Assembly (NCBI RefSeq): GCF_008274215.1
Contig: NZ_VTPS01000007.1
Coordinates: 1 to 64,000, forward strand
DNA: 64,000 nt
Source: Calorimonas adulescens
GTDB lineage: Bacteria; Bacillota; Thermoanaerobacteria; Thermoanaerobacterales; UBA4877
Reading direction: 5' to 3'
The notes under the pieces were generated by a model that was given only the letters and a program-made list of their open reading frames with translations, made no database searches and was not told where the DNA came from. Numbering within the stretch: the first letter of the stretch is position 1; each line of letters opens with the position of its first letter. The position numbers and the translations under genes were made by a program. Shown here piece after piece: positions 1-64,000 of the stretch.

Positions 1-26
1 AAAGCCCCCCATATTTTGATTCTTTA

Positions 27-84
27 AGGTGACATTTTCATGCGATAATTAACCACATTTTGGCCTATTTTTAGGTGACATTTT
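27..84. repeat. Two direct copies of AGGTGACATTTT, possible IS21-like element end
   Basis: The 12-mer AGGTGACATTTT occurs at 27-38 and 73-84, 46 bp apart, in the gene-free first 215 bases. Multiple short TGACA-containing end repeats are typical of IS21-family termini (family knowledge from memory). No transposase is inside the window, so this could be an element end whose body lies to the left, or a remnant. Nothing else is recognisable between 1 and 215. Confidence 0.35.
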
Positions 85-215
85 TAAAAGATATTGACAT
101 AGTCTTTTGAATATACCTTCAAAAAGACAGGTGCCTTTTATCCCCTCTCAAAAATAATTTATGTAATCGTTTCATGTGAAACCATTATCTTACAATTATG
201 CTATATTCTTGTTTT

Positions 216-594
216 TTAATTACCTTTCCTAATTACATGTCCTATGCCCTTAAACTTCAGTGCATCGGACCGCTGCACAGATATCATAAGGCCGCTGGAG
301 GTTTGGGGATCATACAATATGTCTTGCATGTATACCGATCAAAGCATCAGCAGCACTTATAGTTCCATAATTATAGGGATTATCTACAATCGGCGTAAAA
401 AAGTCCAAAGTATGGATAACAGCGGTATTTTCATTTAACATGTGCACCGCAGTGTCATCACCGGCTTCCATATCTACCAGCAACTTGTCGTTTTTCATAA
501 CAGGTATATAACGCAGAACCTGCGTCAGGGTATCCAAACTCATTTTTGATGCTCAGCCCGCACAGGTGGTAAGATTTGTAAGCTTGATATCCAT
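216..594 (-). pseudogene. selD: selD remnant (selenophosphate synthase), selenocysteine-type, internally deleted
   Basis: The ATG at 594 has a GAGGGAAG-type SD upstream. Translation gives MDIKLTNLTTCAG, then UGA at 555-553, then ASKMSLDTLTQVL. This matches the SelD N-terminus, where the UGA falls on the catalytic Cys/Sec position (Cys17 of E. coli SelD, in GAGCGCK). The SelD-typical stretch LLVDMEAGDDTAV...DFFTPIVDNPYNYG follows. At about 335-345 the frame breaks, and another frame continues as ILYDPQTSSGLMISV, which is the SelD C-terminal signature DPQTSGGL, ending in TAA at 216-218. About 200 residues of the usual 340-350 are missing, including most of the catalytic core, so the gene cannot make a working enzyme. 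It lies 20 bp downstream of comEA on the same strand. An intact copy elsewhere in the genome cannot be excluded. Confidence 0.85.
511..525 (-). promoter_or_regulatory. Candidate bacterial SECIS hairpin of the selD remnant
   Basis: On the minus strand a perfect 6-bp stem ACGCAG/CTGCGT closes a 3-nt loop GTT. The loop begins 33 nt after the UGA at 555-553. As I recall it, the bacterial SECIS consensus is a short stem, a small apical loop with G in the first two positions, and 16-37 nt between UGA and loop; this hairpin fits. It supports the UGA having once been read as selenocysteine rather than being a random stop. Confidence 0.6.
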
Positions 595-613
595 CTGTAT
601 TCACTTCCCTCGA

Positions 614-1270
614 TTATATTGTTATCTTATCCTTGATATTTTCAAATGTCTTGGGACCTATCTTTTCCACATTCATAATGTCCTCAATTTTCTTAAACGG
701 GCCATTGGCATTTCTGTATTCTATTATCCTTTCCGCAAGTACATCTCCTATGCCGGGCAACGATTTTAACTCTTCCAACCCCGCAGTGTTTATATTTATT
801 TTATGCAAATTCGCAGGCGCCGGGCTTGTTGAAAAATTTGCCGTTGCAGTGGCTGGATTATTTGATACCGGTATACTTTCCCCTTTTTTAGGCACATATA
901 CCTTTTCTTCATCATTTAATTTTTTTGCCAGATTAAGGCTATCAAGGTCAGCCTCATCTAACGGACCCCCGGCCATATTAACGGCATCAATAACACGCGC
1001 ACCAAACTGCAATTCATAAACACCAGGATTTTTCACCTGACCCGCCACATGGACAAATACAGTCTTTGTTTCCAATTCTCCCTGGGTTTTATCCTTAGAA
1101 GCAGATACAACATTTTCATCTGTCACCTCTACATTCCCCTTGTCACTTTCACCTGCCTGTATTACGGTAACATCACCTGAATCCGATCTTATGTAAAAAA
1201 TTATGCAACCTGCAACCGCTATCATGACTAATATCATTATTAGAAATCCCTGCATTTTTTTAAAGTTCAT
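614..1270 (-). CDS. comEA: ComEA, DNA-binding competence/uptake protein
   Basis: This is a 218-residue membrane-anchored DNA receptor of the natural-transformation machinery, which binds incoming double-stranded DNA outside the membrane. A hydrophobic anchor sits at about residues 8-27. A SLBB domain (VFVHVAGQVKNPGVYEL...) spans about 70-131, then a Ser/Thr/Pro/Ala-rich linker, then a helix-hairpin-helix pair (NINTAGLEELKSLPGIGDVLAERII) to the C-terminus. The SD GGGAG lies about 9 nt before the ATG. Its comEC partner is not in the window. The gene is divergent from the carboxypeptidase gene and directly followed by the selD remnant, so the two were probably co-transcribed. Confidence 0.92.
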   Translation of the reverse strand: MNFKKMQGFLIMILVMIAVAGCIIFYIRSDSGDVTVIQAGESDKGNVEVTDENVVSASKDKTQGELETKTVFVHVAGQVKNPGVYELQFGARVIDAVNMAGGPLDEADLDSLNLAKKLNDEEKVYVPKKGESIPVSNNPATATANFSTSPAPANLHKININTAGLEELKSLPGIGDVLAERIIEYRNANGPFKKIEDIMNVEKIGPKTFENIKDKITI

Positions 1271-1304
1271 TGCCAGAATCTCCCTTTCAAAAAGACATTC
1301 TTTT

Positions 1305-1333
1305 TTGATATACTATAAGTGTTAAACTTTAAT
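1305..1333 (+). promoter_or_regulatory. Candidate sigma-A promoter of the D,D-carboxypeptidase gene
   Basis: TTGATA (1305-1310), a 17-nt spacer and TTTAAT (1328-1333) lie 45 bp before the ATG at 1378. The spacing is ideal and the -10 is imperfect. Confidence 0.5.
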
Positions 1334-1377
1334 GCTATTTAGCTTCACTCACTTTAGATATACAAGGAGGACACCTG

Positions 1378-2631
1378 ATGAAAAAGTTCTTAGTTATGTA
1401 CATATTGGGCATGATTATATGTATGTCCTTACCTTTTGCAAGAGTTGCAGCACAGGATTTAGATATTTCTGCTCCATCTGCTGTATTAATTGACTTCAAT
1501 ACAGGCCAGTTCCTTTATGAAAAAAACGCAGACCAGAAGATGTACCCCGCCAGCATCACAAAGATACTCACTGCTATTATAGCACTGGAAAATTCAAATC
1601 TCAATGAGCAGGTAACAGCTGGCGAAGATGTACTTAATGTAGATGGAAATAAGATATATATTTCACCTGGAGAAACCCTCTCAATGAAGGACCTGATATA
1701 CAGCCTGCTTATTGCATCGGCAAACGACTCTGCCATTGTGATAGCTGACCATGTTGGCGGCAGTGTAAAAGGATTTGCAAACATGATGAATGAAAAAGCA
1801 AAAGAACTTGGTGCAAAAAACACCCATTTTACTAATCCAAATGGCCTGCACGATGATAATCATTATACTTCTGCCCGTGATATGGCATTGATTGCCAGAT
1901 ATGCAATGCAAAATGAAACTTTCAGGAAAATAGTTACAACCATGAAATATAGCATACAACCTACCAACAAATTTGACAAGGTAAGGGAATTGTACAACGA
2001 AAATAGGCTCCTGAAAAATACAAAGTATAAGTACGAAGGAGCAGACGGCATTAAGACAGGATATACAATCAAGGCCGACCAGACACTGGTAGCAAGTGCC
2101 ACAAGGGACGGTCACAGATTAATTGCTGTAATTATGGGTGCAAAGGGTACAAAAGTATGGGAGGATGCTATTTGCCTGCTGAATTACGGGTTTAATAATT
2201 ATAAGCTGGTTTCATTAAATAATAAAGACGATGTTATAACCACAATGAATTTTGATAATCAGAAAATAACATTAAAATCTAATAATAGCTTAGCGGCTGC
2301 GGTACCTGTTGATGCACAGGATATAACAAAAAAAATAAGCATAGTTGAAAATATATCCTTCCCTTTAGACGCAGGTACTGTACTTGGAAAACTTGAATAT
2401 TATATAGGTGATAAAATGATAGGGTCTGTTGATCTCGTAACCGACAAGTCGTACCAAAAGGGGTTATTTGGAAAGATACATGTTGTTGGAGAAGATAACG
2501 GCATCAAAAGTAAAATAATATATACTCTCTTTTTTATAGTTATTTCCGGGACAGCCTTGTTGTCTTTTCTGTTTTTAAAAAGAGCAAAGCAAGATAAAAA
2601 ATTTATGTTTAAAAGATCAGATGAGTGGTAG
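1378..2631 (+). CDS. D-alanyl-D-alanine carboxypeptidase, S11 family (DacF-like)
   Basis: This low-molecular-weight penicillin-binding protein trims the terminal D-Ala from peptidoglycan stem peptides outside the cell. A signal peptide covers about residues 1-26 (ending RVAAQ). The three active-site motifs are present: S59-I-T-K62, S114-A-N116 and K226-T-G228. After the catalytic domain comes a beta-rich PBP5-type C-terminal domain and a hydrophobic segment near 385-405 followed by Lys/Arg residues, a membrane anchor rather than the usual amphipathic helix. The length, 417 residues, fits DacF/DacA-like proteins. The SD AAGGAGGAC precedes the ATG. The stop lies 1 bp from the stop of the convergent regulator gene, and a small GTGGTA/TACCAC hairpin spans the two stops. 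Confidence 0.93.
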   Translation: MKKFLVMYILGMIICMSLPFARVAAQDLDISAPSAVLIDFNTGQFLYEKNADQKMYPASITKILTAIIALENSNLNEQVTAGEDVLNVDGNKIYISPGETLSMKDLIYSLLIASANDSAIVIADHVGGSVKGFANMMNEKAKELGAKNTHFTNPNGLHDDNHYTSARDMALIARYAMQNETFRKIVTTMKYSIQPTNKFDKVRELYNENRLLKNTKYKYEGADGIKTGYTIKADQTLVASATRDGHRLIAVIMGAKGTKVWEDAICLLNYGFNNYKLVSLNNKDDVITTMNFDNQKITLKSNNSLAAAVPVDAQDITKKISIVENISFPLDAGTVLGKLEYYIGDKMIGSVDLVTDKSYQKGLFGKIHVVGEDNGIKSKIIYTLFFIVISGTALLSFLFLKRAKQDKKFMFKRSDEW

Positions 2632-2632
2632 T

Positions 2633-3298
2633 CTATTTACCACCATTCACCTGATCTCCCGCAGCCCTTATTTCATCCAAGTAATTGTAAATTGTATAGC
2701 GAGATACACACAGGACTTTTGCTACATAATCCACAGAACCCTTTATGAGGAAAACACCTTTCGAGTCTAAAATCTTAACCACATTAACCTTGTCCTCCTT
2801 GGTCATGTAGTTTATAGGTCTGCCAAAGTTATCCAGTGTATTGCTTACAATATTTGCAAGTACGCTGTTTACATCATCAGCAAATGTTTCATCGACCATC
2901 TGTGTATTGTCTGATTCTGTGTCACATATCTCAGTAAGTATATTCCTAAGCATTTCTACCTCTGATATATCAAAGTTTATGCAGATGCATCCAAAAGCCC
3001 TGTTTTTTTCATCTTTAAGGAATATTGTACTAGATTTTAGTATTTTCCCATCCTTGCTTTTACTCCTGTAATTTATAATGTCCTCATACTTACCCTCTCT
3101 TAAAATCATAAGACCATAGTCAGTCATAGGTCCCCCTACCTTCCGCCCTGTTACATGGCCGTTCGCAATGGCTACTATGGACCTTTGAGGGTTGCTAATA
3201 TCGTGAAGAACAACCTCACAGTTCTTCCCAAACATTTTCCCTAATGCTTCTACAAGAGGTATAAAACTATTGAGCAATGGATTATAATTCTCAGCCAT
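2633..3298 (-). CDS. YheO-type PAS/HTH transcriptional regulator
   Basis: A 222-residue protein with the YheO-like PAS domain in the first half (LVEALGKMFGKNCEVVLHDI, then SIVAIANGHVTGRKVGGPMTD) and a C-terminal helix-turn-helix of the HTH_22 type (GSVDYVAKVLCVSRYTIYNYL). Members are predicted DNA-binding regulators; the ligand and targets are unknown. The ATG at 3298 is preferred over the in-frame ATG 30 bp upstream because GGGGAG sits 7 nt before it. The gene is convergent with the carboxypeptidase gene. The 3299-3466 gap to leuS holds no clear gene. Confidence 0.85.
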   Translation of the reverse strand: MAENYNPLLNSFIPLVEALGKMFGKNCEVVLHDISNPQRSIVAIANGHVTGRKVGGPMTDYGLMILREGKYEDIINYRSKSKDGKILKSSTIFLKDEKNRAFGCICINFDISEVEMLRNILTEICDTESDNTQMVDETFADDVNSVLANIVSNTLDNFGRPINYMTKEDKVNVVKILDSKGVFLIKGSVDYVAKVLCVSRYTIYNYLDEIRAAGDQVNGGK

Positions 3299-3466
3299 CT
3301 CTAACTCCCCCAACATAAAATTTATCATAACTCAAGTCCGGTAAGTCCGGCGGCCTGGACAGGTATAATCTATTGCATATAAAATATAATATGACATCCC
3401 TGATGAGTTTTTTAAAGCCTACTTAAAATATTTTGTACATGCATATCTTTAACATATCATTATTCC

Positions 3467-5932
3467 TTACACCACAATATTTATCAGTTTTTTAGGCACA
3501 ACTATAACATTCTTAATAGGTTTTCCTGAGATGTATGCGCCGACCCTTTCGTTGCTTATAGCAAGTTGCTTTACAGTCTCATCATCTGCATCTGCAGGTA
3601 TATTGAGCTTCCCCCGTACCTTTCCGTTAATCTGAATTACCAGTTCTATCTCATCTTGTTTTAACGCCTCTTCGTCCCAAGATGGCCAGGAAACCTGATG
3701 AATACTTCCTTCATATCCAATCTGGTGCCACAGTTCCTCCGAAACATGTGGGGCAAATGGTGCCAACATTACCAGCATGTTATATATCAATTCACTAACA
3801 ACATTCATATTCCTGTTATTGTGTTTCAAAGAAAGATAATCATTTAATGAATTAGAAAGCTCCATTATTGCACTAACAGCTGTATTAAAGCTAAACCTTC
3901 CATCCATATCCTGAGTAATCTTTCTAATTGTACTGTGTGTCTTGTATCTAAGTTTTTTGTCTTCTTCATCCAGGTTATCAAATCGCCACTTATTTTTAAC
4001 ATATAGATCCTTTAGCTCCGAAACCTGTCTAAATACCCTGTTTATAAACCGATAACATCCCTCCACCCCCTGGTCACTCCATTCCAGATCCCTCTCAGGA
4101 GGCGCTGCAAACAATACAAAGAGCCTGGTCGTGTCAGCACCGTATTTTGCTATAATATCCTCAGGGCTTACTATATTTCCCTTTGACTTTGACATCTTTG
4201 CACCATCTTTTAAAACCATACCTTGAGTTAGAAGGTTTGTAAATGGTTCATCTACCGGAACAAGTCCGATATCATATAAAAATTTTGTAAAAAACCTTGA
4301 ATACATAAGATGCAGTATGGCATGTTCCACACCACCCACATACTGATCTACAGGCATCCAGTATTTCACTTTATCATAATCAAATGGCCTCTCATCATTT
4401 CTCGGATCTGTATACCTCTCAAAGTACCAGGATGAACACATGAATGTATCCATGGTGTCAGTCTCTCTCTTAGCCGGTTTACCACATATTGGGCATATGG
4501 TATTCACAAATGACTCACATTCAGCTAAAGGAGATTCACCCTTTCCAGTAAATGTAACGTCTTCAGGTAGCAGGACAGGCAGATCTTCTTCAGGCACGGG
4601 TACAGTGCCACACTGTTCACAGTATATGATTGGAATAGGCGCTCCCCAGTACCTCTGTCTGGATATCAACCAATCCCTCAGCTTATAGTTTACTTTTCTT
4701 TTCCCATATCCCTTATCTTCAATATATTGTTTTATCTTCTCCATCATCTCAGCGGAAGGAATTCCATTAAATCCCGGTGAATTAACCATTACCCCCTCAT
4801 CCACATAAGCCCTTTCCATTGTAGCTGGGGAGAGGATATCATCCTTCGGTTGAATTACTACCCTTATCGGAAGTCCATATTTTCTGGCAAACTCAAAGTC
4901 CCTTTCATCATGAGCCGGAACCCCCATCACCGCACCTGTACCGTATTCCATAAGCACATAGTTAGCAATCCACACAGGTATCCTCTCATCATTTAAAGGA
5001 TTTACAGCATAACTTCCTATAAACATGCCAGTCTTTTCTGTTTCCGTGGAGGTGCGGGTTATTTCATTCATTGACTGAAGTTCATATATATAATCGCTAA
5101 CAGGCTTCTCATACTCTGTTCCCCTTATCAGTTTTGATACAAGGGGATGCTCAGGAGCAAGCACTATATAAGTAACACCAAAGATTGTGTCCGGCCTTGT
5201 AGTAAAGATTGGTACCTCATCACCGCTCTCCAGTTTGAAGGTAATCTCTACGCCTTCACTCCTGCCTATCCAGTTTTTTTGCATGGTCTTTACCTTTTCT
5301 GGCCAGCCTGGAAGTCTATCAAGTCCTTCCAAAAGCCTTTCTGCATAATCAGTTATCTTAAAAAACCATTGTTCCAGTTCCTTTTTTCTCACCACAGTAC
5401 CGCAGCGTTCACATTCTCCATTTACTACCTGTTCGTTGGCAAGAACCGTCTTACATGAAGGACACCAGTTTACAAAGGATTTCTTCTTGTAGGCCAGGCC
5501 GCGCTTATAGAGTTGTAAAAACATCCACTCAGTCCACTTATAATAGCCAGGGTGGCATGTGGCAACCTCTCTGTCCCAATCATAACTGATGCCAAGCCTT
5601 TTAAGCTGGCTCCTCATGTTGTCAATATTATTCCATGTCCATACACTTGGATGTATCCCATTTTTTATTGCAGCGTTTTCTGCAGGCAGGCCGAATGCAT
5701 CCCACCCCATAGGGTGCAGTACATTGTAACCCCTCATTCGTTTATATCTGGCTATAACATCACCAATAGAGTAATTCCTAACATGTCCCATGTGAAGTTT
5801 GCCCGAAGGATATGGAAACATTTCTAAGGCATAATATTTGGGACTTTCACTATCCTCCGTAGCTTTATAAAAGTTATTCTCTCTCCAGTATTCCTGCCAT
5901 CTGCTTTCAATCTCTTCAAAATTATAGTCCAT
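3467..5932 (-). CDS. leuS: Leucyl-tRNA synthetase
   Basis: This class I synthetase charges tRNA-Leu with leucine. It is 821 residues after start correction. HMGH (the HIGH motif) is at about residues 47-50 and KMSKS lies in [12 protein letters not shown] in the last third. The inserted CP1 editing domain ([27 protein letters not shown]) is intact, and Cys pairs of the zinc-binding insert are visible (CPSC, CERC). The ATG at 5932 follows AGGAGGG by 6 nt; the longer frame would start inside the T-box terminator. Transcription is governed by the leucine T-box leader directly upstream. Confidence 0.98.
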
Positions 5933-5954
5933 GTTGATCCCTCCTGCTATAAAA

Positions 5955-6146
5955 TAAGGACTCATCCCTGTAGGGACGAGTCCTGTAAACCCGCGGTACC
6001 ACCCTATTTGGCATTAAGCCCTCTCATTAGACCAATGCTTTTACAGAGGCGAGTTCAGGTATCTTTCCTGCTGGCTTTCACCGGCCGCCAGCTCTCTTTA
6101 AGGCAGGCATACCCTACTACTCCTCCAGCCTTATTATTAATTTTTA
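5955..6146 (-). promoter_or_regulatory. Leucine T-box riboswitch upstream of leuS
   Basis: The conserved T-box sequence AGGGTGGTACCGCGG is at 6005-5991 on the minus strand. Upstream is a Stem I with the AGAGAGCTGG...CCAGC region, and the triplet CTC at 6053-6051 (in GAACTCGCC) is the likely specifier codon for leucine. Downstream, 5984-5957 forms a terminator (AGGACTC/GAGTCCT plus an inner 4 bp) followed by a T-rich tract. Uncharged tRNA-Leu would stabilise the antiterminator and allow leuS transcription. The tRNA-Leu(GAG) gene in this window has the matching anticodon. Confidence 0.93.
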
Positions 6147-6152
6147 ATAGTT

Positions 6153-6181
6153 ATTATATTAAATAGGATAACCAATGTCAA
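6153..6181 (-). promoter_or_regulatory. Consensus sigma-A promoter of the leuS T-box transcript
   Basis: TTGACA (6181-6176), a 17-nt spacer and TATAAT (6158-6153): a perfect match at both hexamers, placing the transcript start near 6146 at the foot of the T-box. The -35 lies just past the rsfS stop. Confidence 0.85.
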
Positions 6182-6184
6182 GCG

Positions 6185-6532
6185 TTATTTATAACTCAGC
6201 CTTTTAGCATCGGCCCATATTCTATCCAGATTGTAAAATCCCCTGTCTGCAGGACTGAAGATATGGGCAACAACACTGCCATAGTCCATTAATATCCAGT
6301 TATTGCTCCTGAGTCCTTCTATATGACCAACTTTTATGCCATTTTCTTCCATTTTTTCTTGTATCGAGTCACATATGGATGATACATGAGTAGCATTTTT
6401 ACCTGTACATATCACAAAGTAGTCAGCAATAACCGTAAGGTCCTTTATCTCCAAAATCACAATATCTTCAGCCTTTTTATCTTCCATTACATCTGCAATA
6501 CACTGGGCAATTTCCAAAGGATTATCCACCAA
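6185..6532 (-). CDS. rsfS: Ribosome silencing factor RsfS
   Basis: This 115-residue Iojap/YbeB family protein binds L14 on the 50S subunit and blocks subunit joining during starvation. The family core is visible (KKAEDIVILEIKDLTVIADYFVICTG, WILMDYGSVVAHIFSP, YNLDRIWADAKRL). No ATG is in frame near the 5' end. The start is a TTG at 6532 or the adjacent GTG at 6529, with AAGGAG about 10 nt upstream. It is the last gene of the nadD-yqeK-lytR-rsfS run, a conserved Firmicutes order. Confidence 0.95.
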   Translation of the reverse strand: MVDNPLEIAQCIADVMEDKKAEDIVILEIKDLTVIADYFVICTGKNATHVSSICDSIQEKMEENGIKVGHIEGLRSNNWILMDYGSVVAHIFSPADRGFYNLDRIWADAKRLSYK

Positions 6533-6547
6533 AAATTCATCACTCCT

Positions 6548-7786
6548 TTATTGTTTATAATTCTTCCCTACTATTACGGTCACATCAACTCCCAGGGATG
6601 GGTCTGGGTCATTGATAATCACAGAATCACCAATAACTTCCGATAACATCTTACCAATATCAGTATTATCTGTTCTATTAATTATCTGAGTGCTACTGTA
6701 TTCAGTACCGGAAATATTTGAAATTCGCTTTACGTCAAATCCATAATCCTTTAGCATATTTCCAACTTCAGTAGCTGAATTGGGCGGTGCACCTCCATTT
6801 AAAACCTCAATTTTAATCCCTGATGGGTCAAGTCCGTACTTTTTTATCGCATCCAGTGCTCCATTCTGTAAGTCACTATTTTTATCATTATTTTCTACAT
6901 TTACTTCTTGCAGAAGTTCCTTAGCCTGCTCTTCATCCATCACGTAATATGATATGCCGTCGATGTATTTCGGCTCACCTGGTAACGTATACATCTTAAT
7001 ATTTTTACCAACTTTTAATGCATCATCCACATAGCTCAAGGCTTCCGATGGAGTCATGTTTGTTTCTACATATTCATTGATGGTTTTTAAAATCTTTTGT
7101 GCATTCAAAACAGCAGCCGGACTTGTTAACTTATCTATAAATGCCTTTACAAATAGCTGTTGAGTCTTTATACGCCCAAGATCCTGATCTACATAACCCT
7201 TTCTCCACCTGACCAGGCCAAGGGCCTGTTCCCCATTTAACACCTGCTCACCCATCTTTAAATGTATATGCAGATTGCCAGCATCATCATCATAATCCAT
7301 TTGCAGTGGCACATTCACTTTGACACCACCAATATCATCTACAAGCTTAATAAAACCCTGATAATCGATCTTTACATAATAGTGAATAGGTATATCAAGA
7401 AGGTCAGAGACAGCTTTCATACTTCCCTGTTCATTTTCATACGTGTATGCGGCATTTATCTTTTGATATCCATACCTATCAAGTTTTATTCTGGTATCCC
7501 TTGGTATTGATATCAGTGTGGCTTTTTTCAGGTCAGGATTATATGTTAGCAGCATCAGAGTGTCTGACCTTCCCTTGTCTGTTTTATTAATTCCATCAAT
7601 ACCTAAAATCAATATGTTAACTGGTTCATGTTTGGCCGGTTTTGGCGTGTCCAAACTTGAAGATTGATTTTCACTGTTTTGGCCATATCCAGGATTTAAA
7701 TTTTTTAAATAAAAATAGGCACCTGAAAGAACCAGCAATACCAAACATGCTAATATTATAGCAACATATCTGATTATTTTTTTCAT
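6548..7786 (-). CDS. LytR-CpsA-Psr family protein with LytR_C domain
   Basis: LCP-family phosphotransferases attach teichoic acids or other glycopolymers to peptidoglycan at the outer membrane face. This 412-residue protein has an N-terminal membrane anchor (about residues 5-27), the LCP catalytic domain (NILILGIDG, GRSDTLMLLTYNP, SIPRDTRI, and the NGEQALGLVRWRKG arginines), and a C-terminal LytR_C domain (KIEVLNGG... to VTVIVGKNYKQ). Its ATG abuts the yqeK stop with no gap, which suggests coupled translation. The polymer it transfers cannot be told from sequence. Confidence 0.93.
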   Translation of the reverse strand: MKKIIRYVAIILACLVLLVLSGAYFYLKNLNPGYGQNSENQSSSLDTPKPAKHEPVNILILGIDGINKTDKGRSDTLMLLTYNPDLKKATLISIPRDTRIKLDRYGYQKINAAYTYENEQGSMKAVSDLLDIPIHYYVKIDYQGFIKLVDDIGGVKVNVPLQMDYDDDAGNLHIHLKMGEQVLNGEQALGLVRWRKGYVDQDLGRIKTQQLFVKAFIDKLTSPAAVLNAQKILKTINEYVETNMTPSEALSYVDDALKVGKNIKMYTLPGEPKYIDGISYYVMDEEQAKELLQEVNVENNDKNSDLQNGALDAIKKYGLDPSGIKIEVLNGGAPPNSATEVGNMLKDYGFDVKRISNISGTEYSSTQIINRTDNTDIGKMLSEVIGDSVIINDPDPSLGVDVTVIVGKNYKQ

Positions 7787-8371
7787 TCATATTCCCCCAT
7801 CTTTTCTCATTTCCATTATTAAAGAGTTTCTGGCATATATGGTATTGGGGTGAAGCAGGGACTTTAAGGATATGACATAATTAATTGTATTCTCAAAAGA
7901 CTTTAGGAGCGCAGCATTAAGATCTTTAAATGCCAACTCTCTTAAGTATTCTACCCCTTCATAATCTCTTCCTTCCTCAATAAAATCAGACAGATATATT
8001 ATCCTGTCCAGTTTACTCATAGATTTACCACCTGTGGTATGCAGCTCTATAGCGTGAAGAATTTCTTCATCTTCTATACCAAAAAAATCCCTTGCCAATC
8101 TTGCGCCCAGTGGACCGTGGATAAGGGCTTTCTCAGCCATGCTTACCTCATCCAGTTCAACACCATACTTGGCTGCCATATCAATGAGTTTATTCTCAGG
8201 TATGTTCTTAGCGCAATCATGGACAAGGCCCGCTATCCTGGCTTTTTCGATGTCTACACCATACTTTTCCGCCAGTAAAACAGCCATCTTTTCAACCCTT
8301 AAAGAATGGCTGTATCTTTGAGGAGTAAGCATTGATCTCAACCTATCATTAATTTCATCATAGGATAGCAT
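7787..8371 (-). CDS. yqeK: YqeK-type HD-domain hydrolase (diadenosine tetraphosphatase)
   Basis: This is a 194-residue HD-superfamily metalloenzyme. The metal ligands are visible: H in RYSHSLRVEKMA, the HD pair in GLVHDCAKN, and downstream H and D residues (LIHGPLGA, RIIYLSDFIEEGR). Family members hydrolyse symmetrical Ap4A to ADP. The gene is 4 bp after nadD and touches the LCP gene, the standard nadD-yqeK-rsfS neighbourhood. The SD CAGGAG is 6-7 nt before the ATG. Confidence 0.93.
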   Translation of the reverse strand: MLSYDEINDRLRSMLTPQRYSHSLRVEKMAVLLAEKYGVDIEKARIAGLVHDCAKNIPENKLIDMAAKYGVELDEVSMAEKALIHGPLGARLARDFFGIEDEEILHAIELHTTGGKSMSKLDRIIYLSDFIEEGRDYEGVEYLRELAFKDLNAALLKSFENTINYVISLKSLLHPNTIYARNSLIMEMRKDGGI

Positions 8372-8375
8372 AAAA

Positions 8376-8999
8376 TCACTCCTGATACAAATGGTTTTTC
8401 TGAATATATCTCTCTACTGCCTCAGGAAGCAGGTACTTTATGGGCTCCCCATGGGCTACTCTTTGCCTTATATCTGTCGATGATATGGCAAGGGACGGAA
8501 CCTCAACCCTGAATATATCCTTATCATAAGTCTTCTTTATATATTCCAATTTGTCAGCCAGATCCTTAGTATTAAATCCAGGTCTGGTGGCTGCGACAAA
8601 GTTACAAAGATTCAATAGCGTATCAATGTCCTTCCATTTCAATATTTCCAAAATTGCATCGGCACCTGTAATAAAATAGAACTCAAAATTTTCCCCATAT
8701 ATGGTCTTAAATTCTTTCATAGTATCAACAGTATAGGTATACCCCTCTTTGTTGAGTTCAATTGCTGAAACCTCAAAATTAGGATTGGTCACAGTGGCCA
8801 GAATAGTCATTAAGTATCTATGTTTTTTTTCAGTAATAACCCTGGCCTCTTTGTGTGGCGGATTACCCGATGGCACAAAAATGACTTTAGCAAGGTTGAA
8901 CTTGTATCTTACTGCTTCGGCGGTAACAAGGTGCCCATAGTGTATGGGGTCAAATGTACCCCCCATGATTCCCACCTTGATATGGTTATCCAATCCCAT
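8376..8999 (-). CDS. nadD: Nicotinate-nucleotide adenylyltransferase
   Basis: It adenylates nicotinate mononucleotide to deamido-NAD in NAD synthesis. The nucleotidyltransferase signature [11 protein letters not shown] is near residues 13-23 and the second motif SSTDIRQRV near the C-terminus; the length of 207 residues is usual. It is the first gene of a nadD-yqeK-lytR-rsfS unit with its own promoter candidate at 9042-9071 and a terminator upstream. A nicotinate phosphoribosyltransferase, supplying its substrate, is encoded elsewhere in the window. Confidence 0.97.
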
Positions 9000-9041
9000 C
9001 CTTCTTCCCCTTAATTTTTATTTCTGAAATCATTAATATTT

Positions 9042-9071
9042 ATTATACTATATACACAGTATATTTAACAA
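9042..9071 (-). promoter_or_regulatory. Candidate promoter of the nadD operon
   Basis: TTGTTA (9071-9066), an 18-nt spacer and TATAAT (9047-9042), about 40 bp before the nadD ATG. Confidence 0.6.
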
Positions 9072-9086
9072 GTTAATAAAAGCTTA

Positions 9087-9115
9087 AAAGGCTGATGCCT
9101 CATGTATCAGCCTTT
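9087..9115 (-). terminator. Terminator after yhbY
   Basis: A 10-bp stem AAAGGCTGAT/ATCAGCCTTT with a 9-nt loop, followed on the minus strand by a T-rich tract. It closes the rplU...obgE-yhbY transcription unit before the nadD promoter. Confidence 0.8.
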
Positions 9116-9410
9116 AAACCTCTATTCTGGGCTTTCGTGTTGACCTCCTATATATGACAAATCTTTTGCCAATCACCTGAATTGGTTCAGCTTTGAGTTT
9201 TTCTGTTATTAAGTCGATGGCATCTTTGATAGAAATCGGCGAATTTTCCATAACATTGATTTTAATTAACTCTCTTGCCTCCAACGCATCCTCAATCGAA
9301 GCCAGTACAGTTTCATTTATCCCATCCTTACCAATGTTTACTACCGGTCTTATACCATTGGCCATTGCCCTTAACCGTGCTCTCTTTTTACCCGTTATTA
9401 TATAAACCAC
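9114..9410 (-). CDS. yhbY: YhbY, CRM-domain RNA-binding ribosome assembly protein
   Basis: A single CRM domain of 98 residues, the usual size, associated with pre-50S ribosomal particles. The GxxG loop typical of the fold is represented by NIGKDGI. The start is GTG, three bases after the obgE stop, with only a weak SD, so translation is probably coupled to obgE. Its 3' end overlaps the terminator stem. Confidence 0.93.
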   Translation of the reverse strand: MVYIITGKKRARLRAMANGIRPVVNIGKDGINETVLASIEDALEARELIKINVMENSPISIKDAIDLITEKLKAEPIQVIGKRFVIYRRSTRKPRIEV

Positions 9411-9413
9411 CCG

Positions 9414-10688
9414 CTATTCAATATATTCAAATTCAAATCCTCTTACACTTATATAATCACCATTCTTAAGCCCCATGTTTTTAAGCTCTTCTAATATACC
9501 ATATTTCAACAGGGTATTCTGGAAATATCTTAATGAGTCTTCATCAGTGAGGTTCACCCTTTTTAATATTCTATCTATCATCGCCCCGGAAAGCTTAAAG
9601 GTATTCCCATCTATTTCAATGTCTATCTCTTTTGTTTCTTTTATCGGTGGAGGTAAAGTGACAATCTCATCCTCTTGGGGGATATCTTCTTTTTTTTCAT
9701 CTTTAAAAAATGTCGAGACCTCCTTTAAAAGTTCATCAACACCTTCTGTAGTAACTGAAGAAATACCAAATACTCTATAGCCTTTAGACTCTATTTCTTT
9801 CTTAAACCGCTCGTATATCGTCCTATCCTCAACTATATCCAACTTTGTTGCAACAACCAGTTGGTTTTTTTTTGATAGGTCCTCATTATATAATTCAAGC
9901 TCTTTATTTACTTTCTCAAAATCCTCAACCGGGTCCCGCCCTTCCATTCCTGAGACGTCAACAAGATGGAGGAGAAGTCTTGTCCTCTCTATGTGCCTCA
10001 AAAATTCATGTCCAAGTCCTACACCCACGTGGGCCCCTTCAATAAGACCCGGTATATCTGCTATGACAAAGCTGGTATCATTGTAGTAGCACACCCCTAA
10101 ATTTGGTGTGACAGTAGTAAATGGATAATCTGCTATCTTTGGCCTGGCCTTTGTCAAAACCGAGAGAAGCGTAGATTTGCCTGCATTTGGAAAACCTATA
10201 AGACCTACGTCGGCTAATAGCTTGAGCTCCAGTATCAGCCATCTCTCAACCCCGGGGTCTCCACTCTCAGCAAAATGTGGAGTCCTCAAGGTAGATGACT
10301 TAAACCTAGCGTTGCCTCTACCCCCTTTTCCACCTTGAGCTGCAATTACCCTCTGACCTGGCCTGGCCAAATCATAAAGCACATCCCCTGTATCAGGATC
10401 TTTCAAAACAGTACCTACAGGCACCTTTATAACAAGGTCTTCACCGTCCCTTCCATGCTTATTGCCACCCATACCGTTACCACCATTTTGGGCTTTATAG
10501 TGCTGCCTATACTTAAAATCCATCAACGTCTTGAGGTTTGGGTCAGCCATCAATATGATATCTCCGCCATTACCCCCGTCTCCACCATCTGGACCACCAT
10601 AAGCCACAAACTTTTCTCTTCTAAATGAAATCACTCCATTACCGCCATCGCCGGCCTTTACATATATCCTGGCTCTATCAACAAACAT
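9414..10688 (-). CDS. obgE: GTPase Obg/CgtA
   Basis: An essential GTPase in 50S assembly and stress/sporulation control. At 424 residues it has the glycine-rich Obg fold (GDGGNGVISFRREK, DGGDGGNGGD) in the first 155 residues. The GTPase domain follows (P-loop GFPNAGKST, DIPGLIEGAH, ATKLDI), then a C-terminal OCT domain found in Firmicutes Obg. It sits next to the Spo0B-like gene as in B. subtilis spo0B-obg. Two copies of the GGCCWGGCC palindrome lie inside it (10141, 10360). Confidence 0.98.
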   Translation of the reverse strand: MFVDRARIYVKAGDGGNGVISFRREKFVAYGGPDGGDGGNGGDIILMADPNLKTLMDFKYRQHYKAQNGGNGMGGNKHGRDGEDLVIKVPVGTVLKDPDTGDVLYDLARPGQRVIAAQGGKGGRGNARFKSSTLRTPHFAESGDPGVERWLILELKLLADVGLIGFPNAGKSTLLSVLTKARPKIADYPFTTVTPNLGVCYYNDTSFVIADIPGLIEGAHVGVGLGHEFLRHIERTRLLLHLVDVSGMEGRDPVEDFEKVNKELELYNEDLSKKNQLVVATKLDIVEDRTIYERFKKEIESKGYRVFGISSVTTEGVDELLKEVSTFFKDEKKEDIPQEDEIVTLPPPIKETKEIDIEIDGNTFKLSGAMIDRILKRVNLTDEDSLRYFQNTLLKYGILEELKNMGLKNGDYISVRGFEFEYIE

Positions 10689-10696
10689 AAAACCAC

Positions 10697-11104
10697 CTAT
10701 CCGACCCTTTCTAACATTACTTTCCCGTTGAAAAGAAGCCTGAGATGAAGTTCCTCATAGCCGTTTGCCACTGCATCATCGATGTATCCATTCAACTGGT
10801 TCTCTATTTGACTATAATCCTCATCAGTGCAAACCATATCCGAAAGACCATCTACATCTATATCAAGTCCAATAAAGTTCTCCTTAGCCCTATTATACCC
10901 TTTTATTAAGACATATTGCATACGGTAATCACTAATATGTGATATTCTGGATTCAGCCTCCATCAACCTGCTTATCTTTTTAATGTATTCGATAGCTGCG
11001 TCCTGCCTACCCAGCTGGATATACCCCATTATCACCTGCAGGTCATTCAGGTAGATATGCCTGTATCCTTTTAGAATATCAATCATGTCTTTTTCAGTAA
11101 ACAT
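10697..11104 (-). CDS. Spo0B-like phosphotransfer protein
   Basis: A short protein of about 135 residues. Its first half has the Spo0B four-helix hairpin signature: R-H-I-Y-L-N-D-L-Q-V-I-M-G, where the His is the expected phospho-acceptor and N-D-L-Q is the family hallmark. The C-terminal half is a reduced domain without ATP-binding motifs, as in Spo0B. The position between rpmA and obgE is the spo0B slot in Bacillus and many Clostridia. In Bacillus Spo0B relays phosphate from Spo0F to Spo0A; whether it does so here is inference. The ATG at 11104 is chosen for the G-run about 10 nt upstream. An earlier in-frame ATG at 11122 has no SD. Confidence 0.75.
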   Translation of the reverse strand: MFTEKDMIDILKGYRHIYLNDLQVIMGYIQLGRQDAAIEYIKKISRLMEAESRISHISDYRMQYVLIKGYNRAKENFIGLDIDVDGLSDMVCTDEDYSQIENQLNGYIDDAVANGYEELHLRLLFNGKVMLERVG

Positions 11105-11130
11105 ATCCAGAGAGCCCCCCATACTCAAAA

Positions 11131-11151
11131 GGTTCTAGCAGTGCTAGAACC
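11131..11151 (-). terminator. Hairpin after rpmA (partial terminator)
   Basis: A perfect 9-bp stem GGTTCTAGC/GCTAGAACC with a 3-nt loop, 9 bp past the rpmA stop, followed by TTTTGAG. The T-run is short, so read-through into spo0B-like and obgE is likely. It would lower expression of those genes relative to the ribosomal proteins. Confidence 0.65.
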
Positions 11152-11159
11152 TAAAAAAA

Positions 11160-11447
11160 TTATATTGCCTCATTTACCGCAGGAATGATATTTACGTATT
11201 TCTTATCTTTCCCCTTGGTCTCAAATTTCACAACACCATCTTTTAAAGCAAAGAGTGTATCATCCCTACCTATGCCGACATTTTTCCCCGGATAAATCCT
11301 GGTACCCCTCTGCCTAACCAGTATATTCCCAGCAAGTACAAACTGGCCATCAAATTTCTTAACTCCAAGCCTTTTGGCCTTACTGTCTCTACCGTTTCTT
11401 GAGCTTCCCACACCTTTCTTATGGGCAAAAAGCTGAAGATCCATCAT
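11160..11447 (-). CDS. rpmA: Ribosomal protein bL27 with Prp-cleavable N-terminus
   Basis: A 50S protein near the peptidyl-transferase centre. It begins [16 protein letters not shown]. The LQLFA/HKKG stretch is the known Firmicutes cleavage motif, in which the first residues must be removed by Prp to expose the functional tail. The prp gene lies directly upstream, in the usual rplU-prp-rpmA order. AAGGAGG is 7 nt before the first ATG. Confidence 0.98.
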
Positions 11448-11448
11448 A

Positions 11449-11778
11449 TTAACCCCTCCTTTCCATCACCTTGATATATTTTGGATAACTCTCCTCTATG
11501 CTATTTAACCCTATTAACAGTCCCTCAAGGAGAACATTAATCTTCACGGCATCTTCACCCGAGGCATAATCTAAAACCTCAAGATAAAAATCCCCGTTTT
11601 CTATCCTTATCAAAAACCTTCCAGCAGTAAGTTTTTCAAGGCTCTCAGCGCAGGCCTGACATAGAGCCGATACTCCGGCACACACTATATCCTTTCCATA
11701 GGGCCCATATCGGGAATGCCCCTTAACCTCAAAAACTTTAATACATTCATCTATTCTGGTTACCACTGCCTGTATCAT
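11449..11778 (-). CDS. prp: Prp, cysteine protease that trims L27
   Basis: A 109-residue YsxB/Prp family protein. The catalytic His lies in [11 protein letters not shown] and the catalytic Cys in [14 protein letters not shown], the two family motifs. Substrate context is direct: the next gene encodes an L27 with the cleavage motif. No good SD is visible before the ATG, which follows the rplU stop by 2 bp, so translation is probably coupled. Confidence 0.95.
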
Positions 11779-11780
11779 AA

Positions 11781-12095
11781 TTAATAGTTTATCTTATTTA
11801 TTTTCAGTTCAGTGTATGGTTGCCTGTGCCCCTTTTTTTTACGTTCATTCTTTTTAGCCTTATACTTATAGACGATTATCTTGGGAGCCTTACCCTGAGC
11901 TATTACTTCCGCCTGCACAGTTGCGCCTTGAATAGTTGGTGTCCCAACCTCGACGCTGTTGTCATCCTTTTTCACAAGAAGGACTTTATCCAGGTTCACT
12001 TCACTGCCCACACTGGCATTGAGCTTTTCCACCCTTATCACATCGCCCTCGGCTACCCTGTACTGCTTTCCACCTGTTTCTATCAGTGCGTACAT
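11781..12095 (-). CDS. rplU: Ribosomal protein bL21
   Basis: A 50S protein with the classic start [14 protein letters not shown] and the C-terminal [12 protein letters not shown]. Two ATGs are adjacent. The second, at 12095, gives the usual N-terminus and 8-nt spacing from AGGAGG; the longer frame (from 12116) has no support. It is first in the rplU-prp-rpmA unit behind an L21-type leader. Confidence 0.97.
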
Positions 12096-12167
12096 CATAC
12101 TTCCCTCCTCACACACAGACTCGCCGGAACAAGGTAATAGCTTTAGACCTTCCCCGAGCGGTTTACC
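12096..12167 (-). promoter_or_regulatory. L21 leader RNA (ribosomal protein autoregulation)
   Basis: The roughly 70-nt 5' UTR between the promoter and rplU can fold with AAGGTAA pairing TTACCTT and an inner GC-rich arm, in the place where Firmicutes carry the L21 leader. I assign it by position and size; the exact match to the known family was not checked. Confidence 0.55.
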
Positions 12168-12173
12168 TTAAGT

Positions 12174-12202
12174 ATTCTAACACAAGGTTCACTCCTTGTC
12201 AA
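12174..12202 (-). promoter_or_regulatory. Sigma-A promoter of rplU-prp-rpmA
   Basis: TTGACA (12202-12197), a 17-nt spacer and TAGAAT (12179-12174), located between the RNase G stop and the L21 leader. Confidence 0.8.
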
Positions 12203-12226
12203 TCAAACTTCAGATACCCATTTTGA

Positions 12227-13630
12227 TCACGCTTCCACCGGATATACCTTGTAACCGTCCAGCGGGAGGTTCCTGTTGTCTTTTATTATTATTTCAGAAT
12301 TTGAAATATTCTTTAAATCTATCAAAAAAGCATTCCCATCTGTAAATGTTTCACGCAGGTATGGATTTAGTTCCACCACCATTGCCATATCAGAGATGTC
12401 TCCGGCAAGTCGGATTATGTCACGCTTTATCTTGCTTATCAGATATTCTTCGGTAAAGACCCATCCGCGCCCATGGCAGTATGGACACTGGTTTACAAAA
12501 TAACTGTCATTAGTTTCTTTTTCTTTTTTCCTTGTTATTTCTACAAGCCCAAGGGCTGTAATGTCAACCACATTGGTTTTTACCCTATCCTTTTTTACCA
12601 GTTCCTTTATATATTCTATAAGTGCCTTTTTATTATCTTCTGAAATCATATCTATGAAATCGATGATAATTATTCCACCTATATCACGTAATCTAATCTG
12701 TCTGACTATCTCAGTGGCGGCCTCTAAATTAATAGCATACACGGTTTCCTCTAAAGTGTCCTGCCCTGTAAACTTCCCGCTATTTACATCAATGGCAGTA
12801 AGAGCCTCAGTAGTGTCTATAACAATATATCCACCGCTCTTTAAGTTAATTTTTCTCATAAAAATGTTTTCTATGCTGTCTTCTATTCCAAGGCTTTTAA
12901 ATATATTCGGATCAGAGTTCAACTTCAGTTTCGGTAAATACATTGGCATTTCTACAGACATATAGCTATGAAGGTACTCAAAGTCCTCTGTGCTGTTAAC
13001 TATTATCTCATCAACGCCAGGTGTGACCATATCCCTTAATATGCTCTCCAGCATGTTCGTATTTTTGTAAAGCGGCACAGGAACCGTAAACAGTTCATAG
13101 GTATTTAAAATTTCGGTCCATGTATCAAGCAATTTTTTAAGGTCATACTGCAGTTCATCTACTGGTATATCAGCAGCGTTTGTCCTCATTATAATGCCCA
13201 TATTCTCCGGTTTTAACTGCCTTGCCTTATCTCTCAGTTCCCTTTTTCCCTCTTCGGAATCAATTCTGTGGGAAATGCCTATATTATTTGTAAATGGCAT
13301 AAGAACAATATATCTACCCGGCAGGGTAATATCCATGGTAAGCTTCGGTCCCTTCTTACCTATAGACTCCTTTGTAACCTGAACTATCACAAAGCCTCCA
13401 GGGGTTATCTTTTTCATATCATCTTTTTTTAATGGAAGATATGCATTCTTCTTATAACCTATATCTACAAAAGCTGCTTCCAAACCAGGGACAATATTCA
13501 CTACCCTGCCTTTATATATGTTGCCAACTAACCTGCCGGCAGGCTCGACCTTAAACTCTAAAACCTCCTCATTTTCAGTCAAAGCTATCCGTCTCTGCCC
13601 CGTATAAGAATCAATTATTAATCGGTTCAT
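12227..13630 (-). CDS. rng: Ribonuclease G/E family endoribonuclease
   Basis: A 467-residue enzyme with an N-terminal S1 domain (GNIYKGRVVNIVPGLEAAFVDIGYKKNAYL), the RNase H-like/5'-sensor region and catalytic Asp residues (TAIDVNSGKFTG, IIIIDFIDM). The zinc-link Cys motif CPYCHGRGW follows. The ATG at 13630 (MNRLIIDSY) has GGAAGGTG upstream; the longer frame begins inside the previous gene. It overlaps that gene by 20 bp, as in the radical-SAM/DUF2344/rng order of Clostridia. The family processes rRNA and decays mRNA. Confidence 0.95.
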   Translation of the reverse strand: MNRLIIDSYTGQRRIALTENEEVLEFKVEPAGRLVGNIYKGRVVNIVPGLEAAFVDIGYKKNAYLPLKKDDMKKITPGGFVIVQVTKESIGKKGPKLTMDITLPGRYIVLMPFTNNIGISHRIDSEEGKRELRDKARQLKPENMGIIMRTNAADIPVDELQYDLKKLLDTWTEILNTYELFTVPVPLYKNTNMLESILRDMVTPGVDEIIVNSTEDFEYLHSYMSVEMPMYLPKLKLNSDPNIFKSLGIEDSIENIFMRKINLKSGGYIVIDTTEALTAIDVNSGKFTGQDTLEETVYAINLEAATEIVRQIRLRDIGGIIIIDFIDMISEDNKKALIEYIKELVKKDRVKTNVVDITALGLVEITRKKEKETNDSYFVNQCPYCHGRGWVFTEEYLISKIKRDIIRLAGDISDMAMVVELNPYLRETFTDGNAFLIDLKNISNSEIIIKDNRNLPLDGYKVYPVEA

Positions 13631-14300
13631 TAATAACACCTTCCCGCATTGGTGTATTTTTTTTCTCATCTATATATTGTTCAAGCCTTGTTATGATGGC
13701 ATTGCTCTCCTCAAAGTCAAATCCGCTAAAATGCAAAAAGGCCTTAACAACATATACGGGATTTACACTCTCGGATGAATTCGAGGCCAACCACAGACAT
13801 ATATTCTTCTCATCTACTTTTGAAAAACTATATATCAACGGCCTTATATTAATTGTCTTTTTTCCCTTTTTTGATTCCTTCTCAACCATTATCTCATCAC
13901 TCAGAAACCTCTCAATCCCGGACAGGACCCCCTCTGGAAAAGGATAGTAAACATTATACTCAGAACTTTTGATGATGCTGTTTAACGATTTTGACTTTTC
14001 ATCTATGGATATAGCTTTAATTACCATTATACCTTGCGGCAATACGTTATTCATCCTGTATATGAACTCTTCAGGGATCATATCGTCACCTACATCCAAG
14101 TCAAAGTATTCAGCCTTACTGATATATCCTAATGAAAGAGGAGGAGAAAAATTTATCTTTGGCTTAGGATTAAAACCCTCAGTTAAGACAAATGGAATAT
14201 CAGCCCTCCTGAAAGCTCTTTCTAATGCCCTTACAATGTCAAGATGAGATATAAACCTCACTTCTTTATCTTTAATGTATTTTGCTCTAATTCTGCCCAT
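13611..14300 (-). CDS. TIGR03936/DUF2344 radical SAM-linked protein
   Basis: The 229 residues begin with the family pattern RAKYIKDKEVRFISHLDIVRALERA and continue with GFNPKPKINFSPPLSLGYIS. Members accompany the TIGR03960 radical SAM protein, either fused or adjacent. Here the two overlap by 14 bp. The molecular function of the pair is not established; a tRNA or rRNA modification role has been guessed from its translation-gene context. Confidence 0.9.
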   Translation of the reverse strand: MGRIRAKYIKDKEVRFISHLDIVRALERAFRRADIPFVLTEGFNPKPKINFSPPLSLGYISKAEYFDLDVGDDMIPEEFIYRMNNVLPQGIMVIKAISIDEKSKSLNSIIKSSEYNVYYPFPEGVLSGIERFLSDEIMVEKESKKGKKTINIRPLIYSFSKVDEKNICLWLASNSSESVNPVYVVKAFLHFSGFDFEESNAIITRLEQYIDEKKNTPMREGVINEPINN

Positions 14301-16134
14301 AGCACTTTAACCCCTCTTCAAAATCCTGGATGCCACACTTTATGCAAAATTTCCTACAATCAAAAGTGCTTTTTCCTTCATATGCTCTTCTCCTCTCCCT
14401 CTTCAAAAATTCCTTAGTTACACCTACATCTATATGGTCCCATGGAAAAACTTCATTCTCTTCTCTTTTCCTATTTGCATAAAATGCTGGATCTATACCA
14501 GTCTCTTTAAATGCATCCATCCAGGTCTCAAAATTAAAGCACTCATTCCATGAATCAAAGCGGCATCCCTTTTCCCATGCCTTTTTAATCACCATTGAAA
14601 CCCTTCGATCTCCTCTAGATATGACGGCCTCCAAGAAACTTAAACGGACATCATGATAGGTAAACCTCAGGGCATGTCCTCTTATTTTACTCTTTATCAA
14701 TAACTGTTTCCTATAAAGTTCTTCCATACTATCCTGCGCCTCCCATTGAAATGGGGTATGCGGTTTTGGCACAAAAGATGATGCACTCATAGTCACCGTA
14801 AGCCCTTTGAGATTTCCATTAACCTCTTTATACACTTGAAGTACCCTTTCACCCAACTCTGCAATTCCATCAAGGTCCTCATCTGTTTCTGTGGGTAGGC
14901 CAATCATAAAATAAAGTTTTATGGTACGCCATCCAAATTTAAATGCCGAAAAAACTGCATTCATCAGGTCTTCTTCTGTAACATTTTTGTTGATTACATC
15001 CCTCAAACGCTGTGACCCGGCTTCTGGCGCAAAGGTTATACCTGATTTTCTAACCTCTTCTATCTTATTAAATATATCCACATAAGCAGCATCAATGCGC
15101 AGGGACGGCAGGGATATACCTACACCCTTTCCCTTAAATTCGTCTATAAGTGAATAAATCAGTTCCTCTAAAAATGTATAATCACAGCTGCTCAATGATA
15201 CCAGCGATATCTCATCATAACCAGTTGATGATACCAGCTTTCTGGCCAATTCTAATAAATTCTCCCATGACCTTTCCCTGACCGGCCTGTAAATCATACC
15301 GGCCTGGCAAAAACGGCAGCCTCTGGTACATCCTCTGAAAATCTCCAGCATTATCCTGTCATGTACAGTCTGTAGATATGGTACAATCATTTTTTCAGGA
15401 TAATAGCTGTTATTCATATCTTTTATGACCCTCTTTTTTATTTTCAGCGGAAGGTCGACGTCTACAGGTTTTACATTTTTTACTGTACCATCCTCATTAT
15501 ATGTCATAATGTAGAGTGAGGGAACATAAACCCCATCTATATGGGCCATACAGTGCAAAATTTCTTTCCTCGAAAGCCCCTTGTCTTTGCAGTCCTTATA
15601 GGTATCTATTATCTCATTTATTACCTCCTCACCCTCTCCCATGACAAAGAAATCTACAAACTGTGCCAGAGGCTCTGGATTATACGCACATGGGCCACCT
15701 GCTATGACGAGAGGAGAGCTTTCACTACGTTCTGCAGCGTTAATAGGTATACCAGCTAAGTCCAGCATGTTGAGTATATTTGTATAGCTCATCTCATACT
15801 GAAGGGTAAAACCTACAAAGTCAAAGTCCCTGACCGGGGTCATACTCTCCAGTGAAAAAAGCGGGATACCCTCTTTCCTCATTATCTTTTCCATGTCTAC
15901 CCATGGTGCAAATACCCTCTCACATACAGTATCTTCTCTCTCGTTGAGAAGGTGATACAGTATCTTTATTCCTAAATGAGACATACCTATCTCATATATG
16001 TCGGGAAACGCAAATACAAATCTTACCATACCATCCATGTATTGCTTATGAACACTATTCAGTTCATTCCCTATATATCTGGCGGGTTTTTCAACGCACG
16101 GCAGTATCTCATTTAGTATTCTATCCTTAAGCAT
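14287..16134 (-). CDS. TIGR03960-type B12-binding-like radical SAM protein
   Basis: This 615-residue protein has an N-terminal cobalamin-binding-like domain (EIGMSHLGIKILYHLLN, LVIAGGPCAYNPEPLAQFVDF). A radical SAM core with the [4Fe-4S] motif C-T-R-G-C-R-F-C (CX3CX2C) follows, and a C-terminal region ends with a Cys cluster (CRKFCIKCGI). The substrate is unknown. The ATG at 16134 (MLKDRIL) matches the family N-terminus and has GAGGTG upstream; the frame extends 57 bp further without support. It leads a transcription unit with DUF2344 and rng, downstream of a gene-poor gap. Confidence 0.9.
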   Translation of the reverse strand: MLKDRILNEILPCVEKPARYIGNELNSVHKQYMDGMVRFVFAFPDIYEIGMSHLGIKILYHLLNEREDTVCERVFAPWVDMEKIMRKEGIPLFSLESMTPVRDFDFVGFTLQYEMSYTNILNMLDLAGIPINAAERSESSPLVIAGGPCAYNPEPLAQFVDFFVMGEGEEVINEIIDTYKDCKDKGLSRKEILHCMAHIDGVYVPSLYIMTYNEDGTVKNVKPVDVDLPLKIKKRVIKDMNNSYYPEKMIVPYLQTVHDRIMLEIFRGCTRGCRFCQAGMIYRPVRERSWENLLELARKLVSSTGYDEISLVSLSSCDYTFLEELIYSLIDEFKGKGVGISLPSLRIDAAYVDIFNKIEEVRKSGITFAPEAGSQRLRDVINKNVTEEDLMNAVFSAFKFGWRTIKLYFMIGLPTETDEDLDGIAELGERVLQVYKEVNGNLKGLTVTMSASSFVPKPHTPFQWEAQDSMEELYRKQLLIKSKIRGHALRFTYHDVRLSFLEAVISRGDRRVSMVIKKAWEKGCRFDSWNECFNFETWMDAFKETGIDPAFYANRKREENEVFPWDHIDVGVTKEFLKRERRRAYEGKSTFDCRKFCIKCGIQDFEEGLKCYGQN

Positions 16135-16600
16135 CTCACACCTCATTCCTAACGTGTTTTTAGATAGCCTTATTTTATCACATATAGGCAAAAACTACTT
16201 TAAATTATAAAAAGAGGTCAGCCCTCTTCTTAATATATATCGTAATTATATCGCAAAATCACAATCAAAAAAACAAAGGATAGCAGCTTCCTTTAATAAT
16301 CGATGACCTGTACACTAAAATTGAAATGGATTGAAGCAGTTTTTATTGTCTGAATTGACCCAGAGGCATAATTGCTTAATAAGCGACATCTGCTATGATA
16401 ATTATAGAAAAACACAAAGGTAAAATCAATGGGACATTGGATAGAGGACAGTGAAATCCTCATTATCGTATAGTTTTAAATACATTTTCAAAGCATCATG
16501 GTCCTGTAAAGAGCCTCTAAAATGTCGCAAAAGTTTAGCCATACTTTACATACAGGCCATTATGATATATAATGGGCACAATCTTTAGATTTTGGATAAA
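16135..16600. other. Gene-poor gap where spoIVFB would be expected
   Basis: No intact gene in 466 bp between the radical SAM gene and the M23 gene. In many spore-formers the M50 protease gene spoIVFB lies here. On the minus strand 16542-16426 is a 38-codon frame (MAKLLRHFRGSLQ...LYDNEDFTVLYPMSH). A shifted frame then stays open to TAA at 16293 (DFTFVFFYNYHSR...). No SD is visible. This looks like decayed coding sequence, but I recognise no family and see no HExxH. Confidence 0.4.
16212..16228 (-). terminator. Terminator upstream of the radical SAM gene
   Basis: A 6-bp stem AAGAGG/CCTCTT with a 5-nt loop followed on the minus strand by TTTATAATTTA. It separates the gap region from the radical SAM unit. 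Confidence 0.5.
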
Positions 16601-17305
16601 CTACTTACTCTTTCCCTTCTGATTTAACATAGTTAATGGATCAACGGCTTTTTCGCCGTTCCAAACCTCAAAATGCAAATGAGGATTTGTTGTAATTCCT
16701 GTCATCCCCACTTTTGCTATTATATCTCCCTGTTTGACCTTGTCGTCAACGTTCACTGTAACATCAGATAGGTGGGCATACAATGTCCTTAGATTGCCTG
16801 AGTGTTTCAGAACAATGTATGTACCCAGTTCGTTATCTGTATCAATTTTCTCTACAGCACCATCGAGCACAGCCTTTACAGGCTCGCCCTCATCTGCGGC
16901 TATATCTATTCCTTGATGTGGGCGTAAGTCATTGAAAACCGGATGTATCCTCATCCCAAATTCTGAGGTAATCGGGCCATCTATAGGCATTATCATATCC
17001 TTTTTTGTGTCAGAGCTTCCCAATTCTTGAAAAACAGAGATAATCCTATCACGAAACACGGGTATCTGGCTAAATACATATTTTATCCCATTTATACCGT
17101 CTTCAACAGTGTAGTCATAGGCCAGGCCCTTTTTTACGTATCCTATTGCATCATCTACAAATGACACTTTTATAGATGACAGACTCAGCAAAACAGTTAG
17201 TATCAATAGTGATACAGCTAACTGCTGTAAGAAAACCGCCACCTTATTTTTGGTGCTTACCTGTCCCATCCTTCTGATTTTTCCTCTAAATGGTGCTTTA
17301 TGCAT
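16601..17305 (-). CDS. Membrane-anchored M23 peptidase-like protein (SpoIVFA-like)
   Basis: Cytosolic basic N-terminus, one transmembrane segment (about residues 26-46) and an extracytoplasmic M23/LytM domain. The domain contains TSEFGMRIHPV...RPHQGIDIAA, TLYAHLSDV and NPHLHFEVW. The LytM zinc ligands (H in RIHP, D in GIDIAA, H in HLHFE) are present, so it may be an active endopeptidase, unlike degenerate SpoIVFA proteins. The position beside mgsA/rodA/min matches spoIVFA, but the partner spoIVFB is absent. It could act in sporulation or as a general wall hydrolase. Its SD is buried in a hairpin (17312-17355). Confidence 0.85.
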   Translation of the reverse strand: MHKAPFRGKIRRMGQVSTKNKVAVFLQQLAVSLLILTVLLSLSSIKVSFVDDAIGYVKKGLAYDYTVEDGINGIKYVFSQIPVFRDRIISVFQELGSSDTKKDMIMPIDGPITSEFGMRIHPVFNDLRPHQGIDIAADEGEPVKAVLDGAVEKIDTDNELGTYIVLKHSGNLRTLYAHLSDVTVNVDDKVKQGDIIAKVGMTGITTNPHLHFEVWNGEKAVDPLTMLNQKGKSK

Positions 17306-17311
17306 AAGAAG

Positions 17312-17355
17312 GCCTCCTTCGTCCTTTTTATTAATAAAATATATTTGAAGGAGGC
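17312..17355 (-). promoter_or_regulatory. Hairpin covering the ribosome binding site of the M23 gene
   Basis: On the minus strand GCCTCCTTC (17355-17347) pairs perfectly with GAAGGAGGC (17320-17312) across a 26-nt loop. The second arm is the SD of the M23 gene, 7 nt from its ATG. Folding would block initiation. No T-run follows on this strand, so it is not an ordinary terminator for mgsA. Confidence 0.5.
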
Positions 17356-17368
17356 TCTTTTTATTACA

Positions 17369-17788
17369 CTATTCCATTTTTTTGTCCAGTAAAGGGTTTA
17401 CCACATCACGCCACGCCAGGTCTCCACGTGATAGCCCTTTAATCAATATCTCCGCTGAGGCCACGTTGGTAGCCAGAGGGATATTGTGGACATCGCATAT
17501 ACGGAGAAGTGCTGTTATATCCGGCTCATGGGGCTGAGCCGTAAGGGGGTCTCTCAAAAAAATCACCATGTCTATTTCGTCCTGAGCTATCATGGCACCG
17601 ATCTGCTGGTCACCACCCAAGGGGCCAGGCCTAAACTTAATTACTTTTAACCCGGTGGTTTTTTCAACCAGTTCGCCGGTCGCTCCTGTTGCATACAAAG
17701 TATGGTTAGCCAATATATCCTTATATGCCAGAACAAAATTAGACATCTGTTCCTTTTTAGCGTCATGGGCTACCAGAGCAATATTCAA
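17369..17788 (-). CDS. mgsA: Methylglyoxal synthase
   Basis: It converts dihydroxyacetone phosphate to methylglyoxal and phosphate, bypassing lower glycolysis. The family residues are present: [12 protein letters not shown] at the N-terminus, TGATG phosphate-binding segment, [11 protein letters not shown] with the catalytic Asp in GGDQ, and the [14 protein letters not shown] segment. The TTG at 17788 is the start: it gives the canonical N-terminus and sits 8 nt from AAGGAG, while the upstream GTG overlaps that SD. The location between rodA and a SpoIVFA-like gene is common in Clostridia. Confidence 0.95.
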
Positions 17789-17800
17789 TAAGATCACTCC

Positions 17801-18904
17801 TTAAAAGTTTATCTTCTGTCTTCTCATACCCACATTGATTACCAGACCTATAGCCAGCATATTAGCAAGGAGAGAACTGCCGCCATAGCTCATGAAAGGC
17901 AGGGTTATCCCTGTTATAGGCATTAAACCTATAGTCATACCTATGTTCTCAAATATTTGGAACAACAACATAGACACTACGCCAACACATATATACATTC
18001 CAAACTTATCCTTGGCATTCATAGCTATCCTTATTATGCGATAAACTATGATAAAATAAAGAATTACTACGGTCATTGTACCTATAAACCCAAGTTCTTC
18101 ACCAACCACAGAAAATATAAAGTCAGTATGCGCTTCAGGCAAAAAGTCCAGTTGGGTCTGTGTACCATTAAACAATCCCCTGCCTGTAATCATACCTGAA
18201 CCTATGGCAATCTTTGACTGTATTGCATGGTATCCATAACCCAGTGGATCAAGACTTGGATTTAAAAATGTTAAAATTCTCCATTTTTGATGTTCCTTAA
18301 GCGCAAAAAGCCATATTAACGGCGTTGCAACTGCTATGGTTAGACCTCCTACCACAATCCATCTGAAGTCAATTCCAAAAATAAACAGCATGCCTATCAT
18401 TATGGCAATAAAAACCAGGGCAGTCCCCAGGTCTGGCTGTATAAATATCAACAAAAATGGTAAACCAACATGAAAACCAACCGTCAATATATCTTTAAGA
18501 TTATTAAGAGGACCTTCCTTTCCCGAAAGATATTTAGAAAGCGTCACAATTATAGCTATCTTTGCAAATTCAGATGGCTGCAGCATAAAAGATCCTAATT
18601 GTATCCAACTCTGGGCACCGTTAGACTTGTGGCCAATCACCATAACCAAAAGCAGCAAAATGAGATTCAAAAAATAGATATATGTGCTGTAGCTACCTAT
18701 AAGGTTATAATCAAGACTTATAATAATGATAAAGGCCACTGTACCAATAGCAAGCCACAATATCTGCCTTATAACCATTGAGTATGAACCTGTCTCCTGC
18801 ACGTGAGTAGCACTGCTTATAGCAACTATACCTATCGCGCATATAAGGTATATGCTCAGTAAGAGAAAATAATCGATGTTTTTGATGAGCTTCTTATCAA
18901 CCAT
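17801..18904 (-). CDS. rodA: RodA, SEDS peptidoglycan glycosyltransferase
   Basis: A 367-residue polytopic membrane protein with about ten helices that polymerises lipid II during cell elongation with PBP2 (also encoded here) and MreBCD. SEDS hallmarks are visible: QPSEFAKIA, QPDLGTALVF (with the conserved Asp), GLGFIGT-like loop, and the C-terminal TGITLPFMSYGGSSLLAN. A promoter-like box lies at 18930-18951. Confidence 0.96.
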   Translation of the reverse strand: MVDKKLIKNIDYFLLLSIYLICAIGIVAISSATHVQETGSYSMVIRQILWLAIGTVAFIIIISLDYNLIGSYSTYIYFLNLILLLLVMVIGHKSNGAQSWIQLGSFMLQPSEFAKIAIIVTLSKYLSGKEGPLNNLKDILTVGFHVGLPFLLIFIQPDLGTALVFIAIMIGMLFIFGIDFRWIVVGGLTIAVATPLIWLFALKEHQKWRILTFLNPSLDPLGYGYHAIQSKIAIGSGMITGRGLFNGTQTQLDFLPEAHTDFIFSVVGEELGFIGTMTVVILYFIIVYRIIRIAMNAKDKFGMYICVGVVSMLLFQIFENIGMTIGLMPITGITLPFMSYGGSSLLANMLAIGLVINVGMRRQKINF

Positions 18905-18929
18905 TTATAGACCACCCCCACATCATTCA

Positions 18930-18951
18930 ATTATAACACATAAGAGGGTGG
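18930..18951 (-). promoter_or_regulatory. Promoter of rodA with the CCACCCTCTTATG box
   Basis: TATAAT at 18935-18930 gives a leader of about 20 nt before rodA. Upstream, CCACCCTCTTATG (18951-18939) fills the spacer region. No TTGACA-like -35 lies at 17 nt. The same 13-mer, followed by TATAAT at almost the same distance, precedes the Gx transporter gene. Confidence 0.55.
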
Positions 18952-18976
18952 CATTTTAAACAAAATATACCGAATA

Positions 18977-19255
18977 TCATTTTCCAATATTTTTTATTCT
19001 CTTTATCGGAACATTGGCAATAAGCTCTGGTATGTTTGCATTATCAGAACTCCTTACTATATTGGCAATTTTTATTTCGAGGCCGTTTGGATCTATTTCA
19101 ATATAATCTGAAACAACCTTGATAATGTCATTTTTTATCATATCCAAGTATTGAGGATACACATTAACCCTATCGTGAACCAGAATAGAATGAAGCCTCT
19201 CTTTAGCAACATCTCTGCTGTTGCCTCTGGAAGACAACGAATCAAAAAGTCCCAT
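18977..19255 (-). CDS. minE: MinE, cell division topological specificity factor
   Basis: The 92 residues contain the MinD-contact helix region (DVAKERLHSILVHDRVNV) and the topological specificity domain. MinE stimulates MinD ATPase to move MinCD away from midcell. It follows minD by 13 bp with SD AAGGGGG. Its presence, instead of DivIVA-only control as in Bacillus, is typical of Clostridia. Confidence 0.95.
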   Translation of the reverse strand: MGLFDSLSSRGNSRDVAKERLHSILVHDRVNVYPQYLDMIKNDIIKVVSDYIEIDPNGLEIKIANIVRSSDNANIPELIANVPIKRIKNIGK

Positions 19256-19268
19256 ATATCACACCCCC

Positions 19269-20069
19269 TTATTTTGCGCCCATGCCAAAAAGCCGTTTCA
19301 AACGTACAAAAAAACCTTCCTCTGTTTCCAGTTCCATAAAAGGAACATCTTCACCAAGAAGTCGTCTGGTTATGTTCCTATAAGCTTTCCCTGCTGCAGA
19401 TTTCTCATCGGTTATCGCCGGTTCTCCTCTATTGGTAGAAATCACTATTTTTTCATCATCTGGAATAACGCCTAAAAGAGTTATTGCGAGAAAATCCATC
19501 ATATCGTCTATACTAAGCATATCATTGCGTTTAACCATATCCATACGTATCCTGTTAATTATAAGCATAGGGTCCCTCAGGTCATTTGCTTCAAGCAACC
19601 CTATTATCCTGTCTGCATCCCTCACTGCTGACATCTCCGGAGTAGTAACAACTATTGCCTTATCAGCCCCTGCTATAGCATTTTTAAAACCCTGCTCAAT
19701 ACCTGCCGGGCAATCCACAACCACATAGTCGAACTCTTCTTTTAATTCATTGCATAGTTTTTGCATCTGCTCCGGACTTACAGCCGTCTTGTCCCTGGTC
19801 TGTGCTGCAGGTAATAGATACAGGCCCTCAAAACGCTTGTCCTTTATCAATGCCTGTTTTAGCCTGCATTCACCCTCAACTACATCTACAACATCATATA
19901 CTATTCTGTTTTCCAACCCCATAACCACATCCAAATTTCTAAGGCCAATATCTGCATCAATTAAAGCCACCCTATTACCTGCTAAAGCGAGCCCCGTTCC
20001 TATATTGGCTGTGGTGGTTGTCTTTCCCACTCCACCCTTACCTGATGTTACCACGTATACTGTTCCCAT
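19269..20069 (-). CDS. minD: MinD, septum site-determining ATPase
   Basis: A 266-residue ParA/MinD family ATPase with the deviant Walker A GKGGVGKTT near residue 10, DADIGLRNLDVVMG and VVDCPAGIEQGF. The C-terminus (GFFVRLKRLFGMG) is an amphipathic membrane-targeting helix. With MinC it blocks Z-ring assembly away from midcell. SD GGAGGG lies before the ATG. Confidence 0.98.
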   Translation of the reverse strand: MGTVYVVTSGKGGVGKTTTTANIGTGLALAGNRVALIDADIGLRNLDVVMGLENRIVYDVVDVVEGECRLKQALIKDKRFEGLYLLPAAQTRDKTAVSPEQMQKLCNELKEEFDYVVVDCPAGIEQGFKNAIAGADKAIVVTTPEMSAVRDADRIIGLLEANDLRDPMLIINRIRMDMVKRNDMLSIDDMMDFLAITLLGVIPDDEKIVISTNRGEPAITDEKSAAGKAYRNITRRLLGEDVPFMELETEEGFFVRLKRLFGMGAK

Positions 20070-20095
20070 AATTTTTCCCTCCCTTATGTTATATT

Positions 20096-20740
20096 TTACA
20101 ACATTTTACTTTTTTGGTTAAGAGGTTCAATAAAAATTTTATCATCTTTCACATATGCTATTTCCGGTATATCAGCACGATATCTTTTCCTGTCTGGCGC
20201 CCTGGAAATTATATTGCCAATCCTTATCTGAAGGCTTTCTAATCTGAATGCAGCTATAAAGGAGTCATTTTTATTGGGATATCCTGCATGGAGCAAACCG
20301 TTTGTTCTACCCATAATCAGAATATTTCCCCCTGCTTTAATTTCAGAGCCATCATTTACATCGCCCAGAATCACCACATGACCAGGTGTTTGTATTACCT
20401 GGCCAGACCTTATTGTTGTCCTCACAAACTTAATCAGTTGATCATCCTTTTGTTCCACAGGATTCAAAAATAATGTGTTAAAGCCAAAACGAGTTTCCAG
20501 TAGCTCTCTTATCATATTTCTCTCTTCGTTGTTCATCTCTTTACCCTTTACTATCGCTTTCATTTGCGACCCTTTAAAAAATTCGGGATACTTTCTAAGT
20601 TTATCTGCAAGGTCATTATATGCATCTATAAAGTTTTCATCTTCATCAATATTAATAATCAATCTATTCCTTGCTCCTCTTATATCCACTCTTGGCGCAA
20701 TCCTCCTCATAATATATGTCTTTATTACTAATTTCTCCAT
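20096..20740 (-). CDS. minC: MinC, septum formation inhibitor
   Basis: An FtsZ-assembly inhibitor recruited by MinD. The N-terminal domain (VDIRGARNRLIINIDEDENF) is followed by the C-terminal beta-helix dimerisation domain (RSGQVIQTPGHVVILGDVNDGSEIKAGGNILIMGRTNGLLHAGYP). The reading frame stays open far upstream into pbp2, but family alignment puts the start near the ATG at 20740. An SD AAGGA lies rather far from it (about 12 nt), so a TTG at 20749 is the alternative. A terminator hairpin separates it from pbp2. Confidence 0.92.
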   Translation of the reverse strand: MEKLVIKTYIMRRIAPRVDIRGARNRLIINIDEDENFIDAYNDLADKLRKYPEFFKGSQMKAIVKGKEMNNEERNMIRELLETRFGFNTLFLNPVEQKDDQLIKFVRTTIRSGQVIQTPGHVVILGDVNDGSEIKAGGNILIMGRTNGLLHAGYPNKNDSFIAAFRLESLQIRIGNIISRAPDRKRYRADIPEIAYVKDDKIFIEPLNQKSKML

Positions 20741-20771
20741 CTTTTGCAAAAATCCTTCTTTACTTAATATA

Positions 20772-20806
20772 AAAGATAGATGGATTCTAAAACCCCATCT
20801 ATCTTT
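20772..20806 (-). terminator. Terminator between pbp2 and minC
   Basis: A 12-bp stem AAAGATAGATGG/CCATCTATCTTT with an 11-nt loop, followed on the minus strand by TTTATATT. It overlaps the pbp2 stop and should end most mre-pbp2 transcripts. No minC promoter is obvious in the 30 bp that follow, so minCDE may depend on read-through. Confidence 0.75.
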
Positions 20807-23084
20807 CACTGGTATTCTGAGTTTTGACTTGGTCATCAGGTTTATTAAAGCCAAAATAGGCATCAAAAATGCTTTTAGCCACATACGCCGAATAGCTGCC
20901 ACTACCACCCTCATAAATAACTACTGCTACAGCTATCTCAGGCTTATCATAAGGAGCAAAACCCACAAACCATCCATATGGTTTGTATGGTGGTCTTTGC
21001 GCTGTCCCTGTCTTACCACCTACCGTAATTGGATAGTTTACAAACGCTCCAGATGCTGTACCACCCATTTCCGTAACAGCCTTCATTCCTTCTTTAATGT
21101 ACTTTACATATTCTTGGTCCAGATTCAGCCTGTCTACAACCTCCGGCTTGGATGTCTTTATAACCTTTCCGTCAAAACTATCAATCTCTTTTAAAAGATG
21201 TGGCCTGTATCTGACCCCTCCATTTACCAGAGTAGCAATGTAATTGGCCATCTGAAGAGGAGTAAAGGAGTTTTGTCCCTGACCTATGGAGGCGTTCAAC
21301 GTCATGCCGAGATTCCACTGAACCCCTTTTAACGTATATAATATCTTATCTCTGGCGTCTTTCTCTTTTATACCCAATTCATCCAGTCTTTTTAAAATTA
21401 CACTATCTCTTGTTTCTCCTGCCTCCACTAGTTTTGCCAGCTCATTCAACTGGTCTTGATCTATCATCTTAAGCACATTTTTGATATAATAAAGGTCATT
21501 TATTGCCACGCTCTTTAAGACCTCAGGGCTTGCCAATGTCCCGGCCTGCTCTTCTATCTCTATGCCGGTCTTTTCGCCAAGGCCAAATCTTTTCGCATAC
21601 TCAGCCAACTTATCTATACCCAACCTTCTTGCAACCTCAAAAAAATAGATATTACAAGAAACCTGTATAGCCTTGGTTATATTAACCAGCCCATGGGTCC
21701 TGTGATACTCATTCCACAACCAGCAGGCTGGTCTATGTGCATATGGGTACACACCGGTGTCAAGTATCTTCTCTTCCGGTGTTACAACCCCCTCTGTGAG
21801 CCCCGCTATACCTGTAACCATCTTGAACGTTGAACCCGGTGGTATGGCACCTTTAGTAGCATAATTCCACAGGGGTTTAGGTGTACGTTCTGTAGCATTC
21901 TGTGGGTTTAATTCAGCATATTCCTCAACTGATGGGCTTCCCTTGGCAAATACATTAGGATCAAAACTCGGCACACTGGCCAAGGCTATAACCTCTCCTG
22001 TGTTTACGTCTATAACAACTGCAGCACCTATATTAGCATACTCAGATTTTTGAAACCTATTGTTGCCCTCTCTAATGTTTTTCATTGTCTCTTCTAATCC
22101 CTGCTCTGCAGCTTTCTGGACATCAGCGTTAATAGTTAGTTTTACAGTGTCTCCAGGTACTGGTTCTTTATATGAGACACTTCTGACCTTCCTACCCAAT
22201 GCATCTACCTCTACATATTCACCCCCATCAGTCCCTTTTAAGTACTCTTCAAAAGACTTTTCTATGCCTACCGTACCTATCAGGTCATCTGGGCTATATT
22301 TCTTGGTATCAAGCTGTTTCATTGTTTCGGGGTCTATTCTACTTATATATCCCAGCACCTGCGAAGCTAAGGTCCCCTCTGGATATTGCCTTATAGGTTC
22401 TACATCCACCACAATACCAGGCAGATATATATGCTTTTCCTCAAGTTCTGCTACAGTCTTGTCAGATACATCCCTCGCTATGGTAACGGGTTGATAAGAT
22501 TTATAGCCCTGTTCTGCCATAATTGTACGGACATTCATTATGTCCCTAGTCTCCTGCATAGTATATGTATCATCTATATGATATCTTTCTTTTAATATCT
22601 CCCATGTCTTCTTGGCATCGTCTCCAATATCAATCTTATGGTTTTCTTTCCAGCGTTTTTCCCGTGCTTTAAGCGTCTCCTCAGTTACATCTTCATTTTC
22701 AAAACTTTTAAAATTAAAGTACACATTATTTGTATTGTCAATAAAAAGAGGAAGGGAGTCAATATATTCCTCATTGTTTGCCTTTAGAATATTTATCATA
22801 TCAAGTATTACACTATTTAGTTTATTATCGTCTATGTTTGTCCTGACGATATCCACACTGAAACTTGGCCTGTTATTGGCAAGTTCAACCCCATTTCTGT
22901 CCACTATTTTCCCTCTTGGAGCCTTCACTGCGATAAGTCTTAACCTTTTTTCATCAGACCATTCGCGATAATAGGAACCCTGCACTACCTGAAGTTGAAT
23001 CAGTCTTCCAGCTATTACTGAAAACAGAAATGTTATAATGATAATAAATATTATGAACCTCTGCTTGAATTCTTTTAAGTCCAT
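20799..23084 (-). CDS. mrdA: Penicillin-binding protein 2 (elongation transpeptidase)
   Basis: A class B PBP of 761 residues: one N-terminal membrane anchor (about 9-28), a dimerisation/pedestal domain (RGKIVDRNGVELANN), and the transpeptidase domain. Active-site motifs are S-T-F-K in PPGSTFKMVTG, S-C-N in QVSCNIYF, and K-T-G-T in GGKTGTAQRP. An insert of about 60 charged residues lies between the SxN and KTG motifs (NDLYYIKNVLKMIDQD...). The partner is RodA. It sits after mreD in the mre operon. Confidence 0.96.
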   Translation of the reverse strand: MDLKEFKQRFIIFIIIITFLFSVIAGRLIQLQVVQGSYYREWSDEKRLRLIAVKAPRGKIVDRNGVELANNRPSFSVDIVRTNIDDNKLNSVILDMINILKANNEEYIDSLPLFIDNTNNVYFNFKSFENEDVTEETLKAREKRWKENHKIDIGDDAKKTWEILKERYHIDDTYTMQETRDIMNVRTIMAEQGYKSYQPVTIARDVSDKTVAELEEKHIYLPGIVVDVEPIRQYPEGTLASQVLGYISRIDPETMKQLDTKKYSPDDLIGTVGIEKSFEEYLKGTDGGEYVEVDALGRKVRSVSYKEPVPGDTVKLTINADVQKAAEQGLEETMKNIREGNNRFQKSEYANIGAAVVIDVNTGEVIALASVPSFDPNVFAKGSPSVEEYAELNPQNATERTPKPLWNYATKGAIPPGSTFKMVTGIAGLTEGVVTPEEKILDTGVYPYAHRPACWLWNEYHRTHGLVNITKAIQVSCNIYFFEVARRLGIDKLAEYAKRFGLGEKTGIEIEEQAGTLASPEVLKSVAINDLYYIKNVLKMIDQDQLNELAKLVEAGETRDSVILKRLDELGIKEKDARDKILYTLKGVQWNLGMTLNASIGQGQNSFTPLQMANYIATLVNGGVRYRPHLLKEIDSFDGKVIKTSKPEVVDRLNLDQEYVKYIKEGMKAVTEMGGTASGAFVNYPITVGGKTGTAQRPPYKPYGWFVGFAPYDKPEIAVAVVIYEGGSGSYSAYVAKSIFDAYFGFNKPDDQVKTQNTSER

Positions 23085-23096
23085 ATTATCATTCCC

Positions 23097-23606
23097 TCAA
23101 AACATTGTTTTGTTCTTCCTCAGATAGGAAGAATCATTTAATCTGAGAATATAACCATAAAGCAAGAAAATTATTATGCCGTTTAAAACCGCCTCAGGAA
23201 AGATTAACGCCAAAAATGTCATCCACACATCAGTTTTATAGGCTAAAAGAATCTTAAAAAACAGTATTACTACACCTTTATAAATGCTGCCTGTAATTGT
23301 AAAAAATAATGCAGCAAAAGGACTCTCTTTAAAGATGTTTTTGCTCAACTTACCTACAGAAAAGCCAAACGTTGCATAAATTATACTATATATGCCAAAA
23401 ACCGGACTATAAAACATATCCATCAAGATGCCGGTAACAAGCCCAAATATCATGCCTTCCCATTGCCCGTTTAATATGGACAGTGCTGTAATTGCTATCA
23501 AAAGTAGGTCGGGGGAAATATTGTAAATAGAAAAGAAAGGCAGCATGGCAGTCTGAATAGAAAAAACAAGTATAAAAAGGAGTAAAATTATAATGTATCT
23601 CCTCAT
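23097..23606 (-). CDS. mreD: MreD, rod shape-determining membrane protein
   Basis: A 169-residue protein with about five hydrophobic helices and the MreD pattern NISPDLLLIAITALSILNGQWEGMIFGLVTG. It links MreC to the membrane elongation complex. Its ATG overlaps the mreC stop by 4 bp, so translation is coupled. Confidence 0.93.
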   Translation of the reverse strand: MRRYIIILLLFILVFSIQTAMLPFFSIYNISPDLLLIAITALSILNGQWEGMIFGLVTGILMDMFYSPVFGIYSIIYATFGFSVGKLSKNIFKESPFAALFFTITGSIYKGVVILFFKILLAYKTDVWMTFLALIFPEAVLNGIIIFLLYGYILRLNDSSYLRKNKTMF

Positions 23607-24466
23607 TGGCCACCTACCTTTCCAAGGTCTATTTTATCGTTGTACGTTTTTATGACCAGGATATCCTCTAACCTTTGGAAATCTGCATCTGGTTTTATTA
23701 TGGCTGTTTTATACAGGTCACCATGGCTGTTTTCTACACTTATTACCTTTCCTACATAGATACCCTCTGGAAGGATTCCACCAAGACCTGAGGTAATGAC
23801 ATCGTCACCTGGTTTGACTTCAGAGGTCATGGGAATGTATACAGCCCTGGCCAGGCCCTGTGCTTTGAGTTCTACATCACCCTGTAGTATACCATTATCC
23901 CTTGTTCTGTTAATGCGTATGCTTACCGAACTGTTCTCATCAATTATCGAAAGTACTTTAGACCAGTTGTCATATGATTCTATTACTGTACCCACTATTC
24001 CTTTATCTGTAACTACAGCCATCCCTTCCTTTACCCCGCTGGACCTGCCCACATTGATTGCAAAAATGTCAAACCACCCACCGCTGGATTTCCCAATCAC
24101 CTTTGCGCCAATCATATCATACTGCTGATGGGTCTCTTTATAGGCAAGGAGGTTTTTCAGTCGTTCATTCTCCTGCTTTAATTCCTCCACCTGTAGCCTC
24201 AAATCGTTGTATTCTTCTTCCTTGGCCCTTAGCCTCTCATTTTCGCTTTGTAAACTACCTATATTGCTGAGAGAATAAAAAAAGTCTGAAATACTGTTGC
24301 CAATTTTATACAGGGTGCTGCTTACAGGTTTTATCAAATTCCCAGAAAAGAATTCCAGTCCACTTAGACTCATCTTACCTGAAGAGCTAACACCCATCAA
24401 TATCAGGATAGATAAAACCACGCTACCTATTATCAGATAATCCCTGTACTTCTCCCACCAGGGCAA
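23603..24466 (-). CDS. mreC: MreC, rod shape-determining protein
   Basis: A single N-terminal membrane segment (about 12-28), a coiled coil (about 70-105, SLQSENERLRAKEEEYNDLR), then the beta-rich periplasmic-type domain (AKVIGKSSGGWFDIFAINVGRSSGVKEGMAVV). At 287 residues it is usual in size. It scaffolds PBP2/RodA outside the membrane. The start is TTG with GGGGGGAG upstream. Confidence 0.95.
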   Translation of the reverse strand: MPWWEKYRDYLIIGSVVLSILILMGVSSSGKMSLSGLEFFSGNLIKPVSSTLYKIGNSISDFFYSLSNIGSLQSENERLRAKEEEYNDLRLQVEELKQENERLKNLLAYKETHQQYDMIGAKVIGKSSGGWFDIFAINVGRSSGVKEGMAVVTDKGIVGTVIESYDNWSKVLSIIDENSSVSIRINRTRDNGILQGDVELKAQGLARAVYIPMTSEVKPGDDVITSGLGGILPEGIYVGKVISVENSHGDLYKTAIIKPDADFQRLEDILVIKTYNDKIDLGKVGGQ

Positions 24467-24477
24467 ACTACTCCCCC

Positions 24478-25488
24478 CTATTTGGACATACCAGATATTC
24501 TTTTAAATAGATTAACTTCTTCCAGTATCTTTCCTGTACCTAAAGCCACACAGTCCAAAGGAGACTCAGCTATTTCTACCGGCATCCCAGTTTCTTGTTT
24601 TACAAGCTTATCAATCCCGTCCAGAAGAGCGCCACCTCCCGCCAGCATTATACCCTTGTCCATTATATCTGCAGCCAGTTCAGGGGGGGTTCTTTCTAAT
24701 GTCGACTTTATAGCGTCAATAATAGCAGATATTGGTTCTTTCATGGCCTCCATAATTTCAGTTGAAGAAATTTTAAGCGTCTTAGGAAGGCCTGTAATCA
24801 AGTCTCTTCCTCTTATCTCCATAGTTTCTTCCTTTGGCTTGGGATATGCAGAACCTATAGTTATTTTTATCTCCTCTGCGGTTCTCTCGCCTATCATAAG
24901 GTTATATTCTCTCTTTATATAGCTGATTATTGACTCATCCATCTCATCCCCAGCTATCCTTAAATTCTTGCTGGTAACAATACCGCCAAGAGAAATTATA
25001 GCTACATCCGTCGTACCGCCTCCAATATCTACAATCATACTGCCTGTAGGTTCTTCAACAGGTAATCCAGCACCAATAGCTGCAGCCATTGGCTCTTCTA
25101 CGAGATGTACCTCCCTGGCACCAGCCTGAAATGTGGCTTCTTCTACAGCCCTTTTTTCTACTTCTGTTACACCTGAGGGCACTCCAACAACAACCATTGG
25201 CTTTCTTATACCAGACCTGGCGTTTGTCTTTCCAATAAAATATTTCAGCATGGCCTGAGTGATGTCAAAATCAGCTATTACTCCATCCTTCATAGGCCTT
25301 ATGGCTATTATATTGCCTGGAGTACGGCCAACCATCCTCTTCGCCTCGGCCCCAACAGCCAGTACCTTTTTACTATCTCTATCTATAGCTACAACCGAAG
25401 GTTCACTTACTACAATACCCTTACCCCTTACAAAGACAAGGGTATTAGCTGTACCCAAGTCAATACCTATATCCTTAGACAAATTCAT
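24478..25488 (-). CDS. mreB: MreB, actin-like rod-shape protein
   Basis: A bacterial actin that directs lateral wall synthesis. At 336 residues it shows [21 protein letters not shown], the second phosphate loop [18 protein letters not shown] and the adenosine motif [13 protein letters not shown]. It precedes mreC by 11 bp. Order radC-mreB-mreC-mreD-pbp2-min is conserved in Firmicutes. Confidence 0.98.
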
Positions 25489-25503
25489 ATATCTAACACC
25501 TCT

Positions 25504-26193
25504 CTATACTATTAGTCCTTCATCCTTAAAGCTGAAATATCTGCCATCACCAATAATGACATGGTCTAATACCTCTATCCCTAGTATTTTGCCACTTTCA
25601 ACAATTCTTCTTGTAACATCTATATCCTCATTACTTGGATGTGGATCACCACTGGGGTGATTGTGGACCATGATGATTGCAGCACTGGATTTCTTTATGG
25701 CAGACTTAAATATCTCCCTTGGGTGAACCAGTGAAAAGTTCAGCCCCCCAATAGAAATATTCTCTATTGTAATTACATGGTTTTTTATGTCCAGCAGTAT
25801 TGCTTTAAAATACTCTTTTTTTAAATAACGCATTTCACCCATAAGTATTGCAGACACATCTGCAGGAGATTTGATCGTATACCTCTTCCTTTCTGGCATG
25901 CTGTTAAGCCTCTTACCCAATTCCAGCGCAGCTTTTATCAGTACAGCCTTCGAAATGCCTATACCTTTAAAGGCAGCCAATTCTTCAATGCTGTCCTCTA
26001 ATAACGCCTCCAATCCCTCTTGAGAAATAAGGTTTTGCGCTACGGTAATAGCATTTTCACCTTTTATTCCCGTCCTTATAATTATTGCCAAAAGTTCAGT
26101 ATTTGATAATGCCTCTGGACCATATTTTATCATTCTCTCTCTGGGCCTTTCATCTTCAGGAAGGTCCTTTATTTTTAGACTATACTCTCCCAA
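25504..26193 (-). CDS. radC: RadC/JAB-domain family protein
   Basis: A 229-residue protein with an N-terminal UPF0758 helix-hairpin-helix region (LSNTELLAIIIRTGIKGENA, LAAFKGIGISKA). The C-terminal JAB1/MPN metalloprotease-like domain carries HNHPSGDPHPSNED, which supplies the His and Asp zinc ligands. Despite its name a DNA repair role is unproven. The start is TTG, three bases after the maf stop, with GGGGTG upstream. Confidence 0.93.
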   Translation of the reverse strand: MGEYSLKIKDLPEDERPRERMIKYGPEALSNTELLAIIIRTGIKGENAITVAQNLISQEGLEALLEDSIEELAAFKGIGISKAVLIKAALELGKRLNSMPERKRYTIKSPADVSAILMGEMRYLKKEYFKAILLDIKNHVITIENISIGGLNFSLVHPREIFKSAIKKSSAAIIMVHNHPSGDPHPSNEDIDVTRRIVESGKILGIEVLDHVIIGDGRYFSFKDEGLIV

Positions 26194-26196
26194 TTT

Positions 26197-26784
26197 TCAC
26201 ACCCCAGTCTTCAAAAGGTCAATACCCCATTTTAAAAGCATCTGACGAAGTTTGCTAATGGGCAAACCCACTACATTATAATAGCACCCTTTTATGCTGT
26301 TAACAATAAGGGAACCTTTCCCTTGAATGGCATATGCTCCCGCCTTATCCATCGGTTCACCTGTCTTTATGTATTCCATTATCTCTTCATCGGTAAGTTC
26401 ATTCATAAGGACCTCAGTACACTCATAGTCATTTAAAAGTTCTCCATTGGATGTATTTATAATGGCCAGGCCGGTATATACCCTATGTATCTTTCCACTC
26501 AATCTCCTGAGCATTCTATATGCATCATCGTTGTCAACAGGCTTCCCCATTATTATATCATCTATGCATACTATTGTGTCAGCACCAATTATAATCTTAT
26601 TCCCTACTACCTTCTTGGATACACAAGCAGCCTTTTCTAAAGCAAGATTTTTCACCATCTCACCGGGTGTATTCCCCTTTAAGACCTCATCGATATCACT
26701 GGGAATTATTGAAAAATTCAGCCCCAATTGCTCCAATAATTCCTTTCTCCGTAGAGATGATGACGCAAGAATAAAATCAGTCAT
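26197..26784 (-). CDS. maf: Maf family nucleoside triphosphate pyrophosphatase
   Basis: A house-cleaning pyrophosphatase acting on modified or non-canonical nucleotides (dTTP/UTP type in many members). Motifs: ILASSSLRRKELLEQLG at the N-terminus, GADTIV with the catalytic Asp, and SGKIHRVYTGLAI. The ATG at 26784 has AGGGTG upstream and gives the usual N-terminus; the longer frame overlaps the preceding gene. Confidence 0.96.
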   Translation of the reverse strand: MTDFILASSSLRRKELLEQLGLNFSIIPSDIDEVLKGNTPGEMVKNLALEKAACVSKKVVGNKIIIGADTIVCIDDIIMGKPVDNDDAYRMLRRLSGKIHRVYTGLAIINTSNGELLNDYECTEVLMNELTDEEIMEYIKTGEPMDKAGAYAIQGKGSLIVNSIKGCYYNVVGLPISKLRQMLLKWGIDLLKTGV

Positions 26785-26798
26785 AACATCACCCTTAA

Positions 26799-27053
26799 TC
26801 ATCTATGATAGTAAATATATATACCCAAAAGCATGCCAGCAACTGAAAGAAGGTTAATCTTCAAGCTTAAAGCAAGTAAAAATTCAAGATTCAATACATT
26901 CAGTACAATGTTAATGGGTATCCTAAATGCCAGGGTCTGTGCCTTTCCAAGTGCGGGGACCCATCCAGACAAGAATTCGCCCAAAAAACTTCCTATAACT
27001 GCAAAAATCAATACAAGAGCTACCAGATACCACAGACTTTTATTCCTCCGCAA
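26799..27053 (-). CDS. Small membrane protein, DUF4321 type
   Basis: 84 residues with two predicted membrane helices (about 8-27 and 60-80). The family is found next to maf/radC in Clostridia; function unknown. The start is TTG with GGGG 9 nt upstream. The stop is close to the maf start. Confidence 0.75.
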   Translation of the reverse strand: MRRNKSLWYLVALVLIFAVIGSFLGEFLSGWVPALGKAQTLAFRIPINIVLNVLNLEFLLALSLKINLLSVAGMLLGIYIYYHR

Positions 27054-27058
27054 TTATA

Positions 27059-27589
27059 TCATCCCCTCAAATTTTTAATCGAAACCTCCACACTGGACTT
27101 TAATACATCTTTGGCTGCGTTAGAAGCAAGTCCAATGAAAAAGCCAGTCCCCAAGCTTAAAAGACTCAGTATTGGAAGGTAAGTAAACATATTTATATTA
27201 CTTATAATAAGGGATGAAACCGTTACCTGTGCTGCATTGTGTGCAATGGCACCAAATATACTTACGCCAATCATGCTGAAATAATTGCTGAAATACTTTA
27301 AAACAACCCACATTACTATAGTACTCGCTATGGCACCACTCAGACTGTAGAGAACGCTGGATGCCGCACCTCCCATAAGAGCACCCAGTATAGACCTCAT
27401 CACAGCAACAATCAGTGCATCCGAAAGTCCAAAAACATACAGGGTTAACAGCGAAGCAATATTGGCCAGGCCAAGTTTGGCACCAGGAGCTATGAATGGT
27501 ACAGGGATCATGTTTTCAAATATATGAAGCACCAAGCCTATACATATCAGCATGGATATATATATAAGTTTAAACGTATTTAGCCTCAT
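27059..27589 (-). CDS. Gx transporter family / heptaprenyl diphosphate synthase component I-like membrane protein
   Basis: Five to six hydrophobic helices. The family signature IAPGAKLGLANIASLLTLYVFG is present, then ALMGGAASSVLYSLSGAIAS, resembling ECF-type substrate-binding subunits (small-residue rich). Despite the historical name the family is thought to be a transporter; in Clostridia it commonly travels with rnf genes. The ATG at 27589 has GGAAGGTG upstream, better than the GTG at 27598. It has its own promoter box and sits after the rnf terminator. Confidence 0.85.
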   Translation of the reverse strand: MRLNTFKLIYISMLICIGLVLHIFENMIPVPFIAPGAKLGLANIASLLTLYVFGLSDALIVAVMRSILGALMGGAASSVLYSLSGAIASTIVMWVVLKYFSNYFSMIGVSIFGAIAHNAAQVTVSSLIISNINMFTYLPILSLLSLGTGFFIGLASNAAKDVLKSSVEVSIKNLRG

Positions 27590-27621
27590 TTGCGACACCT
27601 TCCTGCAATAATTACTTTCTT

Positions 27622-27641
27622 ATTATAACATAAGAGGGTGG
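27622..27641 (-). promoter_or_regulatory. Promoter of the Gx transporter gene with the CCACCCTCTTATG box
   Basis: TATAAT at 27627-27622, preceded by CCACCCTCTTATG at 27641-27629 and by TTAAAA further up. It is the twin of the rodA promoter, differing mainly by 2 nt of spacing. It should start transcription about 20 nt before the SD. Confidence 0.55.
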
Positions 27642-27665
27642 TTTTTTTAACAATATCCTTAAAAT

Positions 27666-27690
27666 AAAAAAAGCGGGTCCCTTACCCCGC
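27666..27690 (-). terminator. Terminator of the rnf operon
   Basis: Stem GCGGG/CCCGC with an 8-nt loop followed on the minus strand by seven T residues, 20 bp past the rnfB stop. Confidence 0.85.
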
Positions 27691-27710
27691 CAAATGCAAT
27701 TCTCATATTT

Positions 27711-28535
27711 TTAAGAAGCAACCACCTCTGAAATAATTTCATCGAGGTTCAATATTGTCTTTGTAGGACATCTCGGTATACATGCACCGCAGTTTGTGCA
27801 GCCATCATAGTTTATCACAGCAAGGTCATTATCCATGGTTATAACTTTTTCTGGGCACTGCCTTACACATATACTGCACGCTATGCATCCAACTTTACAT
27901 ATTTGCCTTACCCTTTTACCCTTATCGTGATTATTGCAGAATATTATAACCCTCTTGCTGATATCTATGAGCTGTATCACATTCTTTGGACATACATCCA
28001 CACACATGCCACAGCCAGTGCACTTTTCCTCATCAGATTCAGCTATGCCCTCCGCTGTCACATGTATGGCATCAAATGGACATACCCTCTCGCATGTGCC
28101 AAGGCCAAGACAACCAAACTCACATTCTTTGTCCCCACCTGAAAGAGCATTGGCTGCCCTGCAGTCCTTAACACCATGATACTTATATTTCTTAACTGCA
28201 TTATTGTCTGTACCCTTACACATAACCCTGGCTATCCTTTTCTTCACAGTACCGGCATCAGTACCCATAATAGCCGCCAGGGCTTCAGCAACGGCCTGGC
28301 CGCCAACCACACATTTATTTATGTCAGCCCTGCCCTCTGCCACTGCCTGCGCATAGGCGTCACATGAAGCAAAGCCACACCCTCCATCATTGGCGCCAGG
28401 CAGCGCATCCCTCACCTTTTGCTGCAGTGGATTTACCTCTACATAGAACTTCTGAGAAGCATAGGCCAGTACTGCACCAAACAGCAATCCCATTCCACCC
28501 AATACAAGTAGTGGATATAAAATCTCCTGTATCAA
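27711..28535 (-). CDS. rnfB: RnfB, iron-sulfur subunit of the Rnf complex
   Basis: Entry point for electrons from ferredoxin in the ion-translocating ferredoxin:NAD+ oxidoreductase. A hydrophobic N-terminal helix is followed by a Cys cluster (GANDGGCGFASCDAYAQAV...KC). Next come ferredoxin-like clusters: CEFGCLGLGTCERVCP, CTGCGMCVDVCP, CIACSICVRQCP and CTNCGACIPRCP. The 274-residue length fits clostridial RnfB. The start is TTG behind AGGGGGG. It is the last gene of rnfCDGEAB. Confidence 0.96.
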   Translation of the reverse strand: MIQEILYPLLVLGGMGLLFGAVLAYASQKFYVEVNPLQQKVRDALPGANDGGCGFASCDAYAQAVAEGRADINKCVVGGQAVAEALAAIMGTDAGTVKKRIARVMCKGTDNNAVKKYKYHGVKDCRAANALSGGDKECEFGCLGLGTCERVCPFDAIHVTAEGIAESDEEKCTGCGMCVDVCPKNVIQLIDISKRVIIFCNNHDKGKRVRQICKVGCIACSICVRQCPEKVITMDNDLAVINYDGCTNCGACIPRCPTKTILNLDEIISEVVAS

Positions 28536-28547
28536 TTGATTACCCCC

Positions 28548-29126
28548 CTATACTAAGCCTCTAAACCCAAGAAAACCCAAGGACAATAAACCTGCTCCAA
28601 TCAAGGCAGAAGGAAATCCTTCCAGGGCTTTGGGAATAGGAGCCAAGGCAAGCCTCTCTCTGATCCCTGCATATGATATCAGGGCAAATGCAAAACCTAC
28701 CGAAGATCCAAAACCATTCACTACCGCCTCTATAAAGTTATATGGATTTTGCACGTTGAGAAGCGCCACACCCAAAACAGCGCAGTTGGTGGTAATAAGT
28801 GGCAGATAGATGCCAAGGGCTTGATAAAGTGTTGGGCTTGTCTTTTTTATTACCATCTCCACAAACTGAACCAACGATGCTATAACCACAATAAAAGCTA
28901 TTATCTGCAGATACTCCAGACCAAACGGAACAAGTATATAATAGTTAATCAAATAGGTAATTGCAGCAGTCATAGTCATAACAAATACAACAGCCACACT
29001 CATACCTGTAGCGGTTTCTACCTGCTTCGAAACCCCAAGAAATGGGCACTCCCCCAAAAACCTTGACAGGAGGAAGTTATTCACAAAGATTGAACTAACC
29101 AATATTAGCAGCAGATTTGTCAGCAT
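28548..29126 (-). CDS. rnfA: RnfA, membrane subunit of the Rnf complex
   Basis: 192 residues, six membrane helices. It shows the conserved N-terminus NLLLILVSSIFVNNFLLSRFLGECPFLG, whose Cys is part of the iron-sulfur site shared with RnfE in the membrane, and TTNCAVLGVAL with the second conserved Cys. It overlaps the end of rnfE by 32 bp. Confidence 0.97.
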   Translation of the reverse strand: MLTNLLLILVSSIFVNNFLLSRFLGECPFLGVSKQVETATGMSVAVVFVMTMTAAITYLINYYILVPFGLEYLQIIAFIVVIASLVQFVEMVIKKTSPTLYQALGIYLPLITTNCAVLGVALLNVQNPYNFIEAVVNGFGSSVGFAFALISYAGIRERLALAPIPKALEGFPSALIGAGLLSLGFLGFRGLV

Positions 29127-29751
29127 CTATTGTCCCCCTCTCCTTAGCTTCTCTTCTTTTTGCAAGCAACTCAGTAATCATATTGAAAAAGCCAATAACC
29201 AATCCGAGAGTCAAAAAGGCGCCTGGTGGTAAAACCATTAACAGAACGGGTTGAAATGTTGCCGGCATTACCTGAATTCCAAGGAAAGTACCGTTGCCAA
29301 GAACTTCCCTTACGCCGCTTATTATAACCAAAGCAAAGGTAAATCCAAGTCCCATCCCTAAAGAATCAAAGAATGTATTTATAACAGGGTTTTTCGATGC
29401 AAAGCCCTCTGCCCTGGCCATGATTATACAGTTGACAACTATCAATGAAATATACAGTTTCAACACATTATATAAGCTCAAAAAATATGCATTCATAAGC
29501 ATTGATACTATAGTTGTAAAGGTAGCAATACTGATAACAAATATAGGCATCCTAATCTTATCAGGTGTTATCTTCCTAAGTGCAGAAATTATCACACATG
29601 AACCAATCAGCACAAAAGTAGTAGCAAGGCCCATTGCAATACCATTAGCGACAGCATTGGTTACAGCAAGGGTTGGACATAATCCTACAACCATTCTAAA
29701 TGTAGGGTTTTCTCTCCATAGTCCCCTTGTCAAATCAACTAAATAACCCAT
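29095..29751 (-). CDS. rnfE: RnfE, membrane subunit of the Rnf complex
   Basis: 218 residues, six membrane helices homologous to RnfA in inverted topology. Conserved Cys residues are in MVVGLCPTLAVTNA and VVNCIIMARAEGFA. A basic cytoplasmic tail (LAKRREAKERG) follows the last helix. Confidence 0.97.
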   Translation of the reverse strand: MGYLVDLTRGLWRENPTFRMVVGLCPTLAVTNAVANGIAMGLATTFVLIGSCVIISALRKITPDKIRMPIFVISIATFTTIVSMLMNAYFLSLYNVLKLYISLIVVNCIIMARAEGFASKNPVINTFFDSLGMGLGFTFALVIISGVREVLGNGTFLGIQVMPATFQPVLLMVLPPGAFLTLGLVIGFFNMITELLAKRREAKERGTIDADKSAANIG

Positions 29752-29772
29752 AAACGTACCCCCCTTTGCCTA

Positions 29773-30372
29773 TCACTTATTAATCCTATTAAATACATCT
29801 ATTGCCGTTTGCACACCATTTGTTACTGCTGTAGAGGTTATTGTTGCGCCAGTCAAAGCCTCTATCTCATTCGCACTGGATGGCGGGACCTTTACTAACT
29901 TCAGCTGCATATCTGCAGTCTTACCCTTAAACTGAGCCTGCCATTTTGGGTCTTGAGCTTTGGCACCAAGTCCCGGTGTTTCCGAATGGTTTACTATGTT
30001 TATACCTGTCAACTTACCATCTTTTGTTATCCCAACAATAGTCTCCACCGGCCCACCATACCCTTGAGGCGCCACCTTTATAACATACCCTAACACATTT
30101 CCACTGTCTTTAGCCATATCAACTGATTTAACTATCTCTTTCTCATCACCACTTAAAAGTGATTCCCACTCTGATGTATCCATAGGTGTAAACTCTTTTG
30201 CTCCAGGAAAAGCCGTCATCTTAGCTTGATCTTCAGCAATTTTATTCTGTTCTGCAATAGGCCCTTTTGTAATGGCATTTACAAATCCTAAAGCTGCACC
30301 TGCAACACCAGCAATCAATAGCAATATAAGTCCAGTAACAATTATATCCCTTATGCCATTATTCTTAGGCAA
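29773..30372 (-). CDS. rnfG: RnfG, FMN-carrying subunit of the Rnf complex
   Basis: One N-terminal membrane anchor (about 8-30) and an extracytoplasmic flavoprotein domain. The covalent FMN attachment motif is seen as EIEALTGATITSTAVTNGV, where the Thr of TGAT-x-T carries FMN in the family. The start is TTG 8 nt after GGAGGT. It overlaps the rnfD end by 8 bp. Confidence 0.96.
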   Translation of the reverse strand: MPKNNGIRDIIVTGLILLLIAGVAGAALGFVNAITKGPIAEQNKIAEDQAKMTAFPGAKEFTPMDTSEWESLLSGDEKEIVKSVDMAKDSGNVLGYVIKVAPQGYGGPVETIVGITKDGKLTGINIVNHSETPGLGAKAQDPKWQAQFKGKTADMQLKLVKVPPSSANEIEALTGATITSTAVTNGVQTAIDVFNRINK

Positions 30373-31330
30373 CCTTCTTCACCTCCCCGGTTCCAAACAC
30401 CTTTGGCATTGTATACCTGTCTATCAGAGGCGTTACCATATTCATTATTAATATAGAATAAGACACACCCTCAGGATAACCGCCCCATAGTCTGATTACA
30501 CTGGTGAGAAGTCCGCAGCCTATGCCCATGATAATTTGTCCTAAAGGTGTAACGGGCGATGTGGGATAGTCTGTAGCCATGAAAAATGCTCCCAGAATCA
30601 ATCCTCCACCCAATATATGATACATAAACTGCCCTGTAAAAAGACCATTTGGGCCAAATATCCATGTAATTACACCAACTGTAATAATAAATGAAAGTGG
30701 TATCCTAAGGTTAATGACCCTCCTATAGAGGAGATACGCCGCACCTATAAGCAGTGCCAGCGCTGACGTTTCACCAATCGTACCTCCAATGTTCCCTACA
30801 AACATAGACCATAGACTGGGCAGCTGTGCCCCTACGGCTTCAGAACCTTTTAATATTGCAAGCGGTGTCGCTGATGACACTCCATCCACTGCACCCGGCG
30901 TTGTCCATGTAGTCATCTGGACAGGCCATGAAGCCAGCAGAAAAGCTCTTGCGGCAAGTGCCGGGTTTACAAAGTTATTGCCTATGCCACCAAAACACAT
31001 CTTAACAATGGCTATCGCAAAAAAAGAACCTACTGCTGGAATCCACCACGGTACAGTTGGTGGAACATTAAAAGCTACTAACATACCCGTAACTACAGCA
31101 CTGAAATCATCAATAGTAATCTCTTTGTGAGTCAGAACCTCTATAACATACTCCGTGAGAACTGCCGTTGCAACTGATATTATGGTAAGCATAAGTGCTC
31201 TAATTCCAAAAAATATCGTACCAGCAATCAATGCAGGTATCAACGCAATAACAACATCTAACATAATTCTTTCAATTCTAAACTCCGAACGAACATGTGG
31301 TGATGAGGTGACAAGAAACTGGTTATCCAT
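30365..31330 (-). CDS. rnfD: RnfD, membrane flavoprotein subunit of the Rnf complex
   Basis: 321 residues with about ten membrane helices. The covalent FMN site is in VDGVSSATPLAILK, where the Thr after SA is the expected attachment residue. Family segments GGIGNNFVNPALAARAFL and MATDYPTSPVTPLGQIIMG are present. It belongs to the NqrB/RnfD family. Confidence 0.97.
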   Translation of the reverse strand: MDNQFLVTSSPHVRSEFRIERIMLDVVIALIPALIAGTIFFGIRALMLTIISVATAVLTEYVIEVLTHKEITIDDFSAVVTGMLVAFNVPPTVPWWIPAVGSFFAIAIVKMCFGGIGNNFVNPALAARAFLLASWPVQMTTWTTPGAVDGVSSATPLAILKGSEAVGAQLPSLWSMFVGNIGGTIGETSALALLIGAAYLLYRRVINLRIPLSFIITVGVITWIFGPNGLFTGQFMYHILGGGLILGAFFMATDYPTSPVTPLGQIIMGIGCGLLTSVIRLWGGYPEGVSYSILIMNMVTPLIDRYTMPKVFGTGEVKKVA

Positions 31331-31342
31331 TCAATACCCCCC

Positions 31343-32674
31343 TTAGGCCTGTTTTCTTCTTTTAGCCAGTATTTCTCTTTTAGCCAGTCTGATAGACTCT
31401 ACAAGCGGTCTATTGCATGGGCAGATATACGAACATGATCCACACTCAATACAGTCCAGCGCATGATATTTCTCTGCAGTGTTAAAATCGTTATTTAATG
31501 CATAAGCACTTATAAATAACGGCATTAGATTCATAGGACATACATCCACACATTTTGCACATCTTGTACACGGTCTTATCTTTTCTGGTTTAGTAAGTTC
31601 TTCAGGTAAGATGAGTATCCCCGATGTGCCTTTTATAACCGGCAGCTCCAAAGTAAACTGGGTAATGCCCATCATAGGGCCACCTGTAATCAATTTGCCC
31701 GGCTCACCATTAAAGCCACCACAATATTCTACCAAATCTTTTAACATTGTACCAATCCTCACGAGGAGATTTTTTGGATTTTTTACCGCTTGGCCGGTAA
31801 CTGTGACAATCCTTTCGACAAGAGGCATACCCTCTTTTATGGCCCTTGCAATAGCATGGGACGTGCCCACATTGTCTACTACAACACCAACATCGGCGGG
31901 CAATCCCCCAGAAGGCACCTCACGTCCCGTCACAGCCTTGATTAGCTGTTTCTCTCCCCCCTGTGGATATTTTGTAGCCAGCCTTACTACCTCCACACCA
32001 TCAATACCTGATGCGGCCTTTTCCATTGCCTCTATAGCATCAGGTTTATTTATCTCAATGGCAATATATCCTCTCTTTACACCGAGGGCCTTAAGTATGG
32101 CTCTTAATCCAAAAACAATCATCTCTGGGTGTTCTACCATTAACCTATGGTCACAGGTAAGATATGGCTCACACTCAGCACCATTTATTATTACTGTATC
32201 AACACTCTTGTCAGGAGGAGGCGAAAGCTTAACATGCGTTGGGAATGCAGCTCCTCCCATACCGGCAATCCCGGCCTCCTTGATAATGTTTTTAATATCA
32301 TCAGCAGAAAGGTCTTCAAGATCACCCTTTGGCTTCACACTCTCATCCAGCGTATCTAAGTGGTCATTCTCAATGACCACAGAATTAACAAACCTGCCGC
32401 TGGGGTGCATCCTTGGTTCTACAGCCTTTACCTTACCTGAAACACTTGAGTGCACAGGTACAGAAACAAACCCTTTTGCCTCCCCGATCTTCTGACCTAG
32501 CTTTACCTCATCACCAGCTTTAACGATGGGTTCGCATGGGGCACCTGTATGCTGGGAAAGCGGTATCACGACCTCATCAGGTACAGGCATTCTTTCTATC
32601 GGTAAACGGTTTGTGAGCTCTTTGTTATAGTGTGGGTGAACACCACCCTTAAAGGTAAGTATTTGAGCGCACAT
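31343..32674 (-). CDS. rnfC: RnfC, NADH-side subunit of the Rnf complex
   Basis: A peripheral 443-residue subunit that exchanges electrons with NAD(H). An N-terminal barrel-sandwich region (GGVHPHYNKELT) is followed by a Rossmann-like FMN/NADH domain (GAECEPYLTCDHRLM), a SLBB segment and two [4Fe-4S] motifs (CTRCAKCVDVCP and CIECGSCSYICP). It is first in the operon; SD AAAGGAG is before the ATG. Rnf couples ferredoxin oxidation to NAD+ reduction and Na+ or H+ export. Confidence 0.97.
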   Translation of the reverse strand: MCAQILTFKGGVHPHYNKELTNRLPIERMPVPDEVVIPLSQHTGAPCEPIVKAGDEVKLGQKIGEAKGFVSVPVHSSVSGKVKAVEPRMHPSGRFVNSVVIENDHLDTLDESVKPKGDLEDLSADDIKNIIKEAGIAGMGGAAFPTHVKLSPPPDKSVDTVIINGAECEPYLTCDHRLMVEHPEMIVFGLRAILKALGVKRGYIAIEINKPDAIEAMEKAASGIDGVEVVRLATKYPQGGEKQLIKAVTGREVPSGGLPADVGVVVDNVGTSHAIARAIKEGMPLVERIVTVTGQAVKNPKNLLVRIGTMLKDLVEYCGGFNGEPGKLITGGPMMGITQFTLELPVIKGTSGILILPEELTKPEKIRPCTRCAKCVDVCPMNLMPLFISAYALNNDFNTAEKYHALDCIECGSCSYICPCNRPLVESIRLAKREILAKRRKQA

Positions 32675-32828
32675 CTAATCTTATCACTCCTTTAAATTTA
32701 AGTGGGACTAATACTTATTCTACAGTGTCCCCCATAAATCCTTTTTTGTTAAAAATTTAATTATTATATCTTGAGCACTGTATACAAGTTATATTTTAAC
32801 ATAAAGTTTATCAATATAAAAGTTCAAT

Positions 32829-33587
32829 TTAAAAATTATATAATCTCATATCTTCTAATTCTGCTATCAGTTTTTTATATAAATCCAACGATTCATATAT
32901 AGACTTTTGTAATATATAAAATGACTTCCCGTCATTTAACATAGTAGATATTTCAAGTTTATCAACAGCATCCTCTTGCACCACTAAAATATCCTCTAAT
33001 TCTCTTTTGCAGTTGCAATCTATGTCCCACTCATCCAAGAGCTTTCCCATATCATCCACCATCTTTATGAGTTCCGGCAGACTGTCATTATTATATTTTT
33101 TTGTTATCAAGTCTACACTCAATTGACTTTCTTTATCCATAATTAAAATTGCCTTATTCAAACATTCATCCAAAAGTTCCACCTCATCATGTTTTTGCTC
33201 AAGGTACGGGATCGTTATACTGCTTTCTCTCTTTTCTTCTGACACGGCTTTAATTCTCATCAAACTTAAAGCCTCAACCAATTTGTCTGCATTTTTTTTA
33301 GAAAAGGTAATGGCTGTAAGGTTGTTTCCATTTATAGGGTATACCTCTGATGATAAAAAAGGTCCGACAGCGTTGATTTCGTAATAAATAAGCGGGCGTA
33401 CCTCATAGACATATATGCTTTCTGTATGAGTGGGTTCTAACTGCTTATATAGAGGAGCAACCAAATTAGATATTATATTATTCGATAAGTAGAACGATAA
33501 TAACGGGATTATCATTAAAAACAGAATCATCCCAACGTATATTCTCATTTTCTGTCTTTTATTAACATTTTGTCTTTTCACCCTCAT
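32829..33587 (-). CDS. Uncharacterised single-pass membrane protein
   Basis: I do not recognise a family. The 252 residues start with a Lys/Arg/Asn-rich cytoplasmic stretch, one membrane helix (about residues 17-38) and an outside region rich in charged helices with a CNC pair (WDIDCNCKRELED). The ATG at 33587 follows GGGGGAAAG by about 5 nt; the frame extends 24 bp upstream without support. It lies between the rnf operon and the typA terminator, so it is probably transcribed alone. A sporulation or envelope role would be a guess. Confidence 0.7.
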   Translation of the reverse strand: MRVKRQNVNKRQKMRIYVGMILFLMIIPLLSFYLSNNIISNLVAPLYKQLEPTHTESIYVYEVRPLIYYEINAVGPFLSSEVYPINGNNLTAITFSKKNADKLVEALSLMRIKAVSEEKRESSITIPYLEQKHDEVELLDECLNKAILIMDKESQLSVDLITKKYNNDSLPELIKMVDDMGKLLDEWDIDCNCKRELEDILVVQEDAVDKLEISTMLNDGKSFYILQKSIYESLDLYKKLIAELEDMRLYNF

Positions 33588-33640
33588 AGTCTTTCCCCCA
33601 TTATTTATCATTTATGTTATATATTGTAAAATAAATATTA

Positions 33641-33664
33641 AAAAAAATAAAGGGGCCCACCCCT
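33641..33664 (-). terminator. Terminator of typA
   Basis: Stem AGGGG/CCCCT with a 4-nt loop, then a tract of T with one A on the minus strand. It overlaps the typA stop. Confidence 0.8.
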
Positions 33665-35495
33665 ATTTCTGTCCCGACTTCACCATCTTCCCTGCTTTTT
33701 TATATCTATCTTTCTGAGACAGTATCTTTTTCCTTATCCTTATTGATAATGGTGTAACCTCCAGTAGTTCGTCATCAGCCAGAAAATCAAGTGCCTCTTC
33801 CAGACTCAAGGTTTTGGGAGCAGCAAGTCTGATAGCTTCATCGGCAGTTGCAGACCTCATGTTTGTGAGATGTTTCTTTTTGCATACATTGACATCTATA
33901 TCTTCCTCGCGGTTGTTTTCTCCCACTACCATCCCCTCATACACCTCTACTCCAGGACCTACGAAAAGGGCACCTCTCTCCTGAGCATTATTGAGCCCGT
34001 AGGTTGTTGTGGTACCTGCCTCCGAAGCAACTAATGAACCATGATTTCTTTGTTTTATCTCTCCTTTATACGGCTGATAATCTATAAAAACATGGTTCAT
34101 TATGCCATTACCCTTGGTATCAGTTAAAAACTCCGTCCTGTAGCCCATAATTCCTCTTGATGGTATATTGAACTCCAGCCTTATATACCCCTTGTCATTA
34201 GGCGTCATATTAATTAGTTCTGCCTTCCTCGGGCCCAATTTTTCCATAACAATCCCCATATATTCCTCAGGAACATCTATCATCAGTAGCTCTATCGGTT
34301 CATACCTTTTCCCATGTACGTTTTTGTATATAACCTCTGGTTTCGACACCTGGAACTCATATCCCTCTCTCCTCATGGTCTCAATTAATATGGACAAATG
34401 CAGTTCACCTCTACCTGAAACCTTAAAGGTATCTGGGCTGTCCGTATCCTCTACCCTCAAGGAGACATTTGTCTCTAATTCTTTATACAACCTATCTCTA
34501 AGATGTCTTGATGTAACATACTGGCCCTCTTTCCCGGCAAACGGGCTATTGTTGGTAGAAAAACTCATGGTAATTGTAGGTTCTTCTATTTCTACAAATT
34601 CCACAGCCTCAGGGAAATCAACATCAGCTATCGTTTCACCTATCTCTATATCTGGTATCCCAGATACAGCAACAATATCACCCATCAGTGCACTTTCAGC
34701 TGCCACTCTTTTTAAAGATTCATACTGGTATACTGTACCAATCTTACCTTTAACAACAGTACCATCCTTCTTTACAACGCTAACCTGTTGACCGCCTGTT
34801 ATACTGCCCCTAATTATTCTGCCAATGGCCAGCCTGCCAACATAGTCGTCATAATCTAAATTTGTTACCAATAGTTGTAAAGGTCCGTCCACATCGCCTT
34901 CCGGCGCAGGTATGGAGTTTATAATGGTATCAAAAAGCGGCTTTAAATTATAGCCACTATCATTAAGGTCATACTTGGCAACCGCATCGCGTGCTGATGT
35001 ATACACAATTGGAAAATCAATCTGTTCATCGGAGGCGCCAAGATCTATAAAAAGGTTTAGTACCTCATCTATTACTTCATATGGCCTGGCGTCGGGTCTG
35101 TCAATTTTATTTATTACAACTACGGGTTTTAAATTTAACGACAGGGCTTTGCCAAGGACAAAGCGCGTTTGAGGCATTGGCCCCTCACTGGCATCAACAA
35201 GAAGAAGGACACCGTCCACCATTTTTAAAACCCTTTCGACTTCTCCACCAAAATCAGCATGTCCCGGAGTATCTACAATATTTATTTTAATATCGTTATA
35301 TCTTACCGCAGTATTTTTGGCCAGTATGGTAATGCCTCTCTCCCTTTCCAGTTCATTGGAATCCATTATCCTTTCATCTACTTTTTGATTTTCCCTAAAA
35401 ATACCGCTCTGTTTGAGCATTCCATCTACCAGTGTAGTCTTACCATGGTCCACATGGGCTATTAGAGCTATATTTCTTATATCATTCCTCTTCAC
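33663..35495 (-). CDS. typA: TypA/BipA translational GTPase
   Basis: A ribosome-associated GTPase of the EF-G family that helps 50S assembly and stress adaptation. The 610 residues contain the P-loop [25 protein letters not shown] and [10 protein letters not shown], then domains II, III, V and the BipA-specific C-terminal domain ([20 protein letters not shown]). The start is GTG with GGGG about 11 nt upstream. A consensus promoter precedes it, with a terminator-like hairpin in the short leader. Confidence 0.97.
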
Positions 35496-35515
35496 AGTTT
35501 AACATACCCCTTCCA

Positions 35516-35544
35516 AATAAAAAATGGATACATTAGTACCCATT
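35516..35544 (-). terminator. Terminator-like hairpin in the typA leader (possible attenuator)
   Basis: On the minus strand AATGGGTAC pairs with GTATCCATT (9 bp, one G-T) around TAAT, followed by six T. It lies after the consensus promoter at 35561-35589 and before the typA GTG. It might instead be the terminator of the upstream hydrolase gene, but then it also cuts the typA transcript. Confidence 0.6.
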
Positions 35545-35560
35545 GGCTAAACAGTATTAT

Positions 35561-35589
35561 ATTATATACCTTTAAATGATCTCTGTCAA
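35561..35589 (-). promoter_or_regulatory. Consensus sigma-A promoter of typA
   Basis: TTGACA (35589-35584), a 17-nt spacer and TATAAT (35566-35561), immediately after the hydrolase stop. The predicted transcript start is about 10 nt before the hairpin. Confidence 0.8.
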
Positions 35590-35598
35590 TGCCTATAA

Positions 35599-36273
35599 TT
35601 ACTTCACACGCCTTGCGGCTGCATAATGGTCATTATAATAACCGGAGAGGAGTGTGTCAATACGCACCTCATCACCGCCTGAAGAGCTATGAATAAAATT
35701 GCCATCACCAATGTATATTCCAACATGGTTAATTCTTTTCGAACCAAGAGTTTTAAAAAATACCAGGTCTCCCACCTCAAGATCTTCCTTATCCACTGCC
35801 TCTCCAAACCTTGACTGTTCCAGTGACGTCCTCGGTAGTTCTACCCCAAAATTCTTATAGACATAAGAAACAAACCCTGAACAGTCAAACCCCTTGGGCG
35901 ATGACCCTCCATATGCGTATTTAACACCCAAAAACCTTTCTGCAAAGTCTACAATGTCTCTGAGCCCATTGCCCCTTGATACATCCTCTTTCCCTAATGA
36001 TACATATGAAGCACTCATCCAACCCTCTCTGCCATCGGATAACTTTACCTGATACCACCCATCTGTCTTACCCAGCACCATTACAACATTATTTATATCT
36101 ACCTGAGTAATCACTTTTGAGTCAAGGCTAGGGTCTTCCCTCAAATTGACATTGTCACCGGTTACTATACCCCTGGGAAATTCATCAGCAAGAACAGGAT
36201 TAAAGAAACCAGCAAGCATAAGCGATGTGGATAGTACAGAAATCCCTAACAGGAATCTACTATATGTCCTCAT
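35599..36273 (-). CDS. SH3b-NlpC/P60 cell-wall hydrolase
   Basis: A secreted endopeptidase that cuts stem peptides. It has a signal peptide (about 1-29, ending VLADE), a bacterial SH3 domain (TGDNVNLREDPSLDSKVI...EGWMSASYV), then an NlpC/P60 domain. The catalytic Cys is in PKGFDCSGFVSYVY and the His in INHVGIYIGDGNFIHSSS. At 224 residues it is compact. It is controlled by the c-di-AMP riboswitch in its 5' UTR, as for many hydrolases of this type. Confidence 0.95.
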   Translation of the reverse strand: MRTYSRFLLGISVLSTSLMLAGFFNPVLADEFPRGIVTGDNVNLREDPSLDSKVITQVDINNVVMVLGKTDGWYQVKLSDGREGWMSASYVSLGKEDVSRGNGLRDIVDFAERFLGVKYAYGGSSPKGFDCSGFVSYVYKNFGVELPRTSLEQSRFGEAVDKEDLEVGDLVFFKTLGSKRINHVGIYIGDGNFIHSSSGGDEVRIDTLLSGYYNDHYAAARRVK

Positions 36274-36289
36274 TTGATTTCTCCCTTCT

Positions 36290-36412
36290 CATGCCTCCGA
36301 GGTTAGCTGACGGGTTCGGGCCGAAGGTAACCCTACCATCAGGCGAAACTGATAGATTCACCCCAAAATACGTCCCCCGTACCTTTTGCAAGGATTCGGC
36401 AGCCTTAGATAA
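36290..36412 (-). promoter_or_regulatory. Cyclic di-AMP riboswitch (ydaO/yuaA type)
   Basis: On the minus strand the conserved blocks appear in order: GCTGCCGAATCC, GTACGGGGGA, TTGGGGTGAATC, AGGGTTACCTTCGGCCCGAA, then CCCGTCAGCTAACCTCGG. This is the ydaO aptamer as I know it. It ends about 17 nt before the ATG of the NlpC/P60 gene, so the final stem lies next to the SD. The class generally switches expression off when c-di-AMP is high. No separate terminator hairpin is obvious, so control may be translational. Confidence 0.92.
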
Positions 36413-36438
36413 ATATGTATCTAACATGGATATAAAAA

Positions 36439-36525
36439 TGGTGCCGAGAGCGGGACTCGAACCCGCATGAGGAATCCCTCACTACCCCCTCAAAGTAGCG
36501 TGTCTGCCAGTTCCACCATCTCGGC
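36439..36525 (-). tRNA. tRNA-Leu (anticodon GAG)
   Basis: Acceptor GCCGAGA pairs with TCTCGGC; the 3' CCA is encoded. The anticodon stem CTACT/GGTAG closes the loop TTGAGGG, giving anticodon GAG. The long variable arm (TGAGG..CCTCA) and GGTTCGAGTCC T-arm confirm class II tRNA-Leu. It reads CUC/CUU and matches the CUC specifier of the leuS T-box. Confidence 0.95.
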
Positions 36526-36541
36526 ACATTCAACGAAAATT

Positions 36542-36570
36542 ATTATAATATAAGTTTGGACATAAGTCAA
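36542..36570 (-). promoter_or_regulatory. Sigma-A promoter of tRNA-Leu(GAG)
   Basis: TTGACT (36570-36565), a 17-nt spacer and TATAAT (36547-36542), 17 bp before the tRNA. Confidence 0.8.
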
Positions 36571-36578
36571 TACAGTAA

Positions 36579-37613
36579 TTATATCATTTTCACAAGTTTT
36601 GGGTTTTCTATTATTCCAGGTATTCTACCCCTCTTGGCAATCGGCTTACCATCCACCTCTTTTAAATCCATCGTCATATCTATCGGTTTAGCATCTGAAA
36701 TAAAACTGCCCACTCCAAAAGCATCTACACCTGCATCAGCCAGTTCAGCTATTTTTTCTGGATAAAGGCCACCCGAAACAATAATTTTGACATTTTTATA
36801 ACCCTTTTGGTCCAGTCTGGCCCTAATTTCCTTTATAAGTTCGGGGGTTACCCCACCTCTTTCGCTGGGCGTATCTACCCTTATCCCATAAAGCCTGTCT
36901 CCTAAAAGTTCTGCCACTCTAATGGCTTCTTCAGCCTCATCTTTGAATGTATCAATGAGTATTGTCCTGTTTTCGTCTGGCTTTGATATTTCATCATATG
37001 CCTTTGCTACCGTCAATGTGTCACCGGCAATCAAAAAAGCAGCGTGTGGTACTGTACCGGTCGGCTCTTTTCCAAACAGTTTTGCTCCCAGTATACAGCT
37101 CGCATTGTCAGCCCCACCTACTAATGCTGCCCTTTCCATGACAGGAGCTACAGCAGGATGCACATGCCTTGCGCCAAAGCACAGCAGTGGTTTCCCCTTG
37201 CACGCTTCTTTGGCTTTTCTCGCAGCCGTCGCCCATGCACAGGAGCTTGCGAGCATTCCCAATATAACTGTTTCATAAACACCAAACTCTGAGTAGGGCC
37301 CTTTGATCCTCACAAGTGTATCCTTGGGGTTGAATGTATCCCCCTCTTTTAAAGCCCATACCTCAACGTTTTTATTCCTTAATATGCCCAATGCCTCAGT
37401 AATACCAGCAAATACCCCTTCTTCTCTCGCAAAAATCTCGGCGGTTACAGGAGTATCTCCAAGACCCAGGTGATTTAATATATCCATCGTCCTCAAAAAG
37501 TACACATCAGTTGTCTTTCCCTCTAGTATCTCTTCATGGGTTGCAGAAAACAATTTCCTGTCATGTTCTATCTTAACCCTTTCAAGGTCATTCAGGCTTT
37601 TCATTTGTTCCAT
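36579..37613 (-). CDS. Nicotinate phosphoribosyltransferase
   Basis: It makes nicotinate mononucleotide from nicotinate and PRPP for NAD salvage. The 344-residue length and the sequence (DVYFLRTMDILNHLG, FGARHVHPAVAPVMERAALVGGADNASC, IRVDTPSERGG, VSGGLYPEKIAEL) match the short Clostridia/archaeal branch. The product feeds NadD, also encoded in the window. It is the last of polA-coaE-transglycosylase-this gene, starting 1 bp from the preceding stop. Confidence 0.93.
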   Translation of the reverse strand: MEQMKSLNDLERVKIEHDRKLFSATHEEILEGKTTDVYFLRTMDILNHLGLGDTPVTAEIFAREEGVFAGITEALGILRNKNVEVWALKEGDTFNPKDTLVRIKGPYSEFGVYETVILGMLASSCAWATAARKAKEACKGKPLLCFGARHVHPAVAPVMERAALVGGADNASCILGAKLFGKEPTGTVPHAAFLIAGDTLTVAKAYDEISKPDENRTILIDTFKDEAEEAIRVAELLGDRLYGIRVDTPSERGGVTPELIKEIRARLDQKGYKNVKIIVSGGLYPEKIAELADAGVDAFGVGSFISDAKPIDMTMDLKEVDGKPIAKRGRIPGIIENPKLVKMI

Positions 37614-38234
37614 TTATGTTATTCCCTTCTTTCTTTTGCCTTCGTAAAGTCTTGTAAAAATATGATAGTTTCTAATTATCTTATCTACATAATCCCTCGT
37701 TTCCTTAAATGGGATACTCTTTAGTTTTTCCCCATCATCACTATATTCCTTATCATTCAACCATTTTTGTACATTTCCTCTCCCAGCATTATAAGCCGCA
37801 AATACCAGGACAGGATCTTTAAATTCACTGTTGAGATTATTTATATACCAGCAACCAAATCTTATATTTACCTCAGGATTATAGAGAAGATCTTCATTAT
37901 AGTTTTCAATCCCAAGGTTTTCCGCAATCCACTTTCCTGTATCAGGTTGTATCTGCATCAGTCCGATGGCACCCTTGCTTGATTTAGCTTCAGGATTAAA
38001 ATTACTTTCCGCTTTTATTACTGCCAACACAAGATAAGGGTCAATTCCATATTCAACGGCATATCTTTCAACTATATCCATATACTTTGTGGGATAAATC
38101 ATCTTCTGTACAGTGTTATATACCTTCAGCGAAACAAGTATGAGCAATAAAAAAAGTAAGACAGCAATTATTACGCCTATCCATTTACGAGGAATAAAAA
38201 TCAATGGAATATACCCCCACATTGCAGATACCAT
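37614..38234 (-). CDS. Lytic transglycosylase (SLT family, membrane-anchored)
   Basis: It cleaves glycan strands non-hydrolytically. An N-terminal membrane helix (about 18-37) is followed by the SLT domain with catalytic Glu in AVIKAESNFNP and the GLMQI-Q-P and FAAYNAGRGNVQKW motifs. The start is uncertain: the ATG at 38234 has no SD, while a TTG at 38204 lies 9 nt after a GGGGG run and still keeps the membrane helix. Confidence 0.93.
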   Translation of the reverse strand: MVSAMWGYIPLIFIPRKWIGVIIAVLLFLLLILVSLKVYNTVQKMIYPTKYMDIVERYAVEYGIDPYLVLAVIKAESNFNPEAKSSKGAIGLMQIQPDTGKWIAENLGIENYNEDLLYNPEVNIRFGCWYINNLNSEFKDPVLVFAAYNAGRGNVQKWLNDKEYSDDGEKLKSIPFKETRDYVDKIIRNYHIFTRLYEGKRKKGIT

Positions 38235-38263
38235 ACATTAATATAATTCTATGTAGGCCCAAA

Positions 38264-38869
38264 TTAATTATTCTTTTTTATCACCCTTTCCCAAAGTTTA
38301 CTTATCTGTTTTCTAATATATCCTATGTCTTTACTGTTGTCAATCACATAGTCAGCATACTTTACCTTCTCGCTTAACGGCATCTGCATGCGTATACGGT
38401 TCATGGCATCTTCATATGATAGTTTATCTCTCTCTATAAGTCTTTTTATCTGCTTGTCTTTGTCTATTGAAACTACCCAAACCTCGTCTACCATATTTTG
38501 CAGCCCCATTTCAATCAGTATTGCGGCGTCCAGTATTACAGCCCTTTCTTTCCCTTTTTCTTTCTCTGCATCTATAATTTCTTTTATTCTCTGGATTATA
38601 CGTGGATGAGTTATAGCGTTTAGCTTATCCAATTTTTCCTTATCCGCAAACACTATATTCCCAAGTTTTTTTCTATCTATCTCTCCATCAGGTAGAAGTA
38701 TGTCATTTCCATAGTAATCGATAATTTCTTTCCATGCCTCACTCCCTTTTTTAATGATCTCTCTTGAAATTTCATCTGCATCTATTACGTAAGCTCCCAT
38801 TTCCCTTAATATATTTGAAACAGTGCTCTTTCCGCTGGCAATTCCCCCTGTTAACCCTATCACCTTCAT
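38264..38869 (-). CDS. coaE: Dephospho-CoA kinase
   Basis: Last step of CoA synthesis. P-loop GLTGGIASGKST at the N-terminus, DADEISREI, and the lid/adenine region (ERDKLSYEDAMNRIRMQMP). About 201 residues, usual size. The ATG at 38869 gives the family N-terminus MKVIGLTGG; the frame runs 21 bp further. It follows polA by 60 bp. Confidence 0.96.
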   Translation of the reverse strand: MKVIGLTGGIASGKSTVSNILREMGAYVIDADEISREIIKKGSEAWKEIIDYYGNDILLPDGEIDRKKLGNIVFADKEKLDKLNAITHPRIIQRIKEIIDAEKEKGKERAVILDAAILIEMGLQNMVDEVWVVSIDKDKQIKRLIERDKLSYEDAMNRIRMQMPLSEKVKYADYVIDNSKDIGYIRKQISKLWERVIKKNN

Positions 38870-38929
38870 TTTACAACCCATTCCCTTCATTACACTTTTA
38901 GGTACAAAAGCAATAAGTGGTTTAGCAAC

Positions 38930-41554
38930 TCACTTGGCATCATACCAATTATTGCCATATTTTATTTCGGCTATCAGCGGTACCTTCAAGTTGACTGCAT
39001 TCTCCATTTCCCACCTTACAATTTCCTTAATTTCATCCAACTCTTCCTTAAGTACGTCAAATATCAGCTCGTCATGAACCTGCAGTATGAGCTTTGATTT
39101 AAAATCTTTTATCTTCTTATGCACATTGACCATAGCTATCTTTATTATGTCAGCAGCGCTACCCTGTATAGGGGTATTCATTGCAATTCGTTCTCCAAAC
39201 ATACGTATATTTCTGTTTTTGGAGGTTATTTCCGGTACATAACGCCTTCTATTCATAATGGTGGTAACATAGCCCAGTTCTTTAGCCTTTTTTACACACT
39301 CATCAAGGTATTCCTTTACCTGAGGATATCTCTTGAAATAGCTCCTGATGTATTCAGCGGCCACCTCCCTTGGGATCCGAAGGTCTCTGGCCAGGCCAAA
39401 ATCACTTATGCCATATACTATTCCAAAGTTCACAGCCTTGGCACTTCTTCTCATCTCGGGCGTAACCTTATCTATAGGTACATTAAATACCTCTGAAGCG
39501 GTCCTTGTATGAATGTCTTCACCAGCGATAAAGGAACCTATGAGGTTTTCATCACTCGATAGATGTGCAAGTACCCTTAGCTCTATCTGAGAGTAATCTG
39601 CGGAGAGAATAACGTGTTTGTCATCTGATGGTATAAATACTTTTCGTATCTGTCTTCCAATATCTGTTCTAATTGGTATATTTTGTAGGTTTGGCTCAGT
39701 GCTGCTTATTCTTCCCGTTGCAGTTACAGTTTGATTGAAACTGGTATGGATTTTAGCGCTCTTTTCAGTAAGTTTTATAAATCCATCAATATAAGTGGAT
39801 TTTAATTTGGATATCTGCCTGTACTCCAGTATTTTTGCCACGATATCATGCTGAGGTGCCAGCTCTTCCAGGACTTCAGCATCTGTAGAATAGCCCGTCT
39901 TAGTCTTTTTTATAACCGGCAGGCCAAGTTTTTCAAATAAAATATGGGAGAGCTGTTTTGGCGAATTGATATTAAATTCTTCTCCTGCAAGATTATAAAT
40001 CTCCTTTGTTATACTGGTGAGTTGTTCAGTAAATTCACTGTCTAACCTCAAAAGCTCATTCCTATCGATATTAAAGCCAGTACATTCCATATCAGCCAGT
40101 ACCATGACAAGAGGCATTTCTATATCATTAAACAGCCTGTCCATAGAGAGTTCATCAAGTTTTTCCCGCATAAGGGGCTCTGACTGACCTATGACCTCTG
40201 CTTCTTCTCCGAGGAGCTGATTTAACATTTCTTCTTCAACATTGTGGAAATCCGTCCTGTTTCTTCCCTTGCCAAATATCGAGTCATCCAGTATATCCCT
40301 GTTAAGAAAGTCCTTTGCAATCTGTCGTATGATATATTCGGATTCTGTTGCATTGATAAGATATGCGGCAATAGCCGAATCGAAACTTATGTTTGCAGGT
40401 TTATACCCCTCGCTTATTGCAAAATTTAGAAGTCTTTTTATGTTATGTCCAGACTTCTTTATGTTCTCGTTAGACAGAAGTTTATAAAGTGCATATTTCA
40501 TGCTGTCATCAAGTCTATAAAGGGGTAAAAAAACAGTACCCTTTTCTTGACTGCTAAGAGAGGTCATGGCCAGGCCATCCTCATGAACCTTGAAACTTAT
40601 AGCTATCCTTTCAACACCACTGATGTACTCATTGAAATCATCAACGTTGTCGATGACCCTGTAGACAACCCTGTCCACGTTCGGTGCAGTATCATCCTTG
40701 GAAACCTTGTCTAATAATGATTTAAACTCCAACTCTTCAAAGATAGCTCTAACTCTTTTTTTATCCGGTTCTTTAACAGTATATTCCTCTATGTCAAACT
40801 CTATCGGCATATCCCTGATTATGGTAGAAAGTCTTTTACTCAGCAGTGCCTTGTCCACATTGTTTGCAATTGCTTCTCTAACCCTCTTATTTTTTATCCT
40901 ATCTACATTTTTAATAATTTCGTTGACCGATCCGTACTCCTTTATAAGTTCAAGCGCTGTCTTCTCACCAATACCTGGTACCCCGGGAATATTGTCGGAC
41001 TTATCGCCCATCAGCCCTTTCAGGTCAATAAACTCACTGGGTGTTATACCATATCTATCTCTAAAGATATCATAGTCATATACCTCCACATCAGTCATGC
41101 CTTTTTTGTTTAATATAACCCTGGTCTCTTTAGAAACCAGTTGCAGTGAATCCCTATCGCCTGTTACTATGTAAGTCTCAAGTCCATTCTTCTCTGCTTG
41201 CTTTGATACTGTACCAAGTATATCATCGGCTTCAAACCCAGGCACTTCTATAATCTTTATATTTAAAGCAGATAATATATCGCGCAAAATGGGTATTTGA
41301 CAAGATAACTCATCCGGCATCTTTTCTCTTGTGGCCTTATATGCATCATATTCCTTATGTCGGAACGTTGGTGCTTTCACATCAAAGGCCACTGCTATAT
41401 AATCGGGTTTATAGTCATCCATCACCTTAAAAAGCATCATCATAAAACCATAGACAGCGTTTGTTCTCGTACCCTTACTGTTCATAAGCGGGGGAAGGGC
41501 AAAAAAAGCCCGGTAGAGCACACTGCTTCCGTCAATTAGCATTAATTTTTTCAA
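38930..41554 (-). CDS. polA: DNA polymerase I, proofreading site degenerate
   Basis: 874 residues: N-terminal 5'-3' exonuclease (LMLIDGSSVLYRAFFA, GVPGIGEKTALELI), a middle 3'-5' exonuclease-like domain, and the polymerase (motif A DYSQIELRVLAHLS, motif B RRSAKAVNFGIVYG, motif C QVHDELIFDV). The first proofreading motif, normally D-x-E, reads AISFKVHEDG, and the second reads GHNIKRLL, so metal-binding acidic residues are missing and proofreading is very likely lost, as in several Firmicutes and Thermus. The start is TTG with GGTGG upstream. Confidence 0.97.
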   Translation of the reverse strand: MKKLMLIDGSSVLYRAFFALPPLMNSKGTRTNAVYGFMMMLFKVMDDYKPDYIAVAFDVKAPTFRHKEYDAYKATREKMPDELSCQIPILRDILSALNIKIIEVPGFEADDILGTVSKQAEKNGLETYIVTGDRDSLQLVSKETRVILNKKGMTDVEVYDYDIFRDRYGITPSEFIDLKGLMGDKSDNIPGVPGIGEKTALELIKEYGSVNEIIKNVDRIKNKRVREAIANNVDKALLSKRLSTIIRDMPIEFDIEEYTVKEPDKKRVRAIFEELEFKSLLDKVSKDDTAPNVDRVVYRVIDNVDDFNEYISGVERIAISFKVHEDGLAMTSLSSQEKGTVFLPLYRLDDSMKYALYKLLSNENIKKSGHNIKRLLNFAISEGYKPANISFDSAIAAYLINATESEYIIRQIAKDFLNRDILDDSIFGKGRNRTDFHNVEEEMLNQLLGEEAEVIGQSEPLMREKLDELSMDRLFNDIEMPLVMVLADMECTGFNIDRNELLRLDSEFTEQLTSITKEIYNLAGEEFNINSPKQLSHILFEKLGLPVIKKTKTGYSTDAEVLEELAPQHDIVAKILEYRQISKLKSTYIDGFIKLTEKSAKIHTSFNQTVTATGRISSTEPNLQNIPIRTDIGRQIRKVFIPSDDKHVILSADYSQIELRVLAHLSSDENLIGSFIAGEDIHTRTASEVFNVPIDKVTPEMRRSAKAVNFGIVYGISDFGLARDLRIPREVAAEYIRSYFKRYPQVKEYLDECVKKAKELGYVTTIMNRRRYVPEITSKNRNIRMFGERIAMNTPIQGSAADIIKIAMVNVHKKIKDFKSKLILQVHDELIFDVLKEELDEIKEIVRWEMENAVNLKVPLIAEIKYGNNWYDAK

Positions 41555-41603
41555 CTTCTTCCACCACCCAAAAATGTTATTATAGTTATTATACTATAAA
41601 AAT

Positions 41604-41621
41604 AAGCGGTCAATACCGCTT
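41604..41621 (-). terminator. Terminator of the L,D-transpeptidase gene
   Basis: A 7-bp stem AAGCGGT/ACCGCTT with a 4-nt loop, then TATTTTTAT on the minus strand. It overlaps the stop codon. Confidence 0.75.
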
Positions 41622-42788
41622 AATTTGTATAATACCATATCTTGAATCTATTTCATAGTCAAATTTAAAGATTTCCGATAGTTCTTTAATCCCCATATAT
41701 GATATACCATTTAAAATCACTGGAGATACCGGCTGGTCATTAATGCTAACGACACTTGTCGCCTTATCCCATTTTACCTCATGTCCAAACAACTCACCAA
41801 TAACCCTAAGAGGTAGTTTTATATCCCGACTATCGTAGTTTGTATACTGCACCGGTGAAACATACATCCCATCTATATAGACCATATCATTTTTAATATC
41901 TATCCTTTGCGCCTTCTGTTCTATCTCATAGGACAGTTCAAAAATATCAAGTAATTGTATAAGATTTATATATATACTCTCTTTATTCATATATTCTATA
42001 TCATGCCCGTTTATGGACATGATACCGGTGTCTAAATTCAACAGATAGTCTATCCCAAATATACTTTTCAGGGACTTTGCAGATATATATAGTTTGCCAT
42101 TATCATCCAGGATGTCAGATGAAAGCAGCTTATCACCTTTAGTTAAGACCCAATCACATGAATAAAAAGCTGCCTCCTTTTTATAATTGTTGAATATATA
42201 TTTGAATTTCTCATCCTCTATGGCCAGGCCCATTTCCATAAGTTTCGCTTTTATCTCTTCCTCCGTATTTACCCCTCGGCCATAAATATCCGGATACACC
42301 TCCAAAACCTTATTTGTGCCATCACTCAGTTCAAACATGGTATGATAGGTTATTATGACAGGAATCCCCACTTCAACCATCTCATAAAGCTCATCAACAT
42401 CGCTGTTATACATGCGGACACAACCTAATGAAGCCATGGTTCCTATAGACCCTGGATTATTATTTCCATGTATCCCATAGCCGGGATAAAAGTTAATCCA
42501 CCGATTACCTAAAGGGTTATTTTTCCCCGGTGGAACAGGTTTACCACCATTAGGGGGATACCATACTGGATTTTTAATCTTCGTTCTGACGTTATAAGTC
42601 CCATCAGGTGTATTGGTCAAAGTCTTGCCTATGGCTACTGGATAATCCTTATACACATTTTGTCCTTCAAAATGCAGTGTGAAACTTGGCAGATTTATAG
42701 TTATACTGTCACCAGGGGCAGTGATTCCTTCTGTATGTATGTAAAATAAGATCAATATAGCCAGAAAAATAAACAATAGTTTTTTCAT
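41610..42788 (-). CDS. L,D-transpeptidase (YkuD) with C-terminal copper-amine-oxidase-like domain
   Basis: A secreted enzyme predicted to form 3-3 peptidoglycan cross-links or trim wall peptides. Signal peptide about 1-22. The YkuD domain carries YGIHGNNNPGS and the catalytic SLGCVRM. After a helical linker, the second half holds repeats of the Cu-amine-oxidase N-domain type (YISAKSLKSIFG, LPLRVIGELFGHEVKWD, MGIKELSEIFKFDY), which probably bind the envelope. The start ATG follows AGGGGACATTACC. Confidence 0.92.
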   Translation of the reverse strand: MKKLLFIFLAILILFYIHTEGITAPGDSITINLPSFTLHFEGQNVYKDYPVAIGKTLTNTPDGTYNVRTKIKNPVWYPPNGGKPVPPGKNNPLGNRWINFYPGYGIHGNNNPGSIGTMASLGCVRMYNSDVDELYEMVEVGIPVIITYHTMFELSDGTNKVLEVYPDIYGRGVNTEEEIKAKLMEMGLAIEDEKFKYIFNNYKKEAAFYSCDWVLTKGDKLLSSDILDDNGKLYISAKSLKSIFGIDYLLNLDTGIMSINGHDIEYMNKESIYINLIQLLDIFELSYEIEQKAQRIDIKNDMVYIDGMYVSPVQYTNYDSRDIKLPLRVIGELFGHEVKWDKATSVVSINDQPVSPVILNGISYMGIKELSEIFKFDYEIDSRYGIIQIKRY

Positions 42789-42865
42789 GGTAATGTCCCC
42801 TCTTAATAAGCATTTTTTATATACTTATTAAAAGGAGACTGCTGTTATGATTTATTAAATAAATT

Positions 42866-44017
42866 TTAACCAAAGTTTAACCTCTTGATATAATGCTCGT
42901 AAGCATTTTTTACTTCATCGATATTATCTCCGCAAAATTTATCAAGAAAGGCTACTGCTATCTCCCATGCCACAACAGCCTTAAGAACCACTGAAGCTGC
43001 AGGCACTGCGCATACATCACTCCTCTCCACATGAGCTTTTGCAGACATTTTTGATCGTATGTCAACACTATTTAAAGGCTTTAAAAGGGTTGGTATTGGC
43101 TTTAATGCGCATCTTACGATTATATCCTCACCATTGGATATGCCTCCCTCTATGCCACCAGCATTATTGGTTTTTCTATAAAATCCATTCTCACTGTAAA
43201 AAATCTCATCATGGACCTCACTTCCATATCGCTCTGCAGTCTTGAAACCCATCCCGATTTCAACACCTTTAACAGATTGCACGCTCATGCAGGCAGCTGC
43301 AAGACGTGTATCTAACCTCTTATCCCATGTTGTATGACTTCCTATCCCTGCGGGTACCCTCTCAACTATAATTTCTACTATCCCCCCTACTGTGTCGCCC
43401 ATTGCCTTGGCCTTATCAATCTCAGCTCTCATTTTCTCTTCTGCCTCTTTGTCTCCACATCTTAATAGAGAATTTTCTACATTTATCCAGAAAGACTTGT
43501 CTTTTCCATTTGGTTTAGAAACTATACCCCCTATGCTACAAACATGAGACTTAACCTCTATATCAAATTGTCTTAAAAACTCCATTGCTATACCACCTAT
43601 TGCAGTCCTGATGACTGTTTGTCGTGCGCTTGCTCTTTCTAATATGTTTCTTGCATCATTAAAGCCAAATTTCAATATGCCTGGTAGATCTGCATGGCCA
43701 GGCCTTGGTACTGTAACCCCTCCTTTCCCCTTTATCCCATCTATAGGAGACATAAAATCTTTCCAGTTCTCATAATCTCTATTTTCTATCATCAGTCCAA
43801 TAGGTCCACCTGTGGTCATCCTGCCTCTTAATCCAGAAAGTATGATGGCTTCATCATTTTCTATCTCCATCCTCCCGCCTCTTCCATACACACGCTGTCT
43901 CTCCTTTAATAGCCTGTTAATGTTCTCCATCTCTATCTCTACGCCTGCAGGTATTCCATCAATGATGCCAACATAACATCTGCCATGAGATTCTCCTGCA
44001 TCCAAAAATCTGAGCAT
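42866..44017 (-). CDS. aroC: Chorismate synthase
   Basis: It converts EPSP to chorismate with reduced FMN, the last step of the shikimate pathway. Signatures: GESHGRCYVGIIDGIPAG at the N-terminus, VPRPGHADLPGILKF, RASARQTVIRTAIGGIA. At 383 residues it is usual. It stands alone, without other aro genes. SD GGAGG lies before the ATG. Confidence 0.97.
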   Translation of the reverse strand: MLRFLDAGESHGRCYVGIIDGIPAGVEIEMENINRLLKERQRVYGRGGRMEIENDEAIILSGLRGRMTTGGPIGLMIENRDYENWKDFMSPIDGIKGKGGVTVPRPGHADLPGILKFGFNDARNILERASARQTVIRTAIGGIAMEFLRQFDIEVKSHVCSIGGIVSKPNGKDKSFWINVENSLLRCGDKEAEEKMRAEIDKAKAMGDTVGGIVEIIVERVPAGIGSHTTWDKRLDTRLAAACMSVQSVKGVEIGMGFKTAERYGSEVHDEIFYSENGFYRKTNNAGGIEGGISNGEDIIVRCALKPIPTLLKPLNSVDIRSKMSAKAHVERSDVCAVPAASVVLKAVVAWEIAVAFLDKFCGDNIDEVKNAYEHYIKRLNFG

Positions 44018-44041
44018 AGTGAAATACCTCCAAAAAACACC

Positions 44042-44070
44042 TTGAAAAATAATATTATTTATGTTATTAT
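44042..44070 (+). promoter_or_regulatory. Sigma-A promoter of tRNA-Leu(CAA)
   Basis: TTGAAA (44042-44047), a 17-nt spacer and TATTAT (44065-44070), 14 bp before the tRNA. Confidence 0.75.
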
Positions 44071-44083
44071 AGCTACGTAACGT

Positions 44084-44172
44084 GCCGAAGTGGTGGAATT
44101 GGCAGACGCGCCGGACTCAAAATCCGGTAGGGCTTACACCCTGTGCGGGTTCGACTCCCGCCTTCGGCACCA
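44084..44172 (+). tRNA. tRNA-Leu (anticodon CAA)
   Basis: Acceptor GCCGAAG/CTTCGGC, encoded CCA. The anticodon stem CCGGA/TCCGG closes the loop CTCAAAA, giving anticodon CAA, which reads UUG. Long variable arm and GGTTCGACTCC T-arm are present. UUG is also used in this genome as a start codon. Confidence 0.96.
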
Positions 44173-44175
44173 TTT

Positions 44176-44502
44176 TTATATCTTTATAAGTTGTTCCATA
44201 TCAAGTACAAATATGGTTGCCCCTCCAATGGTCACTTCCATGGGGTATGATAGATACACCTCACCAGCTCCACCCATAATTGGCGGTGTTATAAGTTGCT
44301 TTCTGCTTTTACAGATGCTCTCGATGCAGCTTATGGCCTCTTTAAGACGCTCATCTTCCAATCCTATAATTAAGGTCGTATTGCCTGCCCTTAAAAAACC
44401 TCCAGTGGTAGCAAGCTTTGTAAACTGAAAACCTGATTTAGTAAGCTTCTGCATCAACTCACCTGCATCTTCATCCTGTACAATTGCTATTAATAGTTTC
44501 AT
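44176..44502 (-). CDS. darA: DarA/PstA, cyclic di-AMP receptor
   Basis: A 108-residue PII-like signalling protein. Family motifs: MKLLIAIVQDEDAGELMQKL, FTKLATTGGFLRAGNTTLIIG (the c-di-AMP-binding region), and a glycine-rich C-terminal part (GGAGEVYLSYPMEVTIGGATIFVLD). It binds c-di-AMP; its downstream partner is unsettled. It is convergent with tRNA-Leu(CAA), with 3 bp between them. SD AAGGAGGGG precedes the ATG. Confidence 0.95.
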   Translation of the reverse strand: MKLLIAIVQDEDAGELMQKLTKSGFQFTKLATTGGFLRAGNTTLIIGLEDERLKEAISCIESICKSRKQLITPPIMGGAGEVYLSYPMEVTIGGATIFVLDMEQLIKI

Positions 44503-44644
44503 CTGTCACCCCTCCTTATCATTCTATACCAAAATTATACTTAAAAAATGAATATATTACCAGCAATTTAAACTAAATTTAACTTTTTTAATGATGATTT
44601 ATCCTTTACAATATATACGTAAACATTATAAGGAGGATACAGAT

Positions 44645-45901
44645 GTGAAGAAAACAAAAATAACAGGCATATTAATGGTAATATTGTTCTCACTTATCTT
44701 GGCAGTACTTTTCTTATTAAAAGGATATTCAAAAACCGGCGCTTATGAAAACAATCTTCCCTCCTATCAGGAGCTTGTTGACGAAAAGTTGGTTATTCAT
44801 AAGGCAGACAGGGATGAAGCTTTAAAAAAGCTTAATGAATGGAAAGAAAATGATAAAATTTTAAGAGAAAAACTGAAAGAATACTATGTTCCTCTCCCTA
44901 AAGAAGAGACACCAAAACCCAATCCGCCTATAGTTAAGGGGATCTATGTTACGGGGGATATAGCTGGAAGCAAAAAAAATATAGAACATCTGGTTGACCT
45001 GTTAGATAACTCTGAGCTCAACACAATGGTTATTGATGTAAAGGATGACAATGGTCTTATGACCTATAAAAGCAACATACAGATTGTAAATGACGTGGAC
45101 GCAAACAGATATGTACGTATAAATGATATCCAATCATTCATAAAAAACCTTCAGGAACATAATATTTATCCAATAGCCCGAATAGTTACTTTTAAAGACC
45201 GTAACCTATCAGAACACCGTCCGGATTTATCCATACAGAAGAAATCCGGAGGAATATGGCGTGATAGAAAGGGTGTATCATGGGTCAACCCTTATGACAA
45301 ACGGGTCTGGGACTATAACATAGCTATAGCTAAAGAGGCGGCACTAAATGGCTTTAAAGAGATACAATTTGACTATGTCCGCTTTCCAGAAAATGGTACA
45401 ATGGTGGATGCTGAGGCTTTCTTCCCAGGGCAGGATGGCAAACCAAAGGAAGACTGCATAGCCGAATTTCTATCCTACGCCAAAGAACAGCTCAAAGCAT
45501 ATAACGTCGTCATCTCAGCAGATGTCTTCGGACTGACCACAAGTGTTGAGGACGACATGAATATAGGGCAAAAATGGGAAAAGATATCACCTGCAGTAGA
45601 TTATATAAGTCCAATGATATATCCCTCCCATTATTACTCAGGTAATTATGGATTTGACAACCCTAATGCACATCCCTATGAGGTCATCGATAGGGCAATA
45701 AAGGATGCTATTAAAAAGAACGAAAAGCTACAGAAAAAAGCTATCATACGTCCGTGGATACAGGACTTCACTCTCGGTAAGCCAAAATATACCGGTGAGG
45801 ATGTATTAAAGCAGATAAAAGCATTAAAAGACAATGGAATAGAGAATTATATGCTATGGAATGCCGGTAATAAATACTCAGAAGATGTGTTCAGAAAATA
45901 A
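44645..45901 (+). CDS. Putative glycoside hydrolase (DUF4015/GH13-like TIM barrel)
   Basis: 418 residues: an N-terminal membrane anchor (about 5-27), a charged helical stalk (about 40-90), then the putative glycosyl hydrolase domain (KGIYVTGDIAGSKKNIEHLVDLLDNSELNTMVIDVKDDNG, QFDYVRFPENG, ISADVFGLTTS, ISPMIYPSHYY, IRPWIQDFTLG, NYMLWNAGN). Candidate acidic catalytic residues are the Asp of QFDYVRFP and of SADVFG. The substrate is unknown. The start is GTG, 7 nt after AAGGAGG; the ATG one base earlier meets a stop at once. Confidence 0.88.
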   Translation: MKKTKITGILMVILFSLILAVLFLLKGYSKTGAYENNLPSYQELVDEKLVIHKADRDEALKKLNEWKENDKILREKLKEYYVPLPKEETPKPNPPIVKGIYVTGDIAGSKKNIEHLVDLLDNSELNTMVIDVKDDNGLMTYKSNIQIVNDVDANRYVRINDIQSFIKNLQEHNIYPIARIVTFKDRNLSEHRPDLSIQKKSGGIWRDRKGVSWVNPYDKRVWDYNIAIAKEAALNGFKEIQFDYVRFPENGTMVDAEAFFPGQDGKPKEDCIAEFLSYAKEQLKAYNVVISADVFGLTTSVEDDMNIGQKWEKISPAVDYISPMIYPSHYYSGNYGFDNPNAHPYEVIDRAIKDAIKKNEKLQKKAIIRPWIQDFTLGKPKYTGEDVLKQIKALKDNGIENYMLWNAGNKYSEDVFRK

Positions 45902-46135
45902 TAGATACTTAGTATCTCCGACACTGGTATTTTATGACTTAATCTGTTAAGAAATTTTAGTCTTATACCCACTGTCCAACTGTATTTGTCCTAATATATT
46001 ATAACATAATTGGCCTTTATGGGGGCTGAACCTTTTGATACAATGTTATAGTTGCAATATTGTTTTTTTCTATCTTTTTTAGATTGTGGTTCACACGTGC
46101 AGGTTCCCATCACTATATGCCAGCCGCATAAAAAC

Positions 46136-46158
46136 AAAGCCACCTTCATGGTGGCTTT
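46136..46158 (-). terminator. Terminator of the ferredoxin gene
   Basis: A perfect 9-bp stem AAAGCCACC/GGTGGCTTT with a 5-nt loop, followed by GTTTTTATG on the minus strand. The rest of 45902-46135 shows no gene. Confidence 0.75.
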
Positions 46159-46171
46159 AGCTTTACCAGGC

Positions 46172-46360
46172 CTACTTCTCCTCACCCTCGAGAACAATAC
46201 AGTCTACAGGGCATACGCTGACACATGTCGCATCTTCAGTGCATTTTGCTGGATCTATAACATACACAAAATCCTCAGTAGCTGAAATGGCATTTTCCGG
46301 GCACTCTGATTCGCAGGCACCACATCCAATGCACTCTTCAGCAATAATCTTATATGCCAT
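46172..46360 (-). CDS. 2[4Fe-4S]-type ferredoxin with a CxxDxxC second cluster
   Basis: A 62-residue low-potential electron carrier, likely partner for Rnf and other ferredoxin enzymes. The first motif is canonical: [12 protein letters not shown]. The second reads [12 protein letters not shown], so the second Cys position is Asp, giving CxxDxxCxxxC. Such a site in other ferredoxins holds a [4Fe-4S] with Asp ligand or a [3Fe-4S] cluster (known from Pyrococcus); which applies here is inference. The ATG at 46360 follows GGGGGTGAAAAA and gives MAYKIIAEE; the longer frame lacks support. Confidence 0.93.
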
Positions 46361-46509
46361 TTTTTCACCCCCTCGCATAATGAAAAACTTCAACTATATT
46401 TTAACACAATTTTTCTCTTTGAAAAGGGCTAATTAAAAATTTTATCCAAAGTTGCATCTTTAGAATTTGTTATAATATATTATGATATATTTCGAGGAGG
46501 ATGATAATA

Positions 46510-47319
46510 TTGATTGACTACCACATACATACGCAATTTTCAAAGGATTCTAAACTAACTATGGAAGATATTTGCATAAAGGCAATTGAACTGGGGCTAA
46601 AAGAAATTTGTTTTACAGACCATTGGGATTTAAACCCCAATGGTGAATCATTTGACTTCAACCTTGACTATCTGAACTATACCAGTGAATATCTTAGATG
46701 CTCAGATAAATACGGAGATAAAATAAAGATAAAAAAGGGACTAGAAATAGGCCTCCAATCCCATTTACTCAAAAAGATAGATGCATTGCTCAAAGATAAA
46801 ACCTTTGATTTTATCCTTGGATCTATACACTATGTCAATAAGACAGATCTCCTCAAAGATGATTTTTATAAGAATAAGGAGAAAAAAGACGCTTTTAATG
46901 AGTATCTGCAAGAGGTATATATCTGCATATCTGAATTCGATAATTTTGATTGTTTGGGACACTTGGATGTAATAAGGAGATACTGTCCATATGTCGACAA
47001 AAGTTTGAATTATATAGATTATCACGAAATATTAGATAATATATTGACTTTACTCATTAAAAAAGGAAAAGGCCTTGAAGCAAATATATCGGCAAAAAGA
47101 TATAACCTTGGTAATATCCTTCCTTCAGAGGAAATACTTAAAAGGTATAAAGATTTAGGTGGGAAGATAGTTACCTTGGGGTCTGATTCACATCTACCAG
47201 AACATTTTACAATTACCAGAAAGAAATACATTGATATTTTAAAAGAAATTGGCTTTATGAACATTGCCTCCTATGAAAACAGGAACCCCTATTTTATACC
47301 TGTAGACGAGCTCGAATAA
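46510..47319 (+). CDS. PHP-domain histidinol-phosphatase family protein
   Basis: A PHP superfamily metal phosphatase, by family a histidinol-phosphate phosphatase (HisK/HisJ type). Motif order: DYHIHTQFSKDS, CFTDHWDLN, GLEIGLQSH, FILGSIHYV, CLGHLDVIRRY, LGSDSHLPEH. At 269 residues it is usual. The TTG at 46510 is 9 nt after GAGGAGG and gives MIDYHIHT; the ATG at 46501 touches the SD. No other histidine genes are near, so another phosphoester substrate is possible. Its last 26 bp overlap the convergent glycosyltransferase gene. Confidence 0.88.
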   Translation: MIDYHIHTQFSKDSKLTMEDICIKAIELGLKEICFTDHWDLNPNGESFDFNLDYLNYTSEYLRCSDKYGDKIKIKKGLEIGLQSHLLKKIDALLKDKTFDFILGSIHYVNKTDLLKDDFYKNKEKKDAFNEYLQEVYICISEFDNFDCLGHLDVIRRYCPYVDKSLNYIDYHEILDNILTLLIKKGKGLEANISAKRYNLGNILPSEEILKRYKDLGGKIVTLGSDSHLPEHFTITRKKYIDILKEIGFMNIASYENRNPYFIPVDELE

Positions 47320-48391
47320 CACTAAGCTCGTCTTCAAATATATTATCCCATTTATATCTCTTTGCATATTCAATGCCATTACTCATCATTTCCTGCCTCT
47401 TTATAGCATTCATACCAAGAAGCTGCAATATTGCATCCTTTATTTGCTCTTTTCCATAATCTATAAGTATTCCAGAACCTGATTCATTTATTATCCGCTC
47501 CATGTCACCACATTTAGTTGCTATCACTAGGAGTCCAGAAGCCATATACTCAATAAGTTTTATCGGAAAGCTGTATCTTACTAATTCTGTGGGTTTCAGC
47601 AAACAAAGACCTATTAACGACCTTGAATATATATCAAGCAGTTTTTTGTGAGATATTTTCCCCTTTATAAAGGCCCTATCTGCTATTTTAAGCCTGTTTA
47701 TCATGTTATTATATTCCTTTGTCATTTTCCCGTCTCCATATATCAACAGCCTGCTCCTCGTTTCAACAGTGGTAATCTCACTATATGCTCTTATAACCAA
47801 GTCAAGACCTGACCATTCATCAATGGTACCAGCATACAAAATGATATTTTCTTTTAAATCAGTTGTTTTATTTATTTTCTCAATCCCATTAGGGCTAAGG
47901 TATATCTTATTTTTATCAATATAGGAGCTTCTAAGTTCTTTTAATGTATTACTCACTGAAAATATGACATCAGCTTTTGTCATGCATCGATTTTCCATAC
48001 TCCTTACGATCTCATAGATATAGTCATATTCGAAAAAAGCCGGAAAATAGTCAATATCTTCATAAACATACAATCTTGCCTGGCCTCTATCCTTAAGCCG
48101 TATTCCCAGAAGCCCTGCCCACGGCCCCTCACATATGACAACGTCATAATAGCTGTTAGGTTCTAACCTATCATATAGAAAATTTTCATTGAAAAGGTCT
48201 ATAAAGCGGCATTCTACAGCAATGTTTATATAATCACCACAATTCTTTATCTTTCTTTTCCCAACCTTTTGGCCGTATTTTATAGATAATACATGGAGAG
48301 ACCCATTTCCTCTCAAATATTCAACAAGATAATGCGGTCTTTGTTTTAAGGACCTCTCCATATCGATAAAAGTAACTAACAGATATCTCAT
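47294..48391 (-). CDS. Glycosyltransferase, GT4-like
   Basis: A 365-residue GT-B fold enzyme. The C-terminal donor domain shows ILYAGTIDEWSGLDLVIRAY, GDGKMTKEYNNMINRL, and the E-x7-E-like nucleotide-sugar segment in VRYSFPIKLIEYMASGLLVIAT. The acceptor and sugar are unknown; there are no polysaccharide genes beside it. No convincing SD precedes the ATG. A terminator of the upstream gene ends 9 bp before its start. Confidence 0.85.
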   Translation of the reverse strand: MRYLLVTFIDMERSLKQRPHYLVEYLRGNGSLHVLSIKYGQKVGKRKIKNCGDYINIAVECRFIDLFNENFLYDRLEPNSYYDVVICEGPWAGLLGIRLKDRGQARLYVYEDIDYFPAFFEYDYIYEIVRSMENRCMTKADVIFSVSNTLKELRSSYIDKNKIYLSPNGIEKINKTTDLKENIILYAGTIDEWSGLDLVIRAYSEITTVETRSRLLIYGDGKMTKEYNNMINRLKIADRAFIKGKISHKKLLDIYSRSLIGLCLLKPTELVRYSFPIKLIEYMASGLLVIATKCGDMERIINESGSGILIDYGKEQIKDAILQLLGMNAIKRQEMMSNGIEYAKRYKWDNIFEDELSVIRARLQV

Positions 48392-48400
48392 AAAAAAGCA

Positions 48401-48424
48401 ACCAGCAACATTTCAGTCGCTGGT
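48401..48424 (-). terminator. Terminator of the coat-like gene
   Basis: A 9-bp stem ACCAGCGAC/GTTGCTGGT (one G-T) with a 6-nt loop, followed by TGCTTTTTT on the minus strand, directly before the glycosyltransferase ATG. Confidence 0.75.
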
Positions 48425-48434
48425 CTTATTTATT

Positions 48435-49121
48435 TTAAAGACAGTATGGGCTGTAAGGGCCATAGGGTGGGCAGATTTCAAATATCTGCGGTGGGAAAAA
48501 TTCCGGGAACGGGGCAGTCATAAACTGTTCGCAAACGTTGGTCGGAAATTCCTCACACTCCGGCGGTGTAGGACAGAATCCATAGGCCGGTATCAAAAGC
48601 TGCACTGTAATAGCCGATTTGATTATAACAAATACACCAATGATCACATCTATCGTATTGATTGGATTTACTCTGCCAAATAGACATTCCGCCATAGCTT
48701 CAAACCTTATATTAGCAGGGCTTGGTTGAGGTACATACAGTACCACATCCTTGTCAAATGTTGTGGTTACAGGTATAAGTTGTGTAGTATTTGTAACAGT
48801 ATTACTTAAAACCACATTAAAGGATACCTGAAATGTCCCCATCACTCTGGAAAAACCGTCCCTGTCAGGTATTGGAGTTACAGAAAAACCTGCCGGCACA
48901 GTAATGACAAAATCTCGACAACCTCCAAATTCAATGGGTGTCGATATTGTTGGAATAAAAGGTATGGCAGGAATTGTATCAATACATACTCTCTGTGAAC
49001 ATGCATCATATACCTTATCGGTTATAATACAAGCAATTTCAGTAGGATCCGGCACCTGACCCGGTTCTACAGGACCAGGGACAATCTGAAACTGACCAAC
49101 CTGTTTTTTTGAAAAGGCCAT
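48435..49121 (-). CDS. Cys- and Pro-rich protein, spore-surface-like
   Basis: A 228-residue protein with no signal peptide or membrane segment. It is rich in Pro, Ile, Thr and Cys, has a conserved-looking block ACIITDKVYDACSQRVCIDT, and ends in a Cys/Pro/Tyr/Phe-rich tail (PTPPECEEFPTNVCEQF, ending PYSPYCL). Similar proteins in spore-forming Clostridia are often annotated near DUF3794/spore coat families, but I cannot assign it firmly. AAGGAGG sits 9 nt before the ATG. Confidence 0.65.
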   Translation of the reverse strand: MAFSKKQVGQFQIVPGPVEPGQVPDPTEIACIITDKVYDACSQRVCIDTIPAIPFIPTISTPIEFGGCRDFVITVPAGFSVTPIPDRDGFSRVMGTFQVSFNVVLSNTVTNTTQLIPVTTTFDKDVVLYVPQPSPANIRFEAMAECLFGRVNPINTIDVIIGVFVIIKSAITVQLLIPAYGFCPTPPECEEFPTNVCEQFMTAPFPEFFPPQIFEICPPYGPYSPYCL

Positions 49122-49253
49122 ACTCCAAAACCTCCTTTTCTGTTACTTCTACTCTAATATACGTATTACAAGCGTGATATGTTACAAAATAAGCTACAGG
49201 TTCAATTAATAATTCCATAAGCATATACATTTAATGAAAGGTGATGATGTAAA

Positions 49254-50555
49254 ATGCTAAAACATAAAAATTCTTATGTAATAGAGGATGCAAACAACTG
49301 CTGCTGGTATTTTTATTTTGAATCGGATGAGGGAATCAATTATATTGTCAAGTCGGCAGAAGAAAAAAATCCACAGTCTGAAAACCTCATAAGCACCAGT
49401 ATCGATGAATTTTCTGTAGATATTGACAAAGATTTTATATATCTCATATACTGTGATATTGACAATGAACTCAACATGATGACATGGAACGGAAGAGTAT
49501 GGTCTAAAAATAAACTTATTAAAAATCCTGTGGATGGCATTATATTTAATCCAGGCATTCTCACAAGCAATGGCCTGATTCATATATTTTATGAAATAAG
49601 CAGCAAAAAGGATAACTTCTACTACCTTGTCCATCATTTCTGGAATAAAAGCAGGTGGTCGTCTTATACCATAGCCAAATCCAATAGTAAAATATTTTAT
49701 TTTGTAACCAAAGGCCCATCAGGTTTATATTGTGTATATATTGAAAATGGCCAGTTGCTATACACGGTCTATAATTATTTATCAAATGGCTGGACAAAGC
49801 CCACTGCTATCTGCAACATTAAAGATACAGAAAATCCGTACATATATGCATATGTCAATACATCAAACAATAGTGTAAATATAATTTACTCCGATAATGA
49901 CAAACTCTGTTATATCAGGAGAACAGCAGGGAGCTGGCTTGCTAATAGTGAAAATACCAAAATATTGTTCTCAGACAATGCACAGTTCCCTGCTGTATTC
50001 AATATAAGCGGAAATCTGTGGGCTATGTGGTATTCAAAAAAATTCCTTTATGCCTGCATTTCGGCCGACTCTGGCGATACATGGTCAGAACCTTTTAAGA
50101 TACCTTCTGAAGCAGACGTATTGTCCACCTGTATCTTTATTTCACTTACAAAGCCCGGGCTAATGCGTGTTCGCGCCTTTAATTATGCCAAGAATCCATA
50201 TCATTTAATTTTGATTGATGATATCTTCAACCCTTATAGTTCAGGTTTTAGTTACTTTACCATTTCTATAAATCAAATACAACAATACATCAGCCATTTA
50301 AATAAAGCTCTCCAGAGTGAAAAAAATAAAAATGCTGAATTGGTTAAAAATATGCAAAAAATGGAATTATATTATAAAGACCTTAATGCTCACTATAATT
50401 TGTTAAAGAGCAGCTATGGAAACCTGCTCAAGACTGTAGATGAACTGAAGCGTGAATATGAAACCCTAAAAAAAGAAAATATGACCCTAAAGGAAGAAGT
50501 AGAGAAGGCAAATTGTGGATTAATTAAAAAAATCTTTCCATGGGGCAGGTCATAA
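49254..50555 (+). CDS. Asp-box beta-propeller-like protein with C-terminal coiled coil
   Basis: 433 residues, no signal peptide. Residues 1-330 are built of W/Y-rich beta repeats with recurring GxxW-type turns and one clear Asp-box (SADSGDTWSEP), suggesting a sialidase-like propeller without a visible active site. Residues of about 345-420 form a Lys/Glu/Leu coiled coil. It ends with a basic Trp-containing tail (LIKKIFPWGRS). Function unknown; the neighbouring coat-like gene makes a spore-surface role possible, but this is a guess. The last 6 bp overlap the convergent DUF3343 gene. Confidence 0.7.
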   Translation: MLKHKNSYVIEDANNCCWYFYFESDEGINYIVKSAEEKNPQSENLISTSIDEFSVDIDKDFIYLIYCDIDNELNMMTWNGRVWSKNKLIKNPVDGIIFNPGILTSNGLIHIFYEISSKKDNFYYLVHHFWNKSRWSSYTIAKSNSKIFYFVTKGPSGLYCVYIENGQLLYTVYNYLSNGWTKPTAICNIKDTENPYIYAYVNTSNNSVNIIYSDNDKLCYIRRTAGSWLANSENTKILFSDNAQFPAVFNISGNLWAMWYSKKFLYACISADSGDTWSEPFKIPSEADVLSTCIFISLTKPGLMRVRAFNYAKNPYHLILIDDIFNPYSSGFSYFTISINQIQQYISHLNKALQSEKNKNAELVKNMQKMELYYKDLNAHYNLLKSSYGNLLKTVDELKREYETLKKENMTLKEEVEKANCGLIKKIFPWGRS

Positions 50556-50801
50556 AATTCTTTGATATGAGTCTTTACCAAACATCTCCACCTTTTTATA
50601 TATACCATGAATTTTAATGTTATATAATTTTAACATCTTTTTAACAGTCTCAAAGCAAGTTTCGTCAAAATAGTATGAATATGCGCAGGTTTGAACTATG
50701 CCCCTCGGAGTAGGGGTTCTTATAAGACTACACCCTGATGTTTGTGCTCTGGTCTGTAGTAGCTGTGCCTGCTGAGGTGAATAGACTATTACAAGGTACA
50801 T
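50550..50801 (-). CDS. DUF3343 (putative Se/S carrier-like) protein
   Basis: An 83-residue small protein with the DUF3343 pattern: YLVIVYSPQQAQLLQTRAQTSGCSLIRTPTPRGIVQTCAYSY, with Cys residues at about 24 and 39. The family is described as putative Se/S carrier-like, with no proven reaction. SD GGAGGGG precedes the ATG. It stands alone, convergent with the propeller gene. Confidence 0.8.
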   Translation of the reverse strand: MYLVIVYSPQQAQLLQTRAQTSGCSLIRTPTPRGIVQTCAYSYYFDETCFETVKKMLKLYNIKIHGIYKKVEMFGKDSYQRIL

Positions 50802-50945
50802 ATTTAATCCCCTCCTATGTCTATTTTATTAATAAAATTAACCAATGTTACAAAGATGTTGCCAGTGTATCCATAACTTACTTAAAGGTTTTGTTAAATT
50901 TGTATAGAATATAGAATACATAACAATATAAGGAGGGGTAACATA

Positions 50946-51641
50946 ATGAAGGGGAAATTTCTTGCAACTACCTTATGTATTACTGGTCTAGCAATTATTG
51001 TGCTTCCTACCAGCCATTCTGACGCCAGCTGGGCAACTCAGTATTTAAAAAACAATGGATACGGAGCAATACCTCAATCAAAAAGTTTTGATGCTTATCA
51101 ACCTTTAAAAGACTTTGTTTCAACTACTACTAATGTATGTTACTCGTATTATTACAGGCAGTATCGCAATACCAAACTTGCAAGCGAGCCCACACCTATT
51201 ACTGTCCCTGCAGACTCAGAAACCAAGGATAATGAAGATGTCAACGGTGTTAATTATAACATATCGCAGGATGAGGAATATATGCTCCAACTCATAAACA
51301 GTGAGAGAGAAAAATTGGGAATCGAAAAATTGACGATGGATGCATCATTGGCAAAGCTCGCAAGGATTAAATCTGAGGACATGGCACAAAACAATTATTT
51401 TAACCATCAGTCCCCAACATATGGTAGCCTTTCTGAAATGCTGAATAGCAATGGGATAAGCTATCAGATGGCTGCAGAAAATATTGCAAAGAATTCTTCT
51501 GTGTATAAGGCACATATGTCATTAATGGCTTCTGAAGGGCATAAAGCCAATATATTAAATCCAAGTTATAATAAGGTGGGCATTGGTATAGTAAAAGATG
51601 GTAGTACATATATATTTACGCAGATATTTATAAAAGACTAA
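50946..51641 (+). CDS. CAP/SCP-domain secreted protein (YkwD-like)
   Basis: 231 residues with a signal peptide (about 1-27), a poorly conserved linker, and a C-terminal CAP domain. The domain has EYMLQLINSEREKLGIEKL, LARIKSEDMAQNNYFNHQSP, AAENIAKNSS, GHKANILNPSYNKVGIGIV. The family occurs outside the cell and in spore coats; activity is unknown. AAGGAGGGG precedes the ATG. It ends in a strong bidirectional terminator. Confidence 0.9.
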   Translation: MKGKFLATTLCITGLAIIVLPTSHSDASWATQYLKNNGYGAIPQSKSFDAYQPLKDFVSTTTNVCYSYYYRQYRNTKLASEPTPITVPADSETKDNEDVNGVNYNISQDEEYMLQLINSEREKLGIEKLTMDASLAKLARIKSEDMAQNNYFNHQSPTYGSLSEMLNSNGISYQMAAENIAKNSSVYKAHMSLMASEGHKANILNPSYNKVGIGIVKDGSTYIFTQIFIKD

Positions 51642-51668
51642 AGAGAAGGGATATTCTCCCTTCTCTTT
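51640..51668. terminator. Bidirectional terminator between the CAP and aminopeptidase genes
   Basis: A perfect 12-bp stem AAAGAGAAGGGA/TCCCTTCTCTTT with a 5-nt loop, with A and T tracts on its flanks, between two convergent stops. Confidence 0.85.
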
Positions 51669-53086
51669 CAAGCGTTGTGATAGAAAGCACTGTATGCCTT
51701 ATGGGCCATGTATACATCTGCTTTTGAAGATAACTCATAGGGTGAATGCATACTTAGTAAGGCAACGCCACAATCGACAACCTCCATTCCATAGCTCGCT
51801 ACAAACTGTGCTATTGTCCCCCCACCACCAACGTCCACCTTTCCAAGTTCACCAGCTTGCCATACTACACCACTGGAATTAAATATTGCCCTTATAGCAC
51901 CTACAAACTCTGCATTGGCATCATTAGAGCCACTTTTGCCTCTTGACCCTGTATATTTAGTAAGTACAACACCTTTTCCAAGGAATGGGGTATTGGTTTT
52001 GTCATAAGCATCAGCATATAATGGATCATAAGCTACATTTACATCGGCAGACAGAAGTTTAGAATTGGCCAGTGCTCGTCTTACATATATTTCTCCTGTG
52101 TTGCCTGTTAACACCAGAAGTTCTGCCACTGTGTTTTCCATAAAATGTGATTGCAGCCCGGTATTACCCATGCTGCCAACCTCCTCCTTGTCAGCAAATA
52201 CCGCAAGGCATGTATGCATTGGATTTTCAACACTTAAAATCGCAGTAAGGGCTGTATAAGCAGATACCCTGTCATCCTGGCCATATCCACCTATCATGGA
52301 CCTGTCAAGGCCAATATCTCTTACCTTAAGTGCTGGCACTATCTCTATCTCTGCACTTATAAGGTCTTCCTCCATGATGCCGTACTTTTCCTTGAGCATC
52401 TTTAGTATATTCAACTTTACCCTTTGCTCAGTCTCTTTGTCAGGATACGGTATACTTCCAACAAGCACATCGAGACCCTCGCCAGTAATAACTTCCGCCG
52501 CCTTCTTTTCCATTTGATCCTTGCTAAGATGTGGTAAAAGATCGGATATGTACAAGACGGGGTCATTTTCATTTTCGCCTATACTTATATTAACCTTCTG
52601 ACCATCATTTTTGATTACAACACCATGCATGGCAAGCGGGATAGCAACCCACTGATACTTTTTGATCCCACCGTAATAATGGGTGTTAAAAAGGGCCAGG
52701 CCACCTTCCTCATACACCGGTGTAGGCTTTAAATCTATCCTTGGGGCATCTATATGTGCTGCTACAATATTCATACCCTTTTCTATCAGCGTGTTCCCAA
52801 TAACAGCAAGAATTACTGATTTATCTTTGTTATTTACATAAACCTTACTGCCAGGTATGAGTCTTAAATTTCTGTCTATAGCTTCATCCAATGAGATAAA
52901 TCCGTTTTTGATTGCCTGAGATATAATAAACTGAGTGCTCTCCCTTTCCGTTTTACAATTGTTTAAAAAATACTTATAACCCTCACAGTAGTCATAGATC
53001 TGCTCCTTCTCTGCTTCGTCTACCCTCTCCCATACAGTGCTATCTTTCAGCATTAATTCATCTTTTAATTTTTTGCTTTCTTCCAT
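51668..53086 (-). CDS. M18-family aminopeptidase
   Basis: A cytosolic dinuclear-zinc aminopeptidase (aspartyl aminopeptidase family), 472 residues. Metal and catalytic segments: VAAHIDAPRIDLKP, GGYGQDDRVSAYTAL, VFADKEEVGSMGNTG, and a late His in LLSMHSPYELSSKADVY. Clostridial members of this branch are annotated simply as aminopeptidase 1. SD GGAGG is before the ATG. Confidence 0.95.
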   Translation of the reverse strand: MEESKKLKDELMLKDSTVWERVDEAEKEQIYDYCEGYKYFLNNCKTERESTQFIISQAIKNGFISLDEAIDRNLRLIPGSKVYVNNKDKSVILAVIGNTLIEKGMNIVAAHIDAPRIDLKPTPVYEEGGLALFNTHYYGGIKKYQWVAIPLAMHGVVIKNDGQKVNISIGENENDPVLYISDLLPHLSKDQMEKKAAEVITGEGLDVLVGSIPYPDKETEQRVKLNILKMLKEKYGIMEEDLISAEIEIVPALKVRDIGLDRSMIGGYGQDDRVSAYTALTAILSVENPMHTCLAVFADKEEVGSMGNTGLQSHFMENTVAELLVLTGNTGEIYVRRALANSKLLSADVNVAYDPLYADAYDKTNTPFLGKGVVLTKYTGSRGKSGSNDANAEFVGAIRAIFNSSGVVWQAGELGKVDVGGGGTIAQFVASYGMEVVDCGVALLSMHSPYELSSKADVYMAHKAYSAFYHNA

Positions 53087-53104
53087 TTGTTATCATCCTC
53101 CATG

Positions 53105-53719
53105 TTAACTTAAATTATTTTTTATTGCATACAGCACAGCCTGAGTCCTGTCCTGAACACCAAGCTTTTTAAAAATGCTGTATAAATGATTTTTGACAGT
53201 CTTTTCGCTTATAAGCAACTTTTGAGCAATCTCTTTATTAGTAAGCCCTTGAGTAAGCAAGTTCAGAACCTCAACCTCTCTGGTTGAAAGTTCGCACACA
53301 TCATCATTGCATGTACATATATCATATACATCAGGATATGTGTAGGTACCTCCTTCATGTACGGTCCTTATAGCATCGATAAGTATGCTACTGTCAGCAT
53401 CCTTTAATATATATCCACCTGGTTTCAATTTCATGGCCTCATTCATATAGGCACGGTCATCATGTATAGTCAAAAAAATTATCTTGCTGCACGGTACCTC
53501 CTTTTTTATGGTTTTTGCTGCTTCAATCCCATTAATTCCCGGCATAGAAATATCCATAAATATAATATCCGGCATATATCTTATGGCATTGTCTATAGCC
53601 TCCTGGCCATTTCCTGCCATAGCTATGACCTCAAGGTCGTCCTCCATCTCTATCAATTTTTTTAGTCCTTCCCTCAACATGGTGTGATCATCAACTATCA
53701 TTATCTTAGTTTTCTCCAT
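53105..53719 (-). CDS. DegU-like response regulator (NarL family)
   Basis: Receiver domain with phospho-acceptor Asp in DIIFMDISMPGING and Lys in YILKDAD, then a LuxR/NarL helix-turn-helix (LSTREVEVLNLLTQGLTNKEIAQKLLISEKTVKNHLYSIFKKL). 204 residues. The ATG at 53719 has GGAG 9 nt upstream. It overlaps the sensor kinase gene by 14 bp, so the two form a coupled pair. Regulon unknown; in Bacillus DegU controls exoproteins and motility. Confidence 0.93.
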   Translation of the reverse strand: MEKTKIMIVDDHTMLREGLKKLIEMEDDLEVIAMAGNGQEAIDNAIRYMPDIIFMDISMPGINGIEAAKTIKKEVPCSKIIFLTIHDDRAYMNEAMKLKPGGYILKDADSSILIDAIRTVHEGGTYTYPDVYDICTCNDDVCELSTREVEVLNLLTQGLTNKEIAQKLLISEKTVKNHLYSIFKKLGVQDRTQAVLYAIKNNLS

Positions 53720-54863
53720 TTTTAAACTCTCCATCATATAAAGGTATGTTTATACTTATTTTCGTACCATTTGAAGAACTGTTTATATCACATCTGCCCT
53801 GCAAAAGAGCAACCCGTTCCCTTATCCCCAGAAGTCCATAATGGCCCTTAATGGGATTATTTACTATATCCGTATCAAAACCAACCCCATCATCCTCAAT
53901 TACAAGTGAAACTCCACTGCTTGTAAACTCACACCGTACACAAGCGTTTTTTGCCCTTGAGTGTTTTTTTATATTACTCAGGCATTCCTGAGCAATACGA
54001 AAAAGCGCTATTTCTATTTCATCGTCCAGTCTTGTCTCTATACCAAAGACCATCATCTCCGTATTAATGCCGGTCTCCATTTCGAAATCGGAAATATATG
54101 TCTTCAGGGCTGAGATAAACCCCAATTCACTCAATCCATGGGGCTTCAGCTCATAAATAATCCCACGCAGGTCTTTGATACACTGTTTTATAGCCTTTTT
54201 TAACCCTTCAAGCTCTTCCAAGGCCTGGCCAATGTCCTTATTTATCAACCTCTGACATATCTCTACCTTATAGAGCAGGTTAGCAATGTCTTGAACAGGC
54301 CCGTCATGAAGATCCCGCTCCATCTTCTGCCTCTCATCTTCCTGCGCTCTTAAAACATGAAAGATAAGTTCCTCTCTGTTTTGAAAATTGACAAGTTGAG
54401 TATTAATATTATTCAATGAGTCTCTCAAGAACTTAAAGGCAATATCTACATTCTTATACAGGTGTCTTGCTCTCTCTAAAAGCTCATCCTGCTTTTTTAA
54501 TCTTCTTTCAAGTTCATTTCTATTCTCTATTAGAATTTTTTCCTCCTGTTTTTTCATCATCAGTTTGATCTGAATATCCTTTGCCTCATCATAAGCATTT
54601 TTTATATCTTCTTCACCATATCTGTTGAAGTCCTTGCTGATGACCATGAGTCTGTATCTTGCCGAACGATCCCTCTTCTCCAGTTCTTCCACTTCATCAA
54701 TAATTGTATTGACCCTTACTTTTATTGACTCCAACTCATTTTTAATATCGTTCAGCTCTTTTTCTGCATTGTCCACAATAGAAATAATATCCTCTTTACT
54801 CTCTTCCAGAGACCTTAAAACCCTATCTACAATGACTTCAATTTTTTTACTGCTATCGCTCAT
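53706..54863 (-). CDS. DegS-like cytosolic sensor histidine kinase
   Basis: 385 residues with no membrane segment. The first half is a long coiled coil (about 5-170, sensor DegS type). Then the HisKA_3 box DERQKMERDLHDGPVQDIANLLY holds the phosphorylated His, and the ATPase domain has ALFRIAQECLSNIKKHSRA and VIEDDGVGFD with GLLGIRERV. The ATG at 54863 is chosen for GAGGT 7 nt upstream; the frame extends into thpR. A GGCCWGGCC copy lies at 54222. Confidence 0.93.
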   Translation of the reverse strand: MSDSSKKIEVIVDRVLRSLEESKEDIISIVDNAEKELNDIKNELESIKVRVNTIIDEVEELEKRDRSARYRLMVISKDFNRYGEEDIKNAYDEAKDIQIKLMMKKQEEKILIENRNELERRLKKQDELLERARHLYKNVDIAFKFLRDSLNNINTQLVNFQNREELIFHVLRAQEDERQKMERDLHDGPVQDIANLLYKVEICQRLINKDIGQALEELEGLKKAIKQCIKDLRGIIYELKPHGLSELGFISALKTYISDFEMETGINTEMMVFGIETRLDDEIEIALFRIAQECLSNIKKHSRAKNACVRCEFTSSGVSLVIEDDGVGFDTDIVNNPIKGHYGLLGIRERVALLQGRCDINSSSNGTKISINIPLYDGEFKNGEN

Positions 54864-54873
54864 AATCATTACC

Positions 54874-55413
54874 TCAAAACCTGCAAGTATAAAGAGGGGT
54901 ATAATAAAATCCTGCCCCTTTGTTTTCACTGAGCATTAACGAAATCTCGCTTACTACAATTTTACTCAGATTCAATCTGAAAGATGGGCCATCAAGAGAA
55001 CTTAAAATTCTTACATCCCTGGCAATGGTTATGTGTGGTTTAAAACCCTTCTTGTCTGAGGGAAAGCCCGAATCTTTAAAAGTTTTTTCAATATTGTTAT
55101 GAAGAAACATAATTTCTTCTATGCCGCCATTTAGGCCAATCCAGACAACCTTCATATCCCCTTGGGTACCAAAATATCCCAAACCATCAAATTCAATTTC
55201 AAAGGGAAGCATGTCCGCACATACCTGCTTAATAGCCGCACATGCTGATTCCTTTTGAATCCTGTCAATTTCACCCAAAAATTTTAGTGTAAGATGAAAG
55301 TTCCCCGGCCTGGTCCATCTGGCACTCTTCACATGTGGTTTCAGCGAGTCCTGAACGCCTTTGATTTCCTCCTTTATATACTCAGGAAAATTAATGGCCA
55401 CAAATGCCCTCAA
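54874..55413 (-). CDS. thpR: RNA 2',3'-cyclic phosphodiesterase
   Basis: 2H phosphoesterase superfamily, with the two catalytic HxT motifs FHLTLKFLG and FKPHITIAR. 179 residues from the TTG at 55413, which gives MRAFVAINFPE and lies 8 nt after GAGG; the two GTGs upstream overlap the SD. It hydrolyses 2',3'-cyclic phosphate ends, related to RNA repair or turnover. It ends 10 bp before the sensor kinase start. Confidence 0.92.
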   Translation of the reverse strand: MRAFVAINFPEYIKEEIKGVQDSLKPHVKSARWTRPGNFHLTLKFLGEIDRIQKESACAAIKQVCADMLPFEIEFDGLGYFGTQGDMKVVWIGLNGGIEEIMFLHNNIEKTFKDSGFPSDKKGFKPHITIARDVRILSSLDGPSFRLNLSKIVVSEISLMLSENKGAGFYYTPLYTCRF

Positions 55414-55500
55414 ACTCACCACCTCAACTTAATTCTAATATTTTCTATTATTAATTTCAATAAGAATTGACGTGATGGAATATGTTGAGATAATAAATTA

Positions 55501-56238
55501 TTACTTTACTTTTATTTCTGGAGGTATTATAGGACTGGGGTATGGAAGCGTTGTCGGCACATTTTCATCGTTTACATCGATATAGCTCTGAGGCACATCA
55601 CCTACTATAATCATCTCGGCAATGGGCACATTGTTTAAAACATCTACACTGTCGCTTATAAAAGGTGCCACAACCTGCATCCTGACATTTACGATAAGCT
55701 CCAGCATATACCTTGTCTGATTAATTCCTGCCTTATCAAATGTAGTACGATAACTCACGCTTGTACTTCCTACAGAATATAACTTGAGCCTAATCTTTGG
55801 ACCAAGATTAGCAAACAGCTGACTGTTAAAGATAGAACCGAGATATATATAGCTATCAATAGTACCCAATGCATTTAGTCTATTCTGCAAAATATTGACT
55901 GTATTTGAGACAAGGTTGTTTATCTTCACTGTGTTTGGCTCCACCATGGCTACCTTCTTGTTATTATCGGTTATCACGTAAAACAGGTCTTTATATCCAT
56001 CATAACCCAGTGCCTCTTTAGCTGCTGTGTTAATTATATCGGTAGCTATAGTCCTTGCCTTTGCCTGGCCAATAGCAACGACAGTAGGCCTTATCTGCTC
56101 TTCAATAAACAAAAAAGCAGCGGAAAGCAGCACAATAGTGAACAAAAAATACAGCAGAGGCCGGTTAACCCTTATCCTGCTGCCAGCTTTCCTATAACGA
56201 TGAACTCTATGTATCCTGAACCCCATTCGCCTTTTCAT
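55501..56238 (-). CDS. yunB: YunB, sporulation protein
   Basis: A 245-residue protein with a basic N-terminus (RRMGFRIHRVHRYRKAGSRIRVNR), one membrane helix (about 28-46) and an outer domain with the YunB pattern (QAKARTIATDIINTAAKEAL, VEPNTVKINNLVSNTVNILQNRL, IPIGSIF-like segment YLGSIFNSQLFANLGP). YunB is a sigma-E-controlled mother-cell protein in Bacillus. The SD GGGGGG is inside a hairpin with the preceding sequence. Confidence 0.9.
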   Translation of the reverse strand: MKRRMGFRIHRVHRYRKAGSRIRVNRPLLYFLFTIVLLSAAFLFIEEQIRPTVVAIGQAKARTIATDIINTAAKEALGYDGYKDLFYVITDNNKKVAMVEPNTVKINNLVSNTVNILQNRLNALGTIDSYIYLGSIFNSQLFANLGPKIRLKLYSVGSTSVSYRTTFDKAGINQTRYMLELIVNVRMQVVAPFISDSVDVLNNVPIAEMIIVGDVPQSYIDVNDENVPTTLPYPSPIIPPEIKVK

Positions 56239-56244
56239 AGATAC

Positions 56245-56276
56245 AATCCCCCCACATATTTTATGATGGAGGGATT
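56245..56276 (-). promoter_or_regulatory. Hairpin covering the yunB ribosome binding site
   Basis: AATCCCTCC (56276-56268 on the minus strand) pairs with GGGGGGATT (56253-56245), with one A-G mismatch. The second arm is the yunB SD. No T-run follows in that direction, so it is a poor tyrS terminator. Confidence 0.4.
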
Positions 56277-56283
56277 TTTTATG

Positions 56284-57510
56284 TTACTTTACTATTAACC
56301 TTGCAAATCTTCTCTTGCCAACCTGAATGACGTCCCCATTATTGACCTTTATATCCTCTTCAATACTTGTAATCCTCTCTCCATTCAATCTTACAGCACC
56401 CTGTTCTATCATTCTCTTAGCCTCATTGTTTGTAGGGGTAAGGCCTACAACAGTCAAAAGCTTAGGCAGCCATACCTTCCCATCATTAAATATCTCAGAA
56501 TCAACCATTATTTCCTCTATGTCTTCAGGTATCTCATTTCTCTGAAAAATGGTTTTAAAGTTCTCTTCCGCCTCTAAAGCCTTTTCCCTGCCATAATAGA
56601 GTGAAACTATTTCCCTGGCGAGTGCCATTTTGGCATCCCTCGGATTCAATGAACCATCATCCATTTTGGACTTTATCTCTTCTATCTTATCAGGATGGAC
56701 ATCCGTAACCAGATTATAGTATCTGATTATAAGCTCATCAGGTATAGACATAATCTTGCCGTATATATCATTGGGATCCTCATCTATGCCAATGTAGTTT
56801 CCCAGGCTCTTACTCATCTTTTTTGTCCCATCTATACCCTCTAAAATAGGCATGAGAATAGCTATCTGACCATTTTCTTTGCCATATTCCCTTTGCAACA
56901 TTCTCCCCATCAATATGTTAAATTTCTGGTCTGTACCGCCAAACTCAATATCACACCCCAATGCCACAGAATCATAGCCCTGCATAAGCGGGTACATAAA
57001 TTCATGTATGTATATAGGAATATTAGACTTAAACCTCTTCTCAAAGTCATCCCTTTCCAGCATCCTGGCCACTGTATACTTTGATGACAGGACAAGCACT
57101 TCCTCAAATGTCAATTTAGAAAGCCATTCGCTGTTAAATCTTATAATAGTTTTGTTTGGATCCAAAATTTTAAACGCCTGTTCCTGATACGTCCTGGCAT
57201 TTTCCATTATCTTTTCCCGTGTCATTGGTTTTCTCGTCTCAGACCTTCCTGTAGGGTCCCCTACTAATGACGTAAAATCTCCTATAAGCAGGGTCACCTC
57301 ATGCCCAAGGTCTTGAAACTGCCTTAACTTGCGTAATATAACAGTATGACCAAGATGAATGTCAGGGGCAGTTGGATCCATCCCAAACTTGATTTTCAAT
57401 GGCCTTCCATCTTCAATAGATTTTTTCAATCTTTCCCTCAGTTCATCCTCTGAAATTATCTCTGCCACACCTTTTTTTATTATTTTCATTTGTTCTTCCA
57501 GATCCAGCAT
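56284..57510 (-). CDS. tyrS: Tyrosyl-tRNA synthetase
   Basis: Class I synthetase of 408 residues, from the ATG with GGAGG upstream. HIGH variant in [27 protein letters not shown] in [11 protein letters not shown], and a C-terminal S4 RNA-binding domain ([33 protein letters not shown]). It belongs to the TyrZ-like/TyrRS branch with [11 protein letters not shown]. No T-box was found upstream. Confidence 0.97.
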
Positions 57511-57584
57511 TCTATAACCTCCATGTCTTTTGCTATTTTGTCTTATTTTATCATAAATTAAACAAAATGTTAAACATAAATAGT

Positions 57585-57610
57585 AAAATGCAGCCATATG
57601 GCTGCATTTT
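57585..57610 (-). terminator. Terminator after the rubredoxin-like gene
   Basis: A perfect 11-bp palindromic stem AAAATGCAGCC/GGCTGCATTTT with loop ATAT, just past the stop. Confidence 0.8.
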
Positions 57611-57612
57611 AC

Positions 57613-57942
57613 TTAACCCCACTTGCTCTTGTTCATATGAGTCTGAAGCTCAGCCATGATCTTCCTTTGGAACATCAGAGCTGCTTCTTTCTCTTCATTA
57701 AATATCTTCACACACGCTGGATCGAGATTATCATCAATCCCTTTCTGAGCCAACTCCACGATCTTTGTCATCATACCATAAAGCTCCATATGGAGGCCAT
57801 TTGAAAACCTGGACCTGTTTATCAAAGTCTCCTTATCTTCAGCAACCTTTTCAAACTTGTCCTTACCGGCGCCGCATTTAGGGCATACATCTGGTGCTTC
57901 TTCACCCTCATAGATCAAACCGCATACTGAACATCTCCACAT
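57613..57942 (-). CDS. Rubredoxin-like domain protein
   Basis: 109 residues. The N-terminus is a rubredoxin-type iron site, CSVCGLIYEGEEAPDVCPKCGAG (two CxxC pairs), usually found at the C-terminus of rubrerythrin. The remaining helices (LHMELYGMMTKIVELAQKGIDD) lack a full diiron ExxH set, so this is not a complete rubrerythrin. A role in electron transfer or oxidative stress defence is inferred. GAAGGAGG precedes the ATG. Confidence 0.87.
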   Translation of the reverse strand: MWRCSVCGLIYEGEEAPDVCPKCGAGKDKFEKVAEDKETLINRSRFSNGLHMELYGMMTKIVELAQKGIDDNLDPACVKIFNEEKEAALMFQRKIMAELQTHMNKSKWG

Positions 57943-58113
57943 AGAAATACCTCCTTCATAATTATTATTTTATAAATATTATTTTCTACATAAATCTAAA
58001 AAATCCTCCTTGATTTTGTAGTTTATGTAAAAAAGCTTTGTTTATTATTATAGCCACATTATGTTATAATTAAAACAACAAGGTGCTTTCCAAACAAGGA
58101 GGGAATCAAATTA

Positions 58114-60618
58114 ATGAATGACGGCAATGAAAAAAGCCACAGGCAGAGAGGGAAGAGTAAAAAACGCTTTAATATATTTCATATAGTCTTAATAAGTATC
58201 CTACTTATTATTGTAATAGCAGTAGGAGCCGTAGGGGGATATGTGCTGGCAGCAATACGCAGTGCTCCTCCATTAAATCCTGATGAATTCTTAACACAGA
58301 GTCAATCATCCATAGTTTACGCACCTGATCCAAAAAACAGTGGCTCGTACATTCAGGTAGCTAACCTGCACGGAGATCAGAACAGACTCTGGGTTAGCAT
58401 AAATAAAATCCCTGATAACTTAAAAAACGCATTTATAGCCACAGAAGACGCCAGGTTTTATAAACATCATGGAATAGATTTTATCAGAATAATGGGCGCT
58501 TTTGTTGCAAATATTAAAGCCGGTGACATTACACAAGGCGGAAGCACCATTACACAGCAGTTAATTAAGACAGTCATGTTAAGCCCGGAAAAAACACTAA
58601 AGCGCAAAATCCAGGAGGCATATCTTGCATACCAGTTGGAGAACGTATATTCAAAAGACCAAATACTGGAGGCATATTTAAATACCATATTTCTGGGCTC
58701 ACCAAATATTAACGTCAATGGTGTTGAAGCAGCTTCACTTATATATTTTGGAAAGCATGTAGACCAGCTTGACCTGGCAGAATGTGCAGTTATTGCCGGT
58801 ATAACTAAAAATCCTTCAAGGTATTCTCCTTATGCCAATGAGAAAAACGCCAAAGAAAGGCAGGAACTGGTTTTGAAACTGATGCTTGAGCAGGGATACA
58901 TTACACAAGATGAATATGAAAAGGCAATAAATGAAAAGCTGGAGTATAAAACTGCTCAATGGGTAACTGATTATGATCACGCATACTTTGTTGATCAGGT
59001 TATCAACGACGTTATAAACGACCTACAAAAAAAATACAACTATTCAAGAGATGATGCTGTAAAAAAAGTATATAACGGCGGCTTAAAAATATACAGCACC
59101 ATGGATATATCAGTTCAAGAAAATATCGAAAAATCCTTTGAAAACAATGATCTTTTTCCACAGACCAAAAAAGATACAAATGGTGCACTTCAGCCACAGG
59201 GGGCAATGATTATTATCGATTATCATACCGGGGAGATTAAAGGTATAGTTGGCGGGAGAGGCCATGAAGGGAAAAGATTATTAAACAGAGCCACTCAGTC
59301 TAAAAGACAACCTGGTTCTTCAATTAAGCCCCTTACGGTATATACACCTGCCATAGATAATGGTTACACTACCCGTTCACCCATAGACGACACACCGTTT
59401 GTTGTACATCAGAAAGGCGGAGACTGGCAGGTACACAATTATGAAAATAACTACTGGGGGCGTATTAGCCTTAGAGAAGCAATACAATATTCCAGAAACA
59501 TACCGGCCGCCAAGCTGGTTATGGCTCTGGGGGTGGATACATCCGTAAAGTATGCTGAAAGTTTTGGCCTCGATATAGACCCTGAGGATAGATATCCTGC
59601 CCCCATGGCATTAGGCGGTCTTACACATGGTGTATCTCCGCTGCAGATGGCCGCTGCTTATGGAGCCTTAGCTAATGGCGGAGTCTATATAACGCCTCAT
59701 ACCTATACAAAGGTGGTTGATAAAGACGGGTCTGTACTTCTGGAAAATAAACCCGACAAACATGTGGTGGTCAGCAAACAGGTGGCATACATCATGACAA
59801 GTCTTATGCGCAGTGTTGTATCTGGCGGTACAGGTACAGGTGCTCAAATACCCAATATGCCTGTAGCAGGCAAAACTGGTACAACCAGCAATTACAAAGA
59901 CGCCTGGTTTGTAGGTTACACACCTTATTACTCTGCTGCGGTATGGATGGGATATGACCAAAACGAGGTATTAAAGGCACCCAACGGCAGATACGTAACA
60001 GGCGGCAGTTACCCGGCCAGGCTGTGGAAGGATGTAATGACAAAGGTGCATGAGGGGCTTACATCAAAAGAATTTGATGTGCCTGACGGACTCACGTGGG
60101 TTGATGTATGCAAAGATTCCGGAGAATTACCTACTGATCTGTGTGCCAGAGACCCGAGGGGCTCAAGGGTTGTAAGGGATATATTCATAAAAGGAACAGA
60201 GCCAAAGGGATACTGCACTGTCCATCAGGTTGCAACCGTTGATGTAACAACAGGCAAACTCGCAACAGAATACTGTCCGCCAGAAGATGTTCAAACGAAA
60301 GTGTTTATGAACATACCAGACAGGGATCCTTCATTGAACACAAGGGACAAGGCATATATACTGCCAGAGGAATACTGCGATATCCATGGGCCAGCAACAC
60401 AGTCGCCATGGCCTGGCCAGTCTGAACCTCCGCAAAATGGTGTAGAAGCACCCGGTAGCGGGCAAACGAACGGTGACACGGAAAATAATACCCCAGGCAG
60501 TCCCCAAGAAGAAAATGTTAATGGCAATAATGCTGTCACTGGAGCATTAAACCAGATAAGAAAATTCATTGATAACAATATTGATAACAATAAGGAAAAG
60601 AGAGCAGATAAAAATTAA
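58114..60618 (+). CDS. Penicillin-binding protein 1A (bifunctional)
   Basis: 834 residues: membrane anchor (about 23-47), GT51 glycosyltransferase (EDARFYKHHGIDFIRIMGA, GGSTITQQLIKTVMLSPEKTLKRKIQE), and a transpeptidase with SSIK in RQPGSSIKPL, S-R-N, and K-T-G-T in VAGKTGTTSNYKD. A C-terminal Cys-containing region (VCKDSGELPTDLCARDP, GYCTVHQ, YCPPEDV) and a Pro/Glu/Asn-rich tail follow. It polymerises and cross-links peptidoglycan. SD GGAGGG precedes the ATG. A palindrome copy at 60410 encodes WPG in the tail. Confidence 0.97.
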   Translation: MNDGNEKSHRQRGKSKKRFNIFHIVLISILLIIVIAVGAVGGYVLAAIRSAPPLNPDEFLTQSQSSIVYAPDPKNSGSYIQVANLHGDQNRLWVSINKIPDNLKNAFIATEDARFYKHHGIDFIRIMGAFVANIKAGDITQGGSTITQQLIKTVMLSPEKTLKRKIQEAYLAYQLENVYSKDQILEAYLNTIFLGSPNINVNGVEAASLIYFGKHVDQLDLAECAVIAGITKNPSRYSPYANEKNAKERQELVLKLMLEQGYITQDEYEKAINEKLEYKTAQWVTDYDHAYFVDQVINDVINDLQKKYNYSRDDAVKKVYNGGLKIYSTMDISVQENIEKSFENNDLFPQTKKDTNGALQPQGAMIIIDYHTGEIKGIVGGRGHEGKRLLNRATQSKRQPGSSIKPLTVYTPAIDNGYTTRSPIDDTPFVVHQKGGDWQVHNYENNYWGRISLREAIQYSRNIPAAKLVMALGVDTSVKYAESFGLDIDPEDRYPAPMALGGLTHGVSPLQMAAAYGALANGGVYITPHTYTKVVDKDGSVLLENKPDKHVVVSKQVAYIMTSLMRSVVSGGTGTGAQIPNMPVAGKTGTTSNYKDAWFVGYTPYYSAAVWMGYDQNEVLKAPNGRYVTGGSYPARLWKDVMTKVHEGLTSKEFDVPDGLTWVDVCKDSGELPTDLCARDPRGSRVVRDIFIKGTEPKGYCTVHQVATVDVTTGKLATEYCPPEDVQTKVFMNIPDRDPSLNTRDKAYILPEEYCDIHGPATQSPWPGQSEPPQNGVEAPGSGQTNGDTENNTPGSPQEENVNGNNAVTGALNQIRKFIDNNIDNNKEKRADKN

Positions 60619-60641
60619 GACAGGGAAATTTCCCTGTCTTA
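60616..60641. terminator. Bidirectional terminator between PBP1A and DUF523 genes
   Basis: A perfect palindrome with 13 bp per arm, TAAGACAGGGAAA/TTTCCCTGTCTTA, between two convergent stops and followed by A/T tracts on both sides. Confidence 0.85.
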
Positions 60642-60645
60642 ATTT

Positions 60646-61086
60646 TTACAAGTCATCCTCTCTAATGACCTCAATCCCGTTATATTTCAACAGCCGGGCA
60701 GTTATCCCATCTCCATCTATAAGCTCTCCATCAAATTTGCCACTATAGATTTCCCCGCTGCCACAGGAAGGGCTTTTCGATTTCAATACAGCCTTTTTGA
60801 CACCATATAACATAGCCAGTTTTAATGTCTCCCGTGCACCCTTATTAAACTCTTCAGTAACATCGTTCCCCGCAATGTCAAAAACTCTTGTCTTGCCATC
60901 ATTTATACAGACTTCGGCAGGATTCCGTGGTGTTTTAAGACCGCCAAGCTGCTCAGGGCACACAGGTATTGCCATACCCTCCATAACCAGTTTCAATATC
61001 TTCTCATTTAAGCAGTTTTTACCATCATACCTGCAGTTAAATCCAGCAAGACATGCACTCACCAGTATCCTTTCATTTTTATTCAT
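60646..61086 (-). CDS. DUF523 family protein
   Basis: 146 residues with conserved Cys motifs: SACLAGFNCRYDGKNC, VCPEQLGGL, KSKSPSCGSGEIYSG. The family is probably a metal- or iron-sulfur-binding enzyme of unknown reaction. Its ATG overlaps the mutS2 stop (TAATG), so translation is coupled. Confidence 0.93.
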   Translation of the reverse strand: MNKNERILVSACLAGFNCRYDGKNCLNEKILKLVMEGMAIPVCPEQLGGLKTPRNPAEVCINDGKTRVFDIAGNDVTEEFNKGARETLKLAMLYGVKKAVLKSKSPSCGSGEIYSGKFDGELIDGDGITARLLKYNGIEVIREDDL

Positions 61087-63461
61087 TACTTTAGTTCCAC
61101 CACCGTAACGCCATCTCCACCTTCATTTAAGTTACCCAACCTGAATGATGAAACCCTTTTATCTCCCCTGAGAAAATCTCTTATGCCATTTCTGAGCACC
61201 CCTGTCCCTTTTCCATGAATAATGTTTACCTGTTTTAACCCTGAAAGATATGCATCATCAAGGTATTTATCAATCACGATAACAGCATCATCTAAATTCA
61301 TCCCCCTGATATCTATCTGAGGAGAAATGGTGCTTACCTTGTTCAATTTAAGTGCAGCCTGCTTTTGCACTGTTACCTTCTTCTTTGACTCTACCTCCAG
61401 GAGGTCTGATTCATCCACAGTAATCTTCATTATCCCTGCCTGTACCTCAACCTTTTCCCCATCGATTCTCAATATTGTGCCCTTTTGACCGATAGACTTA
61501 ATAAAAATATCCATGCCAGGGATAAGCTTCAAAGGTTTGCCCTTTATCTCCTTTAATACCTCTTCATCTGGGCTCAACCTTTCATTCATTTCTCTTCTTA
61601 ACCTTTCAATCTCCCTATCTCTCCTGGAACGATCCTCTATCTTATTTAGCTCTCTTAATTCTTTTATTATACGGTTTGCCTCTTTTTTTGTCTCAGAAAT
61701 CAGTCTGTTTGCTTTATCCTTAGCCTCCTTGATTACCTCTACCCTTTCAAGCTCCAACTTCCTCTTTTCTTCTTCAAGTTCTTCTTTCATTGACTCTATC
61801 TCTCTTGTGAGGAGCTCTGCTCTCCTTCTATCCTCCTCTGCCTGAATCCTGTTCCTCTCAAGGTCTACAATCAGGTCCTCCATACTTATCTCCTCAGTAG
61901 ACAAATATTCCTTTGCCTTTTCAATTATCCCCTTATCAAGCCCCAATCTTTCAGATATTAAAAATGCATTGCTTTTGCCAGGAACTCCTATCATAAGCCT
62001 GTATGTAGGCCTAAGTGTGCTTACATCAAACTCAACACTGGCATTTTCCACCCTTTCCATTTTAAGCGCATAGGCTTTGACCTCACTGTAATGCGTTGTG
62101 GCTATAACCCTTATACCGTGTTCTCTGAAAAATTCCAGTATACCAATGCCCAGTGCTGCACCTTCTGTGGGGTCTGTCCCTGCTCCAAGCTCATCCAAGA
62201 GCACAAGGCTATTTTCTTGTACATTGTCAATTATCCTGACTATATTGGATATATGAGATGAGAATGTACTGAGGGATTGCTCAATACTCTGTTCGTCACC
62301 TATATCGGCAAAGATGTTATCAAAAACCGCTACCTCAGAACCGCTCTCTGCAGGAACAAAGAGACCAGAAAGCGCCATGAGTTCAAGAAGCCCTGCAGTC
62401 TTTAATGATACGGTCTTACCACCTGTATTTGGCCCTGTTATTACAAGTACATCAAAGTCTCTACCAACTTCAATATCAATTGGTACTACCTTTTCCACAG
62501 GTATAAGCGGATGCCTGGCCTTCTTGAGTTTTAATATACCTCTGTCATTAAGTTCAGGCTTTACCGCATTCATCTTCTGGGCGAGGTATGCCCTTGCAAA
62601 TATGAAATCCAGTTCACCTAATATATAAATATCCTCTTCTATGTCCTCAAGTACCTGCCTCACCCTTTCACTCAAATCTTTTAATATTCTCTCTATTTCA
62701 TGCCTCTCCTTTAACTCTAACTGCCTTATCTCGTTGTTCATCTCTACTATCGGCATGGGCTCAATATAGAGCGTTGCCCCACTGGCAGATTGGTCATGTA
62801 TTATACCATTTACAGCCCCTTTAAATTCCTGCTTAACCGGTATGACATATCGTCCTTCCCTGATGGTTATTATAGGATCTTGAAGCATTTTCTGGTATTG
62901 GGGAGATGTTATAATCGAATTAAGTTTTTCGCGTATGGAAATATTGAGATTTTTTATTTTCCGCCTTATAGAAAAAAGCTCCTGGCTTGCATTATCATCA
63001 ATCTCTTCTTCTGAGATAATCTTAGACTCAATATCATCTCTGAGCTCTCTGTGAGGTTTTATCTTGGCCCCGTAATCTGTAATTAACTCACAACCCAAAT
63101 CATCATTTAATATATAATCCCTCATTATTTCACAGAAATTTAAAATCCTTGATATGTCCAGAAGTTCACCAGGATTGAGCTCAGAGCCTATCCTAAGACT
63201 GTTTAATATCCCTCTTATATCCTTCAACTTACCGGTTACCGGAAATCCTTTAAAACCGATAAACCTCAGGGCTTCCTGTGTTTCATTTAGTCTGAGCTTT
63301 ATCACATTCATATCATGTTCAGGATATAAGGCTCCGGCACGTTCATATCCCATCGCAGTAAAGGTAAGGCCTTTTAACATCTCAATTATCCTGTCATACT
63401 CCAAAGCTTTTAGATCTCTTTTGGATATTTTGCATTCCAAATCTAAAGTCAACTCCTTCAT
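61086..63461 (-). CDS. mutS2: MutS2, Smr-domain endonuclease/ATPase
   Basis: 791 residues: MutS-like core with Walker A GPNTGGKT, Walker B region VLLDELGAGTDPTEGAAL, a long coiled coil (about 515-640) and the C-terminal Smr nuclease domain (IDIRGMNLDDAVIVIDKYL, IIHGKGTGVLRNGI). It suppresses recombination and, in Bacillus, splits collided ribosomes. The start overlaps the zapA stop by 4 bp. Confidence 0.97.
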   Translation of the reverse strand: MKELTLDLECKISKRDLKALEYDRIIEMLKGLTFTAMGYERAGALYPEHDMNVIKLRLNETQEALRFIGFKGFPVTGKLKDIRGILNSLRIGSELNPGELLDISRILNFCEIMRDYILNDDLGCELITDYGAKIKPHRELRDDIESKIISEEEIDDNASQELFSIRRKIKNLNISIREKLNSIITSPQYQKMLQDPIITIREGRYVIPVKQEFKGAVNGIIHDQSASGATLYIEPMPIVEMNNEIRQLELKERHEIERILKDLSERVRQVLEDIEEDIYILGELDFIFARAYLAQKMNAVKPELNDRGILKLKKARHPLIPVEKVVPIDIEVGRDFDVLVITGPNTGGKTVSLKTAGLLELMALSGLFVPAESGSEVAVFDNIFADIGDEQSIEQSLSTFSSHISNIVRIIDNVQENSLVLLDELGAGTDPTEGAALGIGILEFFREHGIRVIATTHYSEVKAYALKMERVENASVEFDVSTLRPTYRLMIGVPGKSNAFLISERLGLDKGIIEKAKEYLSTEEISMEDLIVDLERNRIQAEEDRRRAELLTREIESMKEELEEEKRKLELERVEVIKEAKDKANRLISETKKEANRIIKELRELNKIEDRSRRDREIERLRREMNERLSPDEEVLKEIKGKPLKLIPGMDIFIKSIGQKGTILRIDGEKVEVQAGIMKITVDESDLLEVESKKKVTVQKQAALKLNKVSTISPQIDIRGMNLDDAVIVIDKYLDDAYLSGLKQVNIIHGKGTGVLRNGIRDFLRGDKRVSSFRLGNLNEGGDGVTVVELK

Positions 63462-63808
63462 AGCTTAAAATTCTTGCTCCTGTCAAAAGCAGTAATAAAA
63501 TCATTTAATTCTTTTGTCAACTCCTCAATATTTCTCTTTAATCCCTCATTCTCCGACATAAGCCTGGACACAGTTTCGTTCAACCTTTCTATCTCATCTT
63601 CTTTTTTCTTGAGCCTGTCAGCAAGATTCAGGGCGGTAAGTACAGCCATGTCTTCCCTGTCCAGCTTCTTATTCATTTTACGTATTTCCGTTATCATATG
63701 GTCTACAGTGTTTGCAATTTCTCTCATATACTCTATATCACTGGGACTTTTCATCTTATATGGTTTCCCATTTATCATTACTTCCACGAGATTGGGGTTA
63801 TCACCCAT
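63458..63808 (-). CDS. zapA: ZapA, FtsZ-associated division protein
   Basis: A 116-residue Z-ring bundling protein: a small N-terminal domain (VMINGKPYKMKSPSDIEYMREIANTVD) and a long C-terminal coiled coil (from about residue 65). Four consecutive ATGs occur; the last, at 63808, is 9 nt from GGGAG and is taken as start. It leads the zapA-mutS2-DUF523 unit, usually downstream of pheT. The remaining 63830-64000 shows no gene. Confidence 0.92.
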   Translation of the reverse strand: MGDNPNLVEVMINGKPYKMKSPSDIEYMREIANTVDHMITEIRKMNKKLDREDMAVLTALNLADRLKKKEDEIERLNETVSRLMSENEGLKRNIEELTKELNDFITAFDRSKNFKL

Positions 63809-64000
63809 CATCATCATCTCCCGTACCAAACTGATTCCGCCTTAATTAAGTAAAAAATGCATTGTCTCAGGATGTTGTATAAGTGTTCTGCATCTTGCAA
63901 TAGAATAGAAAGACAGCAAATAAATATATAACACAATTATATAATAGTTTCGCTATTGTTATCCATTTTCCTTCTTGTATAAAAAATAAAAGAGCAAGGC

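Follow-up and report, generated by a model that had tools for sequence, protein, structure and literature searches.

A broken selD with an in-frame UGA and the scattered remains of its cluster point to fairly recent loss of the selenocysteine trait in Calorimonas adulescens

Introduction

Is a fragment of selD that carries an in-frame UGA the remnant of a lost selenocysteine (Sec) trait, a redundant copy in a genome that still uses selenium, or a fault of assembly? The question is raised by the first few hundred bases of a 64,000-nucleotide stretch of the Calorimonas adulescens genome (contig NZ_VTPS01000007.1, positions 1 to 64,000, hereafter the window; the contig is called C7), where an earlier reading of the sequence, the original prediction, had placed a selD remnant. 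Use of Sec is gained and lost dynamically among bacteria, and its loss is patchy among close relatives (PMC1794560; PMC5029168). In Yersinia pestis CO92 and Mediaevalis selB is a pseudogene with one frameshift, while selA, selC and selD are present (PMC1273633). Helicobacter pylori and H. acinonychis have lost the Sec trait, leaving an intact selA that is thought to have changed in function (PMC4607533). Among the papers searched, we found no report of the lineage of Calorimonas adulescens.

The genome (G000) is a draft of 54 contigs with a completeness of 98.67%. We compared it with other genomes of the order, above all with its nearest relative, G001, which belongs to the same family, in order to establish what the selD fragment is, whether its UGA had encoded Sec, and what is left of the Sec machinery elsewhere.

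Results

Structure of the selD relic

On the evidence of profile match, alignment and reading frame, window positions 171 to 594 (minus strand) are a selD pseudogene of C. adulescens. The features at this end of the window are as follows.

1..99, no strand assigned: end of a repeated element (IS-like), where C7 breaks off; copies lie on other contigs
171..330, minus: selD pseudogene, C-terminal piece (HMQDILYDPQTSSGLMIS...), placed by DNA alignment with G001 and by reading frames
From near 185-190 to about 171, minus: old selD stop, then the old selD-selA spacer, from the G001 alignment
340..594, minus: selD pseudogene, N-terminal piece, residues 1-85/86 (MDIKLTNLTTCAG-U-ASKMSLDTLTQVL...SAADAL), from TIGR00476 and identity with G001
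511..525, ends approximate, minus: SECIS-like hairpin ACGCAG-GTT-CTGCGT, about 28 bases after the UGA, intact
553..555, minus: in-frame UGA, the putative ancestral Sec codon, 14th codon down from 594
614..1270, minus: comEA (helix-hairpin-helix), intact, directly upstream of the relic, from the open reading frame list and synteny with G001
1378..2631, plus: D-alanyl-D-alanine carboxypeptidase gene (dacF-like), an intact flank, from a syntenic gene match

The SelD profile TIGR00476, in a family search of the genome, matches C7:325-585 on the minus strand (E 1.7e-21) over profile positions 1-90, with one in-frame TGA. This match, confined to positions 1-90, scores 77.2 bits and falls short of the curated 125 bits, a functional SelD being defined here as a full-length open frame above that score. 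Comparison with the intact selD locus of G001 agrees: in DNA, window 339-660, a stretch that includes the 3' end of comEA, is 76.7% identical (E 3e-67) and window 86-329 is 67.6% identical (E 3e-27), and in protein the N-terminal piece is 72% identical to G001 SelD over 86 residues. Both lines bear out the predicted selD remnant with an in-frame UGA, as well as the proposal that N- and C-terminal pieces are joined with about 200 residues missing: the relic runs from residue 1 to 86 and resumes at residue 289 of the 335-residue protein (289-335), the middle (residues ~87-288) having been deleted. The single frame change that had been predicted is found at the junction (window ~330-339), but there is a second near window 236, past which the relic reads RKVIKKQEYSIIVR-stop in continuation of the G001 C-terminus GRVIEKREYDIIVK. 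Of the limits first given, 216-594, the end at 594 holds and the other does not, as homology to G001 extends beyond the selD stop to window ~171 (TAATGGTTTCACATG). Measured against the intact orthologue that G001 has at this site, the relic is thus truncated and frameshifted, and its constraint is relaxed.

Relaxed selection on the relic

In the N-terminal piece, ten changes at first and second codon positions fall on the C. adulescens branch versus one on the G001 branch (sign test p = 0.006; a small count, with changes assigned against outgroups), and the conserved DDAAVY has become DDTAVH. Counts of this kind indicate that selection on selD is relaxed on the C. adulescens branch. Differences per codon position are 17/7/37, and since third positions hold most of them (37/61) selD was under constraint through much of the period that followed its divergence from G001. 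With so few changes counted, and with third positions strongly diverged (0.43-0.53 per site in neighbours), we give no date for the loss.

The UGA as a selenocysteine codon

The UGA of the relic aligns with the UGA of SelD in G001, G009, G010, G011, G013, G021, G040 and G049, an equivalence that holds for the SelDs that were aligned. One in-frame TGA is present in every full-length SelD found in the order, and in nearly all of those in the phylum sample. The conserved lysine that follows the catalytic Cys/Sec (U-A-S/A-K) is kept, the relic reading AG-UGA-ASK as its relatives do. Just 3' of the UGA lies a SECIS-like hairpin common to the relatives, ACGCAG-GUU-CUGCGU in both the relic and G001, CACAG-GUU-CUGUG with changed flanking pairs in G009, G010, G011, G013 and G021, and GCGCAG-GUA-CUGCGC in G040. 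The order-wide UGA, its aligned position and the retained hairpin all favour the predicted selenoprotein ancestry: as far as sequence can say, the relic descends from a selenoprotein SelD and its UGA was a Sec codon.

The cluster and its broken halves

At the same place G001 has an intact cluster, comEA-selD-selA-selB-gerMN-selC. The full order at this locus (L054) is LeuS, a YheO-like gene, dacF, comEA, selD, selA, selB, a gerMN lipoprotein gene and tRNA-Sec, then a holin-like gene, a hypothetical gene, ilvE, an alaX-like gene and a Ca-ATPase gene; names of flanking genes were judged from the look of the sequence. The same complete and apparently functional cluster, comEA-selD(UGA)-selA-selB-gerMN-selC, appears under Thermoanaerobacteraceae bacterium Yes75-04 (JASEJQ010000026.1), a contig equal in synteny to C33 of G001, whereas its counterpart in C. 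adulescens is broken.

The left half of the G001 order is retained in C. adulescens on C7 and ends in the selD relic. The comEA-selD order is the same as in G001, and comEA is 66% identical to its G001 counterpart at the amino acid level; the dacF-like gene is 74% identical to the syntenic gene of JASEJQ010000026.1. Farther into the window, a c-di-AMP riboswitch (ydaO/yuaA leader, 94 bits; 36276-36411, minus strand) adjoins a tRNA-Leu gene (36442-36525).

The right half lies on another contig, C10. There, after cobalt-transport genes, come the final 50 codons of selB, gerMN and tRNA-Sec, and then the holin-like gene, hypothetical gene, ilvE, alaX-like gene and Ca-ATPase gene. The feature concerned is:

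C10 17574-17723 of G000 (8575-8724 of locus L055): selB stub, 50 codons in frame, overlapped by gerMN

Lying directly before gerMN, the stub is 74% identical over 50 amino acids to residues 576-625 of G001 SelB (E 4e-16) and matches Pfam SelB-wing_3 (E 1.6e-11); it was probably kept because the overlapping gerMN has its ribosome binding site within the stub. Taken together, the two halves imply that the cluster broke within selD and again within selB and that all of selA was lost.

The tRNA-Sec gene on C10

ARAGORN names the tRNA on C10 as tRNA-SeC, its UCA anticodon is kept, and both ARAGORN and Rfam still place it above threshold, with an Rfam score of 50.7 bits versus 74-76 in relatives. 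Four of its 27 stem pairs are broken (1-93, 28-44, 69-85 and 73-81), two of them in the T arm. No pair is broken in G001, G009, G010, G011 or G018, and one each in G013 and G021. All seven relatives share one sequence of the T arm and 3' acceptor strand, and only C. adulescens departs from it in the T arm. The tRNA-Sec structure that was used is backed by pairs in the variable arm and the anticodon stem in which, across the set, both bases have changed. Promoter-like boxes upstream (TTGACA, TAATAT) are intact and alike in G001. Judged by its broken stems, this selC is eroding, and the tRNA probably no longer works; its survival is probably owed to its small size and its position between kept genes.

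What remains of the Sec machinery

The original prediction had offered two readings, loss of selenium use or a redundant copy beside an intact one, and had proposed a search for intact selD, selA, selB and selC. Family searches of the C. adulescens genome found none of the first three intact, while selC is present in damaged form. With TIGR00476 there is no second SelD above the cut-off; remaining matches score at most 78 bits and have similar counterparts in other genomes, Sec-less ones included, a pattern to be expected if they are other AIRS/PurM superfamily proteins. The search for selA, which is above the cut-off in 6/24 genomes of the order, returned no match. Matches to selB, apart from the 50-codon relic, are other translation GTPases. 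A candidate selB pseudogene on C4, a match with two TAA codons, was rejected, as it is an intact EF-Tu gene and the match runs past its stop.

A selenium-cofactor trait (yqeB and yqeC) is not expected without SelD, and for the selenouridine trait no ybbB/selU match was found in this genome or in the whole sample of the order. The search for selenoprotein users covered glycine reductase and formate dehydrogenase genes. It found no grdA, grdC, grdD or grdE, no full-length grdB, and no fdhA over the cut-off in C. adulescens. A GRDB match at C3:137378 (83.5 bits) was rejected as glycine reductase: it is a 174-residue gene (G000:C3:137375-137899; L180 7376-7900) inside a PTS-type operon, and relatives have similar genes of 179 residues, some with stops inside the match. 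Weak grd matches on C1 (E 6e-4 and 3e-3; ~30% identity over 50-110 residues), which sit in intact frames of 337 and 345 residues, were taken as distant cousins. G001 has a cluster grdX-trxA-grdE-grdA(UGA)-grdB(UGA)-grdC-grdD; the selenoproteins seen there are GrdA, GrdB and SelD, and its formate dehydrogenase has no in-frame UGA. With no selA, no ybbB, selB reduced to its stub, tRNA-Sec damaged and no intact glycine reductase or formate dehydrogenase selenoprotein genes, it is the first of the two readings, loss of selenium use, that the genome supports; the redundant copy is unsupported.

The contig end

Base 1 of the window is the end of C7. Copies of window 1-99 that are 97-100% identical occur at C1:383-481, C31:1-99, C37:1-99 and C39:5758-5864; judged by these coordinates, all four lie at a contig end or close to one. 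The adjoining stretch on C1 has no match in Pfam or NCBIfam, and between the repeat and the old selD-selA spacer (window ~100-171) there is no selA protein match. The contig end, which is in a repeat, is 170 bases away from the relic, so that the local structure beyond the repeat is out of view; what the draft lacks could in principle include selA.

A second, separate loss

G018, a genome of one closed contig from another family of the same order, has no selA or selD over the cut-off. Its tRNA-Sec is intact (75.3 bits, 27/27 pairs) and lies among gene relics, at the site where G013 has grd-selD-selA-selB-selC. The features of this locus (L183; G018:C1:1666500-1686000) are:

Near 10071: tRNA-Sec
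10242-10656: two selB relics (~65 and 78 residues)
10919-11008: grdD relic, 30 residues

Because this genome is closed, the worry over assembly is removed here. The pair of cases shows that tRNA-Sec outlives the protein genes in two separate losses.

Discussion

We conclude, with high confidence, that the fragment is the dead remnant of a Sec-encoding selD and that the lineage lost the entire Sec trait fairly recently. Comparison of the clusters indicates that deletion has removed all of selA and the greater part of both selB and selD, and that selC is eroding. The loss most likely began with the glycine reductase selenoproteins, GrdA and GrdB, which would have left SelD as the sole remaining user of Sec; the machinery would then have served only itself, and selection on it would have ended. 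Deletions and rearrangement between selD and selB would have removed the core, the leftovers drifting since. Both this users-first order and the reason proposed for it are inferred. Neither the selD piece nor the tRNA-Sec is expected to function; without selA and selB the UGA is unreadable as Sec, so that the N-terminal piece would yield at most a 13-residue peptide.

Three other explanations were weighed. An assembly error at the contig end, by collapse or by misjoining, would mean that the genome itself has a full selD and perhaps the whole cluster. It is suggested by a draft of 54 contigs and a relic that lies close to a repeat-bearing end, but it would explain neither the substituted invariant residues and two frame changes of the relic nor the absence of selA throughout a nearly complete genome, and the selB stub and damaged selC lie in an unbroken stretch of C10 in which cobalt-transport genes occupy the place of selB; we consider it very improbable. 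Still harder to credit is a redundant second copy, with an intact selD elsewhere serving selenium use. Some relatives do have two or three selD genes (e.g. G039, G038 and G047), but the relic occupies the site of the single copy of G001, selA is absent, and the other matches to the SelD model score as they do in every genome.

The remaining alternative is that the tRNA-Sec and selD fragments have not decayed but been repurposed, as a serine-carrying, UGA-reading tRNA or as a short regulatory peptide or RNA. The persistence of tRNA-Sec beyond selA, selB and selD in both losses, its intact structure in G018 and the promoter-like boxes kept in C. adulescens lend this some appeal; against it stand the four lost stem pairs, two in the T arm, and the frameshifts and changed invariant residues of the selD pieces, while recent loss accounts equally well for the intact tRNA of G018. 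Repurposing of the C. adulescens fragments is accordingly given very little weight. A related and broader idea, that orphan tRNA-Sec in the Thermoanaerobacterales was kept through two losses by a past or present second use, such as a serine-carrying UGA-reading tRNA, strikes us as improbable, if a little less so.

Decay after recent loss of the trait, the reading that we prefer, resembles the case of Yersinia pestis: in both, Sec decoding was lost recently, a broken sel gene marks the loss, and other parts of the sel system survive. The two differ in that C. adulescens has no selA and that its selD, selB and selC are either wrecks or damaged genes. As in Helicobacter, the loss of the machinery is lineage-specific and has left a sel gene behind, but here the leftovers are pseudogenes. 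Whereas the surveys cited above mostly score presence or absence, the physical remains described here show where the genes broke and how far their decay has gone. That bacteria lose the Sec trait is already well documented, and C. adulescens is a new and rich fossil of it, and no new kind of system.

Usually the loss of the 21st amino acid has to be inferred from missing genes; in this genome the remains can still be read. With an intact cluster in a relative and a second loss nearby, the order of steps becomes a testable proposal: selenoprotein users first, then deletions in selA, selB and selD, and the tRNA last. A further lesson is that neither a SelD fragment nor a tRNA-Sec call is by itself evidence that a genome uses selenocysteine. 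If a second use of the tRNA were true, an orphan tRNA-Sec would be no mere debris but a regular step on the way back to 20 amino acids.
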